Assembly (NCBI GenBank): GCA_023091735.1
Contig: JALKBU010000100.1
Span: 1-64,000, forward strand
Source: Trichomonas tenax
Taxonomy: Eukaryota > Parabasalia > Trichomonadida > Trichomonadidae
Direction: 5' to 3'
Length of the DNA stretch: 64,000 nt
Numbering within the stretch: position 1 is the stretch's first letter; each line of letters begins with the position of its first letter. A model generated the notes under the pieces. That model was given only the letters and a program-made list of their open reading frames with translations, was not told the DNA's origin and made no database searches. The position numbers and the translations under genes are program-made. Positions 1-64,000 of the stretch are shown here, one piece after another.

Positions 1-74
1 TTTTCATCATTATGATATATCGTCAATCTATCTCATTTTTTCATCATTATGATATATCGTCAATCTATCTCATT
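1..74. repeat. Two-copy tandem repeat, 37-bp period
   Basis: A 37-bp unit starting around the motif tcatcattatgatatatcg occurs twice back to back at the left edge, essentially without mismatches. The array may continue beyond the window. It has no coding potential. Confidence 0.85.
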
Positions 75-1138
75 TGTTTTTGATTTTCTTTCAAGTCACC
101 TCTATCTATCGCTGTTGAAATGAAATCATTCGAGATCGTTCAATACCTTAAATCAAAAAATGCTTGTTAATTACCTAAATAGGCTCTTCAAAAAAGATTT
201 ACATAGACTTAAAAAGGCAGGACTATCATCAAAAAGATTTACAGTCTGATGCTATTTTTTGAACAAAATATCCTCTTTCAATTTAGTCCTATAAAGTTCT
301 TGTGAACTAATTATTTATTAATGGATAGATAGAATATCAATTAGTGAATTTTGATTGCTTTTGAACTGTCTGAGGCGATGATGATGCCGCACTAGCGCCG
401 AAGGCTCGATTTTTTTGATATTTTGTGTGTCCACAAAACACCCAAAATGTGTCACTTTTCCCAAGAGTATATATGTTTCAATATTTATGCAGAATAATAT
501 GGCAAAGAATGAAGGAGATATATCGATATTTTATGAAAAATTATGAATTGATGGCAAAAATCAAAATTATCTAATTTGTGATATAACCAATCTGCTAATT
601 TAAAATCATAGAATTAAGGTTAAATAAAAAAGTTATCAAACCGATTACAGATATAATTAAGTTGGTTTTCTATCATCTTTGTTTATTCATAATGAATCAT
701 ACTAAGATTTTGCAAATAAAATAGTTGTTAATCCCATATTTTCGAGTCGTTGAAGAAAACGAATTATTTGGACATTCCTTCTTGACTCTTGATGTATTGT
801 CGTATTTGCTGTAAAGTTCATTAGCGACAGTTTCATTCTTACATGAAACTAAGAGGCCTTTATAGTTTGAATTTGTTGTTACTTGATGCATCAGTATTGC
901 GCAAAGGATATTTAGAAAATGAGGGTGAAAAATGACAATCCAGAAGGAAATAGAATATTCCTCTATTATATTTTCGTGACAAATGGTAGTACTATAAGAT
1001 GATGTTAGTGGTATGTCTCAAAGTCTTTTCCATTGGCAATTGCAGATGAAAAGATTCTCCTGAAATTGTTCAATTTTTGAAGTCAAGATATGTCAAAAAG
1101 TAAATTCATAAATACAAACAAATATTTATTCTATTATA
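75..1138. other. Intergenic, no gene seen
   Basis: AT-rich DNA between the window edge and the 3' end of the coiled-coil gene. The only short open frames lack homology-like features. An Inr-like string (tcacttttcc) sits near 451 on the plus strand, but only very short frames follow it. Confidence 0.5.
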
Positions 1139-4100
1139 TCATTTGATGAGACTCTTAGCATCAGGAGTGATAGTCGTCTTCTTTTCAGGTGATCTCGATG
1201 ATGTGACTTTGATCAGATCTTGTTTGATTGGCGTTTCATCCAACAATCTTGAAGCGCGTAATGCCGAAAGAAGTTTGGCCCTTTCATCATCGAGAATCTT
1301 CTTTCTTCTTAAGTTCCATCTCTCGATGGACCTCATTTCATTGTCCGCCATGTTTGCAAACCCGATATATTTGTTCAAAACAACGTCATCGTAATTCGCG
1401 GTGAATGGCAATCGCGCGGACTTCGCCTTTGCCTCTGATTTGTTAAGTTCATGTTCGTGCTTCAAGTTATCGGCGACCTTTCTGAAGTCAGAGATTACCT
1501 TCTTCAGCTCACTGATTCTGTGATCTCTTTCAACAATGTGATCCATCGCTTTTGCGACTTGTTTCTTCGATGTTTCGAGCATCATATCTGACTTATGCTT
1601 GTTTCTCATTGCCTTGATGATCTCTTGTTTGATCTTGAAAACGTAGACATTGAGTTCGTGAATCTTGTCGTTTGCTTGAACGATTTCATTTGATTTATCT
1701 TGAATGATTCTTTCGAGTTGTTTGATTCTCTTTTCTAAGTTTTGCTCTCTTTCGACACGCGCGGATTTCGATGGAGGCAATGGACTGTTGACGATGACGG
1801 AGCCCTGTTTGGTTGGTCTCTCTATCTTCGGAGCAGATCTCGATGAATGAACGGCTGTCTTCGCTTCAGATGTTTCAACAGGTGTTGGGAACAAAAGTGG
1901 TTTCTTGTCTGTCAAAGGGGATTGTCCTGGATTCCTCTGTTTCACGTAATGCGTTATATAAGCAATGACTGATGACGATGTAACATCAACAGTTAACGGA
2001 ACGAGTAAATCAAAGTTAACAACATCTTCTTCTTTAGTGTTGTGAACATTTGGAGTGATTGGACGTGAAAATACTCCTTTTCTGATTGATGATTTCGCTG
2101 TTGTGACTCTGATACTTGAATTTGGTTTTGTTAGGACTTTGATTACTGTGTTCTTTGGTGTTTGGATCTTCGCTGTCGCTTGAGTGACTTTGTCGTCATG
2201 CATAAGTTGTGGCGTTGAGTTGAAGAACTGTCTTTGCTTCATTTCATGTCTTGAAATTAATGCAAAACCAACACTCATCTTTGTGTTTGTCTTAAAAACA
2301 GTGAAACATGGAACAAACTCCATTTTCCTGCTTTGTTCTTCTTCCTCTTCTTCTTTGACACTGACTTTTTCTTTAACACTTGATTTTTCTTTGCTTTCGT
2401 TTGGATCTTCTAAAATAATTTGATCTTTGAGTTTAACATTTTCGTTTTCAACATATTGCAAATCATTTTGTGCTTTGTTGAGTTCCTTCTTAGCAGTGAC
2501 AACGTCATCCGTAAGCAAATCAATATGTTTCTCTCGTTCATCTTCTGTTGCTTTCATTATCTTGAATATCTCTGATTTTTCGCATGTTTTAAGTTGCAGT
2601 CTTTGAACTTCGGTGATAGATGATTGAATTTCATCTCTAAGTTTATCATTTTCGCCTCTTGTGTTATCAAGTTCGTCTCTTAATCCTGCCATGAATTTCT
2701 CGCGTTCTTTGATTGTCTTATTCTTGTCATCAATAATGCTATTGAGTTTCTGTCCTTCTTTCTTGAGATCATGGATTGTTTTAGAGTTTTGATTTCTATA
2801 ATTGTCTAAAGCTGATTTTAAGATTTTCAGGAATTCACCGTTCTTTTCATTTGTGCGCTTAATGAGTTGCTTTAATTGTGCTCTAATTCCCGCAATTTCC
2901 ATTGAAGCAGCTGCGACTTTCTTTTGTATTGTTCCTAAATCAGGTCTAACCTTTATATTCTTATTTCTATTTTCGTTCTGAATCTTCATAACATCCAAAG
3001 CGTTTTCTGTGATTTGTATCATTTGATTAGGATTCGCTGGCGGCGGTGTTAGAAGCGCTTCGATGTTGAATTGACTGATTAATTGAACTTCACGCACTGA
3101 TTTGTAGATTTTAACAACAGTGTCTTGCTTCTGGTGTTCACCTTCTTTCGTTGGCGGAAGTTCTTTCGAAGCAGAGACTGCAATTTGATTCTGTCTGATG
3201 AATTCTTTTTGCATATCGGATATTTTGTTCTCCATGTGAGCCACATATTCATTATATTGCTTCTCCATATCTTTCAGAGCTTGTGCAGCTAAAACAAGTT
3301 TCTTCTGTAGTGTTGAGTTGTTTTCAACTAACTTAGATAGTTTTGGATCTTCAACTTTAACTTCTTCTGTGTTTTGAACTGCTGTTTCCACAATCGATGA
3401 TCTTCTCGGCGTTGTCTTTGGTGTTGTTGCTGCTGATTCAGTGAGAGAAGGATCAGCAATTGATGATCTCCTTCCTGTTGAATTGTTGCTTCTTGCACTT
3501 TGCTCTGCGCGTTGATCCTCAGCAGATAAATCGATTTGAAGCTCAGCTTTTCCATCTCTTTGCGTCTGAGGACGAGAGAAGTTGTTTGACTCTGAGATTG
3601 CTATTTCGGCCTTTTCTTCTTTCTCTTCAATCAGCTCATTATGGAATTGTGGATTGGAATCGTCCAATAAAAGATTTGTGAGATTATTCGAATCATCGAA
3701 GTTGTCAGAAAGTGTCATTAACTTTCTGCAAATTGGACACGAAATTATTGATGACATTGCGAGTTTGTGTTGGACATCAGAAGGTTCAAAGCCAAACAAG
3801 TGTTTGCAATGAACGCATTCCGCGTGCATAGAATGTGCATCGTTGTTATTGATGTTGAATAACTGCGAAGTTGTAATTTCCAATGATTTCAATGTCATCG
3901 GCATTTGTTCTGTTTTAATGGGAGTATTTGGTTGATAATCGAGTGTTTGCGTTCCTTTCTCATCGTATTGACTTCTTCTTGCTGCTTGGAGGTCTCTGAA
4001 TGAACTTGCACGTGAAACACTTGCTGAAACTTTTGCAGATAAAACAGCGATTTCTTTCTGAAGCTCTAAATTTTCGCGAGCTAAATCTCCCATTTTTACA

Positions 4101-6427
4101 GCTTGTTCTTTAATTGTGTTTTCAACCTCTTCGAGACTTTCCTTGCTTATCATGTTTCCACTGGTGTCAATTAACTTCTTGTAGACTTCGTTTTCTGCAC
4201 TTATTTCAACCAATTTTTGCGTTAATTCGTTCATCTTTCTTTCGACTTCGTGAACAGGAATTGTTGGCTCAGACATCTTTGATTTATTCTCCATTCTCTT
4301 GTCAACATCGACCTGTGCTAAAACAGATATAAGGAGCTGTTCTAATGCCGGATTATCGTGTGGACTTTCATCGTAAATCTTGTGAACTTGTTCCGCAAGT
4401 TTGCTTCTAAAGTCTGATAAATATTTATCGAATTGGCTCTGTAAATCGATATTTGCTTGTTCTAATTCCCACTTCTTGCTGTCCATTAACATTTCTTGTT
4501 GCTGTTTCAGAGTAATTTGGTATTTTTCACTTACTCTTTGTTCAATTTCTCTTTCTTTTAGTGCCATAAGAGAATACTGCAAAATATCATCATCTGTTCG
4601 TTTCTTTGAGTCGTCGTTATCATCTTCCTCTTCTTCTCCTTGCATCAAATCGCTCTCAATAAGAATGGCTTTGAAAGCGTCTCTTTCGTGTGTGACATCA
4701 GTTAATTTATTTTGAAGAACATCGATTTGTTTCAAGAGTCCGTTTTTAAGCTCTGTTATCTCGGATTGAAATTTTCCTTGTTCCTCGAGAATCTTTTGGT
4801 TCATTTTCTCTTCATACTCCAATTTCAATTCGAACATTTTGTTTCTAACTTGCGAATCAACGCTGTTTCTTATTGTATCATTTTCGTATTGTTTCTTTCT
4901 CAAAATGCTTTCGTAATGTTTCGACATTGTCATGAGTTGTTCTGACGTCTTTTGACGCATATCTCTTACGATTTTATCTGCTTCAACTTTCGCAGCTTCG
5001 AGTTGAGTTGTCAATGATCTTGTTGTCTCTTCGAAAGCTGCTTTTGCATCACCACTGTTCATCTCGTTTGTTATTGCCTGCATTTGGATTCTAAGTTTGT
5101 TATTATATTGATCTGCAATTGATTTAATGAGTTTTTGATTTGCATCATTCATTGCTTGAATTTTCGATTCGTATTTCTTTATAATCTCGGAAGAAGATGT
5201 ATCATCATTTGTAACGATTTTATCTGAGTTCTTCTTTTCTGCTTCAAGTCTTTCGTTGAATGAACTTTCGAGTTGCTCAATTTTCTTTTGCAACATGTTT
5301 TGTTGTGATTCCATTGACTTTTTATGTCTTTCTGTAGCATCTAATTTCTTTTCTATAAGCATTTCGTTCTGCTTCGATTTCATAAACTGATCGCGAGCGT
5401 TTTTGTAGTTATCTTTAACTGCTTTTAGTTGTTCGTTGAGATTTTTGATTCGATTTTCAAAAACGATTTCTTTTTGAACAGAAAGATCAACTGTTGGCGT
5501 TTCCGATTGAATTGGATCAGGGATTTTGTTGAGAAGTTCAGTTGCTTCTTCAACAGGTTTCGAATTTTGCGAAACTTCCATCAAAGCTTGTTTTAATTTT
5601 GTCACTTGTGAATTTAATTCGAGAATTTTTCGTTGTTGATCTTGGAATTCTTCATCCATTGCAAAAGCACGCGCAGAAGTTCGCGATTGACGTCTTTTGT
5701 TTTTCATTCGCGAGGACTCTTGCTGGATTTGATTCAGCTGCAATTCTTTCTGCGTTAACTGTGTCTGATAATCGTTAACTTTGTTTCGAAGATTATTAAC
5801 AATGTCGTGATGAATTGACGTTGCTTCTTCAGCTCTCGACTCTTTCATGCGATTTAAATCATCTAAGGTGTCCTGGAGACGCTTTATATCGTATTTCTTC
5901 ATCTCTTCAGCCGTCATTTGATCTGCATCATCGATTTTCATGTTCTTCTGCAATTTATACCACAAGACCATAGATTCGAGTAATTTTGACTGGCGCTGTG
6001 TGAAGTCAACGTGATGTTCGATCATATCCTGAAGTCTTGAACGCGCTTCGAAGAAAATTGCGTCTGAATCGAAATTTGCTCCAGCGAAATCCTCTGATTC
6101 TCCGAGTATATTTATGAAGTTTAGAATGAACTCTTCGTCCTGGGACTCAAAAGTTCCGATAATTTGTCTTAATTTCGATGCTGAATCGTCAATCATCTTG
6201 AAAGGATTTTGTTCTGCGTAAGCTGACTGAATATTCTTCTTCTTGTACTGCTCCAAGTCATCCCACATGTTTTGTGTTAATTTTTCGTTGTATATCCAAT
6301 TTGATGGAATCGATTCTCTCACTCTGGCGCTGTTTTCTTGTACATTTTGGAGTGGAACGAGCCTCCTTACGGTGTCCAGGCCCTGCTTTACCTCTTTACC
6401 TTTTCCAGGCAGGAACCTGGCATTCAT
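1139..6427 (-). CDS. Giant coiled-coil protein with a central CxxC...CxxC zinc motif
   Basis: An uninterrupted 1762-residue protein. Most of it is long charged coiled coil rich in Glu, Lys, Gln and Asp, with heptad-like leucines from about residue 180 to 800 and again from about 1130 to 1420 and 1580 to 1730. Near residues 865-905 there is a short Cys cluster (CVHC, about 24 residues, CPIC) that could bind one zinc ion. Basic, Ser/Thr-rich linkers separate the coils. The family is not recognised. Large coiled-coil proteins of this sort in trichomonads are often cytoskeletal or Golgin-like scaffolds, but that is inference. The ATG at 6427 is the first in frame and lies only 39 nt downstream of the stop of the preceding transporter gene on the same strand, so its promoter must be very compact or lie inside that gene. 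No clear Inr was seen. Confidence 0.85.
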   Translation of the reverse strand: MNARFLPGKGKEVKQGLDTVRRLVPLQNVQENSARVRESIPSNWIYNEKLTQNMWDDLEQYKKKNIQSAYAEQNPFKMIDDSASKLRQIIGTFESQDEEFILNFINILGESEDFAGANFDSDAIFFEARSRLQDMIEHHVDFTQRQSKLLESMVLWYKLQKNMKIDDADQMTAEEMKKYDIKRLQDTLDDLNRMKESRAEEATSIHHDIVNNLRNKVNDYQTQLTQKELQLNQIQQESSRMKNKRRQSRTSARAFAMDEEFQDQQRKILELNSQVTKLKQALMEVSQNSKPVEEATELLNKIPDPIQSETPTVDLSVQKEIVFENRIKNLNEQLKAVKDNYKNARDQFMKSKQNEMLIEKKLDATERHKKSMESQQNMLQKKIEQLESSFNERLEAEKKNSDKIVTNDDTSSSEIIKKYESKIQAMNDANQKLIKSIADQYNNKLRIQMQAITNEMNSGDAKAAFEETTRSLTTQLEAAKVEADKIVRDMRQKTSEQLMTMSKHYESILRKKQYENDTIRNSVDSQVRNKMFELKLEYEEKMNQKILEEQGKFQSEITELKNGLLKQIDVLQNKLTDVTHERDAFKAILIESDLMQGEEEEDDNDDSKKRTDDDILQYSLMALKEREIEQRVSEKYQITLKQQQEMLMDSKKWELEQANIDLQSQFDKYLSDFRSKLAEQVHKIYDESPHDNPALEQLLISVLAQVDVDKRMENKSKMSEPTIPVHEVERKMNELTQKLVEISAENEVYKKLIDTSGNMISKESLEEVENTIKEQAVKMGDLARENLELQKEIAVLSAKVSASVSRASSFRDLQAARRSQYDEKGTQTLDYQPNTPIKTEQMPMTLKSLEITTSQLFNINNNDAHSMHAECVHCKHLFGFEPSDVQHKLAMSSIISCPICRKLMTLSDNFDDSNNLTNLLLDDSNPQFHNELIEEKEEKAEIAISESNNFSRPQTQRDGKAELQIDLSAEDQRAEQSARSNNSTGRRSSIADPSLTESAATTPKTTPRRSSIVETAVQNTEEVKVEDPKLSKLVENNSTLQKKLVLAAQALKDMEKQYNEYVAHMENKISDMQKEFIRQNQIAVSASKELPPTKEGEHQKQDTVVKIYKSVREVQLISQFNIEALLTPPPANPNQMIQITENALDVMKIQNENRNKNIKVRPDLGTIQKKVAAASMEIAGIRAQLKQLIKRTNEKNGEFLKILKSALDNYRNQNSKTIHDLKKEGQKLNSIIDDKNKTIKEREKFMAGLRDELDNTRGENDKLRDEIQSSITEVQRLQLKTCEKSEIFKIMKATEDEREKHIDLLTDDVVTAKKELNKAQNDLQYVENENVKLKDQIILEDPNESKEKSSVKEKVSVKEEEEEEQSRKMEFVPCFTVFKTNTKMSVGFALISRHEMKQRQFFNSTPQLMHDDKVTQATAKIQTPKNTVIKVLTKPNSSIRVTTAKSSIRKGVFSRPITPNVHNTKEEDVVNFDLLVPLTVDVTSSSVIAYITHYVKQRNPGQSPLTDKKPLLFPTPVETSEAKTAVHSSRSAPKIERPTKQGSVIVNSPLPPSKSARVEREQNLEKRIKQLERIIQDKSNEIVQANDKIHELNVYVFKIKQEIIKAMRNKHKSDMMLETSKKQVAKAMDHIVERDHRISELKKVISDFRKVADNLKHEHELNKSEAKAKSARLPFTANYDDVVLNKYIGFANMADNEMRSIERWNLRRKKILDDERAKLLSALRASRLLDETPIKQDLIKVTSSRSPEKKTTITPDAKSLIK

Positions 6428-6466
6428 AACGGATTTTTGTGTTTTTTTTTATTCATTCTTTTGTTA

Positions 6467-7289
6467 TTAAGTATTTCGACTGCCTATGCGTATCCACACA
6501 ATTTTTACACTTAAAATCTCGTCGTTTTCAATCTTTTTCTTCCAATATTCAATATATTCTTGCTGAAGGAATGCTGGAAGAGAGACAAAGACGCAGGAAC
6601 CAACGGTGCTGCCAATAGAAACAATGATGAGGTTAAGAATTGTGGCCTTCCATGTCATGTTCTTGATGCCGTCTTTCTGTATAAGACCGTTAGAAAGGCA
6701 GTTAGCCATGCAGTGCTCAAGACCAAGTGTTGAGAAGTTGCTGATAGCAAGGAAAACGGCTAAAACTTTGCCGCAGTATGATGTTGTCATGTTAGCCATG
6801 AATGTGGCAATAGAAACTAATGCGTTGCAGATGCACGCTTTAGCAAACATGTTGCCGTAGTTCATGTGCGTCTTCTTGTAGCAGTAGAGAGCAACTTTCT
6901 GGCCAATCCAATTGTCGTATGGGTTCGCGGAGAGACCTGTCACCCAGCCTGTGAAGAATGCGCCGAAGACGCAGCCAAGAGCGTATGCAAGTTTGCCAGC
7001 TGATGCACGTCTGTTCAGAGCGCAAAGAACAACAGGAACGAGGTCGCCTGTGAAGAGGTATGTGTTGAGGAAGATAATGAGGTCTAAACCAATCGTGAAG
7101 CAGAGTGCAAACATGATTGTCTGTCCTGATTCGATCTGTGCAACAACACCGAAGAGGAAAGAGAAAGAGATTAAAAATTCCAGAGAGGAAAGAATGAATG
7201 ATGGAGTTGTATATTGGTCCATTGCAACGAACAACACCTGCATTGGTGAGCTTGTTACAGATCTCGGAGTATGATATCATATCAGACAT
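6467..7289 (-). pseudogene. Formate/nitrite transporter (FNT) family channel, one frameshift near the N-terminus
   Basis: FNT proteins are pentameric six-helix channels for formate, nitrite, lactate and related small anions. The downstream frame (7243 to 6467) has about six hydrophobic segments, the first-loop motif LFTGD, and the hallmark central-His motif GLEHCMAN, equivalent to GFEHSIAN of bacterial FocA. The upstream frame starts with ATG at 7289 and encodes MSDMISYSEICNKLTNAG, which fits the FNT N-terminal helix. The two frames meet near 7215-7225 and differ by one base, so the first frame breaks just before transmembrane helix 1. Translation from the internal ATG at 7243 would lose that helix. 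The break could be a real mutation or a sequence error. An Inr-like sequence abuts the 7289 ATG, which supports the longer start. The gene lies head to tail with, and 39 nt from, the coiled-coil gene. Confidence 0.8.
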
Positions 7290-7302
7290 CTTCGAACAAT
7301 GA
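7290..7302 (-). promoter_or_regulatory. Inr-like element of the FNT gene
   Basis: TCATTGTTCGAAG on the minus strand matches the first five bases of the trichomonad Inr consensus TCAYTWYTCATTA and 8 of 13 overall, and ends directly at the ATG at 7289. Trichomonad 5' UTRs are very short, so the position is right, but the match is only moderate. Confidence 0.4.
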
Positions 7303-8616
7303 TATAGTTCTTAACTCTCACAATCGATCGATGGGCCTTTTGTCACGCAAACAATGAGAGCATTCAATTTTTTTCGAATCATAAAATTCTGAGAAACGCT
7401 TTGTTATCGCTGGCTGGCTGCACTATACAGATCCAGGAGATTATAATTTTACAATTTATCATAAAAAATAACGATAAATAATTTGAGCAATATTGAATTG
7501 GAATAATTTTTTAGTAATAATTAGACAATTTTACTATATTATACATTAGCTGCATGATCTGGAAATAGTATTACGAGTATTTAATTAGTGAAGAATCTTC
7601 TTTTTTTACCAGCGAAAATTGAATATAACCGATTTTACGGTTTTCATTTTTATGAAGCCCGCTCAAATGATGTTTAAGTTAAATAGGTCAAACTGAGGTA
7701 GCACTCCTCTAAGTTTGATTGAATTCTTCATCAGTGGAGTTCAGGCCTTCTGCTGATTGTTGTCCATTGACACCGATTTGTTCATTGAGTGATCGGTTGC
7801 AGCTGTAGTCACTGTACTCTCCTTGTTGCCTCCCTGTGGCAGCCGCAGTCACTCTAGAGTTATCAAGTTCAAAAGTCGAGATTTGATTCAAAAAAGCAAG
7901 CTTGTTTCGATCTGATTTGTACATTTACATCCAGAGTCTGGATATATCAAGCAGCTGCTTTACTGAATGAAGTATAGCGTGCAACTATATTTCAATATCA
8001 AATATTCTTAGAAACGAAACGTTTTTAATCTATTCCTTCCAATAGATTGATGTGTAAAATAAGATGAACTATAAATGCTTCATTTCTAAGAATATTTGAT
8101 CAAAAGGATAGAATTGAGTAGATATTCGATGCTTTTGACGTCGATAAAGCAACATAGTACGTTTAGGCTTGACTTATGTCTTATATTATTTAATGTTTTA
8201 TACTCATATTAAATATTTCACCTTTGAAAAGTTAAGGGTACACAAAAAACTGGTGTTTACGTGAACCTCAGAAACTTTAAAGACATTAATTTTCAATATG
8301 TGGATAATATCACTCATTGAGATATTTTGAGCTTATGATTTTTTCCTTGTGAAAAATTGTGCGACTTTAGATTTTTTTCGCATTTTTCATCAAAAATAAA
8401 AATCAACATTTCCTTGATAGATGGATCTGCTATTATGCATTATTGTTATTTATTAGACTTATTTTGAAAAATAAAACACATAAAGAATAATTTTTGCCTT
8501 GAAAAATAAATTGCATTTTTTATTTGTTATACATATACATATTACATAAATATACCATTTTATTACATTTTTAGTCATTTTTATTTTGATGCAGCAATCA
8601 ATTGATTCACGATACG
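7303..8616. other. Intergenic DNA with one long hairpin
   Basis: Nothing convincing is encoded. The region holds the imperfect inverted repeat at 7997-8100, listed separately. A 71-codon frame on the minus strand (7709-7924) has no recognisable features. Confidence 0.5.
7997..8100. repeat. Imperfect hairpin with about 30-nt arms and a nested stem-loop
   Basis: The left arm 7997-8027, beginning atcaaatattcttagaaa, is complementary to 8071-8100 apart from a few mismatches. The intervening loop contains a perfect 8-bp stem (8027-8034 with 8041-8048). The size resembles the hairpins of the 35-kb cluster. Confidence 0.75.
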
Positions 8617-9907
8617 ATGCCAGCGTACATCCCTTGCTTACAGGGTTTAATTCCATATAAAGTTGCTGTACACTACACTGATGCAGCCAGTGGTAGCAAA
8701 AAGGTAATATACTAAAGCTCATTAATTCATGGGAAGGTATCTTGTGAAAAAGTAGTTGACTGTACCATCATTGGACAGCTCCCATATGAGTACACAACAA
8801 TTCAAGGCAAAAAAGTTGATGAAAATATTATCAATCTCTACTTATTCTTATCATTAATTTAAGGTGAAGGCCTTACCAAAAGTCGTAGTCAAGCTTCATA
8901 TCTAAATAGGAATGCTCCTGATGGCGATATTCTGGTTCAACACCTGAAAGCAAAGTTGAAAGACTTGGAAGCACTTGCGACAAAAAGCTGTCAGGAAGCT
9001 TTAGGAGATAAAATAGAAGTGCACGTTGCGTTCGATTGCGCAAGGAGTTCCATACGAAACGCGAGACATGTTTTTGTTTCACTTGTTGATGTGGAAACAA
9101 ACAAACTAGTTGATTTTCGAATCATTTCACGTGATCCTGCGCTTTTAGAGTTTCAATCAGAAAAAATCATTGTAGATCCATCATTAAATCCAGCTCTTTT
9201 TGAAAGTTTAGGCCTGAAGTCAATGCTAGATTCCGAACTTTAGAGCAAAGTTGCATCATTTTGTTCAGATGGTGACGTGAAAGACAACAAAATGCTAGAG
9301 GCACATGATTGCCAGTGCTTCATCTTAAAAGACCCGAATCATACAATTAAATAGGCCTTCAAGAAAATTGTTGATGATTCGCGGTTGCAAAAGATATTCC
9401 GTATTATATTTACTAGCCAGAAACTAACTGCTGAGCAAAAGAAAAGGAATTGGCTTGATTTAAGATTAAGATATAATTCTGACTCATATGCTGATAAAGA
9501 TGCTCGTGATTTAATCACAAAGACTGCTGACATATTCTTACGCATAGAGAAAAAGCACCATACTAATTATAACGAACCTTTCAACGCGATTAAAGCAAAG
9601 CTTGTTCCTAAAGAAGATCGATGGGTCAGCAGATTCCCAACAAGCATATTTGTTTGCGTATAATAAAGATGATTGGATCAAAAACATCAGACATTGGTTT
9701 TATATTCCAGATGAGATCTATAGTGCAGCTTGTCTGAAGCATATTAACGAGTCGGAAAAGAAATTCCAGTATGATGCAAGTCGAAGAAGCACAGAGGAAT
9801 ATAAAAATCATCATCGTGTCGTGAAGTATATTCCAGCTGAGGTGCCTCGGGAAATTCAGGAGCTACATTCTATGGTATATTTTGTCTATGCTACCATTTG
9901 CAATTGA
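8617..9907 (+). pseudogene. Degenerate DDE-type transposase-like gene
   Basis: One frame can be followed from the ATG at 8617 to about 9630, interrupted by in-frame stops at 8713, 8860, 9241 and 9352. A shift of one base near 9620-9640 then continues it to the stop at 9907. The open segments contain acidic motifs typical of a DDE/RNase H-fold transposase: VAFDCARSS with a following strand/turn/strand, then SDGDVKDNK, then LKDPNHTIK. The last resembles the D-x-x-H-x-x-K stretch of several eukaryotic transposase families. I cannot assign a superfamily, and no terminal inverted repeats were found. All four stops replace codons one C-to-T change away from Gln (CAA or CAG). The element is dead in this copy. 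Confidence 0.6.
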
Positions 9908-10152
9908 CTGATTATTGTTTTTCGTTGGATGTAAGCTGGCTCTCTGTTACCTTCTTATGAGGGACCAAATGCGGAGTAAGGCACCTCTAATTATAATTAG
10001 ATTCCTGTCTACGAGGTCTAACATTGTTTTTTCCTCCAAATTCTTCTATTCATTATTCGATCGGCAACCAAAGGTCGACAGATAGACTCAGCCTGTTGCA
10101 TGCTTCCCACATCAAGGGAAATTTATTTCATACCCTTTCAGTCATTGAATAT

Positions 10153-10586
10153 TGAATTACATTTCCAATAGGTTCTATCTATACATCTATGAATAGTACT
10201 AATCCTAGTATAGCTTTAGGATTTGGTACATGGACACAAATCGTAGATAGATTTCTGTATTGTGCTAATAGTAGTAATCAAACCGGTGGTTCTAAAAAGA
10301 TATCTATTAATAACTTACCAATACATAACCATTATATTAATTTAAACACTAATAATAGTGGTAGTCATACACACTCAATAAGTAACAGAGGTTATTTCAG
10401 CTGCGATGGTGGGAGTAAACATACAATTTCGCGATTTGATATTTCAAGCGATCCAGAGAGTATAACACAGGTTTGAACATAGACGAAGCAGGAAATCACT
10501 CACATAATGTTAATGGCAATATTAGTCTCACAGGTTCCGGAACAGATTACACGCCACGGTATATTACTGTATATGCTTGGTATTGA
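10153..10586 (+). pseudogene. Phage-tail-collar-like protein fragment, frameshifted
   Basis: The frame preceding the ATG at 10189 already encodes the domain start (FPIGSIYTSMNSTNPS, GTWTQIVDRF), which matches the common start of bacteriophage tail-collar/short-tail-fibre domains. A Gly-Ser-Gly-His-rich part follows with LPIHNHYI and GSHTHS, the HxH pattern that coordinates metal in such fibres. A one-base shift near 10465 moves the reading to the third frame, ending GSGTDYTPRYITVYAWY before the TGA at 10584. A second, more decayed copy lies on the minus strand near 61.2-61.4 kb. The host is a eukaryote, so this is probably part of a Maverick-type or other virus-derived element, or a bacteriophage gene acquired laterally. 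The in-frame stop at 10153 marks the visible limit of the fragment. Confidence 0.65.
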
Positions 10587-11423
10587 ACTGTTCAAAAAAT
10601 ATATTTTTGATATTTATATTTTTAATTATTTTTTGAATTTATATTTTTATATTATTTTTTGGAAGACATAAAAAAGTAAATTTTTTAAAAATTAGCTAGT
10701 TTGTGCCCAGAGATTAACATTTTGATAACTTTTGCCGTAAGGTAAAAGTTAGCGAAATGTTATATACTAGCTAACCATTACTTATAATTTTCAGCAGTCC
10801 ATCCATCTGATGTGACTGAATCAACATAATAATGATTCATTGTAATTGATGGATTGTTCATCATGATAAAGAAACCATGGCGATTACCGTGTGTAGCCGC
10901 ATCAATAGTAAAGAAAAAAAAACTTGCTTTATCTTCATGAGATATGGTCAAATGTTTGTTAACAGTGTTATATTTAAAGAAGGAATTCTTCAGAGAAAAC
11001 ATAAATAACACATTTTTTATTAATATTTCATTGATTGTTATTTCAAATATTTTAATATGATCACATTAAGGGTTATCTGGGTGATAAAACAACAAAATGT
11101 CAGGCACTTGTCATAGATTAGTTCACCATTCGGTTCCTTACAGTTTATATATATTGTCGATCTTAAATTCCAATGCTAATAGACATTTCATATTCACAGA
11201 TATCATAATCAGGCCACTGACTTTATAAGTCGATGATTAAATAGCCTCAAAACTCTAATATTCACCTTTTCTCTATATAAAATGCCATTTCACCCATTTT
11301 CTTTTACACACAGCTTTCTGTGCTTGATCGCAACCGAATTAGAGGTTTAAGAGTGATTATTAAATATGTTAAGGTTAAGATAAACAAAATATACTTTAAA
11401 TCCAAAACAAAATAAAAAACAAA
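10587..11423. other. Intergenic, possible short minus-strand fragment
   Basis: AT-rich. A 77-codon minus-strand frame (10778-11011) ends FFTIDAATHGNRHGFFIMMN and onwards, which reads like protein rather than noise, but it matches no family I can name. No other gene-like signal. Confidence 0.35.
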
Positions 11424-13001
11424 TTATTTCACGCACTTGCGGATACATTTCCTAAGAAGATCTGCGCAGTTCTCGCACATCTGTCTATTATTAACTAAAA
11501 TCATCTTCGTCTGTCTAACAAGTTCTTTCTTTGGCTGTATTGAGTCCTGAATCTCCTGAATCATAACAACAGGAAGTCCAGCTCTGTAAAACATCGTCTC
11601 AGAGCAACTTAATGTATTTAATCTCTTTTCTTCTTCGTCAACGTGCTCCAAGGCGATTGTAAAGAATGTTGTCGCTGTTGCTTGGATCGAAACAAGAGCA
11701 TCATGAATCAATTTGAGAAGAGTCTTGAATTGCTTAAGAATTTCAGCGTAGAAAGCCAATGCTTCCTTATTTTCGTACATTTCTTTAGAATCTGTTATCG
11801 CGACTTCATCATTGAAAATTAAAACTGATGATTGCTGATCTGCAAATTTTTCTGCACGTTTACGAAGTTCTGTATTGCAATAGTCGATGAATGCGTTCTT
11901 TTGGAGGGCGCCACGGCTTTTATTTCTGTTCATTAATTCGATTGTTCGTGAGAAAAGCGATCTCCACTTATCGTTGTCATTCACAATGACCGGCGTAAGT
12001 TTCTTTCTATCGTCTTGTTCGAATATTAAGAATTGTTTGCGAAGAATTGGAAGACGTTTTTCATCGATTGTTTTAGACATTTGAATCACGCGTGGAATGA
12101 ATTCACTGAGTCTTTCAAATATATTTCTAATACTTGTTAATAGTGGTGCAATTGTGACTTTCTTAGAATCTTGTATCTGTGTAATTTCACCAGCAAGTGT
12201 ATGAATCAAACTTTCCATTGGCTTGAATTGGCTGATGATCAATCTAATATCGCGCTGTAATTGAGGGTCTCTCGCTGGAATTGGTTTTGAACAATCTTCG
12301 AGTTGTTTTCTCATATCTTCTTCGAGTTCATCGAGATTTATGTTGTGTTTTCTCGCTCCTGTCATCAAAAGCATTGTCATAGCGGACGAAGATTTGTTCT
12401 TGAAGGCAAGATCCAGTGGATATAAAATTGTTTTGTTATCGTGTGATTGATAGTAAGAATCTGGATCAGCGCCAAGACTCAACAGTGTTGCGACGATATT
12501 CATCTGTTGTTTCTTCAAAGCCGTGATTAATGGCGGCAAAGCGGGAGGAAGAGCAGAAATCGGTGCTCCTTTCTCAATTAACATCCTAAAGAACTGCGGA
12601 GAGACGTTTCGTGCCGCGTAACTCAACAAAGCTTGATCTTTGAAAGTAACGGTCGGATCTGCTCCATTATCTAAAAGTTCTTTACCAAAATCAGGCAGAT
12701 TTTCTGTAACAGCCGCGTAGAGTGCTGACGCTGTCATTGCGGTCGTTTCATTGACGTTGAAGCCTTTTTCGATTAAATATTTCATTATTTCGAACTGATG
12801 ACTCCTGACAGCTGCGCGGATGAGGAAATCTGGTTTGCTGCCATTGTCTATAAGCATTTTGAGTAAATCTAATTTTCCGTTTTCGACGCAGATTCGCGCT
12901 AAAGTCTTTCCGCCGAAATCACTGTCGATGTTGTCCGTCTCAGAGATGAAACTCTTGACATAATCCTCAGTGAGAACGAAATTCAACTGTTGATGAAACA
13001 T
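11424..13001 (-). CDS. Ankyrin-repeat protein with a C-terminal helical domain
   Basis: A 525-residue protein. Residues about 25-215 hold at least five ankyrin repeats, for example TLARICVENGKLDLLKMLID, ALYAAVTENLPDFGKELLDN and PLITALKKQQMNIVATLLSL, each in the helix-turn-helix plus hairpin pattern. Residues about 230-520 are predicted to be mostly alpha-helical without ankyrin character. There is no signal peptide or transmembrane segment, so the protein is probably cytosolic and acts through protein binding. Trichomonads carry hundreds of ankyrin proteins and a specific role cannot be given. The start is the first ATG in frame (13001); no Inr match was seen immediately upstream. Confidence 0.88.
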   Translation of the reverse strand: MFHQQLNFVLTEDYVKSFISETDNIDSDFGGKTLARICVENGKLDLLKMLIDNGSKPDFLIRAAVRSHQFEIMKYLIEKGFNVNETTAMTASALYAAVTENLPDFGKELLDNGADPTVTFKDQALLSYAARNVSPQFFRMLIEKGAPISALPPALPPLITALKKQQMNIVATLLSLGADPDSYYQSHDNKTILYPLDLAFKNKSSSAMTMLLMTGARKHNINLDELEEDMRKQLEDCSKPIPARDPQLQRDIRLIISQFKPMESLIHTLAGEITQIQDSKKVTIAPLLTSIRNIFERLSEFIPRVIQMSKTIDEKRLPILRKQFLIFEQDDRKKLTPVIVNDNDKWRSLFSRTIELMNRNKSRGALQKNAFIDYCNTELRKRAEKFADQQSSVLIFNDEVAITDSKEMYENKEALAFYAEILKQFKTLLKLIHDALVSIQATATTFFTIALEHVDEEEKRLNTLSCSETMFYRAGLPVVMIQEIQDSIQPKKELVRQTKMILVNNRQMCENCADLLRKCIRKCVK

Positions 13002-14469
13002 TTTTTACAAAAAAATTAAGGACGATAAAAAACGCTTCCGTTTATGTTTTTTGTAACACATATTTTTCTCTTCAGATTTAGAAAATACAACTACTGAAAC
13101 TTCAACTCCTAATACATAAAAATGATAATTTTATTTTTGTTAAAATGACATATTTATCGAAGATAAATCGTTCTTACATCACTGTTGAAGATGGGAAAAA
13201 TACCTTCTCACTCTTTAAGGTTATCCTTCGGATGGAAAAAGTTCAGATTATCTTTATGTCCTATTGTGTAACAGCTAAACGCACAGAAAAATTCTTTTAA
13301 CTACTAGATATACATATGTATTGAATCAGTTAGAAATTCATAATCAAGACTATATTGAAGTTAATAGTGTTTTTTAAAAAAAACGGAATTTTGCATTATT
13401 AAGCGAGCAATATATAATTATTGTGACTTTTATATATGTTCATAAGCTTCGTTTAGTCACTATATATAATAAATTGTAGCCAATTTTATTGCATCATTTT
13501 TCGTAGGTATAGTGTCAGTATAGACATGAACATGTAGCTGTAACATAAATGCTGCAGCAACCTAACTTTTGGAGATATGAAATAGATTTAACTAATTTTA
13601 ACTATATATGCGATGTTTTCGAAAAATATATGCATGCATTATTGATGTGTAGTAATATACTCAACATTAATTGATAGTATCAATGAAGGAATAGGTAAAT
13701 TGGTGATGAAATTTCGGCATTTTAAGAAATTTTATAGATTTTTCTATTTATTGGGTGTCGAGATACGATGCATAGCTCCCACGATCATTGGCTTTGTGTA
13801 TGCATGTTGTGGGCTGAACACATGATGTATGTCAAAAAATTAACCTCTTTGTTATACATATAGATACTATATGATATATCATATTATATATCACTGTGCA
13901 TTATCTTATATCTCAATCACACATAGTGAAATTAACGCATCAAAATATTTTCTGACATTTGTCTTTTGACACGTAATGTGATGCGATGTTAGATATTAAT
14001 GTCGGATTAAAAAATAAGCGATATAGTTGCAAACACGGGATATTCTATGCATGTAAATACTATTTTTCACACAAAAATCTACTTTAGAGCACATTTTGAA
14101 AATTCCATTTCGGAATATTAGATCAAAACACACAAAATGGCTCAGAGCGTATATGCACATTGGCATAACCATTTTAATGCTTTTTAAATGATGATTCCAA
14201 TGTGTATGCACGCTCATAGCTCTTATTTAAAAAATATTTCAATGAATTATATGAAAAAATCTAATTTAAGTAGAATACTTAATGAACCTATTTTTAGCCA
14301 TATTTATGAGTTTTTGTCGTTTTTTTATTTATTTAATGCTTTTAAAAGTAATGCAATTTCCAGTATAATCTGACACATCACAAAAGTGACTGCATGTAAA
14401 GTAAAAATGTCAAATTTTGTAAAAATGATAACTAATGTGCATTCTATATGCTGCTCATTATGAGTTGTT
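13002..14469. other. Intergenic, no gene seen
   Basis: Very AT-rich DNA with many ATAT runs near 13.4-13.9 kb. Short frames at 13996-14217 and 14188-14373 have no recognisable features. Confidence 0.5.
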
Positions 14470-14799
14470 GGGTATAATAAAGAGTCAGGAAAAAGTGATT
14501 TGTTTACATGGCAAATGTATTTCATTTTGACATGTAAAATTGGTTTATTTATAAAATTTACATTTGCTAATTATTTATAAGTTCAATCAAACTTGTTATA
14601 GCATCTGCAAATCTTATTAGAGAGTCTATTAAGCTTGTTATAGTTGATTTCAAGCTTGTTAAAGCGTCTACTAAGCTTGTTAAAGAGTTTATCAAACTTA
14701 ATAAAACAACCTTTGTTAAAATGGCAGAGTTTACGTGTCAAAACATATTTATAACTGCCATGTAAACATGTCACTTTTTCATGACTCTTTATTATACCC
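14470..14799. mobile_element. MITE-like element with about 69-bp terminal inverted repeats and an internal 21-bp tandem array
   Basis: The left end (14470-14538, beginning gggtataataaagagtc) is repeated in inverted orientation at 14729-14799 with modest divergence. The two arms enclose about 190 bp, which contain a tandem array of 21-bp units at 14583-14711. No transposase is encoded and no clear target-site duplication was seen. Size and structure fit a non-autonomous inverted-repeat element. Confidence 0.7.
14583..14711. repeat. 21-bp tandem repeat, about six diverged copies
   Basis: Units of the type aagcttgttaaagcgtctact recur every 21 bp with about 60-80 percent identity. Read on the minus strand, they give a heptad KLxxxFN inside an ATG-started 63-codon frame (14774 to 14583). 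Whether that frame is translated is unknown. Confidence 0.8.
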
Positions 14800-15922
14800 T
14801 ACATATTATTGATATAATATGAGAACTCTGAAATATAAAAAAAACTTGATCTCTTTTTATTGATGTCACTCCATACTTATTACTTATGAAAACAAAATGT
14901 GGTTAATTTTCTATTATGTGGTATGATTGCATGACCGAACATTGGGTATTCGAACTAAGAATGCAACCGAAAGCTTTTAAAGAAATGAATTATTCATCAA
15001 ATATCTATTTCGGAGTATAATGAATATGACTGAGATATAACATCGCACTGAAGATCTTTATCATAATGGTAACAGTGAACGGTGATCATAATTTGAAAAT
15101 TTAATATTTATTATCAAGATATATTAAATTTCGATTGTATATTCTATAGGGAACACGGAGTTGAACTCACCATCAAGTTTCATCCCCATTTCTAAAAAAA
15201 ATTTTAAAATTTACCTTCATAATTTGAGATTATCATATGGCTGTTATAATATCGTAAACCACCATCGATAAATAATCAGACATTGCAATCCTTTAATCAT
15301 TAAACTAAAGATCTATGACTGAATTTATTCACATTAAATGATGTGAAGTAATATTCAAAAAGTTTTGAGGGGTGTAAAAATGCAAAAACGTTAATTCTTT
15401 ACTATTCTTCATATGTAAACATAATAGGACATAATTATTAAACGGTTTTTGTTGCGCACAAAATTTAACTACATATGTCTATGATTGGCATACAACACAC
15501 TTCCCACCCTTAAGAATGTACGTTGCTTATTTTTGGCTCAATTTTTGCTTTTTCAAGAATTGTTAGGAGCGGAGGATTCTGTGACGGTTGAATTCTGATC
15601 TGTGAAAAATAGACACTTTTTGTTATAATTTTTTAATTTTTTGGCATTCACAAATGCATGAGAAGAGGGGCATTTCTCGCGATGTATTAAAATACAGTGA
15701 ACACAATATATTTGACATGGACAATTCTGAATTATATTTGCCTTGGTCAAATTTTGGCCTTACAAAAATGAATTCAATGAGTGCCAAATCAATGAAATTT
15801 CAGATATTTTTATAATGATTCGCAAGCGTTGTTACCTAGCCAAAGGTAAGGATTCTTGTCCTCTCGCATCTGTTGCATATGCGACCCTCTAGAACGAGGG
15901 ATATTTTGCGTCAAACGAGTTG
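14800..15922. other. Intergenic, no gene seen
   Basis: AT-rich with no convincing coding frame. A 65-codon minus-strand frame at 15553-15750 contains several Cys and His residues but no recognisable zinc-finger spacing. Confidence 0.45.
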
Positions 15923-16536
15923 ATGGTGATTTGCGAAACAACAAAATGTAACCAAATAAACAGAAAAATCAATTTCGACGAATTATCCAGGATTCTCTCT
16001 GTCCATGCGCACAAAATAGTGCCTGCAACTATGATACAGAAGGTTTTACATACGAATGATCATCACCAACCGGAAACAAGCGACGAAATGGAAAACGGAG
16101 ATGGAGATAGGCGTCGCTGCAGGATGTAGAAGACAAAGGAGGACATTCTTTTGCTGGCAGCCATTCATTAATATGGTCTTGGTGACTGGAAATCGATTTC
16201 TCGGTTCGTTGGAGGTAGAAGATCACGATCACAATGCTCTCAGCGTTGGGGCCGCGCTTTAGACCCACGTATCACAAAAATGCCGTGGAGTCCTGACGAA
16301 GAAAAACAGCTCCTCGATATTGTTGTAGAATTAGGTGAACACTCATGGGCACACGTCGCAAAACGTTTAGGAACAAGATCCAACGTCCAAGCATCCTCAA
16401 ATTGCTTAAAAACAAGAAGCCACAGGAAATACAGCGTCCAGAGTCCCCTTCACAAGCTCTATCTCCTGTTTTAAACCCAATAGTTGGGGTTATAAAGCTA
16501 GTATTCTTTTCAATTTTTCAAAAAGTATCAAAATAA
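15923..16536 (+). pseudogene. Two-repeat Myb DNA-binding protein, inactivated
   Basis: From the ATG at 15923 one frame runs through a first Myb repeat (KTKEDILLLAAIH, then YGLGDWKSISRFVGGRRSRSQCSQRW) and a second (PWSPDEEKQLLDIVVELGEH, then SWAHVAKRLGTRS). That order matches the two-repeat Myb factors abundant in trichomonads, which bind promoter elements. Two in-frame stops interrupt it. TAG at 16127 lies where the first structural Trp is expected, and TAA at 16169 lies where Gln is expected in the HQYG stretch. After about 16390 the conserved end of repeat 2 is lost, and the tail (ILKLLKNKKPQEIQRPESP) continues in another frame to 16536. The gene is therefore broken at least three times. 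Confidence 0.75.
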
Positions 16537-17019
16537 GTTTAAGCCTTTAATCAATAAAACCCTATCCAAGACATGTATTTGGCCACTGTATTACATTCTA
16601 ACCGCAAATCTTTGTTAATGAAAATCTAACCAATGAATGATCCGATTTTTGATTACGAGTTTTATAATGGAAAAAAAGGTTCGCCAGTACGATGGGTTTA
16701 AGTTTAAAAATCGTTAATAAAACCATTTAAATCTGGACATGATATTTAGGTCTTTGCTCGAATTTTGGGTCACATGATATTCATAAATTCCGAAATCCAT
16801 AATTGAGCACCGAAAATGTTATAGATCGACTATTCATAGGCTATATATGAAGATTTTCATATTTTTATAGGTTTGAAGATAAATATCAAAATTGCAAAAA
16901 ATAAGTTTAATCTACAGCTTTGGTGGGTTCAAAAACATGGTAATCAGTGGACCCAATAGAAGCGTTCTGAACAATCAAAACTGAAATAAATTAAACTTTT
17001 TGACATGCCTAATTTGTGA
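16537..17019. other. Intergenic, no gene seen
   Basis: AT-rich spacer between the Myb pseudogene and the convergent pirin gene. Nothing recognised. Confidence 0.5.
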
Positions 17020-17877
17020 TTAAAGATCCTGTTTCTTGTGCTTAAGGAAAGTGCCGTTATCGAGTTCGTCATATGTGGCATAGAGCTCTGCCTGTGTATT
17101 CATGATGATTGGACCACCCCAAGCAACTGGCTCTTTGATTTGTGGAGCGCTTAACATGATCATTCTCACGCCATTTTCGCCCGCCTTGACAGGGAGTTTC
17201 TCTCCTTGAGTGAATAAGACCGCCTGCTTGTTATTTATCATCTGGCTTTTGTGATCGGCGGAAAAATCAGCGGAGCCCTCGAAAAGATAGGTGAAGAGGG
17301 TGTGGTTTGGATCGGTTTCAAGCTGCCACTCAGCATTTGGATTCAATTTGACGTCAAAATAATTAGCTGGAATATATTTTGGCGTGAAAGCACCTGTTGT
17401 GCCTTTGTATGTGCCAGCGATGATCTTCAAAACACCACCATCGAGTTGTACTGTTGGTATGTCCTGATTTCTAATGTCTCCGTAAGCTGGATCAACCATC
17501 TTGTATTTCTTAGGGAGATTGAGCCAGATTTGGGCACCAACCAACCTTGGTTTGGCCTTTGGCATCTCTTGGTGTATGATTCCGCTGCCTGCTGTCATCC
17601 ATTGGGCTTCTCCATCTCTAATTACACCTTTGTTGCCCAAGGAGTCCATATGTTCAATTTCGCCTTCGATAAGATACGTAATAGTCTCCATACCTCTGTG
17701 TGGATGCATTGGAAAGCCTTTTATGTAATCACGTGGGTTTGTAGAATCAAAAGCGTCCAACATTAGCCATGGATCGTAATCTTTAGTGTCTGCGTTACCA
17801 ATGACTCTCACGAGAGAGACACCAGCGCCGTCGAATGTCCTGAAGCCTTGTTTAATCTTGCTGACTATCCTGAGCAT
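17020..17877 (-). CDS. Pirin-family cupin protein
   Basis: A 285-residue bicupin. Pirins bind one iron in the N-terminal cupin barrel; family members act as transcription cofactors or quercetin dioxygenases. The metal-site motifs are present: GFPMHPHRGMETITYL gives the two His of the HxH pair, and GSGIIHQEMP gives the third His and the Glu. The C-terminal cupin (LFTYLFEGSADF and on to MIMLSAPQIKEPVAWGGPII) is complete and ends at the normal place for the family. I chose the ATG at 17877 because the pirin fold begins about 10 residues later and an Inr-like motif lies just upstream. An alternative ATG at 17898 would add a seven-residue hydrophobic extension. Expected in the cytosol or nucleus. 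Confidence 0.92.
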   Translation of the reverse strand: MLRIVSKIKQGFRTFDGAGVSLVRVIGNADTKDYDPWLMLDAFDSTNPRDYIKGFPMHPHRGMETITYLIEGEIEHMDSLGNKGVIRDGEAQWMTAGSGIIHQEMPKAKPRLVGAQIWLNLPKKYKMVDPAYGDIRNQDIPTVQLDGGVLKIIAGTYKGTTGAFTPKYIPANYFDVKLNPNAEWQLETDPNHTLFTYLFEGSADFSADHKSQMINNKQAVLFTQGEKLPVKAGENGVRMIMLSAPQIKEPVAWGGPIIMNTQAELYATYDELDNGTFLKHKKQDL

Positions 17878-17879
17878 GA

Positions 17880-17892
17880 TTAATAAAAATGA
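17880..17892 (-). promoter_or_regulatory. Inr-like element of the pirin gene
   Basis: TCATTTTTATTAA on the minus strand matches TCAYTWYTCATTA at 11 of 13 positions and ends 2 nt before the ATG at 17877. That spacing is typical for trichomonad initiators and supports the shorter start. Confidence 0.5.
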
Positions 17893-18751
17893 AATCATTT
17901 TTGTGTGACCAATTTTTTCTTTCAAAATTTTAAATATATTTTAAATCAATTGAATGAATTTTGGTTGGCATCTGAATTCTTCTTCAGCTCATTATGCTGA
18001 TCATAGTCATCACTTTGAATGGTTTTCTCTCAATGGAAAAATCTTTTTATAGTTGATTTTACAAGCGTTGGTAGGTAGATATACAATATATGAGTTGCGT
18101 AGGAGCTATTCTATTAATTTCTCTCTTTTTTATGATTAATTTTCAATCAAAATTTTATAACAATCCATTTATACAATTAACTCATTGAATTTAAAATATA
18201 TTCTTCAAATATATTATATATCCACTTACTAATTAGGTTAAATCAGTTTCTTCAAATTTGAAATTTTAATCGAGTCTAATCATCTTGTACCATACATGCT
18301 TGCTTATAGCTTAGTATAATCACACTTACTAATCAGCTTGATTTTGAGTTATTAAAAATCGATAATTTTGATCTAAAAACCTGCGTGAATATATAAGCTC
18401 TACTCCCAGAGAGAATGAAAGCACTTACCTTTTGAGCTTTTCTGGAATTTGATAATTTTCAAATTTTACAATCAGCTCAAATCTCATTGCATATAGAATA
18501 TTTTCTCTCAGCAGATATGAGTTCACTCACTAATTTAAGTAATTCAAAATTAGATTAATTCGATCTGAGATTAACTAGATATATACTAACGATGAGGTGA
18601 ACATTGTAAATTCACTTATTAAATAGATAGCCATTGATTCAATATTTCTCATTGAATGTATGATACATAAATTATAAATTTTGACAGATAGACAAAAATT
18701 TGGCAATTTTTTAACAATATAAAATTTTAGCAGGAACGATAAAATACAATA
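17893..18751. other. Intergenic, divergent between pirin and the SNARE gene
   Basis: AT-rich with no coding frame of interest. It must hold the promoters of both flanking genes. No strong Inr was seen before the SNARE gene. Confidence 0.5.
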
Positions 18752-19348
18752 ATGTCTTTAAAGAAAGCAAATCAGCAACAAAACGTTGGGGACCTCATTA
18801 ACCAGTTCATTCAGCGTTTAAACAACTTAAACAAACTTTTTGGCAACTTACATAACTCAATTGAGCGCAAAAATGTGAAAAATCAATTATTAAATATGAA
18901 AAATCTTGATCAACACATCACAAAAGACTTAGAAACATACACACAACCTAATAAAGAACAACTTGTCGCTAGTTATCAAGAATCAAAGTCTAGATATTTG
19001 ACAATTAAAGCAGATCTCGAGAAGGAGATGGAGAAATACGATGCAGAAGAAAGTAAAAGATTAGAGCAACGTGAGAATAGAGAAAAACAAGAAAATCAGC
19101 CAAGCCAGATGACACAAATGGAGATGGAAACAGAAGAAATAAATAATCTTAATGCAGCAGTCAATGATATCGTGGAAGACCAAAAAGCCATTGGTGAAGC
19201 GACCGAGATCCTTAATACAAGAATTCAAGACCAACACGAAATTATTATACGTGTTGATAACACTATTGAAAAGGCAGAAGGTGAAATGGGACTTGCAAAC
19301 GAAGAACTCGACAAAGCCAAAGAGCATCAGTCCAAATGCCGTATTTAA
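18752..19348 (+). CDS. Syntaxin-like Qa-SNARE lacking a transmembrane anchor
   Basis: A 198-residue protein. Residues 10-95 form a three-helix Habc-like domain similar in layout to syntaxin 7/12. Residues about 126-192 are a SNARE motif: EEINNLNAAVNDIVEDQKAI, then RIQDQHEIIIRVDN with the zero-layer Gln at about residue 161, then EKAEGEMGLANEELDKAKEH. This matches Qa-SNAREs of the endosomal group, which zip with Qb, Qc and R partners during membrane fusion. The protein stops at SKCRI, exactly where the usual C-terminal transmembrane helix should begin, and no hydrophobic helix continues in another frame. It may be a soluble or Cys-lipidated form, or an inactivated copy. Confidence 0.85.
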   Translation: MSLKKANQQQNVGDLINQFIQRLNNLNKLFGNLHNSIERKNVKNQLLNMKNLDQHITKDLETYTQPNKEQLVASYQESKSRYLTIKADLEKEMEKYDAEESKRLEQRENREKQENQPSQMTQMEMETEEINNLNAAVNDIVEDQKAIGEATEILNTRIQDQHEIIIRVDNTIEKAEGEMGLANEELDKAKEHQSKCRI

Positions 19349-20404
19349 TTTTTTATGAATTTGATATATCATTAAAATACTCTATCATTATCCTATCTAA
19401 GAAAATGATTTTATAATTCTATTGGAAAAATTGATATATTACGTTTATCAAATTTTAGATCTTATATATTAATGAACTTGAACCTAATTAACTTTGCCAA
19501 CATTCATATCTGGACATGCAAAAGAGATTTTGAAGTGTTTCAAAGAAATCGATGAATCTGTGATGGCATCTTTTGAATTTGGTATCAAATTTAAAGCATA
19601 AAGCTCTGTAATTCAGGAAACCCCTTTAAATCAGACATATCAAGCGATTCATGAAGTTATAACCATAAAATTCTATTTTGGTATTTTTTCAATAATTATT
19701 CAATTTATCTCTTGATAAACATTACAATAAGCTAATACAATCAATGAAATGAGTGTTGTAATGTTCTATTTTTGATGTTTATGTTAGAACTATGAATTTT
19801 TTTGTTTTATTTTCGATATAGAGATTTTTAAGCCCTGATTGATGAATTGAGCTCAAATAGGTCAAAATATCTGTTATATATATGTACATTCAATTGATTT
19901 TCTTCATTCGAGAAGTTTCGCATACTCAAGAATTTGAAAGAAAACGATTAATAACCACCCCAAACGACGTATGATATACAGACGAACTCTCATAACACAA
20001 AAATAACTTGTTGGATAAATTGTAGAAAAAAAAAATTGAGACAACTCAATTTTATTCTGTGTTCGAATAAATTTAACCGTGAATCCACCTTCTTTATATG
20101 TTTCTAAGCATAATTTCAAAGTTTTGTAAAGTAAATTCTTGACAAATTGAGAGATTTTGATGAAAAAAAAATTTGCTTCAATTTTTTCATGATTTCAGTT
20201 AATCTCAGTAATAGAAAATAATCAGACCAGACCCATTTTAGGAAACATTCATTTGCTCTATCAGAATCATTAAATTCCCTTAATAATGCATCAATTTATC
20301 AATTCCAAATATCAAAACTAATTTGATTCATCACAGCCTTTACACATAGTTTTCAATCGATTAAAATAGTGTTCCTTTCAATTGTTATAACCAAAAACCC
20401 AATC
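19349..20404. other. Intergenic, no gene seen
   Basis: AT-rich spacer between two convergent genes. The 71-codon frame at 19904-20119 has no supportive features. Confidence 0.5.
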
Positions 20405-20797
20405 TTAATAATCAATGCCAAAAAATACAAAAGAAACATGCCGAATCTCAACAATTTGTGAATCTGATCTTTGTGGTAAAAAAGGCCTTATTAAGTCCCA
20501 ATGTTCAGCGTACCAACAAAACATTGCCGATCTATTCCTTTTCGCCAGTCTATCGACCAGTAATCCCAATTGTTGTGACAATCGGCACGCATTGTCGACT
20601 ATAGATAAAGCGGTGACATGCATATCAAACACCTTGTCCAAATATTCGGACACAAGGTCCATTTTTATGCCTGCTTTGATGACTCTTTTCTTCACTTCCT
20701 CATAATCTCTGATGCTTTGCGCTGTCTTCCTCTTGTGCTTGTTTATGACGCGCGTTTTGATGATGTCATGTTCCATTTTCTCAAATGATGGCATCAT
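20405..20797 (-). CDS. Small uncharacterised helical protein
   Basis: A 130-residue protein of unrecognised family. It starts with two consecutive Met codons at 20797. The first 60 residues are basic and amphipathic (KTRVINKHKRKTAQSIRDYE), followed by helical stretches (LVSEYLDKVFDMHVTALSIV, LSQQLGLLVDRLAKRNRS). A Trp/Phe-rich tail includes MFCWYAEHWDLIRPFLPQR. There is no signal peptide or membrane segment. The balanced composition and the clean frame suggest a real gene. No Inr was found upstream, and a fragment of a larger family cannot be excluded. Confidence 0.5.
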   Translation of the reverse strand: MMPSFEKMEHDIIKTRVINKHKRKTAQSIRDYEEVKKRVIKAGIKMDLVSEYLDKVFDMHVTALSIVDNACRLSQQLGLLVDRLAKRNRSAMFCWYAEHWDLIRPFLPQRSDSQIVEIRHVSFVFFGIDY

Positions 20798-21370
20798 TAA
20801 CTAGAAAAATAAATGTTGGTCGAAAATTAATTGTATTTTTCAATTGAAAGAATTTTTAACTTCGAAAAAATTTTGATATCATTCTATTTACATCATCTTA
20901 AAGATCATTATTTAAAAGTTTTTGTTGATTGAATTATATTGAATTATATTGAAAAAATTGAGTCCTTCACAATTTTTAATGGGGGTGGACACCCACTTCT
21001 TAAAAGTTAACCCTGGGCCATAAATCTTGTAGCTTTATGGGGTTTTCGAAGTTACAGAATCTATTGGCAACAAAAAATGCAAGCATTATCGTTTAAAAAC
21101 AATTTATATTCAGATTCATCATCATTTTTACATGACTTCAACTAACATGAACTGGAATTAGTCCGAAATTCCCTAGTAGAGTTAGTGCCCTGGTAGAAAA
21201 CTATGAAAAACAGGCTAATTTTTTGTATCATATTATCAATCGACAAGCAACATGAATAAATAGCACCAAGCAACACCACCTTACATTTCTTATAATGTCT
21301 AAAGTTACTTTTAGCTTTTATTGATATTTTACAAAATTTCTAAATATTTCAGAATTCAGATCATAAATAA
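20798..21370. other. Intergenic, no gene seen
   Basis: AT-rich spacer with a short tandem duplication of gaattatatt near 20932-20950. Nothing else recognised. Confidence 0.5.
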
Positions 21371-21829
21371 GCATATTCGTTGGACAGAAGTGATAGGAAA
21401 GCATTCAAAAATTCTATGAGTTCTTTCGATTATTTGGCCGGACTCGATTTCTGAAAAGGAGTTTACAATGGTATAGGATATCACTTGAAGAAGAAATGCA
21501 ATCTTACATTCTAAATCAAATTGAAGGAAACTGGAAATGCTGTTGCAATTCTTGGTGACAGAAACATCGGTGGACTTGGAGAAAAGTTCACTGTTTATGT
21601 TGACAGTGAAAGACACGGAAGCGGTGATACAAACTTTGTTGATCTAGAAATATGCAGTAAGTTTGTTTCAGACACATTATACCAAACAACAATCTATGGA
21701 ATTAATAATTTAGCCCTTAACTCAACACACAGGGTTACAATCCAAGTCGTAAATAGAACAGTTGGATTTGCAGGCTTGGTTGCAGATGGAGATCTAAACT
21801 TCATTGGTGTGAGTCCGCCTGATCCATGA
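21371..21829 (+). pseudogene. Surface-protein domain fragment, interrupted
   Basis: A beta-rich stretch (GNAVAILGDRNIGGLGEKFT, VYVDSERHGSGDTNFVDLEI, HRVTIQVVNRTVGFAGLVAD) reads like a galactose-binding-fold module of large trichomonad surface proteins. The open part has no ATG of its own. The same frame continues upstream through stops at about 21452 and 21512. The C-terminal end is GVSPPDP with no membrane anchor. It is a remnant of a larger gene; the family is inferred from fold-like patterns only. Confidence 0.45.
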
Positions 21830-22105
21830 TCACAAGATGATGATGAAGAGAATAGTTACACATATTAGATACTATAAGTCATATATAGATGCCTTAATGA
21901 ACTTTTAAAAAATGTTACTGAATATTGAAGGAGTTTCATGAAGATTGAAAAATCAACTTTCAATCTAAATTCATCCTTCCAAAATTCAACACTAGAATAT
22001 GGCATTGAAAAGGTCATTATCTATGCAAGTATTCATAATCATATCTCAATATATTAATTCGATTAAATTAATGATGTTTTTTCATGATTTGATCCTTATA
22101 AGGAT
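21830..22105. other. Intergenic
   Basis: Short AT-rich spacer between two broken genes; nothing recognised. Confidence 0.4.
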
Positions 22106-22815
22106 GTGCATGAATTCGTTTTGAATTTTGTTTTATATTGCATTAGAGTAAATTTTTTCAAGTTTTCTTTCTTGATTCGTGAAAGTATTTTTGATGATTC
22201 GACAAAGATACTCAAAAACGCATTCCACAAAAATGCAATCGAATTCTATGTCTGTAGATCGAGTTCTCAATGGATAAATGGGAGTGTTCAAAAAAAACAA
22301 AACCTGAATATGCGTTCGATCAAATAGATAAACGATCTGATTGGTGCTCAAGCTGTGGAGGGTCATACTATGAACATCCTTTCATAGTTTTCAGCATAAA
22401 AGGCAAAATAATGAGAATTTCTGGTTATTACTTGAAAGCAGGCTGTTGCAGCGAAGATGGATGGTGTTGCCATGATGACGGAATTCCTTGCTGCGAATGC
22501 TGTCTCTACAGTTGGTCTTTGCAGATTTCGAATGATAATTCTACCTGGAAGACAATCCACAAAGTGGAAAAGGATGAAGAGATGAGAAGATGCAAAGAGA
22601 AGACATACAAATTCAGCGATATTTTTACCACAAAATATGTTCGATTAATTCAAGATGCACCTCCCCCAGGTGCTCCACCATGCATTGCATTGAATAAGAT
22701 CGAATTTTCTGGAAATCTAGAAGGAGATTCGTTTTCATTACATTCAGCTGTTTACGAAAATGAAGATGACGACATTGGCATCATTGGGCACATCTCCAAG
22801 CGCATTGTTCACTAA
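22106..22815 (+). pseudogene. F5/8 type C (discoidin)-like domain protein with a poly-A frameshift
   Basis: The downstream frame (22270-22815) encodes a galactose-binding/discoidin-like domain. GGSYYEHPFIVFSIKGKIMR starts a jelly-roll strand series, LYSWSLQISNDNSTWKTIHK is the central W-x-x-x-x-S-x-D-x-x-x-W motif, and TTKYVRLIQDAP and the terminal IEFSG strand follow. A Cys-rich insertion (AGCCSEDGWCC...CCECC) is unusual. The first part of the domain (AFHKNAIEFYVCRSSSQWIN) lies upstream in another frame. The frames meet in the run of eight A residues near 22291-22298, so a one-base change or sequencing error splits the gene. The 5' end is uncertain and may be truncated. Similar domains occur in many trichomonad proteins of unknown function. 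Confidence 0.6.
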
Positions 22816-23252
22816 ATTTGAACAAATATTATATCAATTTTATATCAAAATATTATCAAATATTGAGAATATCAAAAGAATATTCTATTCCATAGGCAGC
22901 TAAGTATTGCTATAATATAATTGGCTGCATTAGAAGATTTTGACATGTTTAAGTTTACATGTCAGAAACATTTTCGAAATGAGTTAAAACACTGAGATAA
23001 CGTTATGTAATCGAAACATAATAGTTGAATATCTAGTATGGGGCATATGTTTAATAGTTTTGTATTAGTAAAAATGCATGTTTGCGATCGATTCGGCGAT
23101 TTTTGAATTTAATTTCTGACATGTAAATTATATTTTTGTCAAAGGAAACCAAATTTCGAACTCCGTTTTTTTATTAAAAATTTGAGTAAAACATGATACA
23201 GAAGGTCTAAAAATGAAGAAAATTTTGATGGGATAAATAATGAAGTGAAAAG
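22816..23252. other. Intergenic, contains an inverted 8-bp repeat
   Basis: Upstream region of the FKBP gene. tgacatgt and acatgtca at 22941-22948 and 22957-22964 form an inverted repeat, and the motif recurs near 23118. No coding sequence. Confidence 0.5.
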
Positions 23253-23265
23253 TCACTTTTCATTA
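23253..23265 (+). promoter_or_regulatory. Consensus trichomonad initiator (Inr)
   Basis: TCACTTTTCATTA matches the Trichomonas Inr consensus TCAYTWYTCATTA at all 13 positions and ends 5 nt before the FKBP ATG. This is the best single piece of evidence for the lineage of the window. Confidence 0.85.
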
Positions 23266-23270
23266 ATTAA

Positions 23271-23807
23271 ATGCCAATCAGACGTCAGGCGAAGAAAGTG
23301 AAGAAATCTTTCTTGAAGAAATACGGCATCGCAATCTTCGGCACAATCGCTACAATCGCAGTGTTTATCGGCCTCGTTATCTATTTGGGCGCAAATCATG
23401 AGGAAGAAGATCCATATGGCGCTCCAAAGCCACAGAAGCTTCCAAAGGCGAAGCACGGAAAGATAAAGGTCTCTCCAGATGGCAAAGTCACAAAAGATAT
23501 CCTCAAGGAGGGCACAGGTCCACAAGCTAAGGCAGGTGACCACGTCAGAGTCCACTACACAGGTACACTCACAAACGGAAAGAAGTTCGACTCTTCCGTT
23601 GACAGAAATCAGCCATTCGAATTCACAATCGGACAAGGTGTCATCCAGGGATGGAGCCTCGGCGTCGCCACAATGAAGGTCGGCGAGAAGTCTCGTTTCG
23701 TCATCGATCAGGAGTACGCTTATGGTCCACGTGGTGCTGGCAGAGATATCCCACCAATGGCCACACTCTACTTCGAAATCGAGCTCCTCGAAATTCTCAA
23801 ACACTAA
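23271..23807 (+). CDS. Membrane-anchored FKBP-type peptidyl-prolyl isomerase
   Basis: A 178-residue protein. The basic N-terminus (RRQAKKVKKSFLKK) precedes one hydrophobic helix at about residues 19-40, making a type II signal-anchor. Residues 75-177 are a complete FKBP domain: HVRVHYTGTLTNGKKFDSS, QPFEFTIGQGVIQGWSLGV, EYAYGPRGAGRDIPPMATLY and FEIELLEI. The drug- and proline-binding pocket residues (Tyr96, Phe106, Asp107, Phe116, Trp128, Tyr149 and Phe168) are present, so catalytic cis-trans isomerisation of Xaa-Pro bonds is expected. The domain should face the lumen of the ER or another endomembrane compartment. C-ending codons dominate, suggesting high expression, and a perfect Inr precedes the start. 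Confidence 0.95.
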   Translation: MPIRRQAKKVKKSFLKKYGIAIFGTIATIAVFIGLVIYLGANHEEEDPYGAPKPQKLPKAKHGKIKVSPDGKVTKDILKEGTGPQAKAGDHVRVHYTGTLTNGKKFDSSVDRNQPFEFTIGQGVIQGWSLGVATMKVGEKSRFVIDQEYAYGPRGAGRDIPPMATLYFEIELLEILKH

Positions 23808-24168
23808 ACATATCACACTTCCACAAAATAATTTTTTAATATATTTTATACCGAACTTCCGAATCTATTGAATTTTAATGGGAAATTGTTACGCAAATTA
23901 TTCTACACTCTGATTTGCTGTATTTACCATTTTGTAAAAAATTATGTCATGTAAACTATATTATTAGTATATACTTGGGGTTACTTGCTAATCTATATAT
24001 AGAGGCTGTATGCCAACATATATATTTAGACCACAAAATCGAGCAAATAATTTTTTAAGTTTATTTTTAAAATAAATCACTTTTTTTATTCGGATAAAAG
24101 AGTAAATATATATGGCGATCGTTTCACCTGAGCTTATAATAAATGTAGTATCAATTTATTAAAAGTTG
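23808..24168. other. Intergenic
   Basis: AT-rich spacer between FKBP and the Maverick-like cluster; nothing recognised. Confidence 0.45.
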
Positions 24169-24863
24169 ATGATTTTTATTAAATCTAATGAAAACGTAAC
24201 AAAAATTGAATCAAAACATCCCTTCGAAACTGAAAAAAAATCGAAGACTCAGCACCTATTAAAACAGAAATTTCATCTCGTCGTGGTCGTGGTCTAAATC
24301 CTGAATGGATTAAAGAACAATTTAAAAATGAAGGTTGTGAATTAATAACTGAATAGAAAAGATGTGAAAGTGAACTTATTTATAGATACAAGGGTAAAGT
24401 ATTTTCAATTACGTGGCATAGATGGAATAAAGGTGAAAGACCCCATAAATGTGACGAAGATGAAATAAAAATTGTTGAAAATCCAAAAGAAAATGGTGTT
24501 TCTATATATTGCATCCGTAAAGTTCCAACAAAAAATGGAAAAAGAATGAATAGAAGAATTTATAACCCGGAATATATTAAAATGATTTTCAAAAATGAAG
24601 ATTGTGAAGTATTAAATGCTGATGAATACTTAAATGTTAAAACTAAATTAAAATATAAATATATTGGAAATGATGAAAGATGTAAACATAAAGATAAGAT
24701 TTAAAGTATATGTTTTAATAACTGGAAGTCATTAGGTATTAGAAAACACTTTAAAGAATATAGGAAATCAGCAAAATTTTTCGGTGCTTTGAACATCAGG
24801 CTCAACGAGCCGTTCAATAGTGAACATCAAACTGAAATCATTGATGAAGGTGATGTATTGTAA
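24169..24863 (+). pseudogene. Mobile-element/virus-like repeat-domain protein, broken
   Basis: The ATG at 24169 opens a frame that passes, after a one-base shift in the A run at 24233-24240, into a longer frame ending at 24863 with in-frame stops at 24354 and 24702. The translation holds two or three copies of a module with the pattern F-K-N-E-G/D-C-E-L/V-L, then L-x-Y-x-Y, then W-x-x-W-N-K/K-S: for example WIKEQFKNEGCELITE with LIYRYKGKVFSITWHRWNKG, and YIKMIFKNEDCEVLNADEYL. Such modules are common in large DNA-virus and Maverick proteins and near homing-type endonucleases. The TAG at 24354 replaces a Tyr position, unlike the Gln-type stops elsewhere. It lies directly upstream of two small Maverick-like genes. 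Confidence 0.5.
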
Positions 24864-24962
24864 AGGTTTTTCGCTTCATAATTTAAAAAAAATGGTTTCA
24901 TTTCATACTAATAAAAATTTAAATATTTGAAACATAAATTTATTTTTATTTAATTATAAAAC

Positions 24963-25184
24963 ATGAGTGCTGGAATATTTAGAAAATTATGGAAAGGTAT
25001 CAAAAATGCCGCAAAATGGGTTCATAATAAAGTATTAAAACCTGTTGCTAAAGCTGATGTACCAATCGCTAAAACGGTAGGTACTGCAATTGGTGGAATA
25101 TTTGATGCTAAAGCAGGGAATCCAATGATGGGTGCACAAGTTGGAAATGTCATCGATGGAGTTGTTGAACAAATTGCAAAGTGA
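24963..25184 (+). CDS. Small Maverick/Polinton-like amphipathic protein
   Basis: A 73-residue basic protein beginning MSAGIFRKLWKGIKNAAKW, with a Gly/Ala-rich centre (AKTVGTAIGGIFDAKAGNP) and a short hydrophobic end. The N-terminus forms an amphipathic, cationic helix and is clearly related to the oppositely oriented 79-residue protein at 25204-25443 (MGAGIFKKLWDKINRTAKSI). Such paired small proteins, next to element-type coding debris, suggest minor virion or membrane-active components of a Maverick/Polinton element; this is inference. The frame is intact with its own ATG. The two genes converge with 19 nt between stop codons. Confidence 0.5.
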   Translation: MSAGIFRKLWKGIKNAAKWVHNKVLKPVAKADVPIAKTVGTAIGGIFDAKAGNPMMGAQVGNVIDGVVEQIAK

Positions 25185-25203
25185 CACAAAATTAAAATTA
25201 TTT

Positions 25204-25443
25204 TCACTTCAATATTGGAGTTAGTCGTTTGACAACTTCATTGTTTTTTTCAAATGTTTTTTTAACAGTTGGACCATGTTGTGGTGATACTAAAATATCT
25301 AAATCACTTACTGCTTCAGATTTAGGTAGTATTTTATCCTTTATAAAATTAACCGTTTTCTTTCCGCCTTCCCGTATACTTTTAGCAGTTCTATTTATCT
25401 TATCCCATAATTTCTTAAATATTCCAGCACCCATTATTTTCAT
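25204..25443 (-). CDS. Small Maverick/Polinton-like amphipathic protein, paralogue
   Basis: A 79-residue protein. It starts at the ATG at 25443 (MKIMGAGIFKKLWDKI) or at the internal Met four codons later, which would match the start of its neighbour. The cationic amphipathic N-terminal helix is followed by a Lys-rich linker and a polar tail (LDILVSPQHGPTVKKTFEK). It shares the AGIFxKLWxxI signature with the facing gene at 24963-25184. Role unknown; the context suggests an element-encoded structural protein. Confidence 0.5.
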   Translation of the reverse strand: MKIMGAGIFKKLWDKINRTAKSIREGGKKTVNFIKDKILPKSEAVSDLDILVSPQHGPTVKKTFEKNNEVVKRLTPILK

Positions 25444-26666
25444 AAGAATTAAAAAATAAATTTATGTTCAAATATTATTTTTTATTTGTACATAAATGAC
25501 AACAAACTATTTAATCCCGAACACAATAATACGTTTCAAAACTCTTCATATATGCTTTTAAATTAGTCTGCACATATTCCCTATATATTAGCATTGCACA
25601 ATACAATCATATAGTTTAATTAATCTATCTAAACACTTCATTAGGATCTTGATTCAGATTCAATTTGTTTCAATACAATTGATACAAGCTTTCACCCATT
25701 TCAAACATATTAAAATCATACTGTAGATTCCACCCCCAACCCTGGACTATATTTCAAATTTTAATATTCTCATCAATTTCATTCAACACTTCAGATTCAC
25801 CTCATATTCATGCTGATGTTTCTTATGTTCGTTCTCTATCGATATTCACAAAATAAAGTCTTCCACTATAGTTATATTGTATAGATTCTAAAATTTACCT
25901 ATTTTTTAGTCCAGATGTAAGAAAAGTAGGGTATTCGCAATAATTTCATACCTTGAAATCTTCTTAAATGCTGTATATTCTAATCAGCGCCTTGCAAAAC
26001 CTTGACTGATGAAATAATTGTCGAGTCCCATATTAAATCGATTACATCTTATCAATGTGTTTTGCTTTCGTCATACATTTGTATTAGAGAGCTGCGGCAC
26101 CTTCCGTGGTTAGTATGTTGGCAGCAATAAAATCCTCGTAACTCCTTCAGAGGGAAAGTTTGCTGAACATGCAAACCATCGAGAAAATGGCAAGAGAGTT
26201 TCTCCCTTTTCTCTGTTAAGTTAACTTTCCCTCTTTCCGGATAAACTCAATGAGAAATAACGGCCGGATAATGGTGTTGAAGGATAAGAGGAGGCAAAAA
26301 TTCCATACATTTATAAAAAAAACTGGAGAAACTCGATTATTGAATTGACAAATTCGCGAAAATGATATTTCATCCATGAAAATGGTACTTGATTCGCATA
26401 AAGTTCACAGCAATGGAGCATCAAACAGAGTATACTGACAATATATGAGGTTCTGCGCTTGAATTGATATGTTTTTATTTACTATGAAACTAATATGTTA
26501 ATTAACAAATAAATGATGAGTTTTATTTTTTGCTCCAACATTCCAAAGAGTAGTTTGGCAGGCGATCTATCTTATGTAATATATAGTTGCTATCTATATA
26601 TTCTAGAAGAAAATTTTGCTGCATCATCATTCGTCCGTTAAATTAAGGTTATTGATTCACATAACT
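25444..26666. other. Intergenic with one hairpin-forming repeat
   Basis: No coding frame of interest. A 12-bp perfect inverted repeat (26149-26160 with 26223-26234) with further partial pairing inside is listed separately. Confidence 0.5.
26149..26234. repeat. Imperfect hairpin, about 86 nt
   Basis: agagggaaagtt pairs perfectly with aactttccctct 62 nt later, and a further partial match extends the stem inwards to about 20 nt. Size and shape are similar to the hairpins at 35 kb. Function unknown. Confidence 0.6.
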
Positions 26667-26957
26667 ATGGGAAAATTTATTTTAATATTTTTGCCAACAT
26701 TATTGTGCATGGGAAAGGAAAGGATCGGTCTCGTCATTGAGTCAGCTCAAAAGCAAAATAGTAAATTTTCGATCCAAATCGACTCAGAGGCTAAGACAGA
26801 TGACTTATTGGATATCATTGGAAAACACCTTGGAGTTGGCCCGCATCAAATTAGATTGACTGTCGGTGGAGTGCAAATTCAGACAAAAAAATTATTAAGC
26901 GATTACGATATTAAAGAAGGTTCGACTATCCAACAATTGTTAAGGATTCGTGGATGA
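26667..26957 (+). CDS. Ubiquitin-like protein with a single C-terminal Gly
   Basis: A 96-residue protein if started at the ATG at 26667, or 82 residues from the ATG at 26709. The last 70 residues form a ubiquitin-like beta-grasp: KFSIQIDSEAKTDDLLDIIG, then GVGPHQIRLTVGGVQIQTKK, then LLSDYDIKEGSTIQQLLRIR. LSDYDIKEGSTIQ parallels the ubiquitin LSDYNIQKESTLH segment. The protein ends RIRG, one Gly short of the Gly-Gly used for conjugation, so it may be non-conjugating, or the end may have been altered. The longer start adds a hydrophobic stretch (FILIFLPTLLC) that would not suit a cytosolic modifier, so the 26709 start is plausible. Confidence 0.7.
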   Translation: MGKFILIFLPTLLCMGKERIGLVIESAQKQNSKFSIQIDSEAKTDDLLDIIGKHLGVGPHQIRLTVGGVQIQTKKLLSDYDIKEGSTIQQLLRIRG

Positions 26958-27185
26958 ATAAAATAATTTTTCTTATACTCTTCTCTTTTCAATGATGTAA
27001 TGAATAAATTACCAGACAGAGTAATAAGTATTTACAATATTCATTGCAATGCAATTCAATATGAAATGAAAACGGTTTCAAAAATTGTTCAAGATTTGGA
27101 ATTCGTTGTTTGCTTGAACACAGGCCTTACGTTGATGGGAATACGAAGGAGCTTCAAAATATTGCAATTTAAAAAAAAGCAAATT
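26958..27185. other. Short intergenic region
   Basis: No feature recognised; it lies between two convergent genes. Confidence 0.4.
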
Positions 27186-30100
27186 TCAAATGTTTATCTC
27201 TTGAACGTCATCTATGTCTTCATCAATGTCGATGTTTTCATCAGCGATGGTCTTGTCGTCGTCTTGGAAGTCTTCACGGAATGGGTCATCGTGTTGAGAA
27301 CTTGAGCCGAAAAGAGGGTTTTCGCTCGTGACCATTGTCTCATCGTTCGTGATTGTTTGAACTGTCTCGGCTTCCATACAGTGGCTCATTTCTCCAAGAG
27401 ATTCGTCACTCGATTTCTTATTTCGAGTCTTGATGAAAACAAAAACGGCGATGAATATGAGCGCGAATACGAATATTCCTGCTCCAAGGAGAGGCCAGAG
27501 GAGATTCTTCTTCTTGTCTGCGTGATTGTCGTTGATTTGCACATCTCCTGTGTCTGAGATCGAATATCCGATCTGAACCAAGACGCTTGATTCGGCGTAC
27601 GTGATGAAAGGGATTCCATCTTTTCCGATCTCAGTCGTCTGTATGAACATGATGTACGTCACGAGTGGCGTCCTCCCCGTGAATCCAATTGGCATGAGAG
27701 ATGGCCGAGACCTTGGAACAGTGGAACATGCAGGACGAGGAGTCATCGTCTGTGCATCTGTATTCTCTGTTGGAGATTGAGGATTCGGAGGAGGTTGGAA
27801 TACAATGATCGTGATCCTTGTGTCCTTCGATGAAGCGTTCTTTGCATCAAAAACCTGGAAGATGACATCATGCTTACCTTCTGCGTGAGGAACTTCAATC
27901 AGTGTGATGAACTCGGAGCACTGAGACCTGTTCGATGAGATGCACTTGTGGATCGGCTTGAATTCGCCGAAGCCGAATCTGACAAATACTGTGAGGTCGT
28001 CGTCTGGATCGAGGTCTGTGACGAAACCGCTGACGTTCATGAAGTCTCCAATGCTGAAGCTAGTATTCACGATTTCGTATATCGAAAGCTCCGGCGAGTT
28101 GAAGTTGTAGTAGTAGAATGTGTGATTTTGCACATCAGACTTGAGCCCGAATCCGTCTACTGCGAATATGTGGAGCTCATGCTTCCTGAACGGGATGCTT
28201 CCTGGTTGGATCTCGATCTGGCATCATATCTTCTTGGATTCCCCGCCGCAAGTGACGAATTCGCTGAAATCGACTTCATCGTAGTCGTCGATCTGATAAA
28301 AGACTTGCGCGCGGTCGTCGTCCCACAGGTTGATGTCAAGGCCGATGAACGCCTTCCATGAGAAGCGGTTGCTGATTTCATTCATGATCTCAAAACGAGG
28401 CTTCTCGTTCATCACAATCGTGTGGAGTCCGTCGTTCTTCGGGACTTTGAAAGAGTAGTTGAAATACTGCCAATCGCCTGTCGCGATTGTAGAGAATATC
28501 TCCGCGTAGCCGCACAGGTTGACTTGCAGGTTGACGAATATCTTGTCTCCTGGATCTGGGTCTCTCACCCTCCCTTGGAGAAGGACGACGTCATGGTAGT
28601 CGTACTGCTCCTTCGTGTCAACAGAGAGTATCTCCATGCCAGGCGCGTTCTGGTCGATGAACAGGAAGTCGTATGCTTTGTCGCGGCTCTCTGATCCGAA
28701 CTCGTCGCGAACGAATACGTAGAGTCTGTGGGCGCTGAATGAGAGAGAACCAGCAGGAAGCTCGATCTGGACGACAACTAACTTCTTCTCCCCGTTAGTT
28801 TCGATCATGTCCGTGAGGTTAATCTCGACGCCGCCGTCGATGCAGTACCAGAGCTGGACGCGAGTATTGTCCCAGACTTCAACTTCGAGGTCGATGTATC
28901 CTTTGTTGAAGTACTGCTGCTTGACCTGGTTGACGATATTCAGCGTCGGTCTGAGTTTGATGACAGAGTATCCTTCGTTGAGAGTTGCGACGACTTTCGT
29001 GTCCTCCTTTGCCCAGATCTTGAAAGACTGTGGGTTGACAGAAGTTGGGACGTTGATGTCGAAGCTGAATAGACCCGTTGTCGTGTTGTCTGAGACAACG
29101 AGGTCGCGAACTACGTAGTTCCTCCCTGAGCCAGAGAGCTAGTAGTATATGCTCAGAACCTTGCCTGAGTCGAAGTCTCCTGCGAAGCTTGTGATCGTGA
29201 CGTTCTCGCATGGGATGTACGAATTCTAGATAGAGTTGAGAAGCTTGATGCAAGAATTGTACTAGATCTTGAAGTCGTGCCTTTTTTCCTGAGAGCACGC
29301 GCCATTCTTGTCGCGAGCCTGGAAGACGATGAAGAATGTTCCGTTCTCCTTCGCAAGCTTAATAGTAGATTCGAATGCATTCCACTCGCCGTCTACACTG
29401 ACTTCTGCGATCGATGTGTACTCGGTGAAGTTGATTCTGTAAACGATGCTGATGATGTCGCAGGCATTCCTGTCACGAGCGCGACCGCGGACGTGTATGC
29501 TCTCGTAGAAGTTGTATACGTCCTTCCTGTCGAAGCTGTCGATGATGAGCTCAGGAGAGTTGTCGTTAATGAATTCGAATGTGTGCGTGAATGTTTCTGA
29601 GAACTCACCGAACTCATCATATGAATATATATATAGTGTGTGCTTTTCGGGTCCGAGAGTGAAAGAGTCGACTTTGATCTGCTTGTGGTACGTGAATGTT
29701 CTCTTGTAGAAGCCAGTGAAGCAAGATTCTCTTCCTTCGTCGAATTTGTAGCAAACTTTCGCCTATGTGTTGTCTGTGGCGTTGAAGTCGACGTTGATGT
29801 GGTCGTTGTTGTAGTATGTTGGGTTGAGATCGCTGAAGACGTTTATCAATGGTTTCGTGTTGATGATGAAGTTTCCGCTGATCCAGTACAGACTTCCACC
29901 GTTCGATTCGATCCATACTCGAACTTTGTGTATCCTGGAATTCGTCGAAGGAGAGAGTGTGACATTGAAGTCATCATTCCGATATCGATCATCGACTGTG
30001 ATGTGCGCTTGATGGACTGGGTCTTCGCTGTCGATCTTTGAGAAGACATCGATCTCTGTGCCTGGATCGTAGCCGACTGCGAATCCGGACAGGATGATTT

Positions 30101-33100
30101 CCTCGTCCGTCTTGTATGTCAGTTTGAGATTCCTGAAGAACTCAACTCCTGGATTCCGGATGACTTCGAAGTCAATGAGATGCATATTCGAAGGCACATT
30201 GTCCTGGTTGACGGCAATGAGTGACACAGTGTGGAATCCATTCGATAGCGGGTTCATTATCGTGTAGTCGAATGTGATCAATTCTCCTGTTGATGTGAAC
30301 TCACTAACTTTCTGGTATATGTTGAAGTTGTATTTCATGTACAGTGAGACTGAATCACCAGATGTGTCATTGACCTGGCATCTGACGTCGATGTTCTCAG
30401 AGAACATGCACGCGTGAGACTTCCTCAACGAAGTGACAGAGAGGGTCGGCGGCGTCTTCTCGTCAGAGTATTCGAAGTCGAAAGAATTGAAATCTGAAGA
30501 CTGACCGAACTCGTCACTTGCGAAGATGTTGGGAGTGTGTCTTCCATATGAGATTGATCCATCCTTGATCAAGAGCTGAAGGATTCTCCGCTTAACCTCA
30601 TAGAAGCTCTAGATGCGACCTGAGATGAGATGCTCTGGACCATCATCGATCTTGTAGTAGACATAAACATCTGTGTCGTCGTAGACATCAACATCAACTT
30701 CGACGAAAGCATTTTTGAAGTAATAACTATTGATTTCGTTCGTGACGTTGATCGTTGGCTTTAGTAAAACGATTATGTAGTTCTCGTTGTATGGGCAGAT
30801 GACGTGGCCTTCATCGTTCTCGACGAAGAGAATGAGGTAGTAATCTGCCATTAAATTCAGGAGACTGACGCCAAAGCAGATCACATCTGATGTCATGTTC
30901 TCGAGAATGACGACATCAGAGACGTGGACTTTCTCTGTGAAGTCGAGGCTGTAGAACAATCTGACAGTCGACGAAGCATCGAAGTCGAGAAGCACACAAG
31001 AAACGTCAATGACATCGCCAGGATTGTACGATCTCTGGAATTTGCTGACGATGGAGACGCCTGGGTTCTTGCTGACCTTGAATCCAAGACTGACCTCCTC
31101 GGACTTCGCCTCTGTGCTGTCGACTGCAATAACTCTAATGCTGTATGAGCCATCGCCCTGAGGGACACGGAATGTGTGACTGAAGTCGGGCCATTTACCA
31201 TCAGAGATGGAATCGTATATGATGACAAGATCGCTGCTTCCAACTTTGAAGCCAACACGAAGACTGTCGCCTTTGTCCAAGTCACGGACACTTCTGCTGA
31301 ATGTGATGCTCTCGTAAAACTTGTAGTCGCCAGGCTTCGGAAGAGAGTTATCTTGATCTGACGGCATATGCTGATTTCATCGCCATTGCAAACAATCCAC
31401 TCGTCCAGATGCTCAGAAGGAGAATCGTCGAAGAAGTAGAATATCTGGAAGCACGAGTCGTCAGAAACTCTCCCTGAGAAGTCGATGTAATCGTTCTTGT
31501 AGTATACATCTTTGATCGCCTCAGATGAGACAATGGCTGGACCGATGTTTACTGAAATGAAGAAGCCAGAAGAGATAGATTTGACATCATCACACTCTGC
31601 CCAGAAATTGATGCTGTATGATCCAACAGATGTCAGGATGCTGATGCTGAAGTTGAATTCGTCTGCCTTGTAGTCTTCGTTCATCTTAAGGAGAGATGTC
31701 GCATAAACTCTTTGTCCCTGGTTGATAGAATAGAAGACCTGAGTGAACTTTTCTGGATCGAATTCGGCAACGAAACCTCTGATGATTATATCTTCTCCGC
31801 CGTCATATGAAGAGTTGATCGGAGACTGGATGATGACGACTGGACTCTTCTTGACTTGGATGTTGAATGTAACATCGCTCGATGATGAATCTGTCTCATC
31901 AGGTGCTGTGAATATGACAGTGAATATTCCTTCGACTGGGATCGCAATGTCGTACTCAAATAAATCGCTGCTCAAAAGGTCGCTTCTGATTTCTCTGAAT
32001 GATGAATCACCTTCCTTAGAAAGGACTCTGATTACACTGTTCTGATCTTTGTCAGAAACTGAGATGTTGAACTTAGCTTGTTCATAGAAACCGAATGTGC
32101 TCTTCTTGTTCAAGAGTTCGATACTGAGAGAAGGTGCATTTCTGCTGGCATACTCGAATTGGTGAATGCTTTCTTCAGTCTTGATCTCGAACTGGTAGAT
32201 GATGTATATCGTGATACGGTGCGTTCCTGGTCTGAAGTACTCTGTCGGCATTGGGATTTGCCTGTGGATGGACGTGTTCAAGTTGTTGCAAATTATCGAT
32301 CCTTGGACAGGAACAAATGGGCGACTGTCCAACTTGTAGAAAATGTGGATTTTCGTGTCATCATAAATGACTGAATCAAAGTTTATGAGCTCTCCACTTG
32401 AGTACTCGCTTTTCAGTGGATTAATTGAGATGATTCTTGGAGCTTTGTTCGTTGTTGTGTACAAAATAGATCGGAGGCTCTTGCGGCCGTTTCCATCGCG
32501 AACTCAAAGGTAGATGCTGTTGTGGCTTGAGTATGAAGGGAGAACCATCTCAAATGTGAACGACTCTGTCCTGAAGTTATCACCGATCTCGAGGCTGCAT
32601 GGAGGATAAACGAATTCATCGGTTTTGATCTGATAGAAAACTTCAATAGAGCTTCCAATGTCATAGTCTCCAGCGAAGCATGTGATGTTGACTGATGAAT
32701 CTGGTTCGTACATCTTGTCAAGAGTAGTTTCAATGATGAGGATTGAAGTCTTCGAAACTTTAAAGTGTATCGTTTTTTCGGCAGATTGAGATGTTTCATC
32801 AGCTGCATAGAAAGTCAAATCGTACTCTGAATAGATTTTATCATATTCAAATGTGTATGTCGTGTATATCCACTCTTTAGACGATGTCACATTCTCGATG
32901 TTCACATACTCTCCATCATTGACCTTCACGAAAAGATAGATTTCATCTCCATAATTGAAATCTCGGACCTTGATGTTGAACTGTGCAGACTCATGGAAAT
33001 AGAAGACATTCTTCTGGATGGTTTGCGATACCTCGATTTCAGGTGCTCTATTGTTGACGAGTTCAAATGTGTGATCAACGAGTTGTGACTGATATCCCCA

Positions 33101-34351
33101 TTGATCATTAACCCAGACTCTAATTCTGTGGTTTCCGACAGTGTACAACTTATTTGCTGTTTCTATTTGATAATTGATTGTTTTGTTAACTCCGTTGGAT
33201 TCTACTCTGTGACCAATTTCTTCTTCTTTTTCATCATCATAGCGATAAAACACATTAAAGAATGTGTCATCCATCAATGTTGCTTCTATCTTTATTACTT
33301 CATTCAAAGAATACTAAGGATCTAATGGCATTACATCATAAACTATTTGCCTGATAGTAATTGTTGTCTGAGCAGTAGAAGTTGCAGTTGTTTCCCCATT
33401 TGAAACAAAGACTGATATTTGTTGGGAGCCAGTTTTATAATGCGATGGGAAAACTGGGAAATATTCAGCGTAACATGTTTCACTAACATGAATTGTAGTG
33501 AAATAAGAAGAATCTATTTGAGTTTCTCCTAAATTAATGCTTACAGTTAATGTATCGTTCTCATTGAAATCGTAGACACTGATTTTGAATGTGATGTTGT
33601 TTCCAGCGATTACAACCCCAGGTACATCATTTAATGATATACCAAGGCAAGTTACCATTTTATACGATATAGTTTTTTCTGCAAAAAATCCATGAGAATC
33701 TGTGGCACGCCATTTCATTGTGTGTGGTCCACCTCCCCTTTTTAGATAAATATTTAGCCTATATAATTGACTTTGGCTAATTTCGAATTCAGAATAGTTT
33801 ACATTATCGTACTGATATTGAACTAGAATTGTATCACCAGGATCATCATCTTTTATTGATATCTCTAAATATGGGGTCTCGTGTAGTCTAATATTATATT
33901 CATGATACATATAAGCACTCAACTTTGTTTGATTGAAAGGCGATAGTTCAAAGGTGAAATTTTCTAATGACTTTCCATCGAATTCATCAATGAGAGTAAA
34001 CGTAATATTATGGTATCCAGATGTTAATTGTGGAGGAAGTCCAATAGACTTTGAGACATTTATTTGCTCTTCATTGCATGTGATTCTTTGATCCAACTTT
34101 ATGGGAGTTTGTTGATCGAATTGATAATATAAATAACAAGAAGTATCATCATAAAGCTCGAATTCAACATTCATTGTTCCTTACTGAGGGAAAAAAGTTT
34201 CTATTTGCTGAACATTTATCAACGACGGAATATTATTTGTATTGATCTTCCAATCTGAAGTTCTTGACCGACAGTTTGCGCTATGATAATACAGTCTAAA
34301 CATAGATAATTTGGCAGTGTTTGTGAGAGCGACGACACAAAACTCCTCATT
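27186..34351 (-). pseudogene. Giant type I surface protein with repeated beta-sandwich modules, multiple in-frame stops
   Basis: About 2,390 codons. Repeated extracellular modules share motifs of the type DDTxxxxxYYKxD, FDxGxxVxVxYxL and VPxxDGxHxIxxxAVD, suggesting a Greek-key or Ig-like fold. Near the C-terminus come a Pro-rich linker, the motif GFTGRT, one transmembrane helix at about nt 27500-27420 and an acidic cytoplasmic tail with ENPLF and DDPFREDF. The frame is interrupted at 34181 (TAA), 33314 (TAG), 32504 (TGA), 30609, 29763, 29262, 29226 and 29139 (all TAG), and 28224 (TGA). There is only one frame change, near 31.34-31.38 kb, possibly with a deletion. The N-terminal end lies near 34351 behind another stop, and no signal peptide is visible, so the 5' part is missing. 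It is paralogous to the gene at 45.9-50.6 kb. It looks like an adhesin-type protein; the function is unknown. Confidence 0.8.
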
Positions 34352-34828
34352 TTATGGTTGGCGGAGATCAAGATGAGGTCGTCACCGATAACACCATGCT
34401 CTGACCTTCCGGCTGTAGTCTTTTGTTAAAGGTGATGCTAAGGTGTACGGATGAGCATAAGAAATGTCTAAAATTCGTCGAAATGTTATGATATGAAATT
34501 ACAAAAAACGAAGTAAATGCGAAATAATTATAATAATTAGATAGAAAATGAAAAGGTAGGTTCATGTTACGTTTAAGTTAAGAAGTAAAAGTTGCTACAT
34601 CAAGAGATAAAGTCGATTTAAGTTGAAAAATTTAAAATTACTTTTTCTCGAAAATTCCTCGATTAATGCATGTTATTTTCTTTACCATTGTTATCTATAT
34701 CCAATTATGAGTAATTTCGCAAGTTTAGTCGGATAATTTAGTTATATATAGACTAGTATATCGTCCTGTTTGATTAAAGGTTATAACACTTTTTAAAGAC
34801 GTGTCAAAACATTTTCTCATTTTAACTC
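34352..34828. other. Intergenic
   Basis: AT-rich spacer between the 5' remnant of the surface pseudogene and the hairpin cluster. No gene was seen. Confidence 0.45.
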
Positions 34829-34830
34829 GT

Positions 34831-34891
34831 ATTGATTTGCATATATTAATATTATAATTATCCCATACAATAAAATCATTGCAAAATCAAT
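34831..34891. repeat. Weak hairpin of the cluster
   Basis: attgatttgca (from 34831) pairs with tgcaaaatcaat (to 34891) with one bulge, around a loop of about 37 nt. It is included because it falls one pitch before the first strong hairpin. Confidence 0.4.
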
Positions 34892-34928
34892 GACTTTTAT
34901 TTAATTTTCTTATTTTCAAAATCAATTA

Positions 34929-35016
34929 TTTTGACAATTGACATGTTTCTTCTCCATAGCACCATCTACATATCTGCATTGGAGGAAATGGACAAGAAGC
35001 AGGTCAATTGTCAAAA
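34929..35016. repeat. Strong hairpin 1 of the cluster
   Basis: Arms 34929-34957 and 34988-35016 pair over 29 positions with two mismatches and one G-U pair, leaving a 30-nt loop. The arm begins ttttgacaattgac. Confidence 0.9.
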
Positions 35017-35071
35017 GCATTCGATCTAGAAATATAGTTAATCGTTATACTTCATTATGTAGGGTATGCCT

Positions 35072-35132
35072 CAAATATTTAGGCACTGTAGATGTAATTT
35101 TCGTGTTTGCTTGTGCCTGAATTAGGTAATTT
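35072..35132. repeat. Weak hairpin of the cluster
   Basis: aggcac (35081-35086) pairs with gtgcct (35113-35118). With a bulge, caaat upstream pairs with atttg downstream. The stem is poor, but it occupies the position expected from the pitch, perhaps as a decayed member. Confidence 0.3.
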
Positions 35133-35140
35133 GTCCAAAA

Positions 35141-35248
35141 TTAATAAATATCATCAAAAATGATCAATTTCTAGCACAAGCTCTCCAGAACATCGAATAT
35201 ATGGTGAATTTGTGCCAGAAATTGATCATTTTTGACCATATTTATTAA
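35141..35248. repeat. Strong hairpin 2 of the cluster
   Basis: Arms 35141-35178 and 35211-35248 pair over 38 positions with three mismatches, leaving a 32-nt loop. It is the longest stem in the cluster. Confidence 0.92.
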
Positions 35249-35271
35249 CAGAAAATTATAAACAGTAAATC

Positions 35272-35346
35272 GCTTTAGCTGTCTAATAGCATGACAAACA
35301 TGTGCTCACAAGCTATCTGTTTGTCATGCTATTAAACAGCTAAAGC
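35272..35346. repeat. Strong hairpin 3 of the cluster
   Basis: Arms 35272-35300 and 35318-35346 pair over 29 positions with one mismatch, leaving a 17-nt loop. Confidence 0.92.
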
Positions 35347-35386
35347 AAATATTTTAAATCGATGAATGAAATATTTCGATTCATAG

Positions 35387-35457
35387 CATTTTCTACGAGT
35401 CTCTGAGATTGTTAGGCCATCATATGTCTTAGCAACCTCAGAGATCCGTAGAAAATG
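35387..35457. repeat. Strong hairpin 4 of the cluster
   Basis: Arms 35387-35416 and 35428-35457 pair over 30 positions with two mismatches and three G-U pairs, leaving an 11-nt loop. The G-U pairs on one strand point to selection on an RNA rather than a DNA stem. Confidence 0.88.
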
Positions 35458-35507
35458 TTGAATTGTAAAATGAAATCGAATCAGAACGCTCTGAGCAAAT
35501 TTCGATA

Positions 35508-35578
35508 GCACCAACAGTCAACAAGCCATTGGATACGAAGAATAGCTTCGTATCCAATGGCTTGTTGACTGTTGGTGC
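35508..35578. repeat. Perfect 33-bp hairpin 5 of the cluster
   Basis: Arms 35508-35540 and 35546-35578 are fully complementary around a 5-nt loop (aatag). Confidence 0.95.
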
Positions 35579-35638
35579 CTTGATAATGATGTAATTGCGA
35601 GAATATCGAAGAAGTTGTGAATTTTATAACGGCAAACC

Positions 35639-35703
35639 ACTAGTTCTTCACTGGCTAGAGTAATACCTTCATTGATATCCCTCTAAATCAGTGAAGAACT
35701 AGT
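35639..35703. repeat. Strong hairpin 6 of the cluster
   Basis: Arms 35639-35653 and 35689-35703 pair perfectly over 15 bp. An imperfect extension with one bulge continues inwards to about 35668 and 35674. Confidence 0.85.
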
Positions 35704-36426
35704 AGAAAACGCATTATCAATTTTAATAACTTTCAAAATTTTAATAACGTACAAAAATTATCAAAATTATCAATAGTAGGAGAAAAATTTTGAAATTTAC
35801 TCAAAAAAATTAGTTTTGCCTATAATAACCTATATCAAAAATGAAGTTAATGTAGCAATTTAAAAATTAAGCAAACATCAAAAAAGCTTGAAAAGTAAAA
35901 AAGAAAGAAAAATATCCATTTTTATGTAAATGTTTCAACTTCCTTTTCTTAGCTTCCGTATGAACAAATTAGGCGGTAGTTGAGGTTTGAAAATAATTCA
36001 TAGCGATATATATACTTTAAATATTAGCTCAACTTCTTGGGAAATGGGAAGTGTTATCACTTTTGTTTGATTTTAAATTATAATCACACTTTAAAGTCTT
36101 CAAGTTAATATAACTTCCATTATATTCAATGGGGTTATCTGCTAGCTACCAAAGTTTTCAGCATGAGCTTGGCTTTGTTTGAGCAAGATATTTTTAGTAA
36201 ATGTACAATATGACATGTAAATACATTTTTTGTCGTGTTGTATCACAAAAAATCCGTTAACAATCTTTCCAAAAATATGAATGCAAAATATTCATAATAT
36301 TTTAAAAAATGATTGTTTGTATCTTTAAAATGCCTTAATTAAATTAATATTATAATAACTTGTGATAATAAAAGTAAAACGTGGGGATTTAATGTTTATA
36401 TAAACATACCACAAATTGGTGATGGC
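35704..36426. other. Intergenic, 3' side of the WASP gene
   Basis: AT-rich. A weak AT palindrome near 35731-35796 could continue the hairpin series but is not distinctive. No gene was seen. Confidence 0.4.
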
Positions 36427-37986
36427 TTAGCCCATCTTGTTTCTCCTGGCAGCGAGCTTAGCAAAGAGTTCTGACTGCATATCTCCTCCGCCCATTGCGC
36501 GCGGTGGTGGGGCAGCAGCTGCACCGCCTCCTCCCATACTTGTTCCAGCATCAGCAGCAGGGCTGGCGGCACCTCCTCCACCACCTCCACTCTGCTGGAA
36601 GTAGAGCTTGGGCTCAGGAGGTGCGACTTTGTTTGCGCATTTTTTCCTCTTCTTGATCATGTCTTGGAGTGAACCGGCTGTTGGTTTGACTGGTGCACCA
36701 CCGCCTCCAGAGCTCTTTCCCTTCTTGCTGGGTGGCGGGGGCGGTGGGGGAGCGAATACACCCTCAGAAGAAGGCGGTGGTGGCGGTGGAGCGGCCTTCG
36801 CAGGTGGCGGTGGGGCTGCTCTTGCTGGTGCTGGTTTAGGAGCTGGCGCAGGCTTTGGAGCAGGTGCCGACCTTGGCGATGGAGAGGTTGCTGGTGGTGG
36901 AGCAGGTGTTTGACGAGGTGGAGGTGGTGCAGCCTTCGCATTCCTCTTTGCCATCATAGCTGCAGCTGCTGCGGCTGGATTTGACGAGTTAATGTTTCCA
37001 GCAGCAGCGCCACCGCTACCACCACCTCCGCCAGCTCCAGAATCGGCCTGGAAGTACAATTTCGGCTCCGGAGGTTGAACCTTGGTGGCATTCTTCTTTC
37101 TGAACTTGATCATGTCCTGCAGAGCGTTGTCTGTTGGCTTAACTAACGCTCCACCTCCGCCACCTGAGCCTTTGGATTTCTTTCCCTTCGAAGGCGGTGG
37201 TGGTGGGGGAGCGAAAGCGCCTGCAGGAGGAGGTGGAGGGGGTGGTGGAGCACCTCCACCGCCTGATGGTGGGGGTGGGGGTGGTGGAGCGCCGCTGCTC
37301 TTTGGAGACTGCTGTTTTGACGATCCTGATGACTTTGGCGATGCTGGCTTCGACTTCATGTCGTCTTTTGCGTTTGGATTTAATTTCTTATTTGTCATCG
37401 CCTGGACTCTCTCCATGACTTTCTGCTGTACGGCCTTATTGGTAAGATCCGCCTTTGTGTAGCCTAATTCGTTAAGGATTCTGTCCATATCTGTCATTTC
37501 ACCTGTGATTTGTAAGTTTCCGCTGTTGTCTGCCTGCTTGGCGCCACTTACGTACTCGACAGACTTGACGTCTGATATAATGAAAGTCTCTTCTTTCTTC
37601 TTTCCTTTCTTCTTTGATGCGCTCTTTACCTGGCTGTAGAAATCCTTCGCAGCGTTGTGGTTGAGGAACTGGATACCAATCATGCAGACATCGGATGGGA
37701 ATTGGAAGAAATCTTTGCTCGCATTCTTAAACGAGTCCTTAAAGCCGTAATACAACTCGTGAGAGAACAATATCCTTCCAGACGAGAAGTCGTACAAGTT
37801 GATGTAAACAAATTGCTGGCTATCGTAGTCCAATGTCAGAACGCCTTCGAATTTCTTCGTCCAAACCGAAGGATCGGGAAACGCGATGAATATCTGTGCC
37901 ACAGTCGCAATGATGCGCTTGAACTGCGAGTTGTTGGCCTCGATTTTGTTTAGCAAATCGACAGGGACAACACTCACTTTCGGCAT
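36427..37986 (-). CDS. WASP-family actin regulator (WH1, GBD-like, duplicated proline/WH2-like units)
   Basis: A 519-residue protein. Residues about 22-122 form a WH1/EVH1 domain (VWTKKFEGVLTLDYDSQQFV, INLYDFSSGRILFSHELY). Residues about 136-196 resemble a WASP GTPase-binding/autoinhibitory region (MDRILNELGYTKADLTNKAV), but the canonical CRIB ISxPxxFxHxxH residues are missing. From residue 233 to the end, a unit of poly-Pro, SKKGK-type linker, Gly run and LQDMIKxRKKxAxKVxPPEP is present twice (WH2-like cores at about 287-305 and 438-456). Each unit is followed by a short A/K/R helix (AMMAKRNA, LFAKLAARRNKM). The C-terminal central-acidic motif with the Trp that activates Arp2/3 is absent. 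Expected role: actin nucleation or profilin-actin delivery in the cortex, perhaps without direct Arp2/3 activation. Confidence 0.85.
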   Translation of the reverse strand: MPKVSVVPVDLLNKIEANNSQFKRIIATVAQIFIAFPDPSVWTKKFEGVLTLDYDSQQFVYINLYDFSSGRILFSHELYYGFKDSFKNASKDFFQFPSDVCMIGIQFLNHNAAKDFYSQVKSASKKKGKKKEETFIISDVKSVEYVSGAKQADNSGNLQITGEMTDMDRILNELGYTKADLTNKAVQQKVMERVQAMTNKKLNPNAKDDMKSKPASPKSSGSSKQQSPKSSGAPPPPPPPSGGGGAPPPPPPPPAGAFAPPPPPPSKGKKSKGSGGGGGALVKPTDNALQDMIKFRKKNATKVQPPEPKLYFQADSGAGGGGGSGGAAAGNINSSNPAAAAAAMMAKRNAKAAPPPPRQTPAPPPATSPSPRSAPAPKPAPAPKPAPARAAPPPPAKAAPPPPPPSSEGVFAPPPPPPPSKKGKSSGGGGAPVKPTAGSLQDMIKKRKKCANKVAPPEPKLYFQQSGGGGGGAASPAADAGTSMGGGGAAAAPPPRAMGGGDMQSELFAKLAARRNKMG

Positions 37987-40863
37987 TTTATAATTTATAA
38001 AATATAAAAAATAAAAACAATTATTTTGCTCTCAAAAAATAATCATAAGTTATTAACCCTTCCATATATCAATCATTTTTATGAAGAAATATATTTTGAG
38101 TGATCATAAATTGAATGATGTTTTCGCGCCCATAAAGTTCACAAAATATATTTTTTATGTCATATGTTTTTATTATAGGAAATATAGTTAACCATCAATT
38201 TTCATTTGAAGTTCAGTAAAAATGATGAATCGATTGAGTAAATCGAAAATCATGATGTTTCTGGATATGGCATTGTATGGTTAAGAAGGATCACGAATAA
38301 AAACTGAAATTGTTTTTTTTTTTTTTATTTGACCGTATGTGATTTGAACGGTCAGAAGTGAATTTGACGGTATCCTCTCAATTTTGATTTACAAAATAAT
38401 GGTTCCACTAGGATCGCAGCATTTCGGTAATACTATTAATGGTACTTTTAAGCTCTAACAATTTTTTGACATTTGGCAAATTTTGAGGAGGCCATATAGT
38501 TACAATGTCTCTTTGCGTGCATTTGATATAATATCAATTCAAAAACATAAGCATGTTAACAGTAAGTGCAATTTAAATAAAAACGTATTTTTTTCACAAT
38601 ATTCGCGATATATAAAATATAAGATCTCCTATGTATGTAAATTCAAATACACATCAAATGGAGGTTATTTAGTTTTCGAAATTTTCAGGGTTTGAAAACT
38701 AATTCTTGATTAAACTACGAAAAATGAATTCTGCATATATTGGTGATTCCATAGAACCAATAAAATCGGAGAATGTGATTTTTTTATGAGTGTCAAAAAA
38801 ATGTCCAAGTTTGTGATTAAATACTTAAAATTATTTGAGACAGTCTGTTTGGTATTATAATCTAGCTGACAATGTTTCTAACATGTTGTTTTAAGAGAAA
38901 CATTATGTTCAACTCCCATATTCTGTATTTTTTCCCCTTTTTTATTCACAAAATTTTCGATGAACCTTATATATTTGGACAAATGTTTTGCTAACAAAGT
39001 CCTCCATATTTATCATTCCAGACCAAAGAGTTTGCTAACCTCAAAGAACTATACAACGTACATCATTGGCTATATAAAATGACTTCTGTATTCTTTTTCT
39101 ACAAAAAATAACTGCATTTCAAATTACATATCTTTTAAAACTCAAAATTCAACCACCATACAGTTTCTGTTCATATCGCTTGTTGTTTTATAATGACACA
39201 ATTGCATATCAAAATCTAATTTTGTTTTTTTTTTTGTGAACATTTAAATGAAAAAAATTCGAAAAACACATATGCCCCATACATAGATGATTTAGCTATT
39301 ATCTCCATGATATTATTGAGCAATTGTGCTCTAGTAATTAGAATCTACATTAATTTATACAAAACCTTGGCAGTGTTAACGAAGCAATCTATTAACATGG
39401 AATATATTATTCGTTTACATATATGCCTTAGATATAGTGTATTATTTTTCATTTCGAATTTTCTCATCGATTTTCGAGAAATCATGTGATTCTACTTATG
39501 ATTTATTCAAGCATTTTACATTATTTTATTAAAATGAATGAAATTTAGACTATTTTTCTTCTTTTACACTGTATCTAGCATAAAATCTTTCTTTCTATGG
39601 TCATTTTGTATATTCTAGTGCTTTAAATCTTAAGGTCATCGATCTGTTTTTATGATGTCATTAAAGACATTATATCTCTACTACAGCACAGCAGAGTATA
39701 ATCATACCAGTATATATATAGTATATCTAGTTAAGCATATATGTATATATGTGCTATTAGATGCTACTGCAATTCTATAGAGTTGTATTCATATTATTTA
39801 CTCCGAGTGCGCGTTATCAGTGAAAAGCTTTTCACTTAGACCTGCAAGTGTATGTCAAATGGATCCGTATCCTTTAGGGGAATTTTCGTAAATGCAAAAG
39901 TATCAGTTGTCAATAGAGGTGGCAAAATTCTAATCAGTTGATCTCACTCTAAATGATGTAGAACAGTTCAGTCGATCTCACTCGAAATCATCAAGAAAAT
40001 GTCCATAAATCTCGGTTCGATTTTCATCTGAATACAACATTCTCTATCATGCATATTTTTTTATAATATTCCTTATTTATTGTATATTCTATAAAAGGGG
40101 AAAAAACTCTTTTTTCTCAAAACATTTTGGCTTGATACTTTGAATATAGATTCTATAGGCCTATAGAAACAACATATCTATGAAGTGCAAGGCAATCCAA
40201 TTTTGCAATTTCGAGATATAATGCGATGAAATCTCTCAAATTTTGATAACCTTATTTCAACGGACTGTTTTCGCAGCAGTTGAACATTGAACAATGCGTG
40301 TTGGTTTGTTGCAATGAGCAATACAACTAACTGCATTCGGGGCAAAATACATTCAGTGAATAAATTATATATTAGGGAAATTATGATTATGGACATTTTC
40401 AGAGTGGGGATTTACCATGAGTGGACAAAATTTTGGACTCCCATGATAAATCACACTCTGTATACTACAATATAATAAAAATTTCGCAAAAAATTGAACT
40501 TTGAAAGGTTTTGAAATAAATACTGTAAACATGATTTAATTCATGTTTTGCTAATTTTTTCGAAAAATGTGTGTACGTTAAAAGTTCTCAAAAAATTGAG
40601 ACACCTTGGACAGACTATAAAGATTTTGGACTATAGAAAACGCAAAGCCGGAAATCTTGCAATTTATTCCATAAAATAGTATCTATATCTTGTATGCAAT
40701 ACAAATATATGCCCAAAATCAAATCTTAAAACACGTTATTGTAAACTTTGGCTCAAAAAAATTGAAAAACTTTGTTCGAATTCAGAAAAATCGCAAAAAT
40801 ATCAATAAAATAGATATCCTAAAACTAAAATTCATTAAAAAATAAGGTTTCGTGTATAAAATA
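37987..40863. other. Long intergenic region
   Basis: Nearly 2.9 kb without a convincing gene. It holds a T14 run near 38315 and perfect palindromes at 39819-39836 (agtgaaaagcttttcact) and 40151-40168 (ttctataggcctatagaa). Short open frames (38483-38695, 39307-39489, 40287-40475) look random. The promoters of the WASP and kinase genes must lie at its two ends. Confidence 0.45.
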
Positions 40864-41994
40864 ATGTCTTTTCTTCGTCTCTCTGCTAAGCGTTCTCTTT
40901 TCAAGGGTGTTTCAATACAAAAGGCGCTGACGAATCGACACGAACTGCTTAAACTTCTCCCACCGAATAAAATGGAAATATTTCATCCTATACAAATATT
41001 AGGACGAGGAGAATTTGGCATTGCTTTTGAAGCACAGCTAAACGATGGCACCTTTGTTGCGATAAAGAGGGTCTTAGATGATCCAAAAATCAAATCCAGA
41101 GAACTTCCGATTCTAAAAAGATTAAAATCGCGTTACATTATATCACTAAAGGGCCATTTTTACACTCCAGGTCCTAAACCACATACAAGATACTTAAATT
41201 TAGTTACAGATTTCTTTCCAGAGAACTTAGAACAATATTGTTTGCCTTATTTTCAACGAGGAATACCAATTCCAATCTTCTACGCTAAATTATTTGCATT
41301 TCAGATGTTCGCTGGTCTCGATGTACTCCACAAATTCCAAATAGTTCATCGAGATATTTGTCCAAAAAACTTATTCGTTGATGCAAAGTACGGAAAACTC
41401 GTTGTAGGAGACTTCGGTAACGCCAAGCAGATATTAACGACAACAGAAAGAAACACAACATATCTCATTGAACGAAAATATCGACCACCGGAATTAATCT
41501 ATGGACAAGAGAAATATGGACCAGAGATTGACGTTTGGGCTGGTGGAGCAGTTTTGGCGGAACTTCTTCTAGGTAAACCACTGTTTAATGGAAGCTCTAC
41601 TATATCTTTGCTGCATGATATGGTTCGAATTTTGGGACCTCCTCCTCAAGAGGTTATTGACTCATACAACGGTAATTTAAAGGTCAGTCTTGCACGCCGT
41701 GCTAATTCTACGCTTGAAAAAGAACTTAAAAATGTGGAGCCAAATGGAATTTTGTTGTTGAAACAAATATTCAATTGGGATCCATCTAAAAGACTGAAAG
41801 CCAACGAAATATTAGATAGTCGATTCTTTGATGAGCTTTTTAATGGAAATGCATTATTGCCAAATGGAGAAAGAGTTCCGGTGCTCATTCGTGGCGGTGT
41901 CATGCACTTCGAAAAGCTTTTGGTTGACGGCGATGATGAAGAAAATGAAGATAAAGATGAAGTAATTGGATATGTCAACCAATTCAAAGATTAG
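40864..41994 (+). CDS. GSK3-like CMGC protein kinase with an altered catalytic-loop Lys
   Basis: A 376-residue kinase closest to the glycogen synthase kinase 3 group. It has the Gly-rich loop GRGEFG (47-52), VAIK Lys68, KSRELPILKRLKSRYI matching the GSK3 KNRELQIMRKL segment, HRD at 162-164 and DFG at 183-185. The activation segment has Tyr200 at the GSK3 activating-Tyr position and PPE at 208-210, followed by DVWAGGAVLAELLLGKPLF. The priming-phosphate residues Arg79, Arg163 and Lys188 are retained, suggesting recognition of primed substrates. The catalytic-loop Lys of HRDxKxxN is replaced by Cys166 (HRDICPKN), which is unusual for an active Ser/Thr kinase. The C-terminal tail is acidic. The start is the ATG at 40864; a partial Inr-like ttcatta lies about 30 nt upstream. 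Confidence 0.92.
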   Translation: MSFLRLSAKRSLFKGVSIQKALTNRHELLKLLPPNKMEIFHPIQILGRGEFGIAFEAQLNDGTFVAIKRVLDDPKIKSRELPILKRLKSRYIISLKGHFYTPGPKPHTRYLNLVTDFFPENLEQYCLPYFQRGIPIPIFYAKLFAFQMFAGLDVLHKFQIVHRDICPKNLFVDAKYGKLVVGDFGNAKQILTTTERNTTYLIERKYRPPELIYGQEKYGPEIDVWAGGAVLAELLLGKPLFNGSSTISLLHDMVRILGPPPQEVIDSYNGNLKVSLARRANSTLEKELKNVEPNGILLLKQIFNWDPSKRLKANEILDSRFFDELFNGNALLPNGERVPVLIRGGVMHFEKLLVDGDDEENEDKDEVIGYVNQFKD

Positions 41995-42387
41995 ATCTTA
42001 ACTATATTATTGTTTGTATATAAAATTGTTTTCTATTTTTAAACTTATCTATTTCTAATCAATTGCATTTCTTTTTCATGAATATTAATTTAAATATCTT
42101 CTAAAATTTGATATTTTGCATAAATAATAAGAAATTTGCTTTTAACTCATCATTGTGATGCTATGTTGAAATTTTTGATTTTCCTAAAATTCATTTATTA
42201 AAAAATTATGTTAGAAAATGACTTATTTTGTGAAAAAATATGTTTATAAATGAGCAAAATAAGAACAAAAACTATAAATCAAGAGTACTTTAGTCGGGGG
42301 ATAATTCTTCAATTAAAATCAATTTTTGACTCTAAAAATGACTTTTGTAAACATTTCAATTTTAATGTACAACTAAAAAGTGCTAAA
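41995..42387. other. Intergenic
   Basis: Spacer between the kinase and the chromodomain gene. The open frame continues upstream of the 42388 ATG to 42250, but its composition there is unlike a conserved protein. Confidence 0.4.
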
Positions 42388-42828
42388 ATGTCTAGCGAGT
42401 TGGAATTATCATCAGATGACGAACCAACGCAGTTTGGTGTAGAGAAGGTTGTAGATCACAGGTGGATAAATGCGAAAATACAGTATAAATTACACTATTC
42501 CGGTCTAAATGACAATGAAGACGTGTGGGAAGAAGAAAGCGAAAATCCTTCATATACAAAGCAGCAACTACGCGACTATATCACATCGCGACTTCCGAAA
42601 TCTCAAGCAAACGAAAATTCAAAAGAAGATGATGTTATTGTTGAAGATGAAGTTCCATTGGGCTTAAGGCTAAAATTTACAACAGCATTTAAAGAAAACG
42701 ATAACATATTTTATATAGCTGAAGATTCTAAAGGAATTAAACGCAGATTTACCTCTAAAAGAGCAAGAAATGACTATCCTTCAGAACTACTAGAATACTT
42801 AGAGCGAAAGTGGGCAGCTACACAATAG
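42388..42828 (+). CDS. HP1-like chromodomain protein
   Basis: A 146-residue protein. After an acidic leader (SSELELSSDDEPTQ), residues about 16-65 form a chromodomain: VEKVVDHRWINAKIQYKLHY, then DVWEEESENPSYTKQQLRDY. Aromatic positions could form a methyl-lysine cage. The C-terminal half (LRLKFTTAFKENDNIFYIAE, then SKRARNDYPSELLEYLERKW) resembles a chromoshadow domain, ending in the amphipathic dimerisation helix. The order chromo-hinge-chromoshadow is that of HP1 proteins, which bind methylated histone H3 and silence chromatin. The linker is very short. I chose the ATG at 42388 because homology begins shortly after it; the ATG at 42250 would add 46 unlikely residues. Confidence 0.8.
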   Translation: MSSELELSSDDEPTQFGVEKVVDHRWINAKIQYKLHYSGLNDNEDVWEEESENPSYTKQQLRDYITSRLPKSQANENSKEDDVIVEDEVPLGLRLKFTTAFKENDNIFYIAEDSKGIKRRFTSKRARNDYPSELLEYLERKWAATQ

Positions 42829-42982
42829 TTGGCCTTCCTATATTTTCATATTAATTATAGACCTCAATATAGTTTCGGCTTTTGCCGAAATTCCATGATC
42901 ATATTGCTAACTGTGTCATTCAGATGTTATATTTATTATTATATTATTCATATAGATTTACTGTCATGTAAATATTTTATTG

Positions 42983-42995
42983 TCAAATTTCATTT
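42983..42995 (+). promoter_or_regulatory. Inr-like element of the TVP23-like gene
   Basis: TCAAATTTCATTT matches TCAYTWYTCATTA at 10 of 13 positions and ends 4 nt before the ATG at 43000, supporting that start over upstream non-ATG extensions of the frame. Confidence 0.5.
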
Positions 42996-42999
42996 TATT

Positions 43000-43572
43000 A
43001 TGGAAGATGGTTCGTTTAATATTAATAATTACAATCTCATCAGTTTCAAGAATCCTCGCTTGATGTACGTTTTTGCTAAAGCGTGCCCTTTTATTTTCTA
43101 CGTTATAATCTTTTCATTTAAATCGACAAATACGCTAGTTTTTACTTTATTCATTGCACTCATTGTAGTCGATTTCTTCATCAATAAGAACTCCGGTGGA
43201 CCACAACTCGTTGGCTTAGGATGGTATCTCGCGACAGATCTCGATGCGACCTCTCTTATTCAATATCTTTCAAAGCCGCACCCATTTGTACCGGATTCAG
43301 GCGATTCCAATACATTTTGGATCGTTAGCATCTTAACAATCATATTTTATATCTTTGGTGCATTAACATCTATTTTCACAAGGACTTTCTTCCACTTCTT
43401 CTTAGCCTTTGTTGGTTTCACTACAAATATTATCAATTTTATGCTGTTTATCAAAGCTCATCATATTCTCGAAGTTGAAAACGCTATGATTACAAGACGA
43501 TCGTTCAATGATACGTTAGATCCATTGAATCTTGCAGATTTGAATGCTGGAAAAGAAGAAAAAGAAATTTGA
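43000..43572 (+). CDS. TVP23/FAM18-family Golgi membrane protein
   Basis: A 190-residue protein with four hydrophobic segments and the family signature VVDFFINKNSGGPQLVGLGW, the counterpart of DFWxVKNVxGRxLVGLRWW. A WxVxxLTIIFYIFGALTSIF helix pair and a short polar tail follow. TVP23 proteins sit in late Golgi membranes and assist retrograde transport and cargo sorting. The frame begins at the ATG at 43000, 4 nt after an Inr-like sequence and 171 nt after the chromodomain stop. The family length (about 190-205) agrees. Confidence 0.85.
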   Translation: MEDGSFNINNYNLISFKNPRLMYVFAKACPFIFYVIIFSFKSTNTLVFTLFIALIVVDFFINKNSGGPQLVGLGWYLATDLDATSLIQYLSKPHPFVPDSGDSNTFWIVSILTIIFYIFGALTSIFTRTFFHFFLAFVGFTTNIINFMLFIKAHHILEVENAMITRRSFNDTLDPLNLADLNAGKEEKEI

Positions 43573-44635
43573 TTCAGATCTTGAGAAAACATTAAATTGA
43601 GCGAAAAGCAATGAGAGCACGACCAACTGGGACATGTGGAAATCCAATTAAATGGATAATAGAATAATATATATTTAGTTTCTTTGATTAATCATCAACT
43701 ACGTGTTAAGTGTTCCTCTTGCAGTATCTGTGCTTTAGTGTTTCATGTTATTTAGTTTTGTATTTGTTTATTAATAAATGTTGTTAAGTTTATATCATTC
43801 ATTTAAAGCGAATTAACATGCTATGATATCACCTGCTTATATGCATGCTACATTTGAGTGTTCCAAGGAATTACACATATTTTATTAAGTTATTTGTACA
43901 ATTTAAAGAGTATTATGGTTGAACAACATGATATTATATACAATGAAAATTTATGATATTTGCCAACTTGCTCATAGTTCCAGGACAACTTCGATTTGCA
44001 TTGGAATATCCAATTCGATGCTCAATTAGAGATCTCTAAAATGCATGATCTCCAGTCCATGCGCATGATTATATTAATCAGAAAAATAGTTTTTATATGA
44101 TTTTTCAAATTCCTCAATAATGAAATGGACTTATCCAGCTACTCAAAAAAATTCGAATCACATAGCTTATGCATATGCTGAGGAAATGCATGATATTTCA
44201 AAAAAATTGAATTTTTTCACGAAATAAATCTTCAAGATCTTGTTTCACTCATGTAGATCTAATATATGAAATGAATATATGAGATTTGTAAATAGAAACA
44301 TGAACGGAATTTGCATATGAAAACTTCAATAATTCAAATCTCAAGGGAACATCTTTTCGCAGGCAAAACGAAGATATTCGCGAAAATGATGATATCCGTG
44401 CAAACAAAACAATCTGAAAATAAAAATGAAAAATTTCGAAAATATCAAAGTCTTATGATAATTGTTCTCAGGAATTTTGTTAAATTATGATCAGCATATG
44501 CCAACAGACAGCAGTTACCAGCGCAAAACCCAAAATTTCAAAATGTATAAAAATAGGAAAGCGAAAATCTTTAAAATTTGGAACATAGACTTCGAAGAAA
44601 ATCAAACGAAGGTCAGCGTGTCGAAAGGAAGGTGG
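43573..44635. other. Intergenic
   Basis: About 1 kb of AT-rich sequence with no coding frame of note; it contains the promoter of the pseudokinase gene at its right end. Confidence 0.45.
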
Positions 44636-44648
44636 TCACTTTTCTCTG
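44636..44648 (+). promoter_or_regulatory. Inr-like element of the pseudokinase gene
   Basis: TCACTTTTCTCTG shares its first nine bases with the perfect Inr of the FKBP gene and scores 10 of 13. It lies 40 nt before the ATG at 44689, longer than usual for trichomonads. Confidence 0.45.
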
Positions 44649-44688
44649 TAAACTCCCACGGCCTTCGAAATGTGACAGTTCCCTTCAA

Positions 44689-45660
44689 ATGAGTGAATCG
44701 ATAGTTGATCCTTCCAATCGCTATTTGAGGTGTGAAGTCAGACAGAAAATAAATAGGACAACCGTGTATAAGTGCCTTGATCAAGAAGAAAGCAGTCCAG
44801 CGGACTGGTACGAAATTTCGCTTGAAAATATGCCTCCGGAAACTCTTCAAAACCTTAAAGTCTTTATGACGTCTTTCTCGCAAATTAAACATCCGAATAT
44901 TCTTCAAATTAGCAGAGCATGGCTCGATTCCGCAAGGAAAACTCTTGTTTACGTCACAGAAGTCTTTTCACGCAAAACATTAAGGATATATCTTACAGAA
45001 CTCGCGCAGCGCCCTGCAATGTCTGTGATTTCGAAATGGTGTATTCAGATTCTGAACGGAATATCGGCATTACACAACGCAGTTCCTCCAATTATCCATA
45101 ACGATTTAACATGCAACAACATATACATCGACGTAAACACAGGTATTATAAAAATCGGAATTCCGTCATTCGAAGCTGTTTTATTTAATTGGATTTCTCC
45201 ATACGCTTCATTGGAAGTTCAAAGGGGTGTCGCTGAGCCTAGATCGGACGTTTGGGCTCTAGGACTTTGCGTTATAGAAATGGCAACAGGCGAACAGCCT
45301 TATTCAGATAAATCTGCACCACGTGACACGATTTTACGTGGTGAATCGCCGGCAGCTGTTGGACAAGTGTCGGACCCTTCGGTTGCAGATTTTATTACTT
45401 GCTGTCTTTTACCTGTAGATTTGAGACCTTCGACACAGCAGTTATTTGAGACAGCGCTTATATCAGAGAATTACGAACCACCGCCGGCAGATCCGGTACC
45501 ATCCGCAATTCAGCAATTGCAATCGAAACAGAAGTCTGAATACGATTCTCTGCTCGCTCGTCAGGAAATAGAGCGAAAAGAGTTAATACAGAAGATCAAG
45601 GCTAAGATTAGAGCCAATAATCAGAAGCAGGCTTCTTTTCGCGACTTACTCAAATCATAA
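44689..45660 (+). CDS. NRBP/WNK-like pseudokinase
   Basis: A 323-residue protein with a kinase fold but degenerate catalysis. The usual VAIK Lys is absent (WYEISL at about 40-45, as in the WNK/NRBP group). HRD has become HND (137-139, IIHNDLTCNNIYI). DFG is replaced by IPS (158-160, IKIGIPSFEA). YASLEVQRG and SDVWALGLCVIEMATGEQPY are in place of APE and the F-helix segment. The closest layout is the nuclear receptor binding protein/WNK branch, which act as scaffolds in trafficking and signalling. A C-terminal coiled coil (QSKQKSEYDSLLARQEIERK) follows, as in NRBP-like proteins. The first ATG (44689) gives a natural start; the frame remains open upstream without ATG. Confidence 0.85.
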   Translation: MSESIVDPSNRYLRCEVRQKINRTTVYKCLDQEESSPADWYEISLENMPPETLQNLKVFMTSFSQIKHPNILQISRAWLDSARKTLVYVTEVFSRKTLRIYLTELAQRPAMSVISKWCIQILNGISALHNAVPPIIHNDLTCNNIYIDVNTGIIKIGIPSFEAVLFNWISPYASLEVQRGVAEPRSDVWALGLCVIEMATGEQPYSDKSAPRDTILRGESPAAVGQVSDPSVADFITCCLLPVDLRPSTQQLFETALISENYEPPPADPVPSAIQQLQSKQKSEYDSLLARQEIERKELIQKIKAKIRANNQKQASFRDLLKS

Positions 45661-45893
45661 TTTTTGTCTTTTTTTGTAAATAATCGAATCTGTACGATTA
45701 ATATCCAATATAGCATCACAATATTTCATCTGTAATGTTGAAATTTCAAATTTATTCAAAATATCTCAGTTGAAATGCAGTAATGATTGTTGTACATCAA
45801 ATTAACTCTTGAATATTTCAATCTAAATGACTTTATTTGTTAAATTCGTTAAAGTTAAAAAAAACTAAAATATTTAACTAAATATCCAAAAAT
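45661..45893. other. Convergent spacer
   Basis: 233 bp of AT-rich sequence between the 3' ends of two genes. Nothing recognised. Confidence 0.4.
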
Positions 45894-48800
45894 TTAAATC
45901 GTAACATCCTTTGTCTCTTCAGGATCTGGGTCAGAATCAACAATGTCTTCATTGTTATCTTCGATGCGGTACTCTTGTTGTGTTGCATTGATCTTCATGG
46001 AATGGGTCGTCTTGAGCATTTGTTGTTGTGAAGAGAGGATTGTAGTTGGTGACTGATGCATCTGTGGTTGTGCCAAACTGGACTGTCTCTTCTGGTGCAA
46101 TGTTGTCCATGCTTTCTTCGTCTTCTTTGTCCTTCTGGCGCTTAAGGAAGATGATGAGAACAACAATGCCAACGACAGCTAAAACAATCAAAGACCAAAG
46201 GACGTACTTTCCGAATGTTGTATCGAGGAATGCGATCTCGATGTTGTCTGATGTCTCGATGAGAGAGATTTCATATGTTATGAATGTCGTCCAGTACACA
46301 AGTGTATCATTTCCTTCTGAGTTGTTCGTGTGAATCAGTGTGCATGTCGGAATCATTATTATTGTTGTTCTTCCAGTGAAACCAGACAGAAGTCTTGTTG
46401 GAATTGGGATTGGAGCTGTTCTTGGTGGGATTTGATTCGAGTTCGATTCTGAACCAGAACTGCCACTTCCTCCAGATCCAGAGCCACAAGAACCAGATCC
46501 ACATCCAGAACCTCCTGATCCAGAACCGCTTCCACTTTCACCTTCACCACCACTTCCTGAGCCTCTTGGTTGTTCTCAGTGCTGTTGATGAATATATATG
46601 GTTTGATGTAGTCATTAGATGTTGCGTTCTTGTCATCGCCAACACGGACGATGACTGTGTGTGTTCAGTTGTGTCCAGATGCAGGGAATGAATGGTTGAA
46701 TGAGAGGCAAGATGGACGTTCGATGGCAGGACATTTGTGGACAAGGACAAATGGATCTTGATCGACACTGACCCAAACGGCGAGATTTGCATCTGGATCA
46801 TCGAGTGTTCCTTTGATTGTGATGTTGCCACCTGCGTTGTGGACCGTTTCGTTTGATCCTTCATCTTCTTCGATGATTTCGAATGTCAGTGATTCATAGT
46901 TATATTACAGGAACTTGAATATTGAGTGGTTCGATTCTCTTCCGACCTCATCAACAACGGATATTTCTAAGTTGTGAGCAGTGTAAGATATTGAATCCTT
47001 GAGATTCTCAATCTGGCTTCTTGATCTGTATCTTCCGTTGATAGGCATCATCTCTGTGCTGTTGACTATATCGCCACCATCAAGTCTATAGCGGACTTGT
47101 GCACTCCTTGTCGCTGTGATCAACAAATCGAGGTTTATATATGCATTTCCGTAATATTTATCGTTGATTACCTCCATCAACTGAAAGTCAGGCGGAGGAT
47201 ACAAGACAACAGGCTGAACGACTGTTGTGACTGTTGTATTCGTTTCATTATTGATAATCATGATCTCAAAGTTTCCTGATACAGCCTCTGGAGCATATTT
47301 CTTCATGAATTCTTCCAATGTGAGTGCATTATCAATTGTAATATAATTTGCATTTCGTGTTATCTCTCAGATAAATCTCGACATCAAAGTTTTCGTTGAC
47401 ATAATACGTTTCTCTCTCAACTCATGTGATGTTAATTGAAGGTTTTGTATTAATGACAAATCTCCAGGCTGATGCCGATGTATTCTCTTGTTCCAATTTT
47501 AACTGAGATATACAAACTGTATGTTATCGTATCATCATCGTTGTTGATCAAAATGCTGAATTGGTTGCTGAGGTAATTTGACTGTGAGACGACTCTATCA
47601 ACCAATTATGCAGGCTTACCATCCAATTGATAATAAACATCAACTGATCTTCCTGGTTCAAAGTCAGAGACAAATCCAGATATTTTGATCTGTGAACCAA
47701 TTGGATAGTAAACCAGAGGCTTATTTGAATAAACAATGTGATCAGCACGAGCAATTTGATAATCAATAGAGTACAATTTCGACTCGATGCCATCACCATT
47801 AACAGCATAGATATGCATCAAGTACTTTCCTTCTGCATGAATGATTGGGATTATGAGCCTTTTAGAGACTTGAACACCCTGCGAAACAAATCAATTGATC
47901 TCATGGAATTTTCCAATGTCGTTGATCCTGTATAGGATTCTGACGGAACTTCCTTCGCGGTGATCAGTGATCTTTACATCGCACTCGAATGACTTTGAAA
48001 GACTGAAGCTGTACTTGATTCTGCCATCAATAATTAACTCTGGAGTAGAGAATGTTGTACTGAAGTTAACTGTCTTCGTGATGACATTAGATTTCCATCT
48101 ACTTGCATCTTGTGCATACAATTTAAGATCGAATGTGAAATCTTCTGTCCTGTTAATGAAGATCTGATATGTGTCATTAACAAGTCTTCCGTTGGTTCCA
48201 ATATAATTTGATGTGAACTTAACAGGAGCTTCGTTGATTTGGTAATAACAGATGACTCCACGATTATCTCTTAATCCAGCTTCGACAAGAATGTATGCTG
48301 GTTTATAGTAAACAGGATTGATTGTGTTCCACAAGAAGAACTCTGGCGCTGAGTTAATGATAATGTATTTTTCACGAACAATGCTAATCATGTCTTCTTG
48401 GGCTGTTACAATCATATATAAGTCTGCAAGTTTGTTTGGAAGTTGAACTGTGAAATTAATAATATTTGAAATATAGTTATCCTCAATATGAACAACATCA
48501 ATTTCATAGTCTTTGCTGTCAAGTATATATTTAAGCAAAATATCCTTCTATGGTTCGAAGTCGAACAATTGAAGTGAAACATTAAACGTAGCATTCATTG
48601 GATAGGCTTTTTAAAAATGTATTCAAGAATTTGATGTATCTTTATCTCCTTACTGTGAATAGCCTTGATATAAGAGTTGAAGGAAGGTCAACAGCACGAA
48701 GTTGAAGAGTGTGATCACCGTCTATTTTAGGAACAGGAATATTGTATGTAAAACTATGATAGTTTTCATCTGACAATATTGTATCAAGAATGTGTTGTCC

Positions 48801-50592
48801 TCCATTATCACATGAATATAAAACATTGAATGTATCGTATTGATCAACGTCTCTGAGTTTTCCTGTGATTGTCAAATTTTCTGAGAAAAGATATTTGCGA
48901 TATTTGTCAAATTTTGACACATTAACGAAATCTGGAGCATATGAATATACATATGAGAAGGAATTATTCAGTTGTTGTGATATGGCACCATATTCATCTT
49001 GTATCCAAACAGTTAACGTATGCTCCCCGAATTCAAATTTATATGGTGGTTGGAAATAAACCGTCACATTCTGATGAGAAGATTCATTACGGATATAATA
49101 AGAATAATTTGTGTGTCGATCATCGAATTTACAGCAAACTCTGAAAACTGAATCATCAGTAACTATTAGTGTGATTGGTATCGGTTCACCTATAGAGATC
49201 TGTGACTTCATTGAAGGCCATGATTCTAGCACTGGTGGAACATTAAGTGAGAAATATTTATATGTTGAATAACATGAGTTTCTGTCTTCATTAACGGCCC
49301 AAACAGAAAAATCAACATCTGATGTAACGGATGGCAAAGTGATATTGAAATCGAATGTTTCAGAGGTATAATTTTTACGCATCAACATTTGAGTTGTTCC
49401 GATTTGATCTATTGCATTCACACCGTTAGCATAGATTTTATACATGACTTGTACATATTTTCCTGGAGTAGAGTCAAGAACAAAGCCTTTGAGATTGATG
49501 ATCGATCCAGGCAAATATGTATCTGCAATATCTGATTGCACAATAACGTGTGGGCATTTGCTAATGTCATAGTTGTATTTAACTGTCAATCCTTCTGAAC
49601 TAGATGAATCTCTAGTGATGAATGAGAGAACTGTTCTTCCCGAAATTGGTGGAATCTTGAATGTGTAAATCATCCAGTGCCATTCAGCTCCAGATGTTGT
49701 GTTTATCAATTCGATTTCAGGATCTTTATTAATCTTAAGATAAGTTTATTGATTGATTCATAATAAAGACTTCAACAATTTGGCCAATATGAGCGTTCGC
49801 TACTGATATGTTTAAGGTTCTTTATTGATTATTCAATGAGTCAACTAATCCATCGATTTTTGTAATGGTTAAATCATTACTCAGATGCTTCTCTGTTGTG
49901 AACTTAAGGCTACAAATGACCTCATCGTGCTGGAACAAAATTAGATCTTTGTAAACATATGTTATTATCATATATTCGGGTGTGAAAGCTTCGAATCTAG
50001 AGATTGTTGTTGATGTAGAAAACACATCTCTAGATTCCAATTGACTTCTATATCTACTATCACTGTATAAAACCCATTTTGGAGCTGGAAACCGAGAATT
50101 ATTGGTAAAAGTCTCCATGTAGATCTTCTTGGAGTCAGTTGTATCGTTAAAATAGTAGCCCATGCAAGCTTCAATCGAAAAATTGTAGTTGTAACCCGAA
50201 ACATCGAATTTAGTTATGTTGCCTAATGATAGTTTTCCAGAAATAGCAAAATCTAATATTCTTGAATCAATGTAATTGCTCTTAACGTGGATATTTTTGT
50301 AAATTGCGTCTTCATCTTCAGGATTAACAAACTCTGGAGTAACAGTTAGGCCTCTGGCAAAGAATGGCTCTCTGCTAGAAACTGGAATGAAGAAAGTCTT
50401 ATCATCTACTTTAAATGCGATACGATAATTGTAAATTTGCAGGTTATTATAGGTGATATTGTGCATATAGTCATCAGTTTCATTGTAAGCCCTCCAAATG
50501 AATCCATTGGAATGTCCTAAAGCCATGAAAAAAGAGAACATTTTAAAGAAATGAACTTCAATATTGAATTTGTTATCAAAATTAAAAATCAT
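45894..50592 (-). pseudogene. Second giant type I surface protein, paralogue of the 27-34 kb gene, broken
   Basis: The order is the same as in the larger paralogue: repeated beta-rich modules, a Gly/Ser-rich linker (46.43-46.56 kb), a GFTGRT motif, one transmembrane helix at about nt 46206-46140 and an acidic tail with NYNPLF and DDPFHED. Here the N-terminal region survives (ATG at 50592; NYRIAFKVDDKTFFIPVSSR). No clear signal peptide was seen. In-frame breaks include stops at 49822 (TAA after LNNQ), 48642, 48548, 47891 (TGA), 47606 (TAA) and 46905, and several one-base shifts near 49.74, 48.61, 47.5 and 45.99 kb. The last shift moves the tail into the frame ending PDPEETKDVTI at 45894. About 1,560 codons, shorter than its paralogue. 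Probable former adhesin or receptor; function unknown. Confidence 0.78.
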
Positions 50593-51167
50593 TATCTAAA
50601 TTTTTGAATTAATACTAAAAGTAACATTTTTGAAAACTTTACAAATAATATTATTTTTATGCAATATGCATTGATTTTGTACCAAGAAATGAATTCTTTG
50701 TAAAAAGTGACTTCTGAAAGACGTTTCTTTTTCCAAATAACTTGAATATTTGGACTATTGAAATGATTGTAAACAATTTATCAATGCATAAAATTTTAAA
50801 CCTATCAAAAAATTGACATAATTTATCTGTCATAAAATAATTGTTATAATTTTAATATATACCAAAAGATGCATCTCATCTACGAAGATTGTAAAATTTG
50901 ACATAATTTCATCTCGAAAATCAAAATTAACAGTTTAGGAACGTTTTATGGGTATTATGGAATCATATGATTATTTTATCTTGTAAAACGATATGTTTTG
51001 ATAATGATATTTTCCATAATTTATTTTTCAAAATTCCAATGAAAGAAAAATGCTTTTAAAAGCTATCAATGATCTTTTTATTTTGGTGGCCAACTAAAAG
51101 TTCTTTAATATTCAATTTTTTCAATGAATCACATAATTAAAATAAGATTTGACTATTGAGTTGAATT
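50593..51167. other. Intergenic
   Basis: AT-rich; no coding frame recognised. Confidence 0.45.
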
Positions 51168-52219
51168 TTGAGTGATACCAGAACCAAATTATTTTGCTCC
51201 CATTTGAGATGGAACCAACATCTGTGTCATCAAGAATGGATGCAGTATTATCCAGATGTTTATTATACACATATTTACAATCTAACCGATGTTCCTACTA
51301 TTTCCAATAGTGATAAATCGTATTACGTTGAAAACTGTATCTTTCTCCAACAGACAAGATATGGAGCTATTCTAATCAATAACTACTCTCAGTCGATTTA
51401 TTTGCTTGTTGAAAACGCACTTTTCTTGAATTGCTTTTCTTACAATGACGGTGGATCGCTATATTTTAAAAGCGGGAAATGTGCACAATCAAACGTCTGC
51501 TATTTAAATTCAAAAACCGGAATTAAATATGCAAGTCATGCTTATTCTTTTAATGGAATTAAGCTATCGGATCTTAAAGATGTTTTCTCAAAGAGTACAA
51601 TAAATTCATGTGGTTATTCTCAAAGTGATACGAACAGTTATTCCCAATATGGCAAAATATTATATAAATTCCTCAATATTTCAAACTGCTGTGCGAGCAG
51701 TCGGACAGCTTATGGAGTATATGATGCGCTGCCTAATTCCATAGTAAAATCATCGTATATTAGTAGTAATACAAAATCATATTCTTATAGTTCGTGCTTA
51801 AATATCTTTAAAGGAGAAAACTTTGAACTAGATTATTGTAATTTTCTTAGCAACTATGCTGATTCTGGATTTTATGTTGGGATCCTCTATTGTGATGCAA
51901 CAACAAATGTCAATTATTGCAACTTTTGCAATAATATTAATTGTTATTCTATGTTTTGTATTTACCAAGGCAAAACAATGTTTGTCAATAATTCTTATTG
52001 TGACAATTATCGCCAACATTATACACACCAAGGAAAGATTGAGTTTTTGAATAACCAAACTCACGAAATTTCAAAAAATGAGAATTAGAATCTTCATGTT
52101 TGCAAAGAATTCTTAGAATGCACGAACAAAATGATCAATAATGCATTCAATGTTGCCGCATGTTATGGAGGACTTAGAGGATTGATTTTCAAATCAATCT
52201 ACTCGAAATTTATCATTAA
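51168..52219 (+). pseudogene. Beta-helix (Pmp-like) surface-protein fragment
   Basis: A frame without a proper start encodes Asn/Ser/Cys/Tyr-rich, 20-25-residue repeats (SYYVENCIFLQQTRYGAILI, GGSLYFKSGKCAQSNVCYLN, LNIFKGENFELDYCNFLSNY) typical of right-handed parallel beta-helix surface proteins, a huge trichomonad family. The frame begins at a TTG (51168) with no signal peptide and stops at 52086 (TAG). The same frame continues as NLHVCKEFLECTNKMINNAF to about 52220 without reaching a transmembrane helix. Both ends are therefore missing. The TAG stands where Gln could be expected. Confidence 0.7.
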
Positions 52220-52326
52220 AATTTGAAGAGCCTTGATGCATTTAATATTAGTTTTGTACTTTGTTGAATATTTTAGTAATTATACCGATAAATCAAAATA
52301 TAAAGATTTAAAATAACAAACAAATA

Positions 52327-55300
52327 TTATGCTAATTTTTGTAAATATATTTTTCCATTTGCAAGAATGATCAATAAGCAATGATGGGCTTGGACATAAT
52401 GTGCTGCGATAATTTGGGGCTTTGCAATGAAGACGGAATTAAGTTCAAGGCTGAAAGCATCGCAAATGGAAATTCGGTTTTCAATATCGATTAACAATAA
52501 AGTTTCGATACCGAATTTATTTGAGAAACTACTAATCTTAGAAACTGGCTTTGTCAAACTGATAGAATTCAATAGCATTCCTTCAATTGAATATGATGAC
52601 AATCGATATGTGTTAATCACTGCATTTTCATCACGTGTTACCATTGAAACGATCATCAAATGAGGTGTCAATGTTAACAACTCAGTGAATCCTGGGGTTT
52701 TGATACATTTGATGATTCCATGAACAGAGCTGATAATGTTCACATGCTTCTGCCATGCGGTTGCAAGGAAGACTCCATCTGTGTTTTTAACAAGACATGA
52801 ATCATGGACATATGAATAATATGGTATTCTCGAAACTAAATGATTCTCGAACATGAAATTGATCTGCGAAGATGCAATCGAAAAGTCCCAATGTTTCTTA
52901 GGAATAGATGATAAGCGCTTGAGTTCTTGTAGCTCAATATCAAGCTTATAAGCATGAGCTCCTGCAATTATTGTTGGATTTCTCTCTCCTGTTATTATTA
53001 CTGAAATCTGTGGTTCAATTTTCAGATTCTTGTCGAATACAAATGGAGTCTTCAATTCGACCGTTGGCGGAGTGAGTTTAAATAAGAATATCTGAGAATC
53101 ATTGACGATATTACAGAAATATTCGAGATCGCTTATTGATTCTGTAATCTTAATTCCTGTTGCCAAATTGTAGATAGGTTTGTTCTTGTTGAAGATTGTC
53201 AAGCTTTGGTTTTCATTAATGAATAACTTCTCAGTAATACCTCTTGTGTATCTTAGATTCCAGAGAAGATCTATGTTAGTCATTCTATGGCATTGCCACT
53301 TCTCCAACATCTTTTGATTGAAGTGAGATTCTTTCTTATTTTCCAGATTTCCAAACTTTTCGAGAATAGTTTGTGTCATTGTTGGTGAAAGAATCAACTT
53401 TAATTGAACGCCATAGTCAAATGTGATCTGCATGAAATCATTAACAACATTGATGATTCTTGCAAGCTTCAAAATAAAGTTCTTGAAATAGTTATCATCT
53501 TGCGTAATAGAGAGATGTTGATTGTTGAAATACACCTTGCAATCAATTCTTGCATTCGACTCATTGAGAACAGTGCATTCACCAATGTAATTAAATTGCT
53601 TTGTGCAAGTTGTTCCGTGAGCGTTTATCTTTTCGAAAGGAGTGAAATCGAAGATCTTATCATCAAGGCTATGCCAAGCAGAACCTTTGAATATCATTGA
53701 GTGGAGCTTTTGATTTTGCTCTGCCAATCGAATGTCATCATTAAGATATGCTATTTCATTCAATGGATAAATGATGCTTGGTTTGTATGTATTGAATTTG
53801 ATATTAAGAGTTTGAGCAATTGCAATCAATTCTTTGAGTTCTGATGTCGGCAGTGAATTCATTATACTGTTTTCGAGGAATGTCATATCTAATTCAGTGA
53901 TTCTCTGTGCTAATATCTCATCTTCCCATGGCGTCAATTTGCTAATTCTAAAACCAGCTGTTGTTGCCATATCTTCAATATGCTTCATGTTATCAACATA
54001 TTGGGAAATGTTCAAAGGTTTAACCATCAAATTCCACTGTGTTCTTGAGCAAACATGTCTGTGTGCAAGTTTTCTGAATACTGAGAAATTCTCCCATCCA
54101 TTTTTTGTCCCGTTATCGAGAAGAACTTCGACAAATCTGCATCTTTGATTTTCAGGATTAATTCCAAGTGCAGAACCAACAATTCCAATTGCTTCTAAAA
54201 CGTACATCCAATCGACATTTTCAACTAATGCAAGTTGATGAGTTATTTGCTCAGCTGTTTCAGGATTGTTTGAGAAACAGCCAATGCAGATCCATAACAG
54301 CAATGATCTGTCCTTAACTGCATCTTTAAGATTAACAGCAGAGAAAATACTTGGAAGGAATTCTAAGGAATGGGAATTAGATAAAAGAGAATAGAAAACG
54401 GCCCAATATGTATCGAAGAGATTTGTGGCTGATCCAAGAAGCTGCTTCAATTCTTTCTCGTTGATGTCACGTTCGACAATTGTAGCAAGACATTTCGCAA
54501 AGTCTTCTTTTGCAATATTAATATTAATATTTGCATCTAAAATTGTAAACACTAGTATTTCGCGAATACTTTCATTGCAATTTGCGAGAGCAGAAACCAT
54601 ATATGATATAAATCTGCTATCGCTGACGATCTGGTCACGAAATTCTGCAATTATTTTATGCAAGAAAACAGAAAGTTGTTCACAGCAATTTACATCATTG
54701 CTTACAGATAATATTGAAACAATTTCGATAAAATCATCAAATGTGAACTGATCCAATGAATGCATAATATTAATCAATATCTGGAAGTGGACATTAAGAT
54801 CTGTATTATTTGGATATTTCTGCGATATCTTGATAATGATTGACAAGAACATGTGAACTGAGAAGATGGACGGGAATATGTTGGCATAAGTTAGAACAAG
54901 AAGCTTCTGCCATTGCTTTATGATGTGAAGAAGTTCATCGATGTTTGGATCTAAGAGCCATATATTGATGTTCATCAATATATTCAAAATCAATTTTTCT
55001 TTGAGCTTTTCGTTGTTAATGTTTTGGAGTACTTTGAAGCATTGATTGTAAACACTTGAAGTGATCCATTTGTTTTTCATCTTCTGAAGGATATTGCTCA
55101 ACGTTTCGAATCCGTTAATATTCACGAAGTGCTTTTGAGATTGCGTGCTTGATAAAATGATCTCAAACAAGCACTGCATACAAAGTTGGAAACAGCGAAT
55201 ATCATTAGTTTTGTCAGCATATAAAAACATTGGTATTAAAACAGATGTATCGATGTTTCTGGAGAGAATCGAAAGGAAGCTTGTTGGCTTTGTGATACTT

Positions 55301-58194
55301 TTATTGGACTTGATATAAGCAAAATTATAGTTCTTCCACATGAAAATGCTCTTCATTCCACTATTGTAAATTTGAATAATATCATCATCTTTCATTACCT
55401 CGTATAAAAGAATTGGTCCAAGAGTTGCTGGCGCTAAACTTGTATTTGATTTCTGCTCCAAATCAGCAAAAGTAAATGTAACCTTTCCTTTCAGAGCGTG
55501 CAATGGATTGACTTCAATTACATGAATATAGTTACCATTGATATTAATTGACATCAGCAAATGCTTATTGTTGATTATATATGAAATGGCGTAAAAATAC
55601 CAATTTTGGGCAACAAACTTTTGCTTTGCTGCTTCAACACCAACTTGTGCATTCTGTGACCAGGAAGCTCTTGGTAATTTGTCAGTCACAAACAATTCAA
55701 AGCAATGCCCATATTCATCAGTTGCTTTAAGAATAATTGGAACTAATTGTTCTGCTGTGTCATCTAAAGTCAACCAAGTGATGAAAGTAAATCCTCTGTT
55801 GATGTTCTCTTTAAGATATGTAATCGAATGATTACCATCAACAGGAATGTAAGTTGTTGGCGTTCTATTTTCATCTTGAATCAATGAAACCAAAGCTCCA
55901 CCATTTCGCAAAAATTCTTCAGCATTTGTTGTTGCAAAAAGAGTCAAAATCGCGTAAACTGATGGTGTTGAAGATTTTTCAATAATGATTTTGATTAACA
56001 CAGATAAAGCCTTATTAGCATCGATTGTATTGTGCTTGATTGCATCAATTATCGATAGATCGAGCTTTGATACAACTGCTGCTGTTCTGTTTCTTTGGCT
56101 GTGGCTCACAAGCATTTTAATGTAATCGAGAGATTCTTCACCTACAACTTCGAACATAATTTTCACCGCTTGGTTGCAGCGGATAACAATTGGTGTATCT
56201 AATGTATAAACTGGTTCTTGAGCCATCAAACTTGCCAATGGAAGCATTAATTGTGTTTTATCAGTGAATATTTTCTTGGCAACAGAAGCTAAAATCGATG
56301 ATGAATTAGTTTTAAGTTGTGCAACTGTTCCTGTTGAGCGAATGTATACTAGGATCTGTATGAAGAACTGCTGGCATGCAGTGCTGTTATGTAGTGATGG
56401 GAATATACGAACAAAAACTTTGTAGAGTTTTTGTATATTCTCTCGATCATCTTTGTAGAATCGCAAAAACTCAATTCCAAGTCTAACAAGTAATGTAGCG
56501 AAATCAATAACATTTTCGTCCAAAAAGTCCACTACATTTTTATCCAGCAGTTCCGGTATAATATCAAAGAACATTTGGCTGTTGATTTTGCCTTTATCTT
56601 TGAGATATAATTTAAATGTGTCAACAATTTTATCATTGAGTTTGTAACCGATCAATAGAGTCAATATTGTCATAATAAACTCTTTGTTGTTGAAGAAATA
56701 ATAAGCAACTTCGTTATTTGACAACAACATGAAAATGTTGTAAATCAAATAATTAAATATTTCTTGATCACCGTGATTATAGAAGATAACTAATGCTCTG
56801 GTGATCTGCTTGATGATTTTATCGTCGTTTAAAAGAACATCTTTGTGAAAACTCAATCTTGAAAGTGTTTCAATAAATATTTCTGGAAAATGTATTAACT
56901 TCGATAATAGCTTATGGAACTCTAATTTGTGGATTATCATATGTTGAATGTATTCTTCTCTTGCTGTGTTTAACCAATCATTCCGATGTTTGAATACCTG
57001 AAATTTAGGATTGAACAAAACAGACCTTGGGAAGAACTTTTTCATCTGTATTCTAAACGGTGGATCGAGTTCATTGGCTTTAGAAATGATAAATAATATC
57101 AATCCCATGATCTTGTGATTTTTTTCGATAGTGATCTCGAATGCATCAAAATTATTCATAAACACATTAAAAAGATATGAATTATTTGATATGATCGATG
57201 TGTAAACGGTTAATCCATATTTGAGATTATATGGAACTAAAATTTCGGGTTCATGAGGAATTGTTAATGCCGAATAAGAGTTTTCTTTTAAGGTCTTTTC
57301 ACGAGTAGGATCGTATTTGCTAGATCCCGTATGAAATTTTTCGATTTGAATGAAATTATCTTCAATGAACTGTGTTTCGTCTTGATACTTTGAAATTTTG
57401 TCTATTATGTTACTTGTAATCGATCTGAAGATTTCGCACGCGTAAAATTGAGTTAATTCTGGACAAAGATTTTCGAACAAACGCAAAGAGTTTGGCTCAA
57501 TGCTGTAGATGATGTTACTCAAAATCAAGACGATATCTGTAGCGTATTTGTTTGGAATGCTAAAATTCGTTCGATTTTCGAATAAATTATTAACAACATC
57601 AAATAGACGAAGCGCATTATCGTTAACAACTTGTGGCCGTCCTTGTAATGACAATTTGATAAACTCGATAAAATAATAATACATTTTATCCGAAATATTA
57701 TTGACCATGTTGTAAAATGTTTGAATTTGCTCTATGTTGAAAGAATTGAGTTCAGGCATCATTTTCATATGATATTTAATCAGATGAAGGAAAAGTAGAT
57801 GATTTTTGTCGTCATTTTGCAAAGTTGAGATTAGATTAAGTGATGAAATTATAACTTTGTAGAAAGCAGGTTGCTTTGACTCCTTTGAAACAAGATAATA
57901 TGATAATAACGTCTTCATAAGGAATATTGAGATGTTTTCGATTCGATCTGGGTCTTCTTTTATATTTTTGAGTCTTTCTTGTATCAAAACTATCAAGTAT
58001 GAAAGATCCTTAGGCCAACTCGTTAATAAATTAACGAATATAATGTCGTTATTAAAATGTAATATGATATTACTGACTGTTTCAGGTGAATAAGATGGGA
58101 AAATGTTGATATTCTCGGCGCTTGAGGTCTTGAGATCAGGAATTTCTATGAATTTCGCACTCAATATACAAGAGAGATATTCCTGGGAAAGCAT
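52327..58194 (-). CDS. BEACH-family protein lacking most of the BEACH core
   Basis: A continuous 1955-residue protein with the architecture of large BEACH proteins (neurobeachin/LYST type): alpha-helical armadillo-like N-terminus (about 1-780), a concanavalin-A-like lectin module (about 785-945, RGFTFITWLTLDDTAEQLVP), a helical middle part, a PH-BEACH domain (about 1500-1600, FKGSAWHSLDDKIFDFTPFE, CKVYFNNQHLSITQDDNYFK) and a beta-propeller-like end (about 1690-1955). Such proteins act in vesicle traffic and lysosome or membrane remodelling. The BEACH domain normally follows PH with about 280 residues. Here only its start (MLEKWQCHRMTNIDLLWNLR, about 1625-1645) and possibly its end (GITEKLF) remain, so the core seems deleted in frame. 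The start ATG at 58194 has no Inr match. Confidence 0.85.
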   Translation of the reverse strand: MLSQEYLSCILSAKFIEIPDLKTSSAENINIFPSYSPETVSNIILHFNNDIIFVNLLTSWPKDLSYLIVLIQERLKNIKEDPDRIENISIFLMKTLLSYYLVSKESKQPAFYKVIISSLNLISTLQNDDKNHLLFLHLIKYHMKMMPELNSFNIEQIQTFYNMVNNISDKMYYYFIEFIKLSLQGRPQVVNDNALRLFDVVNNLFENRTNFSIPNKYATDIVLILSNIIYSIEPNSLRLFENLCPELTQFYACEIFRSITSNIIDKISKYQDETQFIEDNFIQIEKFHTGSSKYDPTREKTLKENSYSALTIPHEPEILVPYNLKYGLTVYTSIISNNSYLFNVFMNNFDAFEITIEKNHKIMGLILFIISKANELDPPFRIQMKKFFPRSVLFNPKFQVFKHRNDWLNTAREEYIQHMIIHKLEFHKLLSKLIHFPEIFIETLSRLSFHKDVLLNDDKIIKQITRALVIFYNHGDQEIFNYLIYNIFMLLSNNEVAYYFFNNKEFIMTILTLLIGYKLNDKIVDTFKLYLKDKGKINSQMFFDIIPELLDKNVVDFLDENVIDFATLLVRLGIEFLRFYKDDRENIQKLYKVFVRIFPSLHNSTACQQFFIQILVYIRSTGTVAQLKTNSSSILASVAKKIFTDKTQLMLPLASLMAQEPVYTLDTPIVIRCNQAVKIMFEVVGEESLDYIKMLVSHSQRNRTAAVVSKLDLSIIDAIKHNTIDANKALSVLIKIIIEKSSTPSVYAILTLFATTNAEEFLRNGGALVSLIQDENRTPTTYIPVDGNHSITYLKENINRGFTFITWLTLDDTAEQLVPIILKATDEYGHCFELFVTDKLPRASWSQNAQVGVEAAKQKFVAQNWYFYAISYIINNKHLLMSININGNYIHVIEVNPLHALKGKVTFTFADLEQKSNTSLAPATLGPILLYEVMKDDDIIQIYNSGMKSIFMWKNYNFAYIKSNKSITKPTSFLSILSRNIDTSVLIPMFLYADKTNDIRCFQLCMQCLFEIILSSTQSQKHFVNINGFETLSNILQKMKNKWITSSVYNQCFKVLQNINNEKLKEKLILNILMNINIWLLDPNIDELLHIIKQWQKLLVLTYANIFPSIFSVHMFLSIIIKISQKYPNNTDLNVHFQILINIMHSLDQFTFDDFIEIVSILSVSNDVNCCEQLSVFLHKIIAEFRDQIVSDSRFISYMVSALANCNESIREILVFTILDANININIAKEDFAKCLATIVERDINEKELKQLLGSATNLFDTYWAVFYSLLSNSHSLEFLPSIFSAVNLKDAVKDRSLLLWICIGCFSNNPETAEQITHQLALVENVDWMYVLEAIGIVGSALGINPENQRCRFVEVLLDNGTKNGWENFSVFRKLAHRHVCSRTQWNLMVKPLNISQYVDNMKHIEDMATTAGFRISKLTPWEDEILAQRITELDMTFLENSIMNSLPTSELKELIAIAQTLNIKFNTYKPSIIYPLNEIAYLNDDIRLAEQNQKLHSMIFKGSAWHSLDDKIFDFTPFEKINAHGTTCTKQFNYIGECTVLNESNARIDCKVYFNNQHLSITQDDNYFKNFILKLARIINVVNDFMQITFDYGVQLKLILSPTMTQTILEKFGNLENKKESHFNQKMLEKWQCHRMTNIDLLWNLRYTRGITEKLFINENQSLTIFNKNKPIYNLATGIKITESISDLEYFCNIVNDSQIFLFKLTPPTVELKTPFVFDKNLKIEPQISVIITGERNPTIIAGAHAYKLDIELQELKRLSSIPKKHWDFSIASSQINFMFENHLVSRIPYYSYVHDSCLVKNTDGVFLATAWQKHVNIISSVHGIIKCIKTPGFTELLTLTPHLMIVSMVTRDENAVINTYRLSSYSIEGMLLNSISLTKPVSKISSFSNKFGIETLLLIDIENRISICDAFSLELNSVFIAKPQIIAAHYVQAHHCLLIILANGKIYLQKLA

Positions 58195-58758
58195 AGAAAA
58201 TATCAGGCTGACTCAATTTCCTTAAACGAATTTTATAGAAAATTTAACAGCCTTCCGATATTTGACAATGATATCACAATTCTGAGTCACTAATGTTACT
58301 TTACATGGCATAAATTTCATAAATTGCTATCACCAACATGGTAATCTAAATTTAGATTAAGCACTTCTTTATATGTTTAAATCTTAAACATTTATTGACA
58401 AGAACAAACTTAAACATTTTTGACAAAATACATTTACAAAATGCTTTTGCATGGCAAAAATTTAGGGTAGGGTTTTTCGATATACTTTTCTTTGATTATT
58501 AGCCATAAATAATTATTATCTTTCCACAGTATTAATACAATAGTTAAAATAATTTACAGCAATTATAGTTATACATATAAAATTACTTTAACTTTGCGTT
58601 TTTGTTGAGAAATATCAAAATTATTTCTAACATATTTATTTACAATTTTCTCTCATACACAGAGTAATTTATGCTTATATATTTATATTAAAATGATATT
58701 TGTATATTTTTGACAAAATATGATTAAAAAAGAAGTTTATATGACAAAAATTAGGATG
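58195..58758. other. Divergent intergenic region
   Basis: AT-rich spacer between the BEACH-family gene and the ankyrin gene. It contains repeats of the tttacatggca type (58301, with relatives near 58440). Confidence 0.45.
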
Positions 58759-58771
58759 TCACTTTTCTAAA
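58759..58771 (+). promoter_or_regulatory. Inr-like element of the ankyrin gene
   Basis: TCACTTTTCTAAA shares its first nine bases with the FKBP Inr (10 of 13 overall) and lies 12 nt before the ATG at 58784. Confidence 0.55.
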
Positions 58772-58783
58772 AAGTCTTGATAA

Positions 58784-60301
58784 ATGATTGTGGGCGTTCA
58801 GATGTCAGAGGTCGAGCAAAAACTGTTCGATGAGTTTAGCGATTACGTAAATATTGTCAACAAGATAAGAAATCTTAGGCAATTTGAACAACATTTTATT
58901 GATGAAATATTTGCTTGGCAGAAAAAACACAATCTAGACGATTTATTTGTAATAGAGATGATAATAGTCTTAGACAAAGCAGATCCACATCGACTTGAAA
59001 TACATTCAGAATTGATCGAAAAAATTGTAAGCCAAAAACAAATACCAATACCAAAAATATCAGAAATGCTGGGATTCGAACCTATCCATGCTGAATTACA
59101 AGCAAGATTTGGAATTACTCCTAAATCGAAATTTAATCCATGGTTTAAATTATCAAAAGAAGATAGATATCATCTTTATGATACTTACAATCCTCTTAGA
59201 TGGGTATTTGATGATGATATAAAGAATTTTACATATTATATTCAACAACAAGGACAAAACTATGATTATAACAGAGAATATAACAGTCAAACACTTATAG
59301 AATGGGCTTGTTTATATGGTTCTAATAATATATTTAGGTATTTACTCTTAAACAAAATTCAACTATTTCAATCATTACTTCCATTAGCATGCAGAGGTGG
59401 AAACATTAAAATCGTGAGGACATTATTAAGAAGTATGCCTAATGAATATGTTCCAGTACAGCGATGTATTGATGAAGCTGCAGAAATGCATAATAATGAC
59501 ATTGTTTATTTTCTTGAAGAGTTATATGGAATGTCACCAAAATATGAATCAATAGTTAAGTATTATAATATTGAATATTTCTTGCACAAAGTTGCTAAGA
59601 ATGCTGATTTTTCTACTGCTCTACCATATTCAACGCGCTTCAATTCTCTAAAATTGGTTCAATGTATGCTAAATAATGGTGCAAAAGTATTAACTTTGAC
59701 AAAGAGAAAAGAATCAGCAATTCATTTATCTTGTTCGAGATACGATCAATCAGCAATCGTTAAACTTCTATTAGATAATGGAGCATCTGTTGCTGTTGTT
59801 GATTTCTATGGAAATACAGCTCTTCATGTTGCAGCTTCTTGTGGAGCATCAAAATGTGCAAACTTGATTCTTAATGCAGGAGTGAAAATTAATTTGGCAA
59901 ATACATCAATGATATCAGCTCTAATGTATGCAGCTGAAAGCAATTCAGTACAAATAGCTCGCATGCTTCTTCTTGCTCACGCTGATCCACAGATGCATGA
60001 CATAAATGGAAGAAATGCATTTATGAATTGCGCATTTAAAGATGCGATAGAGATCGCAAGACCTTTGTTTACAAAGGGAATCAACATCAATCACAAAGAC
60101 AACGATGGAAATACAGCTCTCCATCTCTGTGTTATATATAATAGCTTTGAATTCGCTTCATTCTTAGTCGAAATCGGAGCAGACATAACAATCAAAAATA
60201 TTGAAGGGAAAACCCCATATAGACTCGCTCAAGACAAATCAGATATCAAGCCTGAACTGCTGGAACTCCTCAAAAAAGCGATAATGCCTAAAAAGAAATA
60301 G
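58784..60301 (+). CDS. Ankyrin-repeat protein of the DUF3447-type trichomonad family
   Basis: A 505-residue protein. The first 125 residues are helical (VEQKLFDEFSDYVNIVNKIR). Residues about 125-265 match the degenerate ankyrin block (LYDTYNPLRWVFDDDIKNFT, LIEWACLYGSNNIFRYLLLN, LPLACRGGNIKIVRTLLRSM) found in a very large trichomonad family. At least six canonical ankyrin repeats follow (AIHLSCSRYDQSAIVKLLLD, TALHVAASCGASKCANLILN, TALHLCVIYNSFEFASFLVE). The end is basic (KKAIMPKKK). There are no membrane segments, so it is probably a cytosolic protein-interaction module. Two ATGs are possible, 58784 and 58802; the second begins MSEVEQ and looks more typical for the family. Confidence 0.92.
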   Translation: MIVGVQMSEVEQKLFDEFSDYVNIVNKIRNLRQFEQHFIDEIFAWQKKHNLDDLFVIEMIIVLDKADPHRLEIHSELIEKIVSQKQIPIPKISEMLGFEPIHAELQARFGITPKSKFNPWFKLSKEDRYHLYDTYNPLRWVFDDDIKNFTYYIQQQGQNYDYNREYNSQTLIEWACLYGSNNIFRYLLLNKIQLFQSLLPLACRGGNIKIVRTLLRSMPNEYVPVQRCIDEAAEMHNNDIVYFLEELYGMSPKYESIVKYYNIEYFLHKVAKNADFSTALPYSTRFNSLKLVQCMLNNGAKVLTLTKRKESAIHLSCSRYDQSAIVKLLLDNGASVAVVDFYGNTALHVAASCGASKCANLILNAGVKINLANTSMISALMYAAESNSVQIARMLLLAHADPQMHDINGRNAFMNCAFKDAIEIARPLFTKGININHKDNDGNTALHLCVIYNSFEFASFLVEIGADITIKNIEGKTPYRLAQDKSDIKPELLELLKKAIMPKKK

Positions 60302-61214
60302 AGATATATTGTTAGTATAAAAAAATGGATGTTTTGATATATAACCTTATTATCAAGATTTCGAAATAACACTGTTGGATAAAGATACATAACCATACGG
60401 ATAATGTGTTAACAATAACTCAATCACACTCCATCTTGCGTTAATAATAACATGTCACAAAATTCATGCTTTTTCAAAACGAGTTTTGAGTAAACATAAA
60501 TCCGAAAAGATTTTGCATAATTTATCGTGTGGTCATTATACAGAATCCGGGTGTGATATAAATGAATAAGGAAATAAAAAACAAAGAATTAATATGTTTA
60601 AAAAAATCATGGCTATTGAATCTCTAAAAAGTGGCTTTTCCATCCCTGACTTTACCATTCGATTCTTTGTGATATTTAGGAAGACTTTTTTCGAGCACAG
60701 AACGAATTGTGAAAATGAACGTTAATTGCGTGCATGGATCATTGAAAATTTCAATACTTTCTTAGTGAAACGAGAGGTCGGATGTCAAATTTTTTGTGAG
60801 TTAGTTAGTAATAAACATTTTGCACTGTGTCGACTGCGCCACCACATTGCGAAATGTTGGATGATTGACACATTACATGCATCAGACCTTGTCAGAGTCA
60901 ATGGTGCACACTCGGGTCCCCATGTAGAGATTAAATTTTTCATTTATTTCAAAATCAACGTTAATTTTATTTTAAATCTTATGACTTTATAAAATGTCAA
61001 GCTCTTAAAAAGAGCCCTCGCTCCTCTATAGGAATTAAAGATTTCATAAATTTCAAAATCAGCGTTAATTTTTTATTTTAAATATATGATATAATTTATT
61101 TTTCCATTAATATTATTATTTGTGACCTAAAACTACGTCAAGGTGAGGAGGTGAGATCTCACCCGAAAACTCACCCATTATAAAAATATGAAGATAAAAG
61201 TGGTTTATTAATAA
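60302..61214. other. Intergenic with direct and inverted repeats
   Basis: No convincing gene; the 88-codon frame at 60726-60992 lacks features. It contains the direct repeat listed separately, a gctctt/aagagc hairpin at 61001-61015 and the palindrome ggtgagatctcacc at 61150-61163. Confidence 0.5.
60941..61089. repeat. Imperfect direct repeat, about 44 bp, 105 bp apart
   Basis: 60941-60983 and 61045-61089 share tttcaaaatcarcgttaat followed by a T-rich tract and tttaaat. The repeat lies beside the minus-strand tail-collar remnant and may mark the edge of a former element. Confidence 0.65.
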
Positions 61215-61400
61215 ACCCTATACCACACTTAAACAGTCAAGAATGGCGGCATGTAATCAGTGCCTGAACCAGTATCGGCAGTGTTTCCGTAAACTGAATG
61301 ATTGTAACTTCCCGCATGATCAATGCTTAAATCGTTGTATTCTCTGGAATCTGATGAAATATCATAACGTAAAATTGTTTCTTTATTTTAAGCAATATAC
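61215..61400 (-). pseudogene. Phage-tail-collar-like fragment, second copy
   Basis: Reading the minus strand gives TILRYDISSDSREYNDLSID, HAGSYNHSVYGNTADTGSGT and DYMPPFLTV. This aligns with the end of the plus-strand fragment at 10.15-10.59 kb (ISRFDISSDPES, IDEAGNHSHNVNGN, GSGTDYTPRYITVYAWY). The final Tyr codon of the ITVYAWY motif is a TAA here, and the upstream part is lost. It shows that the window contains two independent insertions of the same gene family. Confidence 0.6.
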
Positions 61401-63843
61401 ATTGTTACATCATTAATTCGATTTGTACGATTATTTTCCGGTAAAAATAAAATATTTTACAAAATTTACTTGCCAAATATCCATTTTACATGACAAATGA
61501 GGCCGTTTACTTATTCATGATGATCTCATTCATCTGCTGATTTGAGGATAATATCAGGTAAAAGCTGCTTTTACCAGTTCAAACATAACTAAGAACTCAA
61601 CAGCTGCAATTTTGCGTAGTTTTTCTCGACAAAGCACCCAAATAACTGGTATTTATTATCCAAATCAATATTTATTATACCCAACTAGCTTGATATATCA
61701 TAAATTTAGTTTCACCTCCTCAAGTTCCATCTTCTCCTACTTCAATATTTATTTTTATCGTTCAGGATTAGATTATTTCTTAGTTTGCCCGGGCACACCA
61801 TCAAAGCGGGAATACTCAATAATTTTCCTATATTACAATGAATAATTATTTACTATTGTTTACTATTATTCTTTTATTTTTCTATGTTAGTTAGTAAATA
61901 TATGCTTATTGTAGTGTTTTTAAAATCATTTTACTTGACACGAAAAAAAAGTACAAGAAAAATTCAGAGTCATTGGCCGCAAAAAATGGGGATTTCGTAG
62001 TTTTATTGCTTGTAATGTAATAAATAAATGCTATCTTTGCTTTTTGATAAGCTCAGAATTTTTCGTTCATTTGTGTTTGTCTTGTGGTCGGAGGTAAAGC
62101 CACGATTTTTTTTTGTTCCCCAATGGAGAAAAAACTTAAATAACGTATAAAAAGTGACCCGAAAACAAAATGATTGACTAAAAATGTTTTTAGAACATTT
62201 TTCCAAAAATGAAAATTTAGCCATTTATCTTTATGTTAATGAAAATATTGCTGATGTATTAATACACCTACGAAAAATATTATATTAAGAAATGGAAGGA
62301 ATACAAATAACAAAAATAAAATAATACATAATAATGTGCAATTTTTAGTTCTGCTTGATAGGCAACATGTTTATGCATATAATAATCATGTTCATATGTC
62401 AATATATGCATATAAAAATATTAACATTGAGTTTTATTGAGATTTCGAGATTTGATACGACAAATCCACATAAGTTCGCATGTAGCATTTAAATCCAATG
62501 TTTAAAATCGTTTTTAGGGAACATTTTATTTAACAAATTAATCAAAATCAATGAACTATGTATTTCTAACAAAATAACGCAATATTTTTTGAAAATCATT
62601 CAAATATAGCCTTTATTCAAAAATTGATAAGATTGAATTAAGGCCTCCAAAAATTAGTTTTCTTTATTAATTCAGTTTACAGATATATTTTGTGCAGTAT
62701 TGTTCAAAACACGTTTCCTTTGGTATCAAAAGTATTTGTAAAGCTCACAAAACCACATTTTTTATTTCGTTTAGGAGTTTTGGGGCTCCAAATAGTCTCA
62801 ACGATGTATGATTAGCTGGCCAAAAAGCTTCTCTGTCGGCGCTCGGTTGAAATCAACATAATTGCACTATATTATCCATTTATAAAATATATTTCCAAAA
62901 AATGTTTGCTATGCTTCATAATTGATTCCATTTTATTCATCATCGATTTATATACAATTTTATACGTATAATTATGATATCAAATCCCATTTTCTTTTTA
63001 AAATCGAAATCAATCCCAAAAAATCGAAATTATTCATGATTTAAATGCTATTCATTCAGAGAAACCTATGATTAATATATTCATATCAATTTTTGGCCTT
63101 ATTTACCAATTCCTTTCGAAAATGCAAAACAGAAGTAAAAGAAGAAGCTACATTGGCATCAAATCCAGGATTTTATCTGATAATGATACCATGTTATACC
63201 TTCTAATCCATTTGTTGATAAAAAATAATCTTTAAATTCATGAAACCAAATTAAATAAACATGATTGCTCATGCTCTAAAAACCTTTCCCAAGGATTTCC
63301 CCATATTATAGGCCCATGATCTCAACAATTTGTACAGATTTTTGAAATTCGTTATAAGCAATCCATAATTTACACAAAATTAAGTAAAAGTTTATGTCGC
63401 TGAATGACTTTTCAGTGTTAATTGTCTATAAAATACAGAAAAGGCTTTTGAATCAGGCTCTGAAAATTGTGAATATGAATTCAATTATAAATATTGCCAA
63501 CAAACACAAAATAATGCATTTTATCTAATACATTTAAAATGCTGTAGCAAATTTTTGCCACAAAAAATTGAGAATAAATTCAAAAATTAATTGACTTTTG
63601 ATATTTAATGTATTTCCGTTTAAAATATAGCAAAATATGTTAAGTTCTCAAAAAAATTGTGTATGAAAATTATGTATACATTCATTTTCATATTATTCTA
63701 TTGATATATTTAAGCAATAATCTAAAATTTTTAGCTAACAAAAAATTTACTCAGTATTTATAGCCCTTTCATGACCAAGAATAATTTCCACAAGTTTTTT
63801 TCGTCATTGAACAACAAATTAATTATATTTTTGATTGAACAAA
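61401..63843. other. Long intergenic region
   Basis: About 2.4 kb of AT-rich sequence with no convincing gene. Short open frames at 61612-61845 and 62003-62224 look random. Confidence 0.45.
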
Positions 63844-64000
63844 ATGGAAAACAGTTCTTCATCACCAAACAAACAGAAAAAGAACGCCACAGGGTTCTTC
63901 ATATTCAGTAAAGAGATTCGGCACCAGGTTCACAAAGCCTGTCCATTTTTTTCACCATTAGATATCTCGAAAGTTCTTTCTGAGCAATGGAAGAGCCTTC
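63844..64000 (+). CDS. HMG-box protein, 5' part only (cut by the window edge)
   Basis: From the ATG at 63844 the frame is open to the end of the window (52 codons). After a short Ser/Lys leader it gives KKNATGFFIFSKEIRHQVHK, then DISKVLSEQWKSL. This is the first half of an HMG box: the aromatic FFIFSKE opening of helix 1, helix 2 and the LSxxWKxL motif. HMG-box proteins bend DNA in chromatin or transcription complexes. The rest lies outside the window, so length and number of boxes are unknown. Confidence 0.8.
   Translation, partial: MENSSSSPNKQKKNATGFFIFSKEIRHQVHKACPFFSPLDISKVLSEQWKSL

Follow-up and report, generated by a model that had tools for sequence, protein, structure and literature searches.

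A transposed copy of a dispersed hairpin-array repeat in Trichomonas tenax

Introduction

In Trichomonas vaginalis, one report describes a class of small RNAs about 34 nt long that favour a 5′ U and links them to PIWI-like proteins; its available part leaves the contribution of Dicer to these RNAs open (PMC7845603). MicroRNAs were barely detected in the same species, according to the available part of a second report (PMC7844918). At the level of DNA, template switching by a polymerase yields homogenised arms and inverted spacers in hairpin-forming sequences, as set out in the accessible portions of two further papers (PMC8604942, PMC8794818).

Here we analyse a cluster of hairpins in the window, by which we mean the whole stretch of 64,000 nucleotides of Trichomonas tenax under study (contig JALKBU010000100.1, positions 1 to 64,000 of the forward strand). 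The original prediction, made from the letters alone, was of a unique locus of clustered microRNA-like precursors. We find that the cluster arose by transposition and represents one copy of a dispersed hairpin-array repeat, not a unique microRNA locus.

Results

A regular cluster of hairpins with unrelated arms

The cluster consists of six strong hairpins and a weak one (arms of 15–47 nt; Table 1), and the seven centres are spaced by 116.4 nt on average (sd 10.6). Equal evenness was reached in 0.4% of 20,000 random placements with centres at least 75 nt apart. The predicted regular cluster of six to eight hairpins is thus confirmed with seven members, H3 being the weak one, and the perfect 33-bp hairpin with a 5-nt loop is H7; the hairpin placed at 34861 finds no support as a strong one, and the best local fold there has 10–13 bp and lies near 34885. 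The weak H3 has a fold energy of −19.8 to −21.3 kcal/mol on the plus strand and −8.7 kcal/mol on the minus strand. Ungapped hairpins with a score of at least 17 occur five times in the 64-kb window, four of them within the cluster (H2, H4, H5 and H7), and not once in any of three first-order Markov control sequences. When 115-nt units were compared in 21 pairs, the only notable results were a 12-nt match between H2 and H7 and the overlap of the units taken around H3 and H4. Beyond these the arms are unrelated to one another, in line with the earlier claim that they are not mutual copies. An Rfam scan of the window returned no family at the gathering score.

Table 1. Coordinates in the window of the mobile element, its ends and its hairpins
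Feature	Position	Strand	Remark
Target site duplication, left copy, GTTTGATT	34768..34775	.	single copy at related sites L065 and L066
Left terminal inverted repeat, AAAGGTTATAACACTT	34776..34791	+	27 bp (34776-34802) common to three of four TIR relatives
Hairpin array, passenger part	34803..35773	.	parts homologous to stretches at the 57 loci examined
Hairpin H2	34929..35016; arms 34929-34957/34988-35016	.	29-nt ungapped core of a longer stem
Hairpin H3, weak	35066..35127	+	near 35099
Hairpin H4	35141..35248; arms 35141-35187/35202-35248	.	47-nt arms, 87% complementary
Hairpin H5	35272..35346; arms 35272-35300/35318-35346	.	29-nt arms, 97%
Hairpin H6	35387..35457; arms 35387-35420/35424-35457	.	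34-nt arms, 82% Watson-Crick
Hairpin H7	35508..35578; arms 35508-35540/35546-35578	.	33 bp, 100%, 5-nt loop
Hairpin H8	35639..35703; arms 35639-35653/35689-35703	.	15 bp perfect, gapped beyond
Right tail	35774..36064	.	common to TIR elements whose bodies differ from the array
Right terminal inverted repeat	36049..36064	-	AAAAGTGATAACACTT on the minus strand
Target site duplication, right copy, GTTTGATT	36065..36072	.	read beside the right terminal inverted repeat

The array is carried by an element with terminal inverted repeats

The hairpins lie within an insertion of 1,289 bp (34776–36064) that is bounded by 16-bp terminal inverted repeats (TIRs) and an 8-bp target duplication. From left to right, the order is GTTTGATT, AAAGGTTATAACACTT from 34776, the array, AAGTGTTATCACTTTT up to 36064, and GTTTGATT again. 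The two TIRs (34776–34791 and 36049–36064) match at 14 of 16 positions, and the element holds no stop-free stretch longer than 61 aa. Its flank is a member of another repeat family, and three related copies of this flank, all of them paralogous repeat copies rather than the same site in another strain, are without the insert. In two of them (L065 and L066), 48–58 nt of the left flank and 197 nt of the right flank meet at a single exact GTTTGATT; in the third (L067), a match of about 180 bp to the left flank (84%) and one of 149 bp to the right flank (96%) meet at GTTTGATT with one mismatch. The original prediction had held that unrelated arms speak against a satellite or a single MITE; the cluster nonetheless sits in a TIR element with a target duplication and related empty sites, and the array recurs at dozens of loci. 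A second high-copy repeat surrounds the element (36064–36264, and 34742–34775 on the left); the 40 places scored among its 64 candidates are at least 90% identical, most with the same start base.

Allowing up to two mismatches, the terminal repeat matched 149 sites and its reversed control 80, and among the matches listed there are at least eight convergent pairs of 692 to 4,356 bp, the window's own included. We examined four of the other seven pairs, two of which have perfect 8-bp duplications and two of which do not. All four share the right end, from 35760–35918 to 36063 or 36064, with the right tail matching at 83–92% over 149–308 nt, and three of them (L071, L072 and L073) have in common the 27 bp at 34776–34802. 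These relatives resemble the window element at the ends only, and the hairpin array is therefore a passenger. No transposase emerged from the four, the longest of which (L073, 4,356 bp) has no open stretch above 136 aa. Besides lacking any long reading frame, this 4.36-kb relative (C589:52593-56948) contains two inverted repeats of its own.

The array belongs to a dispersed repeat family

We searched the genome with H7 and H5 as baits, scoring 40 places of 52 candidates for the former and 40 of 102 for the latter. Every one of the 57 loci examined (L008–L064) contains sequence aligned to the array, giving 83 stretches of 64–94% identity after alignments shorter than 150 nt or above E 1e-10 had been left out; some of the 83 are pieces of one copy, as at L048. 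They form 13 groups at 86% single linkage. The array is a non-coding dispersed repeat that is found apart from the ends of the window element. Among the 57 loci, the right terminal repeat stands at the array end in L010, L012 and L050 only, three more weak matches to it lie away from the array end in L051 and L060, and the window copy is the only hairpin copy with both TIRs and the duplication. Upstream, an AT-rich block of about 950 bp is partly shared at 18 or more loci, a lower bound given the many loci that end there. When a 24-nt word of one arm was searched with up to three mismatches, H7 had 58 sites, H6 had 93 and H5 had 151, and the reversed controls had none. One H6-type 24-mer had no exact match in viral_contigs, which is a narrow test.

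The loci contain 179 strong hairpins which, together with four in the window, fall into 16 families. Stem length, taken from the best hairpin of each family, ranges from 24 to 53 bp with one exception of 93, and several stems are perfect or nearly so while differing in sequence between subfamilies. Neighbouring hairpins less than 180 nt apart (n = 60, many of them homologous) are separated by 115.8 nt on average (sd 5.3), and a pitch near 115 nt is seen in other arrays too, including an unrelated one. About 1.3 kb upstream of the array in L057 there is a trio of hairpins of other sequence and similar pitch (L057:843-1173), one of which is also present in L014, L056 and L058. L044 contains a much longer palindrome, centred at 3502, with arms of about 81 nt that are unrelated to the other hairpin families. 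We found no account of hairpin arrays of such kind in trichomonads among the matches listed in the open-access literature.

Pairing is conserved and covaries between subfamilies

Stems are more alike than spacers, both in close stretches (92.0 vs 88.3% identity) and in distant ones (80.1 vs 71.6%); conservation of the baits H5 and H7 is biased upward, and H2, H4, H6 and H8 were not used as baits. With columns of fewer than 15 letters left out, double changes common to at least four stretches comprise 36 Watson-Crick, 3 G-U and 9 mismatched combinations, and the 213 private substitutions leave 124 mismatches, 41 A-C, 26 G-U and 22 Watson-Crick pairs. The array copies are related to one another, so that counts of cells in this and the following section are not independent.

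We compared the pairs retained with 40 random placements of the same changes, using for each stem only stretches that hold at least 90% of its letters. Distant stretches retain more pairs than all 40 placements in six of six hairpins. In close stretches this holds for H4, H7 and slightly for H2, and in H5, H6 and H8 pairs are broken about as often as under random placement. Such a pattern suggests that pairing is kept in lineages that found subfamilies and decays in scattered copies, a contrast that we can only infer because older changes have had more time for correction.

The compensatory changes that had been proposed as a check are indeed found among the relatives, in the 36 shared Watson-Crick double changes and in the covariation of H6 and H5. 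For H6 (22 sequences) and H5 (16), from which copies at least 86% alike had been removed, none of 500 shuffles reached the percentage paired, the number of cells changed on both sides or the covariation score, with the caveat that related sequences may exceed shuffles without any structure; none of six slides for each hairpin reached these values either. Covariation is weaker on stricter measures: as many pairs with changes in both partners arose in 24 of 500 shuffles for H6 and likewise for H5, and as many further pair types in 34 of 500 for H6 and 5 of 500 for H5. The H6 set includes six rows added by hand (L056, L077, L080, L081, L082 and L084) and excludes, from the eight H6 sites probed, L078, L079 and the broken L083, an omission that favours pairing. 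RNAalifold, also proposed as a check, gave a weak consensus on mixed MAFFT alignments of all copies (best −9.6, for H7 on the plus strand), which does not favour one common structure. We read this as the result of mixing close, distant and truncated copies, and therefore counted pairs directly rather than through a consensus structure.

Marks of change at the level of DNA

Of the 311 hairpin copies, 14 have a loop that is inverted relative to the window and 29 are ambiguous; the inverted ones are 7 of 65 in H7, 4 of 50 in H4, 2 of 71 in H6, 1 of 64 in H5, 0 of 46 in H8 and 0 of 15 in H2. In a tree built without H7, the window, L050 and L012 have one loop orientation and L008, L009, L014 and L019 the other; branch supports are moderate, the loops were labelled by eye, H7 of L050 is truncated, and among close stretches a minimum of 350 usable letters was required, which excluded L010 among others. 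L012 has a 1-bp deletion at mirrored places in both arms of H7 that is absent from the other close copies listed.

Private double changes number six, five of them Watson-Crick, where 1.09 were expected and slid controls yielded 1 to 4 (0 to 2 Watson-Crick). Four of the five Watson-Crick cases come from divergent stretches, perhaps small subfamilies, and one from a close copy. Counted by type, shared mispairs are split between 51 G-U and 45 A-C, and the H6 and H5 sets between 22 and 19 and between 19 and 17, respectively. Counted by cell, A-C is ahead in close stretches (202 vs 173 G-U), and G-U is ahead in distant stretches (438 vs 369) and in the H6 and H5 sets (50 vs 30 and 33 vs 24); H4 and H8 lean toward A-C. 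Such a balance does not clearly point to selection acting on a single RNA strand, although selection of this kind may still exist. The compensatory changes fit template switching in DNA at least as well as they fit microRNA function, because loops are inverted, a deletion is mirrored and the wobble pairs show no clear strand preference.

Small-RNA proteins and matches to the arms

The earlier suggestion that trichomonads possess an Argonaute and a Dicer-like protein holds for this genome. A Piwi-domain search found one Argonaute gene with an 808-aa reading frame (L068:1447-3873, minus strand), in which Piwi and PAZ score over Pfam's cut-off and ArgoN just under it; it is PIWI-like, with Siwi as its best relative in the PDB. 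An RNase III search found one protein of 820 aa with two RNase III domains. Slicing by the Argonaute is doubtful, because two aspartates that we take to be catalytic are replaced by S and E in an alignment with Siwi read by eye. Among 7,995 candidates scored, two database relatives of the Argonaute were found, at 71% and 38% identity, and both, again by eye, are also without the first catalytic aspartate.

The target search with the arms that had been suggested yielded no target family among the lone matches probed (11 for H6 and H5, two for H7). Ten of the 11 are part of further hairpins, and the remaining one belongs to a broken hairpin: for H6, six of seven are in hairpins and the seventh, in C718, is in the broken one; for H5, all four matches that were lone among the 100 listed of 151 are in hairpins, two of them imperfect. 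An eighth H6 site (C634), with both arms listed, is a hairpin as well. The two lone H7 matches outside the 57 loci are a truncated copy beside ankyrin-like sequence and a site in C841; at the latter (L076, C841:6027-6050), 21 of 24 letters of the arm are found in an ankyrin-like reading frame, a possible weak target. The ankyrin likeness was judged by eye, and an ankyrin origin of the arms was set aside, as C841 with its 3 mismatches in 24 was the one weak match. No conserved 22-nt block stands out in either arm of the hairpins. Several stems are near 34 bp, within a wide overall range.

Discussion

We consider it on balance probable that the window cluster is a TIR-element copy of a dispersed array whose arm pairing is maintained by template switching combined with selection acting on source copies. 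During replication, an arm that folds back would lead the polymerase to copy the opposite arm, correcting mismatches or flipping the loop; copies that seed new ones would keep their hairpins, and scattered copies such as the window's would decay. Switching from arm to arm, with upkeep in source copies, is favoured over selection on one strand of RNA because of the inverted loops, the mirrored deletion and the near-equality of G-U and A-C by type. Template switching alone may not explain the nearly perfect stems, because private double changes are few, and selection for hairpins in the source copies is what we infer in addition. The likeliest use of the hairpins to such copies would be as double-stranded RNA and the next likeliest a role in their own replication. 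Further observations count against this explanation: L010, L012 and L050 have the right TIR only, so that spread by TIRs is visible in the window copy alone; the close stretches of H4, H7 and slightly H2 keep more pairs than plain decay would leave; covariation is weaker on the stricter measures; and the greater conservation of stems than of spacers is unpredicted by unbiased conversion alone.

A different reading, which we hold to be possible and put forward tentatively, is that the arrays are hairpin-RNA genes, in which the Dicer-like protein would process a long transcript and the stems, about 35 bp in length, would supply the PIWI-type Argonaute with guide RNAs silencing the repeat family or other genes. 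The genome does encode one Argonaute and one protein with two RNase III domains, several stems come close to the 34 nt of the T. vaginalis small RNAs (given in the available part of PMC7845603), subfamilies covary, unrelated arrays have a pitch near 115 nt too, and the lone H6 and H5 arm matches, with one broken exception, lie in further hairpins. Wobble pairs can be cited on both sides, since by cell G-U is ahead of A-C in the distant stretches and for both H6 and H5, whereas by type the two are about equal in all three comparisons, and the close stretches as well as H4 and H8 lean the other way. Against RNA genes of this kind also stand the tolerance of inverted loops, the lack of an outstanding 22-nt block in either arm, the lack of a clear target family and an Argonaute that, read against Siwi, seems to be without two catalytic aspartates. 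The original prediction of a classical microRNA cluster, with conserved genes of about 22 nt, agrees with the strong clustered hairpins and the Dicer-like protein. Such a cluster is nevertheless highly improbable given dozens of copies, several stems that are perfect or nearly so, arms with no conserved 22 nt, inverted loops, and the scarcity of microRNAs detected in T. vaginalis (in the available part of PMC7844918).

A further alternative is a decaying non-autonomous repeat in which the hairpins have no function, being relics of old inverted duplications with covariation inherited from template-switch correction. Private changes do mostly break pairs, H5, H6 and H8 of the close stretches retain pairs at the random expectation, and G-U and A-C types are about equal, all as plain decay would have it. 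We nonetheless regard this as unlikely: the even pitch, found in an unrelated array as well, and the nearly perfect stems that differ in sequence among subfamilies suggest continuing upkeep in source copies, as in the explanation by template switching and source-copy selection that we prefer.

A bolder proposal, of doubtful standing, is that the arrays might be mobile hairpin-RNA factories, in which multi-hairpin precursors of about 115-nt pitch with stems of 30–50 bp would pass through the two-domain RNase III and become guides of the single PIWI-type Argonaute. Were this true, a deep-branching protist would have a Dicer-fed PIWI pathway, whose spread and renewal would come from transposition and from template switching in which both arms are rewritten together. 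Processing of the stems, if it occurs, would also bear on a Dicer-type origin of the PIWI-linked small RNAs of T. vaginalis, as these are presented in the available part of PMC7845603. The array family is a natural experiment on the origin and persistence of RNA-like hairpins: one genome holds the same stems many times over, and among them occur paired changes, loops that have been flipped and a deletion mirrored in both arms. It warns that covariation by itself is no proof of RNA function in repeats.

Among known systems, MITEs and other non-autonomous TIR transposons share with the window element its TIRs, target duplication and related empty sites, as well as the lack of any stop-free stretch above 61 aa beside a longer relative (4.36 kb, in C589). 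They differ in that the body here is made of six to seven unrelated hairpins that also exist elsewhere, and in that no autonomous partner was found here among the four TIR relatives examined. TvMULE of T. vaginalis likewise has imperfect TIRs and nested insertion in repeats, whereas TvMULE2 has duplications of 10–14 bp against the 8 bp of the window element, and TvMULE has a putative transposase where none was found for the window element (as described in the accessible part of PMC2725143). Quasipalindrome template switching, in the portions of the reports available, involves the same homogenisation of arms, inversion of spacers and compensatory changes, and what is different here is that these occur in many-hairpin arrays within a dispersed repeat family (PMC8604942, PMC8794818). 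The hairpin-RNA loci of Drosophila are alike in being hairpin loci able to feed RNA interference, according to the available parts of PMC10317233 and PMC10292708; next to them, the window array is known from DNA sequence alone. Finally, the 34-nt small RNAs and putative piRNA clusters of T. vaginalis go together with a PIWI-type Argonaute and an RNase III enzyme, as do the arrays of T. tenax, and those clusters, in the available part of the report, were defined from small-RNA reads, whereas the arrays described here are defined by their hairpins (PMC7845603).
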